NCBI GenBank assembly: GCA_003661265.1
Contig: QMVU01000005.1
Coordinates: 1 to 14,344, forward strand
DNA length: 14,344 nt
From: Thermoproteota archaeon
Lineage (GTDB): Archaea; Korarchaeota; Korarchaeia; Korarchaeales; Korarchaeaceae
Direction: 5' to 3'
Shown here: piece by piece, positions 1 through 14,344 of the stretch
How the letters are laid out: each line of letters begins with the position of its first letter
Numbering within the stretch: position 1 is the stretch's first letter
The notes under the pieces: model-generated
Told to the model about the DNA's origin: nothing
The model's database searches: none
What the model saw: only the letters and a program-made list of their open reading frames with translations
Translations under genes and position numbers: made by a program

Positions 1-14
1 CCCCGGCGCCAGTT

Positions 15-87
15 GGGCCGGTGGTCTAGTGGCTATGACGCCGCCCTTACGAGGCGGAGGTCGAGGGTTCGATTCCCTCCCGGCCCA
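15..87 (+). tRNA. tRNA-Val (anticodon UAC)
   Basis: This 73-base region folds as a full cloverleaf. The acceptor GGGCCGG (15-21) pairs with CCGGCCC (80-86), and A87 is the discriminator. The D stem is GTC/GAC, the anticodon stem CCGCC/GGCGG encloses loop CTTACGA with anticodon TAC, and the T stem GAGGG/CCCTC encloses TTCGATT. There is no intron, and the 3' CCA is not encoded. It decodes valine GUA/GUG codons. It differs at only three bases from the tRNA-Val(GAC) at 8166-8238. Its promoter would lie mostly upstream of the window. Confidence 0.97.
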
Positions 88-120
88 CTAGGAATTTATG
101 TAAAAAATGGGTGGTGTTGA

Positions 121-408
121 ATGGCGAGATATTCCATCGAGAAATTAGCGCACAAAACCGTTGTTACCGATAAGGGAGCGGTAATAGGTAAGGTAGTCGA
201 CTTGATATGCGACGAGCTATCTGGAAAAATGTTATCAATAATAGTTGAGGAGATGAGGGGATCGGAGAAAGCAATAACAAGACTTCTCATGAGGGATTCT
301 GAAGGGAATCTTCTGCTCCCATACACCACAGTTAGTAGCATTGGAGACATGGTTGTCGTGAGTGAGAAGTTGCTACAAGTATATGTAGCTACAAAAAGAG
401 GAAGTTAG
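121..408 (+). CDS. PRC-barrel domain protein (95 aa)
   Basis: This small soluble protein has the features of an archaeal stand-alone PRC-barrel. It opens with an ARYSIEKLAHKTVVTDKG-type strand, continues with GKVVDLICDELSGKM, and alternates short beta strands throughout. Free-standing PRC barrels of about 80-100 residues are common in archaea. In haloarchaea, relatives (CdpB) take part in the cell-division apparatus, but whether this one does cannot be told from sequence. The ATG at 121 is preceded by a GGTGGTG stretch that can act as a ribosome site. An AT-rich stretch just after the tRNA (about 96-106) could be its promoter; otherwise it may be read through from tRNA-Val. Its stop codon overlaps that of the convergent gene by three bases (405-408). 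Confidence 0.85.
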   Translation: MARYSIEKLAHKTVVTDKGAVIGKVVDLICDELSGKMLSIIVEEMRGSEKAITRLLMRDSEGNLLLPYTTVSSIGDMVVVSEKLLQVYVATKRGS

Positions 409-767
409 CTTTCAAAAGCTCTTCTATTGGTTATTATAGCGTTAATCTCAGAGAAAATTAGTTTAGTGCATATCGCAGAAAGTAGTACTATTTTGTGAAT
501 CTCACCCAGATCGTTGTACGTTATTCTGATGTCATTGACCATCCTGAAGGCAGTTTTCCATAAGGGCGATTCCCTCGTCCACAGGAGTGAATCTAAAAAT
601 GACATGAATTGCTTGTTTATTTCCAATTTATTTCTAAGTATTTCCTCTGAGTGCATGTTTTTTTCAAATATCCTCGCAATTTGGCGTTTAATTCTATTGT
701 GACGGAAGAGGATTATTGGGAGGTTATTAGGAGGAGAGAGCATTCTCAAACACAATAATCCGACCAT
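405..767 (-). CDS. Hypothetical protein (120 aa), unrecognised
   Basis: I do not recognise this protein. It is basic and predicted mostly helical, without a signal peptide or clear membrane segment. Residues about 20-60 are rich in Arg/Lys/Glu, and residues 85-115 form an amphipathic hydrophobic stretch. Three things argue that it is a real gene. The ATG at 767 has AAGGAGG just upstream, a near-perfect ribosome site though closely spaced. An AT box at about 799-805 sits 26 bases before that leader. The stop codon dovetails with the convergent PRC-barrel stop. A shorter start at 743 is possible but lacks the ribosome site. A 12-base palindrome (771-782) overlaps the leader. Moderate confidence. 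Confidence 0.55.
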   Translation of the reverse strand: MVGLLCLRMLSPPNNLPIILFRHNRIKRQIARIFEKNMHSEEILRNKLEINKQFMSFLDSLLWTRESPLWKTAFRMVNDIRITYNDLGEIHKIVLLSAICTKLIFSEINAIITNRRAFES

Positions 768-792
768 GCCCTCCTTAAGGAGCTTCCTCTTA

Positions 793-806
793 GGAAAGTT
801 TAAGAG
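793..806. promoter_or_regulatory. Shared AT box for divergent genes 405-767 and rpoG
   Basis: GGAAAGTTTAAGAG contains a TATA-like core (799-805). Its centre is about 26 bases before the rpoG ATG (828), which predicts a leaderless rpoG transcript. On the other strand it predicts a start near 776, giving a short leader that holds AAGGAGG before the ATG at 767. Inferred from spacing only. Confidence 0.5.
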
Positions 807-827
807 TTCATGAGTCTCTGCGGTTAG

Positions 828-1181
828 ATGATGGAGCTACAATTAAAGATAAATAAGGTTGAATTTGATAGAGTACAAGCAATTCACCGTTACTACATGG
901 GTAGTGACATTGCTGATGTTATCATAGAACTTCCAAGAACTTTCAAGAAATTAACTACGGGATCAGAGGGCAGAATTTTCCTATTAAGACCTGAAGACGC
1001 GGAAACCAGATGTGAGAATGGACTCTTATTGCTCGGCAGAGTTCTGTCCCTTAAGGACGAAAAGGAAGCCATCTTATCATTTGGAGGACTGATTGTCAAA
1101 ATAACCCTGAAAGAAGGGACTCTTCCTGCTATTTCAGAGGGATCAGCCATCTGCTTGTGCGTGACCGGATTTGAGACTTAG
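828..1181 (+). CDS. rpoG: RNA polymerase subunit Rpb8/RpoG
   Basis: The product is 117 aa and matches the pattern of the eukaryotic Rpb8 subunit, as recalled, along its length. FDRVQAIH (13-20) corresponds to FDRVSRLH of human RPB8. A strand pair follows around residues 28-55, then the LLGRVLSL strand (68-75) and FGGLIVKI (85-92), equivalent to YGGLLMRL. The long acidic loop of eukaryotic Rpb8 is absent, as expected for archaea. Rpb8 is an OB-fold-type peripheral subunit of the polymerase. Archaeal orthologues are known from Crenarchaeota and Korarchaeota. The gene starts with ATGATG; the first ATG lies about 26 bases from an AT box and has no ribosome site, so a leaderless mRNA is likely. 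It is followed by an oligo-T terminator. The family call rests on remembered alignment, not a search. Confidence 0.85.
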   Translation: MMELQLKINKVEFDRVQAIHRYYMGSDIADVIIELPRTFKKLTTGSEGRIFLLRPEDAETRCENGLLLLGRVLSLKDEKEAILSFGGLIVKITLKEGTLPAISEGSAICLCVTGFET

Positions 1182-1195
1182 TAAAAAACTTTTTT
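1182..1195 (+). terminator. Oligo-T terminator of rpoG
   Basis: Directly after the rpoG stop the sequence runs A6-C-T6 (T-run 1190-1195). This can pair as a small hairpin ending in uridines. Archaeal RNA polymerase terminates at such T-runs. Confidence 0.6.
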
Positions 1196-1242
1196 AGGGC
1201 CTCCCTATGTCCTAACAGTTAATCAGAATTATTCTTTAGGTC

Positions 1243-1249
1243 CTATAAG
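1243..1249 (+). promoter_or_regulatory. TATA box upstream of the TFB-like gene
   Basis: CTATAAG lies about 40 bases before the ATG at 1287, predicting a start near 1272 and a leader of about 15 bases. No good ribosome site is seen in that leader. Confidence 0.45.
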
Positions 1250-1286
1250 CACAAAAGTAGCTCTTGTTACATAGTACGATGTTACA

Positions 1287-2099
1287 ATGAATTTGAGATG
1301 CACTAATTGCGGTGGGGTACTTGTTTGGCTTTATGATCATGTGGCATGCAAGAGATGTGGGCGAGTTTACACGTTTCACGAATTTATGTGCAATGAGTTC
1401 GCTGGAAACTATGGGATAATTAAAGAGGACGTTCATAGACTTGTAAGAAAGCTTGGAGAAGAGGTTAAAGCCCCATACAGGATACAAAGGAAAGCTTCCA
1501 ATATCTTAGGCAGGTTTTTGTGTAAAAGCAGGGTAAGAACCAGGAATAAGATCTACTATGCGGCAGCGGCATTAGTACTTGCTTCGAGAAGCGATAATCA
1601 TGTTATAACCATTAAAGATATTAGAGCTGTCCTCGAGTCACTAGGTTGCTCCTGTGGGGAGCAGACAATCATAAGAAAAATGAATGAAATTGAAAGAGCC
1701 CTTGGAATTAAAGGAAGAGGTGCGGAGTATGAGGCTTATATAGCTTATGTACTCAGGAAATTGGGAGAAGAGGGTTTACTTGATAAGGGGACTCATCTTA
1801 AATCCCATCTCCCAAATCACTATGATAGAATTCAATTAAGAGCCCTTAAAATGATTAAGCTGCTACAATCAAGCGAATCTGCAAGATTCAATCTCTTAGG
1901 TAAAAGTCCGCTGGTAGTGTCGGCTGCTGCAGTATACATCGCTGCAAAGCAACTAGGTCTGAGGAGGATAACTCAAAAAGCGATTGCAAGCGCTATAAAT
2001 ACCCATAAAACAGTCATTAGGAAGAGAGCTAAAATGCTAGCTTTACTGCTGAACCAAGAAATCCTCTCAAAGAGGAGAAGGATAGTAAATGTTAGGTAA
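1287..2099 (+). CDS. TFB-like general transcription factor, shortened N-terminal half
   Basis: The 270-aa product has the TFB/TFIIB architecture. An N-terminal zinc ribbon (C5-x2-C8-x12-C21-x2-C24) is followed by two cyclin-like repeats, at about 47-140 and 150-258. Repeat 1 carries YYAAAALVLASR. Repeat 2 carries SPLVVSAAAVYIAAKQLG, then TQKAIASAINTHKTVIRKR, the helix-turn-helix that in TFB contacts the BRE. Canonical archaeal TFBs are about 300 aa, with roughly 70 residues of B-reader and linker between ribbon and core. Here only about 20 residues separate them, so B-reader and linker seem largely missing. It may therefore be a specialised TFB paralogue rather than the main initiator; whether a canonical copy exists elsewhere cannot be seen. 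It overlaps the next gene by 11 bases and so is probably co-translated with it. Confidence 0.85.
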   Translation: MNLRCTNCGGVLVWLYDHVACKRCGRVYTFHEFMCNEFAGNYGIIKEDVHRLVRKLGEEVKAPYRIQRKASNILGRFLCKSRVRTRNKIYYAAAALVLASRSDNHVITIKDIRAVLESLGCSCGEQTIIRKMNEIERALGIKGRGAEYEAYIAYVLRKLGEEGLLDKGTHLKSHLPNHYDRIQLRALKMIKLLQSSESARFNLLGKSPLVVSAAAVYIAAKQLGLRRITQKAIASAINTHKTVIRKRAKMLALLLNQEILSKRRRIVNVR

Positions 2100-3942
2100 C
2101 AAAAAGATGGTTAACTCCCTCCCGTTCTTCCTCTTAGTAACCCTGATTTTCTACGAAATATATAAGAGAGTTCTTCCCGTTTTTAGAGAGTTCAAAATTG
2201 AAATTATCACCCCGGTTATGTTCATTCTGATTTTAACCTTCGTTTTGATTGCAACAATTAAGTTCCTTAATTCTAAAGGAGCAATCAGAGATTACAGCCC
2301 AGATACAGTTCTGTACACGCGAGATAAGGTGTTAATTCAGTACGAAGGGAAGCAAATTCTAATAAAAGTTTTAAAACTAATTCCACTTGAAAACGCAGAA
2401 TTAGAAGTAAAGTTTTCAGAGATAGCGGAATTATTGGCCCACATGGGGATTAATTCCTCTCTAGCTATAATTTGCTCGCCAAAAAAGCAACCTAAATATC
2501 GGATGGCCTTTCATAAAAGCAGCACTAAAGAGGAATTAGAAGTTTCTCAAAGCAGAGTTATCTTCTTATGGGTAGAAGAGGAAAGAGGCGTATCTAAGGC
2601 TACAAAAGCGATGTTAGATCGGGCGGAAAATACAATAAGGGCAAAATTAGGGGAGAGTTGGGAGATAGAGTCCATAAAAACCCCCAATTTAAGGGAATTC
2701 TTGAACAATTTTCTTTTTCGCTTCCAGTTAGCTCTAGCATATACTGGCCTTCAGAAAACTACCTCGAGTGATTTAATAGATTCCCTACACGTGGAATTAG
2801 GTAAGAAATTTAATGGTTCAACTGTCAGACTGAGCTTAAGAGATCTATCCCATCACATCGCTATTCTAGGAAGAACGGGCTCCGGCAAAACGACAACCTC
2901 CAAGTTTCTTATATCAAAAATATGGGAGATCGGGGTTCCCGTTCTCATTTTTGACTACGAGAATGAGTATAGGGATCTTATCCTCTTGCTTGGAGGAAGG
3001 ATCTTATCTCCCTCCTCACATCCATATATGGCTCCAGCCTCAATTAACGTATTACAGGATATTCAGGATGAAACAGGATTAGATGAGATCATTGAGATTT
3101 TCGAGATTATCTTTGGGTTAACCCAACCACAAGTATACCTCTTACTAAAAGGCCTTTTGCGTCTAAGAGAACAGGCGAGGGAGCAAGAGGCTCCTACGCT
3201 TATAGATTTATATGGCGAAATAGCCTCCTTGGCAGTTGTTAGTGAAACAGAACAAGAGAGTAAAAGAGCTCTCTTAAGAAGGATATATCCCTTGATTCAA
3301 GGAGAGGCTAGGAGGGTATTGTGTAAAGAAAGCTTACCAAGTATGGAAGAGCTCATGAGTAGTCTGATCAGCATTGAATTAAAAGGCATAGCCACCCAAG
3401 GTGTAAGAGAAATATTTGTATTCACCTTACTGAGAAGGATTTATAGTTACAATAAGCAAAGAGGAAGAACAAATGGAATAAGACATGTAACAGTAATAGA
3501 GGAAGCCGAGAAGGTTCTACCGAGATTGACAGATCAAAGCGGATTGACTATTGGGGATAGAATCCTTTCTGAATTAAGGAAATATGGGGAAGGATTCATT
3601 GTTATTTCCCAGTCTCCCTCAAATCTATCTCCGCATATCATTAGAAATGCTTCCACCAAGATTATACATGCGTTGGGATCCTCGCAGGACATATCCATCA
3701 TTAATAGTTTGCTTGGATCCTCCAGAAAAGCCGTTGGGCAGATCGCTCATCAAATTCACCGTTTAAAAACGGGTGAATGCTTCGTTATGCTAAGAGATTC
3801 ATCGGAGCTTCCAAGGATAAGAATAAGGCCAGAATATCTACCTCCCGAGCTTGGAGAGGAAGATATTGCTTATTTACTTTCGCTTGCACCTAGATTCTAC
3901 CGGAAGTGGAGGTCAGAAGTTTTGAGATCCATGCCGCCCTGA
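2089..3942 (+). CDS. Membrane-anchored HerA/VirB4-type DNA-pump ATPase (617 aa)
   Basis: Two hydrophobic helices (about 10-25 and 38-60) lead into a domain of about 170 residues and then a DUF87/HerA-type ATPase. The Walker A is GRTGSGKT (261-268), the Walker B is VTVIEEAE (467-474), and an ISQSP motif (506-510) follows. The C-terminal part (LKTGECFVMLRD and after) is typical of HerA/VirB4-like ATP-binding proteins. Soluble HerA works with NurA in end resection; membrane-tethered relatives act in conjugation-like DNA transfer, for example crenarchaeal CedB. The two helices make the second role more attractive, but no CedA or pilin gene is visible here, so the substrate is open. GAGGAG about 12 bases upstream and overlap with the TFB-like gene support the ATG at 2089; ATG at 2107 is an alternative. 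Its last 53 bases overlap the convergent kinase gene. Confidence 0.8.
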   Translation: MLGNKKMVNSLPFFLLVTLIFYEIYKRVLPVFREFKIEIITPVMFILILTFVLIATIKFLNSKGAIRDYSPDTVLYTRDKVLIQYEGKQILIKVLKLIPLENAELEVKFSEIAELLAHMGINSSLAIICSPKKQPKYRMAFHKSSTKEELEVSQSRVIFLWVEEERGVSKATKAMLDRAENTIRAKLGESWEIESIKTPNLREFLNNFLFRFQLALAYTGLQKTTSSDLIDSLHVELGKKFNGSTVRLSLRDLSHHIAILGRTGSGKTTTSKFLISKIWEIGVPVLIFDYENEYRDLILLLGGRILSPSSHPYMAPASINVLQDIQDETGLDEIIEIFEIIFGLTQPQVYLLLKGLLRLREQAREQEAPTLIDLYGEIASLAVVSETEQESKRALLRRIYPLIQGEARRVLCKESLPSMEELMSSLISIELKGIATQGVREIFVFTLLRRIYSYNKQRGRTNGIRHVTVIEEAEKVLPRLTDQSGLTIGDRILSELRKYGEGFIVISQSPSNLSPHIIRNASTKIIHALGSSQDISIINSLLGSSRKAVGQIAHQIHRLKTGECFVMLRDSSELPRIRIRPEYLPPELGEEDIAYLLSLAPRFYRKWRSEVLRSMPP

Positions 3943-4516
3943 ACGACCAGTTCGCCTGCTTCCAGTCTATTTCATCATGATATTTTTTTGACAGAATTCT
4001 ATTTAAGATTTCATTAGCTACCGTATTTACGTCTTTGCATGATGTATCTATAACTATTATCTTGCTCTTATCAAAGATTTTAAATACATCGATCAAAATC
4101 TGGTTCAAGAACTCGGAAACGGCGTTCTCAATCGACTTTTGTAGGGAAGCTCCCTTAGATATGTTCCTGTTTAATAGGAGAAGGGGATCACACGTCAGCA
4201 CGATTACAAGGTCTATATCTAGACCTTGAAGCGCGTTCAGTAGATGTGTATCTATTATACATGTGACTCCTTTGCGTTTATTTTCTCTTATCACCTTTCG
4301 TAACTCATCTCTTAGTGAATTTTCATCTACTATATATGTATCCCTGTACTCATCGTATTCTGAGAAAAGTTTTCTTCTGATTACCATAGTTCCTACGTTT
4401 ATAACGTTTCCTCTTAAGAGGATTGCGAGTTTTCTAGAAACACTAGTTTTTCCTACTCCCGGAGTTCCAGTTATGCATATAGTGAGGTTCTGCCTAATGT
4501 TTAATGACCTCTCCAC
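3890..4516 (-). CDS. Fap7/AK6-type adenylate kinase-like NTPase
   Basis: The 208-aa product resembles archaeal adenylate kinase-like Fap7/AK6 proteins. It has Walker A GTPGVGKTS (17-25), an NVGTM segment (about 40-45), IDTH at about 100, and a LID-like region ending in ENAVSEF. In eukaryotes Fap7 acts with uS11 in small-subunit ribosome maturation. The LID has KGA where the family usually has an RG pair. The conserved EIDW near the C terminus (ending at residue 185) is followed by a 23-residue tail; the overlap with the HerA-type gene falls wholly inside this tail. The start is GTG: an in-frame TGA lies about 10 bases upstream, and an AT box centred 24 bases away fits a leaderless GTG start. 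Confidence 0.82.
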   Translation of the reverse strand: MERSLNIRQNLTICITGTPGVGKTSVSRKLAILLRGNVINVGTMVIRRKLFSEYDEYRDTYIVDENSLRDELRKVIRENKRKGVTCIIDTHLLNALQGLDIDLVIVLTCDPLLLLNRNISKGASLQKSIENAVSEFLNQILIDVFKIFDKSKIIVIDTSCKDVNTVANEILNRILSKKYHDEIDWKQANWSFRAAWISKLLTSTSGRI

Positions 4517-4534
4517 AGGTGGTTCTCACATCAG

Positions 4535-4544
4535 TTTTAAATAA
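4535..4544. promoter_or_regulatory. Bidirectional AT box (tRNA-Glu and Fap7-type kinase)
   Basis: TTTTAAATAA is nearly self-complementary. Its centre lies about 26 bases from the first base of tRNA-Glu on the plus strand and about 24 bases from the GTG of the kinase on the minus strand. It is the only strong AT box between them, so one TATA element probably serves both. Confidence 0.6.
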
Positions 4545-4565
4545 GAAGTGTGCTAAAGAGAACAT

Positions 4566-4640
4566 GCTCCGGTGGTGTAGTCCGGTCAAGCATAGGGGCC
4601 TCTCGAGCCCCAGACCCGGGTTCAAATCCCGGCCGGAGCA
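4566..4640 (+). tRNA. tRNA-Glu (anticodon CUC)
   Basis: This 75-base region folds as a cloverleaf. Acceptor GCTCCGG (4566-4572) pairs with CCGGAGC (4633-4639), with discriminator A4640. The D stem is GTG/CAT, the anticodon stem GGGGC/GCCCC encloses CTCTCGA with anticodon CTC, and the T stem CCGGG/CCCGG encloses TTCAAAT. It has no intron and no encoded CCA. It reads GAG. T-rich sequence follows at 4641-4660 and could terminate it before the convergent operon end. Confidence 0.97.
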
Positions 4641-4674
4641 CTCCTTCCTCATTATTTTCCACTAACAAACGTTT

Positions 4675-5055
4675 CTAATAGTTCGGAGGACCAAAAACGG
4701 TAACAATTGGATCAAATGCGAAGTGCTTTACTAATAGTAAATAGACACACACAACCAAAATCGTTGCTGCTATAAGCTGGATTGGTCTCTTATTGTAAAT
4801 GGGGATGAAGAAGAACAGTCCGTTAATTAGTGCAAAAAACATGTAGTAAAAAAGTAGAATTCTTTCCCTAGCCAACATCCATTGTAAGAACACCCAAACG
4901 GAGAACTCTGCTATTAGAAATGCGGTCAGAAAAGACATAAAGCCCAGTATTACTCCATAAAGCACCTCTAATAATATGAATTTTGCTTTATAAGGAAGTT
5001 TTACTCTTGGAGTAACTCTCCTCCCCCTGCGTTTCCAAGTTTTGAAACTCAACAC
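4675..5055 (-). CDS. Small integral membrane protein (126 aa), unrecognised
   Basis: I do not recognise a family. A strongly basic N terminus (KTWKRRGRRVTPRVK) is followed by hydrophobic stretches at about 26-60, 66-87 and 91-110, so three or four membrane helices; the basic end should stay cytoplasmic. The C terminus is short and ends in GPPNY. The GTG start overlaps the pyrH stop by seven bases and is preceded by GGTGA at good spacing, so it should be translationally coupled to pyrH as the last gene of the taw1-pyrH operon. The pairing may be only co-expression, since UMP kinase has no known membrane partner. Confidence 0.75.
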   Translation of the reverse strand: MLSFKTWKRRGRRVTPRVKLPYKAKFILLEVLYGVILGFMSFLTAFLIAEFSVWVFLQWMLARERILLFYYMFFALINGLFFFIPIYNKRPIQLIAATILVVCVYLLLVKHFAFDPIVTVFGPPNY

Positions 5056-5738
5056 AATTCACCACAAACTAGTGTTCCAATATCCTGACCATTAATTGCT
5101 TTAAGGATGTTTTTAGGGTCTTTGCCATGCACTATTCGGCAAGGTATGTTGCTCCTCTCTAAAATCTTTAAAGCTATCGGGTCGATCAGCTGGTATGTGC
5201 CAGGATCATAAGAATACTCCGCAATTATCCTTCTGGCTTGCGAATATGTGATTCTTGGAATTAACTTGGCACCCTTTTCGCTTGGATGTTTATCATAAAT
5301 ACCATCGGTTGACGTCGTTTTTATCATGAGATCGGAACCTATGTACTCCGAAATTAACGCAGCAACAGCATCTGTAGATTGCCCAGGATTCATACCCCCG
5401 CAAACAACTATTTTTCCCGTAAGAAAAGCCGATACATAGTCTCTGTAGGTTATAGGTGGATAGGGATAAGCTCTGTCTCCTAAAGCTGAAATTAGGAGAT
5501 ACGCATTTACCCTCGTACACAAGATACCTACGTCATCAAGAATTGACTTAGAAGCTCCTAAAGATTTGGCTAAGTTTATGTAGTTTCTTGCAAGTTTCCC
5601 GCCACCAGCTACTACTGCAATTTCATGACCTCTCTTGTCTGCTTCCAATATAGTCTTCGCGTACATATCGAGGATCATTTTACCCTTTTGAACTACCTCA
5701 TCGAAGACATATCCTCCTATCAGTAACGTAACTTTCAA
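5049..5738 (-). CDS. pyrH: UMP kinase (archaeal PyrH)
   Basis: This 229-aa amino-acid-kinase-fold enzyme phosphorylates UMP to UDP with ATP in pyrimidine nucleotide synthesis. Visible family motifs are VVAGGGKLAR (42-51), GGMNPGQSTDAVAA (114-127) and TSTDGIYDKHP (142-152). Length matches archaeal PyrH (about 225). The start is TTG, chosen because GAGGTGA lies four bases upstream and matches the 16S tail closely. That ribosome site sits in the last codons of taw1, whose stop is only four bases before the TTG, so the genes are coupled. The downstream membrane gene overlaps its stop. Confidence 0.95.
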   Translation of the reverse strand: MKVTLLIGGYVFDEVVQKGKMILDMYAKTILEADKRGHEIAVVAGGGKLARNYINLAKSLGASKSILDDVGILCTRVNAYLLISALGDRAYPYPPITYRDYVSAFLTGKIVVCGGMNPGQSTDAVAALISEYIGSDLMIKTTSTDGIYDKHPSEKGAKLIPRITYSQARRIIAEYSYDPGTYQLIDPIALKILERSNIPCRIVHGKDPKNILKAINGQDIGTLVCGELC

Positions 5739-5742
5739 GAGC

Positions 5743-6726
5743 TCACCTCGCAGGGAATAACCTGATTGGCTTATCCAGCCTAGACAACAAAACTATTCCG
5801 CTTTCGGGGGCCTCTGAAAGTATTTTATATCCCGTTTCCTCGGCTAATCTCTTAGCAAACTCCTTGATCTCGGAGTGAGATGGGCTTGCATCTCTAGGAA
5901 GTCTCCTACGGGAGTACCCTACGTATGTGTAGGATTTTGGCTCCACATATGTTGGATTGTATTTGTTAACAAGCTTTGCATATCCCTCTGGATTAGACAT
6001 GTTGAGTCCCCTCACAAGTGTTATCCTCATTACAGTTGGACATGAAAAAGATTGCAGCAATTCGAGGGATTTCAAAAGTCTCTGCCATGCATCGGGCCAT
6101 AAAGGCCTTGCAACTCTCTTATACAGTTTTTCCTCCCAAGCTGGGACTGTTATGTAGAGTTGACTTGGTTCCGTTGATAGGTTCTCCAATCTCTCCGGCA
6201 GAGTACCGTTCGTGACTATGAATGTGGTCATTCCCCTCTTCTTATAAGCCGAAACAAGCTCTCCTAGAAAAGGATATAGAGTTGGCTCTCCTGTTAGTGA
6301 GATGGCTGCATGAGCTGGGATCTCCGCTTCATAAAGCCACTCCCTATTGAACACCTTTACCCCTTTGTACCCCTGTACGAGCATCCTGTGAACTCTTATG
6401 CTCTCTTTAGCTATCTCCTCTGGATCATCCCATAATTCGTCAGGATCAGGAACCTCCTTCCAGCGGAACCTTGGAGGAACGTCGCTCGCATTTAATCTCC
6501 AGCAGTATATGCATTGAGAGTTGCAAAAAGAAGCTGTTGGAGTCATTTGAAGGCATCTCCAAGTAGGTATTCCATAGAATTTGTGTTTGTAACATGTACG
6601 GCCCTTCATTAAGGCCTCTCTAAACCAATGACATGGCTTAACAGCCGAGTGGTTTAGTATTATTTTATACCCTTGTCTCTCTAGCATTCGTCTAGCATAC
6701 TCTTGTATCGTAACTCTTTTTGGCAA
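5743..6726 (-). CDS. taw1: tRNA 4-demethylwyosine synthase (archaeal TYW1)
   Basis: This radical-SAM enzyme builds the tricyclic imidazopurine of wyosine on m1G37 of tRNA-Phe, using pyruvate and SAM. Counting from the TTG at 6726 (327 aa), cysteines 32, 45 and 58 have the 13-13 spacing of the second Fe-S cluster in Methanocaldococcus TYW1. CNSQCIYCWR (C68, C72, C75) is the radical-SAM CxxxCxxC motif, and SLTGEPTLYPFL follows. An ATG at 6849 would add 41 residues not found in relatives and would overlap the divergent gene by 53 bases. The TTG has AGGA five bases upstream and an AT box about 35 bases upstream, so I prefer it; the ATG at the position of Met55 in the long frame is another option. 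It is first in the operon with pyrH. Confidence 0.92.
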   Translation of the reverse strand: MPKRVTIQEYARRMLERQGYKIILNHSAVKPCHWFREALMKGRTCYKHKFYGIPTWRCLQMTPTASFCNSQCIYCWRLNASDVPPRFRWKEVPDPDELWDDPEEIAKESIRVHRMLVQGYKGVKVFNREWLYEAEIPAHAAISLTGEPTLYPFLGELVSAYKKRGMTTFIVTNGTLPERLENLSTEPSQLYITVPAWEEKLYKRVARPLWPDAWQRLLKSLELLQSFSCPTVMRITLVRGLNMSNPEGYAKLVNKYNPTYVEPKSYTYVGYSRRRLPRDASPSHSEIKEFAKRLAEETGYKILSEAPESGIVLLSRLDKPIRLFPAR

Positions 6727-6756
6727 ACCTATCCTAGGAGAGATAAGCTGTTTCTG

Positions 6757-6775
6757 ATTTAAAAGACTTAATAAG
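6757..6775. promoter_or_regulatory. Divergent promoter region, taw1 and translin-family gene
   Basis: Two adjacent AT boxes are seen: TTTAAAA (6758-6764) and CTTAATAAG (6767-6775). The second is centred 26 bases before the translin-family ATG (leaderless). The first, read on the minus strand, gives a taw1 start near 6735 and a nine-base leader holding AGGA. Inferred from spacing. Confidence 0.5.
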
Positions 6776-6796
6776 CCTTGATTGCTCAGATGAAGG

Positions 6797-7417
6797 ATGT
6801 GTTCTCCAGAAGAGAGAAGAGATGTTGTTAATGAAATCTTCAAACGCATAAAAAGTAGGTTAGACGAGTTAGATGAAATTAGACATCAATTACTTACTGA
6901 TCAAAGGGATTTACTGTCCTCTTGTAGGAAAGCAATGAACTTCATCCACTCAGGCAATGTTTCAGAGGCTAAAAAAATAGTAACTGAAGTTAGAAAGAGG
7001 ATTCAGAAAGTGAAGCATATTAGCTCAGATGCTGAGATGTTTTGTCTGATTAGCAATATTTTGAGGCCTGTAAAGCAGGAACTAGTTGAGGTTGAAGTTT
7101 TGCTTTCGATAATTGAGTGTCAAAAAGTACCTAGCCCAGAGGATTTAGGTGTTGATGTAATTAGTTATACTCTGGGCCTCGCGGATGTGATAGGTGAATT
7201 AAGAAGAGAGGTACTAATTGCCATCGGCAAAAACAACTTAAGTTTGGCACGGCAGTTCTTAGAATGGATGAGATTGCTGTTTGAAGAAATTTCACAATTA
7301 ACGTATCCTGATTCCTTAATTCCAATAAGACATAAAACAGATGTAGGAAGATCCTTGCTTGATAGAACTCTTTCAGAATTCTTATTTTATAAGAGAAGTA
7401 GTTTTCTATTAAAATAA
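6797..7417 (+). CDS. Translin-family protein
   Basis: The 206-aa all-helical product matches archaeal translin-like proteins. A long N-terminal helical pair (about 5-75) is followed by the diagnostic block from about residue 119: LGVDVISYTLGLADVIGELRRE, then an AIGKNNLSLARQFLEWM helix, and RHKTDVGRSLLDRT near 177-190. Eukaryotic translin and its partner TRAX bind single-stranded nucleic acid, and TRAX-type members have Mg-dependent RNase activity. I cannot place the acidic catalytic residues with certainty, so RNase activity is open. The ATG at 6797 lies 26 bases from an AT box without a ribosome site, fitting a leaderless message. Only 25 bases separate it from rbkR, so the two form an operon. 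Confidence 0.8.
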   Translation: MCSPEERRDVVNEIFKRIKSRLDELDEIRHQLLTDQRDLLSSCRKAMNFIHSGNVSEAKKIVTEVRKRIQKVKHISSDAEMFCLISNILRPVKQELVEVEVLLSIIECQKVPSPEDLGVDVISYTLGLADVIGELRREVLIAIGKNNLSLARQFLEWMRLLFEEISQLTYPDSLIPIRHKTDVGRSLLDRTLSEFLFYKRSSFLLK

Positions 7418-7442
7418 GAGCGTGCAGGCCTGGTGAAAATAA

Positions 7443-8165
7443 ATGACCAGCAGGGCTGCTGGGGCAAAAGCAAGAACTCAATACCTCTTAATTGAGCTTG
7501 TCAGGCTTTCAGGTCATGTGCGTCCAGTAAGTAGCAGGGTTCTAGCTAGAAAATTAGGTATATCAAAGGCTACAATGAGTAGATGGCTTCGCGAGGCTTA
7601 TGATTCCAATTATATCTCAATAGAAAGAGGGAAAAGGGGGGAATACTTAGTTAAGCTAAATGACAAGGGATACAGTGCTCTTCGCGGAATCTATAGCATT
7701 CTGGATTCCGTGTTCTCTGTTCGCTCGCTCGAAGGGAGGCTCATTATTAAGGGACGGGTGTTTACCGGAATGGGGGAAGGGGCATACTATGTGACCCGTA
7801 AAGGATATCTAAAGGCTTTTGAGGAGCTTCTGGGAAAACCTCCTTTCCCAGGAACATTGAACTTGAGGATAAGTTCCTCTCAAGATGTGGAAACTGTCCG
7901 TAAGTGGAGGATTTCCTGCCCTACAGCTGTCTATATACCTGGATTTAAGGAAGAAGGCAGGACTTTCGGTTTTGTAATCGCCCTTCCTGTTATAATCAAC
8001 AACGTTTCGTTTTGTTACGCTATATACGCTGAGAGACGTCATTACGGAGACGAAATTTTGGAAATAATAAGCGATAGAAATCTTAGAGAGGAACTGGGCC
8101 TAAGGGATGGAGATGTATTAACTGTACAACTATTACTCGAAAGACCAGTCTCTAAAGGGAAATAG
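7443..8165 (+). CDS. rbkR: CTP-dependent riboflavin kinase with N-terminal winged helix (RbkR type)
   Basis: The 240-aa product fuses a winged helix-turn-helix (about 12-78) to an archaeal riboflavin kinase domain (about 98-234). Kinase motifs include GMGEGAYYV (109-117) and PFPGTLNL (134-141), the CTP- and flavin-binding loops of the MJ0056 family. The enzyme makes FMN from riboflavin with CTP rather than ATP. In this fused form it is known in several archaea as RbkR, which also represses riboflavin synthesis genes; autoregulation is plausible, but I cannot identify an operator. GGTGA upstream supports the ATG at 7443. It is co-transcribed with the translin-family gene. Its stop codon directly abuts the convergent tRNA-Val. 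Confidence 0.93.
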   Translation: MTSRAAGAKARTQYLLIELVRLSGHVRPVSSRVLARKLGISKATMSRWLREAYDSNYISIERGKRGEYLVKLNDKGYSALRGIYSILDSVFSVRSLEGRLIIKGRVFTGMGEGAYYVTRKGYLKAFEELLGKPPFPGTLNLRISSSQDVETVRKWRISCPTAVYIPGFKEEGRTFGFVIALPVIINNVSFCYAIYAERRHYGDEILEIISDRNLREELGLRDGDVLTVQLLLERPVSKGK

Positions 8166-8238
8166 TGGGCCGGGAGGGAATCGAACCCTCGACCTCCGCC
8201 TCGTCAAGGCGGCGTCATAGCCACTAGACTACCGGCCC
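8166..8238 (-). tRNA. tRNA-Val (anticodon GAC)
   Basis: Read on the minus strand it is a 73-base cloverleaf. Acceptor GGGCCGG (8238-8232) pairs with CCGGCCC (8173-8167), with discriminator A at 8166. The anticodon stem CCGCC/GGCGG encloses TTGACGA with anticodon GAC, and the T arm is identical to the tRNA-Val(UAC) at 15-87. It differs from that tRNA only at positions 9, 32 and 34. No intron and no encoded CCA. It reads GUC/GUU. Its 3' end lies immediately next to the rbkR stop codon. Confidence 0.97.
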
Positions 8239-8263
8239 CTTTGTGGATATTCTAGTGAGCAAC

Positions 8264-8275
8264 TTAATAATATTA
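8264..8275 (-). promoter_or_regulatory. AT box for tRNA-Val(GAC)
   Basis: TTAATAATATTA lies with its centre about 28-30 bases before the 5' end of the tRNA on the minus strand, a suitable distance for an archaeal TATA box. Confidence 0.5.
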
Positions 8276-8339
8276 CTGAGTGGGATAAAGGCTTACTTTA
8301 AATCTATTTACCTCAGCGAACGGTGCAGCATCGTGATTT

Positions 8340-8417
8340 GGGCGGAAGCTCACTACTCAAGATCTCGCTCATCGAACGGACATCTCGCCGGGCTCGAATT
8401 GATCCTTGCTTCCGCCC
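8340..8417 (-). ncRNA. Candidate structured RNA (long-stem hairpin), unrecognised
   Basis: A perfect 10-bp inverted repeat, GGGCGGAAGC (8340-8349) and GCTTCCGCCC (8408-8417), closes 58 bases. Inside, 8359-8364 pairs with 8401-8407 (one bulged base), leaving a one-sided nine-base bulge at 8350-8358. Further in, 8372-8375 pairs with 8394-8397, and CGG 8377-8379 with CCG 8388-8390, around an eight-base loop. The segment is visibly more GC-rich than its AT-rich flanks, typical of structured RNA in thermophiles. The minus strand is favoured because GATTTATAGG (8450-8441) sits about 27 bases before the predicted 5' end; a weaker AT box (8296-8304) exists for the plus strand. It lacks tRNA T-loop, SRP or RNase P signatures that I can recognise. 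The 3' end is unknown, and an H/ACA-like guide cannot be shown. Confidence 0.4.
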
Positions 8418-8440
8418 TTAAGGAGAGAAGGGTAAGGCTT

Positions 8441-8450
8441 CCTATAAATC
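8441..8450 (-). promoter_or_regulatory. TATA box proposed for the candidate RNA
   Basis: Read on the minus strand this is GATTTATAGG, centred about 27 bases before position 8419, where the GC-rich stem begins. It does not serve any neighbouring protein gene: the next minus-strand gene upstream ends at 8484 and has its own promoter. Confidence 0.4.
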
Positions 8451-8483
8451 TTAGCAGAAACTTAGCCTTGTTGTAGTTCCTGA

Positions 8484-9638
8484 TCACTCGGCCAGCTCCA
8501 CAAGCTTAAGCGCGCTTTCAGTAAAGTAATATCTGACACCTCTTTTAATGATAAGATTGCGGGCCTTTAATTCGTCTAAAATAGATTTTACGTTCACTAG
8601 GGATAAACCCGTAGCCTCCGCTGCTTCTATGAGGGAGAAAAACTTTCTCTCCCCGATCCTAGCTTTAATCTTTCTCAGATATTTCCCATATTTGGAAGGC
8701 GTTTTCTTTTCCTTGATGTCCTTTTTTATCCCACTTAGCACTTGAAGTGCCCTTTTGACCTCCCTATCGTCCAAGGTTGAAGCTGTTAGGAGGATGTTCC
8801 TGAAAATTTGCATTAACTTCCTTGGATTTCCTCTAGATAACCTATTTAACTCTGCAATCGTCTCTTTGCTTATAAAATAATTCTCAAAAACACTTCCCTC
8901 TCTCTTTAACTCGAAAACTTGTTTTAATCGCCGATCTATTATCTCCTTAGCCTCCTCATCAGTAATTTTCTTTACCTTAATTACGGTAGGAGGAGGATTC
9001 AGATTCGATAGTAGATGCTTTATAGATTCATACGCCTTCGGTATACAGGCTATTACTATCATCTTGCCGTCAGAGAGAGCATTATATAGGGAAAGGAGGT
9101 ATTTTGTAAAAGCTCTAACGTCTTCCTCCGAGTTATTCAGAATTACGTTTTCTATTTCGTCCATCAAAAGGATTGCTTCCCCTCTATTGTTCATCATAGA
9201 AGCAGCTTTTTCGGCCGCTATTTTAGGATCAGAGGAGTATCCGTCCTCCTTCTTTCCTGCAAGCGACAGAATGACCTTTTTCAAATGTCTGGCTGGAATT
9301 ATCTCAAGCGAATGAAGAGCTGCTTCTATCCCCCTGATAACATCACGAGAATCCTGAGAATCTACCTTTATGTAGATGCAGGGAACTTCTTCCAAGGTTT
9401 CATAGAGAAGTCTTAACCTGTGGGTCTTACCGCTTCCAAATTCACCTATTAGGAAGATAAGCTTCTTCTTTTTGCTCTTCAGAAAGCTCTCGACAGCATT
9501 CCAGAAACTTCTATCTGTCTCAGTCCATACGTGGAAATTACCGACAGATTTTAGACTTTCACTGGATAGATGAATGAATGGATTGTACTTTAATAGCCAT
9601 CTTAGGTAGGCACTTTCATCTATCTTAGAGCTAGTCAT
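8484..9638 (-). CDS. AAA+ ATPase with C-terminal winged helix (Orc1/Cdc6-ExeA superfamily)
   Basis: The 384-aa product has a single P-loop ATPase domain: Walker A GEFGSGKT (65-72), Walker B LLMDE (157-161) and a sensor-2-like RGNPRKLMQIFRNIL near 275-290. The last ~60 residues (FFSLIEAAEATGLSLVNVKSILDEL and after) form a winged-helix DNA-binding domain. The YNPFIH opening resembles ExeA/TniB-like AAA proteins. The overall design (AAA plus wHTH) recalls Orc1/Cdc6, but the origin-binding signature is weak, so I do not call it an initiator. No signal peptide or membrane helix. The ATG at 9638 lies about 30 bases from an AT box (9663-9674). It diverges from the secreted-protein operon at 9758, with which it may share regulation. 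Confidence 0.75.
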   Translation of the reverse strand: MTSSKIDESAYLRWLLKYNPFIHLSSESLKSVGNFHVWTETDRSFWNAVESFLKSKKKKLIFLIGEFGSGKTHRLRLLYETLEEVPCIYIKVDSQDSRDVIRGIEAALHSLEIIPARHLKKVILSLAGKKEDGYSSDPKIAAEKAASMMNNRGEAILLMDEIENVILNNSEEDVRAFTKYLLSLYNALSDGKMIVIACIPKAYESIKHLLSNLNPPPTVIKVKKITDEEAKEIIDRRLKQVFELKREGSVFENYFISKETIAELNRLSRGNPRKLMQIFRNILLTASTLDDREVKRALQVLSGIKKDIKEKKTPSKYGKYLRKIKARIGERKFFSLIEAAEATGLSLVNVKSILDELKARNLIIKRGVRYYFTESALKLVELAE

Positions 9639-9662
9639 CTATGTTATACCCCTCTTAAATTC

Positions 9663-9674
9663 GCTTATAGTATT
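9663..9674 (-). promoter_or_regulatory. AT box for the AAA+ ATPase gene
   Basis: On the minus strand AATACTATAAGC is centred about 30 bases before the ATG at 9638, implying an almost leaderless message. The divergent gene at 9758 probably uses one of the AT-rich stretches at 9684-9725. The whole intergenic stretch (9639-9757) is AT-rich and holds no other feature I can name. Confidence 0.45.
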
Positions 9675-9757
9675 GACTGACCTAATACTTAAACGAGATT
9701 CGCATTATGACAATTATCTTTAAGATGTTACTTTGAAGGATGAATGGGTGATCTGGC

Positions 9758-10867
9758 TTGAACAAACATTGTGCTAAGATTCTGGGGGCTATGCTAGTCC
9801 TGTGGATAGTTAACATGCCATTGCCTCCTCTAAGGGCTTCCCCAGAGATGAGGGTTCTTGGAACAGCCAATGTCTCTTTGTATTTCGTAGACGAGAAGAC
9901 GATTAACATAACAATTAACTACACATCATATGGGGTCTCAGGGGCTGCGTTGGCTGCAATCTTCAATAACGCAACCTGGAGAGAATACCTCAGAGATAGG
10001 CTAATAAGCTATGTGAAGGAGAATTGCGCCAAAGCCGTGGAGCCGGAAGGGTCAGGGGTTATCAAGTTCAGCAAGGAGGTTGAGCCTTACGTCTACTTCG
10101 TGAAGGGCGAAAATTGGAGTAGGATATCAATACGTTTTAACCTGACTGGAGAGGGAGAGCCTATACTTGGTAAATCTGGAGAATATTGGGTTCATTATGA
10201 ATTTAGAGGGGGATTCCTACAGCTAATAAGAGGAGGAGTTCTTCAATGGCTAACTGTCGTGAGGCCTCCGCTTCCGCTTGTTCTAATAGATGTTTTGGAA
10301 GTTAGAGCCACTCTTCCACCGGGATATTCTGCTATCAAAGTTATTCCGGAAGAATCTTCGGCTTTAATTGACTGGAAAAACGATAGAGTTATTTTAGTAT
10401 GGCTGTTTAGAGATCCCTCTATCGAGAGGAGGAATCCGGCAGTAACAGGAATTCAAAACCTATACCTGGACTTGAGGGATATAAGCAGTGATAAAAGAGA
10501 AATTTTGGACAAACTTGGAAATATAGAGAATAGCTTAATGGAAAATCTGCCTTACTCATTTAATCATGAAGAAATTTTAAGTCTATTAGGAAAAGTTTCA
10601 CTTGCCAGATATGAGGAGAGGGCATTTCAAAACTTAAAGGAAAGCTACCTTGAAGAACTTATTTCTGAGGGAGAAGCTGAACTAAGAAAAATATTTTTAG
10701 TTAAGCTGCTTACACTAAGCTTGCCTCTGTTATCGTTGCTACTCTCAGCGTTCTTCCTTTACAAAGAGAGAAGTATAGGGCATATCAGAAAACTTTTCGA
10801 GAGAATCTCCCGACTAACCAAAGAGTCTGAAAAGATTATGAGCTTAAACTCCCATATCCCTATCTAG
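9758..10867 (+). CDS. Secreted, C-terminally membrane-anchored protein (369 aa), unrecognised
   Basis: I do not recognise a family. An N-terminal signal peptide (hydrophobic 9-20, likely cleavage near Ala27) leads to a large outside domain of about 280 residues rich in beta strands. It carries six N-glycosylation sequons (NVS, NIT, NYT, NAT, NWS, NLT). A helical stretch (about 250-310) precedes one membrane helix (about 312-333), and a basic, coiled-coil-like cytoplasmic tail of about 35 residues follows. The TTG start is supported by GGTGATC four bases upstream, an exact match to the archaeal 16S tail complement. It is first in an operon with the Orc1/Cdc6-like gene, only two bases downstream. 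The cytoplasmic tail could contact that protein, but this is inference. Confidence 0.8.
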   Translation: MNKHCAKILGAMLVLWIVNMPLPPLRASPEMRVLGTANVSLYFVDEKTINITINYTSYGVSGAALAAIFNNATWREYLRDRLISYVKENCAKAVEPEGSGVIKFSKEVEPYVYFVKGENWSRISIRFNLTGEGEPILGKSGEYWVHYEFRGGFLQLIRGGVLQWLTVVRPPLPLVLIDVLEVRATLPPGYSAIKVIPEESSALIDWKNDRVILVWLFRDPSIERRNPAVTGIQNLYLDLRDISSDKREILDKLGNIENSLMENLPYSFNHEEILSLLGKVSLARYEERAFQNLKESYLEELISEGEAELRKIFLVKLLTLSLPLLSLLLSAFFLYKERSIGHIRKLFERISRLTKESEKIMSLNSHIPI

Positions 10868-10869
10868 AT

Positions 10870-12087
10870 ATGAGGAGCCTTCCGACCGTTGGTTTCAGAA
10901 AGATAATAGAGGACGAAGAAAAGCTTATGCCTAGTCACCTGCCTCCCTCTCTTCCCCATAGAGAAAGAGAGTTGGAAGCTTTAGGAGTGGCATTCTGTTC
11001 TTTAAAGGAAAATCCAGAAGGTTCTGGTCCGGTAGTCTTGATAAAGGGGAAGATAGGCGTTGGAAAAACGGTGGTCTCAAGGCTATTTGTGAAAAATTTT
11101 ACCGAGGAGGTCGAAGACGCATTCAAACCAGCATATGTGAATTGTAAGAGGAAAGGAACTCCGAGCCTGGTTCTCAGAGAGATCATAAGAGCCATATATC
11201 CGGATTTTCCCTCCAGAGGTCTAAGCTTAGCAGAATGGCTCTCAACATTAGAAGATGCACTAATGGCGTCAAAAAAGAGGATTTTCATAATATTGGACGA
11301 GCTTCAGGAGCTAAGGGGAAACGAAAAGGAGGGGGAGGAACTCATTTATGGAATACTGAGAATGCATGAAGGAAGTCCTATCAATCCGCCTCCCGTCATT
11401 TTAATAGTCAGAGAGTGGTTTCCTCCTTATCTGCTTAAGCCTACCCTTTGGAGTTTTATAACACTAAAGATGACTTTTGAACCCTATTCAAAGGAGCAGT
11501 TGTTTGATATACTAAGGTATAGGGCTAAACTTTCCCTTAAGGAAGGTTCTTATGATGAAAATGTATTAGAGCAGATAGCAGAGCTGGCATCTAGACCAAA
11601 TAGAGGTTCTGCTAGATATGCCCTAGGATTGTTGCACCAAGCCGCTCTCTTAGCTGAAATGGATGGTAACGATAGGATCTTGCCTGAACATGTAAGGATA
11701 GCAGAGTCTTTCGACAAACCAACAGAGGAGAGGCAGTATACGGATGAAGAAATTAAGAACCTCCCCTTACACGAGAAAATACTCCTGTTAGCAGTCTCTA
11801 GAGCACTAATAAGAAGTCAAGACGTTGTTGTTCGCATGGGCAAGGTAGAGGAGGAATATCGAGTAATTTGCGAGGAATACGGAATCCCGCCCTATGGTCA
11901 CACCGCAGTCTGGCGGAGAATTAGAAGTTTAGGTGAGAGGGGGTTTATAGAATTAAGGAAATCTGGAAAAGGATATAGAGGACAGACCACTCTAATTGGG
12001 ATGAATGCTTTTCCGGCCAAATCTCTTGAGAAGAGAGTAAAACAGCTTGTTGAAAGCGCAATAGTCGGTGACGATATAAATGCCTGA
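10870..12087 (+). CDS. Orc1/Cdc6-like AAA+ ATPase with winged helix
   Basis: The 405-aa product follows the archaeal Orc1/Cdc6 plan. The N-terminal IIEDEEKLMPSHLPPSLPHR (12-31) mirrors the family's opening. Walker A GKIGVGKT (60-67), NCKRKGTPSLVLREII (91-106), Walker B IILDEL (140-145) and sensor-2 GSARYALGLLHQA (246-258) follow. A C-terminal winged helix (about 300-395) holds YGHTAVWRRIRSLGERGFIEL. Orc1/Cdc6 proteins bind replication origins and load MCM. Here sensor 1 reads ILIVREWF where Asn is expected, and the Walker A lacks the usual GTGKT. It may therefore be a divergent paralogue rather than the main initiator. No origin-type repeats are visible next to it. The ATG at 10870 is two bases after the upstream stop, and the family-like N terminus supports it. 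Confidence 0.8.
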   Translation: MRSLPTVGFRKIIEDEEKLMPSHLPPSLPHRERELEALGVAFCSLKENPEGSGPVVLIKGKIGVGKTVVSRLFVKNFTEEVEDAFKPAYVNCKRKGTPSLVLREIIRAIYPDFPSRGLSLAEWLSTLEDALMASKKRIFIILDELQELRGNEKEGEELIYGILRMHEGSPINPPPVILIVREWFPPYLLKPTLWSFITLKMTFEPYSKEQLFDILRYRAKLSLKEGSYDENVLEQIAELASRPNRGSARYALGLLHQAALLAEMDGNDRILPEHVRIAESFDKPTEERQYTDEEIKNLPLHEKILLLAVSRALIRSQDVVVRMGKVEEEYRVICEEYGIPPYGHTAVWRRIRSLGERGFIELRKSGKGYRGQTTLIGMNAFPAKSLEKRVKQLVESAIVGDDINA

Positions 12088-12367
12088 ACTCGATCAAGAG
12101 CTATCATTTGAGCTAATTGAACAAAGTCTTTCATCAAGAGGAAGGATTAGAATCCTATACTTGCTGGCCAAATCTGAGATGTTAAACATAACAACTTTGG
12201 CAAGGGAAGCACATCTCAGTTTTGAAGTAACTAGGAGGCATCTAAGCAATTTGTTAAGGTTAGGAATTGTAGAAGAGTACAAACTTGGTAGAATTAGGGT
12301 TTTTCGGTTAAATAAGAGACATCCCATGACTAAGAAGCTCCTCGCTCTATTTTCCCTGGAAAAATAG
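12080..12367 (+). CDS. ArsR-like winged-helix regulator (95 aa)
   Basis: This is a single winged-helix domain. RGRIRILYLLAKSE (20-33) is helix 1, TTLAREAHLSFEVTRRHLSNLLRLGIVE (about 38-65) contains the recognition helix, and KLGRIRVFRLN forms the wing. No metal-binding cysteines or other sensor domain are present. Archaea have many such small regulators; the target is unknown. It overlaps the Orc1/Cdc6-like gene by eight bases, so it is translated from the same message and may control this operon. The stop is nine bases from that of the convergent rfcL. Confidence 0.82.
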   Translation: MPELDQELSFELIEQSLSSRGRIRILYLLAKSEMLNITTLAREAHLSFEVTRRHLSNLLRLGIVEEYKLGRIRVFRLNKRHPMTKKLLALFSLEK

Positions 12368-12376
12368 AGCGAAGGA

Positions 12377-13591
12377 TTAACTAATTACCTCTTTTAGCTT
12401 TTCTTTAGGAATCCCTATTTCATGTGATATATGTTCCAAGAGATGTCCCCCTCTCTTTATATCCTCTCTAATCATCGGAAAGATCTCCCCGATCACCTTT
12501 GAAGAGGAGATATGGAGTTTTTTAGCGAGCATAAGAGCCACTTCTTTCTCCTCTTTCCTGATTTCTTTTGTCGCAGATCTCCTTTTAATAATGCCTGGAA
12601 ATCTAAACTTAATCCAACCACCTGTTGGCTTCTTTAATTTTGAGGAACATACTCCAAACGTCATCATATCAATGGAATATGCAAGAAGACTCATGTCTCC
12701 TGTTTCCGAGGCCCTCTTGAAGAACAAATCTGCCATTGATAGAGCATTATAAGCTGCACATAGAGCCTTAGGATCTTTATAGAACAGCGGTAAGTTCTCT
12801 TCAACCCACCTAAAAACAAAACGGGGTTCCAAATGGAGATTTCGCATGACAATCTTCGAATATCCGCACTTTTCAGAGATCAAAACCGCTTTAAGAAGAT
12901 CAAATATTCCTTTTTCAACGTCTCTTTGTCCTACTCTTTTCCCTAGCTCTGAGACAAGCTCTAATGAGCCTTGACAGATTGTTTGGAGATCATTAATGGC
13001 CGCCCTCAAATCTCCAGAGGAATTCACTGCTATCTCCTTTAAAACATCTAAGCTTATGTTTACGCCCTCCTTTCTAGCTATTGAGGCAAGAACAGACCTT
13101 ATCGTTGTCCACCTCAGTCTGTTAAATTTCACTGGTTCAGAGATCCTGCGAATTTCGGGAGGCACGTTCTTATACATGTCGTTAACCGTGATAACTATTG
13201 GACAACTTGCAACTAGTTTTTCCGCTAATCTAGCTATTTCCCTAGCCTCAGATGAAGAAAGGGCATCAGCCTCATCTATTATTATGAGTCTTCTCCTACC
13301 AAAGAGAGAAGGAGCCCCTAGATTACTTATTACGGACTTAAGCTTCTCTCCTGCAGCTGCTTCGCTGGCGTTTATCTCAATAGGATCAAAATCCAGCTCC
13401 TTTGCTATTGCATGAGCTGCTGAGGTTTTGCCAGTTCCTGGAGGACCATAAAGAAGGAGAGCTTTCTTATTAGTCCCGTCTCTGACCTTTCTAATCCATT
13501 CTCTGATCTTCTCTATAGCAGAAGCTTGGCCGATTATCTCGTCCAGCTTCCTTGGACGGTATTTTTCTGTCCAAAGTAGCAAATTATTCAC
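12377..13591 (-). CDS. rfcL: Replication factor C large subunit
   Basis: The 404-aa clamp-loader subunit opens and loads PCNA on primed DNA together with RfcS. LWTEKYRPRKLDEIIGQ (6-22) is the RFC box, GPPGTGKT (49-56) is Walker A, IIIDEADAL (103-111) is Walker B, TVND holds the sensor-1 Asn137, and SSGDLRAAINDLQ holds sensor 2. As expected for RFC-L it lacks the SRC arginine-finger motif. Many archaeal RFC-L proteins end in a PCNA-binding PIP box (QxxLxxFF); this one ends in KEKLKEVIS and has none. The GTG start overlaps the rfcS stop (GTGA type), so the two subunits are translationally coupled. Confidence 0.96.
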   Translation of the reverse strand: MNNLLLWTEKYRPRKLDEIIGQASAIEKIREWIRKVRDGTNKKALLLYGPPGTGKTSAAHAIAKELDFDPIEINASEAAAGEKLKSVISNLGAPSLFGRRRLIIIDEADALSSSEAREIARLAEKLVASCPIVITVNDMYKNVPPEIRRISEPVKFNRLRWTTIRSVLASIARKEGVNISLDVLKEIAVNSSGDLRAAINDLQTICQGSLELVSELGKRVGQRDVEKGIFDLLKAVLISEKCGYSKIVMRNLHLEPRFVFRWVEENLPLFYKDPKALCAAYNALSMADLFFKRASETGDMSLLAYSIDMMTFGVCSSKLKKPTGGWIKFRFPGIIKRRSATKEIRKEEKEVALMLAKKLHISSSKVIGEIFPMIREDIKRGGHLLEHISHEIGIPKEKLKEVIS

Positions 13592-14344
13592 CTCATGGAG
13601 CCTAGTTCGACTATCTGCGCAAGCAGGAACCCGAGTTGGACATCCGGGTGAAGGCCAAGCGCTAGCCTGAAGTCCACCTCCCCTATGAATGAAATAAGCT
13701 TCGCTTTTTCAGAGTCTGAAAATTCCTCGGAAGCGGATATTTCACGGTAAATCTGTCTAATTAAGTCTTCACCTGATATTCCATCCTCTAACATTAATTC
13801 CCTCAGCATATCCCTTGCTTCTAAGAAATTTCCCTCGTAAGCGGCTTTTATCATCTTTTGTACCTTTTCTGGTCTAGCTAGACCAGCCATTTTGAAGACA
13901 AGATCTTTGTTTATCTCTTTTCCAACGACCGCAACCGTCTGCAGAGTGTTGATGGCCCTTCTTAGATCTCCCTCACTAACGTATACGATGGCATCCAATC
14001 CCTCGTCCGTGATCGCAACCCCCTCCTTATCAGCTATGTATCTTAGTCTGTCCCTAATGGCTGATTCTGGAAGAGGAAGAAATCTGAATACAGCAGTTCT
14101 CGATTGTATAGGCTCTATTATTCTTGAAGAATAATTGCAAGCTAATATGAATCTGGTACCTGAGGAATACATCTCCATTATTCTCCTCAAGGCATGCTGT
14201 GCTTGTGGAGTTAAATGATCCGCCTCATCAAGATGAATTATCTTGAACGGGGCTCCTCCAGCTGGAGCTGTTTTTGCAAAGTCCTTTATCTTTGTTCTGA
14301 TGATTTCGATGCCCCTTTCATCCGATGCATTAAGCTCAAGGTAG
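13588..14344 (-). CDS. rfcS: Replication factor C small subunit (5' end outside window)
   Basis: The frame is open to the window edge; the visible 251 residues are the C-terminal three quarters of a protein usually about 320 aa. They begin at YLELNASDERGI, after the Walker A. IIHLDEADHL is Walker B, ACNYSSRIIEPIQSR combines sensor 1 with the SRC motif that supplies the arginine finger to the neighbouring subunit, and SEGDLRRAINTLQ is sensor 2. A collar domain follows. RfcS forms the ring of small subunits of the clamp loader. It is upstream of and coupled to rfcL. The TTG at 14190 lies inside the conserved ALRRIMEM segment and is not a start. Confidence 0.97.
   Translation of the reverse strand, partial: YLELNASDERGIEIIRTKIKDFAKTAPAGGAPFKIIHLDEADHLTPQAQHALRRIMEMYSSGTRFILACNYSSRIIEPIQSRTAVFRFLPLPESAIRDRLRYIADKEGVAITDEGLDAIVYVSEGDLRRAINTLQTVAVVGKEINKDLVFKMAGLARPEKVQKMIKAAYEGNFLEARDMLRELMLEDGISGEDLIRQIYREISASEEFSDSEKAKLISFIGEVDFRLALGLHPDVQLGFLLAQIVELGSMR

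Follow-up and report, generated by a model that had tools for sequence, protein, structure and literature searches.

The minus strand at positions 8417–8340 of the window, the 14,344-nt stretch of DNA analysed here in full, very probably encodes a Korarchaeia box C/D guide sRNA that directs methylation of C34 in tRNA-Leu(CAA). This identification was based on conservation, box anatomy, compensatory base changes and target complementarity, all of which were read from sequence, while transcription, protein binding and methylation are predicted properties of this sRNA system. A first-pass annotation had proposed that the minus strand carries a gene for a non-coding RNA other than a tRNA, SRP RNA or RNase P RNA, and the conserved C/D sRNA anatomy supports that proposal. 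The same annotation suggested a new kind of RNA, which was not upheld, as the conserved boxes C, D', C' and D together with an antisense guide place the sequence among the box C/D methylation-guide sRNAs. Both the RNA and its predicted target thus belong to known kinds, and the window copy is a somewhat drifted new member of the former.

In the proposed mechanism, boxes C and D, joined by the 10-bp stem, would fold into a kink-turn and boxes C' and D' into a kink-loop, both of which would serve L7Ae, Nop5 and fibrillarin. Pairing of A31–C40 of tRNA-Leu(CAA) with the guide that lies 5' of box D would then allow fibrillarin to methylate the 2'-OH of the nucleotide facing the fifth guide base, counted from box D, which corresponds to the wobble C34, and perhaps also U34 of tRNA-Leu(UAA), where the pair would be G.U. 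Fibrillarin was found in 23 of the 24 family genomes (G000 at 8.2e-93).

Stem, boxes and predicted kink-turn

The perfect 10-bp inverted repeat GGGCGGAAGC (8340–8349) / GCTTCCGCCC (8408–8417) and the contrast between a GC-rich segment and its AT-rich flanks, both described in the first-pass annotation, were confirmed by reading the sequence (GC of 0.59 in 8340–8417 in comparison to 0.36 in 8240–8339 and 0.39 in 8418–8483). The window contained seven perfect 10-mer inverted repeats with loops of 3–80 nt, representing five distinct places of which one had overlapping registers, against an average of 1.85 over 20 block-shuffled sequences, so that a single repeat of this kind was unsurprising in a sequence this rich in them. 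Folding of a 101-nt stretch gave z values of -0.89 on the plus strand (35 of 200 shuffles equally good) and -1.51 on the minus strand (19 of 200). The 10-bp stem is neither rare as a sequence nor of unusual stability, and it is conservation that lifts the segment above chance.

The one-sided nine-base bulge described earlier was not reproduced, and the nested inner helices that had been taken as the fold differ in the same-genus copy, indicating that they are unconserved and no stable feature. The terminal stem was retained in both species of the window's genus despite differing letters; by eye, the same-genus copy can pair GGGCG-A-GGGC with GCCC-CGCCC in this stem, and its minimum-energy fold retained just five outer stem pairs. 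A new class of structured RNA, with the nested hairpin as its functional fold, would agree with the GC-rich 10-bp stem and with the outcome of the covariance search against Rfam that had been recommended, in which 8340–8450 gave no match up to E = 5 (Rfam matches in the window were three tRNAs, none at the hairpin). This reading is nevertheless highly improbable, given that the inner helices change within one genus, the fold energy is ordinary and conservation falls on C/D boxes and a guide. An H/ACA guide RNA, to which a long stem with an internal loop might point, is barely credible: no ACA directly follows the stem (AAA in the window and GAU in the sister copy), and C/D boxes are conserved instead.

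A plus-strand ORF at 8243–8476 (77 aa, GTG start), which overlaps the sRNA on the opposite strand, was also considered and is probably not a gene, as the same-genus locus has no ORF of at least 70 aa spanning this region. A repeat element was set aside because the sRNA sequence had a single match in its own genome.

Table 1. Features of the predicted sRNA and its immediate neighbours in the window.
Feature	Position	Strand	Basis or remark
Predicted box C/D guide sRNA	8340..8417	-	78 nt stem end to stem end, 5' end 8417
Terminal stem (kink-turn C-stem), 5' strand, 10 bp, GGGCGGAAGC	8408..8417	-	sequence, family covariation
Terminal stem, 3' strand, GCTTCCGCCC	8340..8349	-	sequence, family covariation
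Box C, AGGATCA	8400..8406	-	23-sRNA box alignment; departs from RUGAUGA at positions 2 and 6
Putative 3-nt kink-turn bulge	8407-8405	-	beside box C
D' guide ATTCGAGCCCG	8389..8399	-	antisense to tRNA T-arm CGGGUUCGAAU
Box D', GCGA	8385..8388	-	box alignment; 2 of 4 letters off CUGA
D'-C' spacer, 12 nt	8373..8384	-	box alignment
Box C', ATGAGCG	8366..8372	-	box alignment; 3 of 7 letters off RUGAUGA
D guide AGATCTTGAGTA	8354..8365	-	antisense to anticodon loop of tRNA-Leu(CAA); box D+5 = C34
Box D, GTGA	8350..8353	-	1 of 4 letters off CUGA; G1 pairs with C6 of box C
TATA-like box GATTTATAGG, predicted sRNA promoter	8441..8450	-	sequence
AAA ATPase gene (AAA_22), upstream neighbour	8484..9638	-	match in 23 of 24 family genomes
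tRNA-Val(GAC), downstream neighbour	8165..8238	-	conserved neighbour

The window copy was in register with its relatives throughout, in the order stem, box C, D' guide, box D', spacer, box C', D guide, box D and stem. A kink-turn needs a spacing of three nucleotides between the end of the stem and the GA in box C. The terminal stem of the window copy stops 3 nt ahead of this GA, and the GA of boxes C and D is retained in both; G1 of box D' is in addition able to pair with C6 of box C'. All elements that the kink-turn requires (C-stem, 3-nt bulge, tandem G.A and C6-D1 pair) are predicted to be present in the window copy, class membership being judged here by kink-turn formation and not by the literal box consensus. 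The kink-turn motif itself is described in the available text of PMC7994747.

A minus-strand TATA-like box at a fitting distance had been noted previously, and this agrees with the TTTATA core of GATTTATAGG, centred approximately 28 nt before the stem on that strand. From the start of TTTATA to box C the distance is 42 nt in the window and 41 nt in the same-genus copy, and TATA-like hexamers precede, as a raw count, 15 of the 22 copies examined from a total of 27.

Boxes were assigned in an alignment of 23 family sRNAs by a script using near-consensus patterns, and C, D', C' and D were present in this order at sRNA spacing in every copy. The same order was judged by eye to be present in all four copies from other families (L254–L257). 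A literal CUGA was seen as box D in 14 of the 23 family copies and as box D' in 16, and box C departed from RUGAUGA by one to three letters in all 23; box C' of L030, L042 and L043 has an alternative reading, UGAUGA, a few bases earlier. As an example, the 5' half of L026 consists of stem GGCGG, UGG, AUGAGGU (C), AAACGGCCCG (D' guide) and CUGA (D'), and its 3' half of UCU, AUGAAGA (C'), CGAUCUUGAGUA (D guide), CUGA (D), one C and stem CCGCC. The 23 sRNAs are 62–72 nt long with 8+7 nt of stem included and the window copy is 78 nt with its whole stem, the class expectation for archaeal box C/D sRNAs being about 50–70 nt.

Conservation and covariation in Korarchaeia

A DNA search of 60 other genomes returned one strong match, from the same genus (81% over 92 bases, E 2.9e-17), with the next best match at E 0.0026. 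The same-genus copy is likewise flanked by the AAA ATPase gene on one side and by tRNA-Val(GAC) on the other. Weak matches elsewhere lay downstream of the same ATPase gene, and the family loci were therefore traced via this gene. The D-guide sequence GATCTTGAGT, used as the search string, was found at all 23 family loci, with a CTGA-like box after one intervening base, and also in all four copies from other families. Of the 21 loci from other genera, 17 include tRNA-Val, and according to coordinates the sRNA is between the ATPase gene and tRNA-Val in 16 of those 17 (L043 differs). The sRNA is on the strand of the ATPase gene in 22 of 23 loci, L030 being the exception with its RNA on the opposite strand.

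The position of the segment, 66 nt past the ATPase stop codon on the same strand and in a neighbourhood that persists, is what a transcription terminator or an mRNA 3' element of the ATPase gene might show. However, this explanation is very unlikely, because no T run follows the stem, a simple consensus scan of 8160–8500 gave no terminator-like site, the L030 RNA is opposite the ATPase strand and the RNAs of L254 and L255 are convergent with an ATPase relative. It would also leave the conservation of boxes and guide unexplained.

Several further genes were observed beside the tRNA-Val/sRNA locus of the window, namely a wyosine-type radical SAM gene (5743–6849, minus strand), a Translin-family gene (6797–7417, plus strand) and a CTP-dependent riboflavin kinase gene (7443–8165, plus strand). 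At 13588–14190 on the minus strand, only the C-terminal part of the replication factor C small subunit is present, and this gene probably exceeds the contig end at 14344. Outside the family, an ATPase relative of 24–29% identity was seen in convergent orientation beside the sRNA in L254 and L255, which are both of the other-family loci with ORFs listed.

Covariance model R1 matched 27 of the 29 phylum genomes at E 0.01 or better, 17 of the 27 having supplied its training sequences, and missed G022 and G024 (63% and 66% complete). R1 scored 55.2 bits in the window at 8344–8414 on the minus strand, where the next place scored 7.9 bits, and its matches in other families had E values of 2.0e-8 (G025), 5.3e-9 (G028), 5.7e-5 (G027) and 0.0012 (G026). 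The other-family copies L254–L257 have C/D anatomy plus the same D guide. As R1 contained the window's genus, a second model, R2, was built from 15 copies without that genus; R2 gave 35.1 bits for the window copy and 36.4 for its sister (next place in the window 10.5), and 24.5–46.7 bits for the four copies of other families. Weak second R1 matches in G017, G018 and G020 were without this guide. One place of low R1 score, L260 (G020:C2:225958-226020), reads like a further C/D sRNA whose CTGA is preceded by a different guide.

The C6-D1 kink-turn pair was G-C in 14, C-G in six, G.U in two and C.C in one of 23 copies. It was thus a standard pair in 22 of 23, a number attained in 0 of 10,000 shuffles, which is no true probability as the family copies are related. 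The swap to C-G occurred in two copies each of genera g1, g2 and g5, the window's genus included, and mismatches were seen in L033 (C.C at C6-D1) and L036 (A.C at C'6-D'1). The covariation check suggested by the first-pass annotation was positive: in 17 aligned copies, 83.7% of stem and kink-turn cells were standard-paired in comparison to 67.1% in shuffles, 21 cells had changed on both sides in comparison to 6.6, and the covariation score was 0.425 in comparison to 0.162, with 0 of 500 shuffles as high for each. Doubly changed pairs were matched by 2 of 500 and further pair types by 10 of 500 shuffles of the same copies, and shifting the partner by 1–3 columns gave covariation scores of 0.165 or less. 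In the MAFFT alignment, box C' is displaced by one base in L036 and L040, so that the covariation analysis counted C'/D' as 100% paired across the copies although the box assignment gave A.C in L036.

In the window copy C6-D1 and C'6-D'1 are both C-G and C'5-D'2 is G-C, so that its departures from consensus partly compensate each other. This bears on an improbable alternative, in which the RNA is a C/D sRNA by descent that has become inactive in the window's genus through drifted boxes, as in a decaying gene. In favour of decay, this genus is the only one among the 23 family copies in which U has changed to G at position 2 of box C, and R1 gives its two copies the lowest scores of the family, 55.2 and 56.5 bits, the next copy reaching 61.4. 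Against decay, several of the box departures compensate each other (the three pairs named above), GATCTTGAGT is unchanged and fits the tRNA-Leu(CAA) of its own genome, and the drifted state is common to both species of the genus with the stem kept in different letters. An active guide sRNA is the reading we prefer.

Predicted tRNA targets of the two guides

Both guides were scored by the +5 rule against the tRNAs of eight genomes, for which the tRNA sets were incomplete (at least 17–42 distinct predictions per genome; 30 of 32 matches in one search became loci). In the window's own genome, the best tRNA match of the D guide was tRNA-Leu(CAA) with 10 Watson-Crick pairs, which 0 of 100 shuffled guides equalled. 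The box-D+5 position fell on wobble C34 in seven of the eight genomes, the seven in which tRNA-Leu(CAA) was recovered, with pairing strengths of 10–11 Watson-Crick pairs. C34 of tRNA-Leu(CAA) was the best site in six genomes (G000, G002, G005, G007, G025 and G027), and in G004 tRNA-Leu(UAG) tied with it. Shuffled guides equalled the D guide in 1 of 100 cases for G007 and for G004, and in none for G000, G002, G005, G025 and G027. No D-guide target stood out in G028 (76 of 100 shuffles equal), where tRNA-Leu(CAA) was not recovered. tRNA-Leu(UAA), with G.U at position 34, came second in four of five family genomes and third in G004. Two ARAGORN 'Leu-CAA' calls, in G004 and G028, resemble tRNA-Val by sequence.

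In G027, an intron of 12 nt predicted in the anticodon loop divides the tRNA-Leu(CAA) target, and the spliced tRNA scored 10.5 versus 7 for the unspliced form. Since the complete duplex can form only once the intron is gone, methylation would follow splicing in this genome.

Neither guide had an rRNA site as good as its tRNA sites in the eight of ten genomes with some rRNA, a comparison made on another score scale and on loci with flanks; the window's own genome gave no rRNA. By coordinate arithmetic, the top D' scores in G004 fall outside rRNA. An 8-pair D' match was observed near the 16S/23S rRNA of G011, and the 23S rRNA match of G007 (L116) spans 3548 bases versus a 2987-position model, which suggests an insertion or intron.

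In the window's own genome the D' guide matched the T-arm CGGGUUCGAAU of several tRNAs with 10 Watson-Crick pairs and one G.U pair, and 0 of 100 shuffles were equal. A T-arm-antisense D' motif was present in eight of 27 copies, from the window's genus, g5 and families f4 and f5, and was absent from g2, g3, g4 and f3. Pairing of the D' guide to the T-arm reached 10 pairs in G027 (0 of 100 shuffles equal) and 9 pairs in G028 (2 of 100). In G005 the T-arm scored 8.5 and the best site, a tRNA-Met precursor, 9 (10 of 100 equal). No D' target beyond shuffles was found in G002, G004, G005, G007 or G025, where 54, 47, 10, 51 and 78 of 100 shuffles, respectively, were equal. A D' guide reading position 32 of various tRNAs was considered and not borne out.

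The D' +5 site falls on U54 in the window and on G53 in G027 and G028, a register that does not fit C56. We know of no archaeal 2'-O-methylation at U54 or G53. Methylated-ribose U54 is named for Eukarya only in the source text available. Trm56 (PF01994) was matched in none of the 24 family genomes (G000–G023), of which 14 have a completeness of 90% or more and a contamination of 5% or less, and all four archaeal controls were positive. With no Trm56 found in the family, guide-made T-arm methylation would be expected there, and if Korarchaeia make Cm56, they may do so by means of a C/D guide. In Pyrobaculum aerophilum, Cm56 is produced with a C/D guide instead of Trm56, according to the available text of PMC7912444.

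These D' matches can be interpreted as one half of a two-armed tRNA guide, with the D arm on the wobble loop of tRNA-Leu(CAA) and the D' arm on the T-arm core GGGUUCRA common to many tRNAs, a tentative reading that we consider rather doubtful. The D' T-arm motif may be ancestral. Several tRNAs may have their T-arm targeted by the D' guide, or this guide may be no more than a relic. Alternatively, both arms might grip one tRNA.

Implications and comparison with known guide sRNAs

With the predicted C34 guide, Korarchaeia, a little-studied archaeal group, would gain a testable tRNA-guiding sRNA that is present in nearly all sampled genomes of the phylum. As its kink-turn boxes change by paired swaps, consensus-based finders could overlook a probably functional copy such as that of the window. 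With no Trm56 found in the family, guide RNAs may also carry more of the tRNA methylation. A search of the literature at hand found no paper treating a methylation-guide sRNA in Korarchaeum. Three Rfam families, RF00095 (snoPyro_CD), RF01138 (sR23) and RF01152 (sR1), gave weak matches of 20–27 bits at the sRNA locus in three of 13 relatives scanned (L024, L027 and L042), all under the 45-bit gathering score and none in the window.

Related systems are known from other archaea. The available text of PMC7994747 describes C/D sRNAs of Pyrococcus that address position 34 in the tRNAs Leu(CAA), Leu(UAA), Met and Trp, and Pyrobaculum tRNA-guiding sRNAs with one guide lacking a target. For P. furiosus, the predicted sites include C34 of tRNA-Leu(CAA), and Cm34 was seen in some tRNAs and not at other predicted sites, tRNA-Leu(CAA) not being shown in the portion of PMC7668247 at hand. 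Nanoarchaeum C/D sRNAs adjoin tRNAs, and one directly follows tRNA-Val in the part of PMC3491384 that was accessible.

As far as these partial sources extend, the Pyrococcus tRNA-Leu sRNAs are alike in box C/D architecture, in a guide for the first anticodon position and in C34 of tRNA-Leu(CAA) as the predicted target. In comparison to these sRNAs, taken by description and not by sequence, the copy in the window's genus is distinguished by drifted boxes, a terminal stem of 10 bp and a D' guide against the T-arm. The tRNA-Trp intron sRNA (Cm34/Um39) and the P. aerophilum Cm56 guide, again from source text available in part, are likewise C/D RNAs that employ fibrillarin, Nop5 and L7Ae and have a tRNA target. 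Unlike the former, the window sRNA is outside any tRNA intron, and unlike the latter, its predicted D' box+5 position is at U54 (G53 in G027 and G028) and not at C56.
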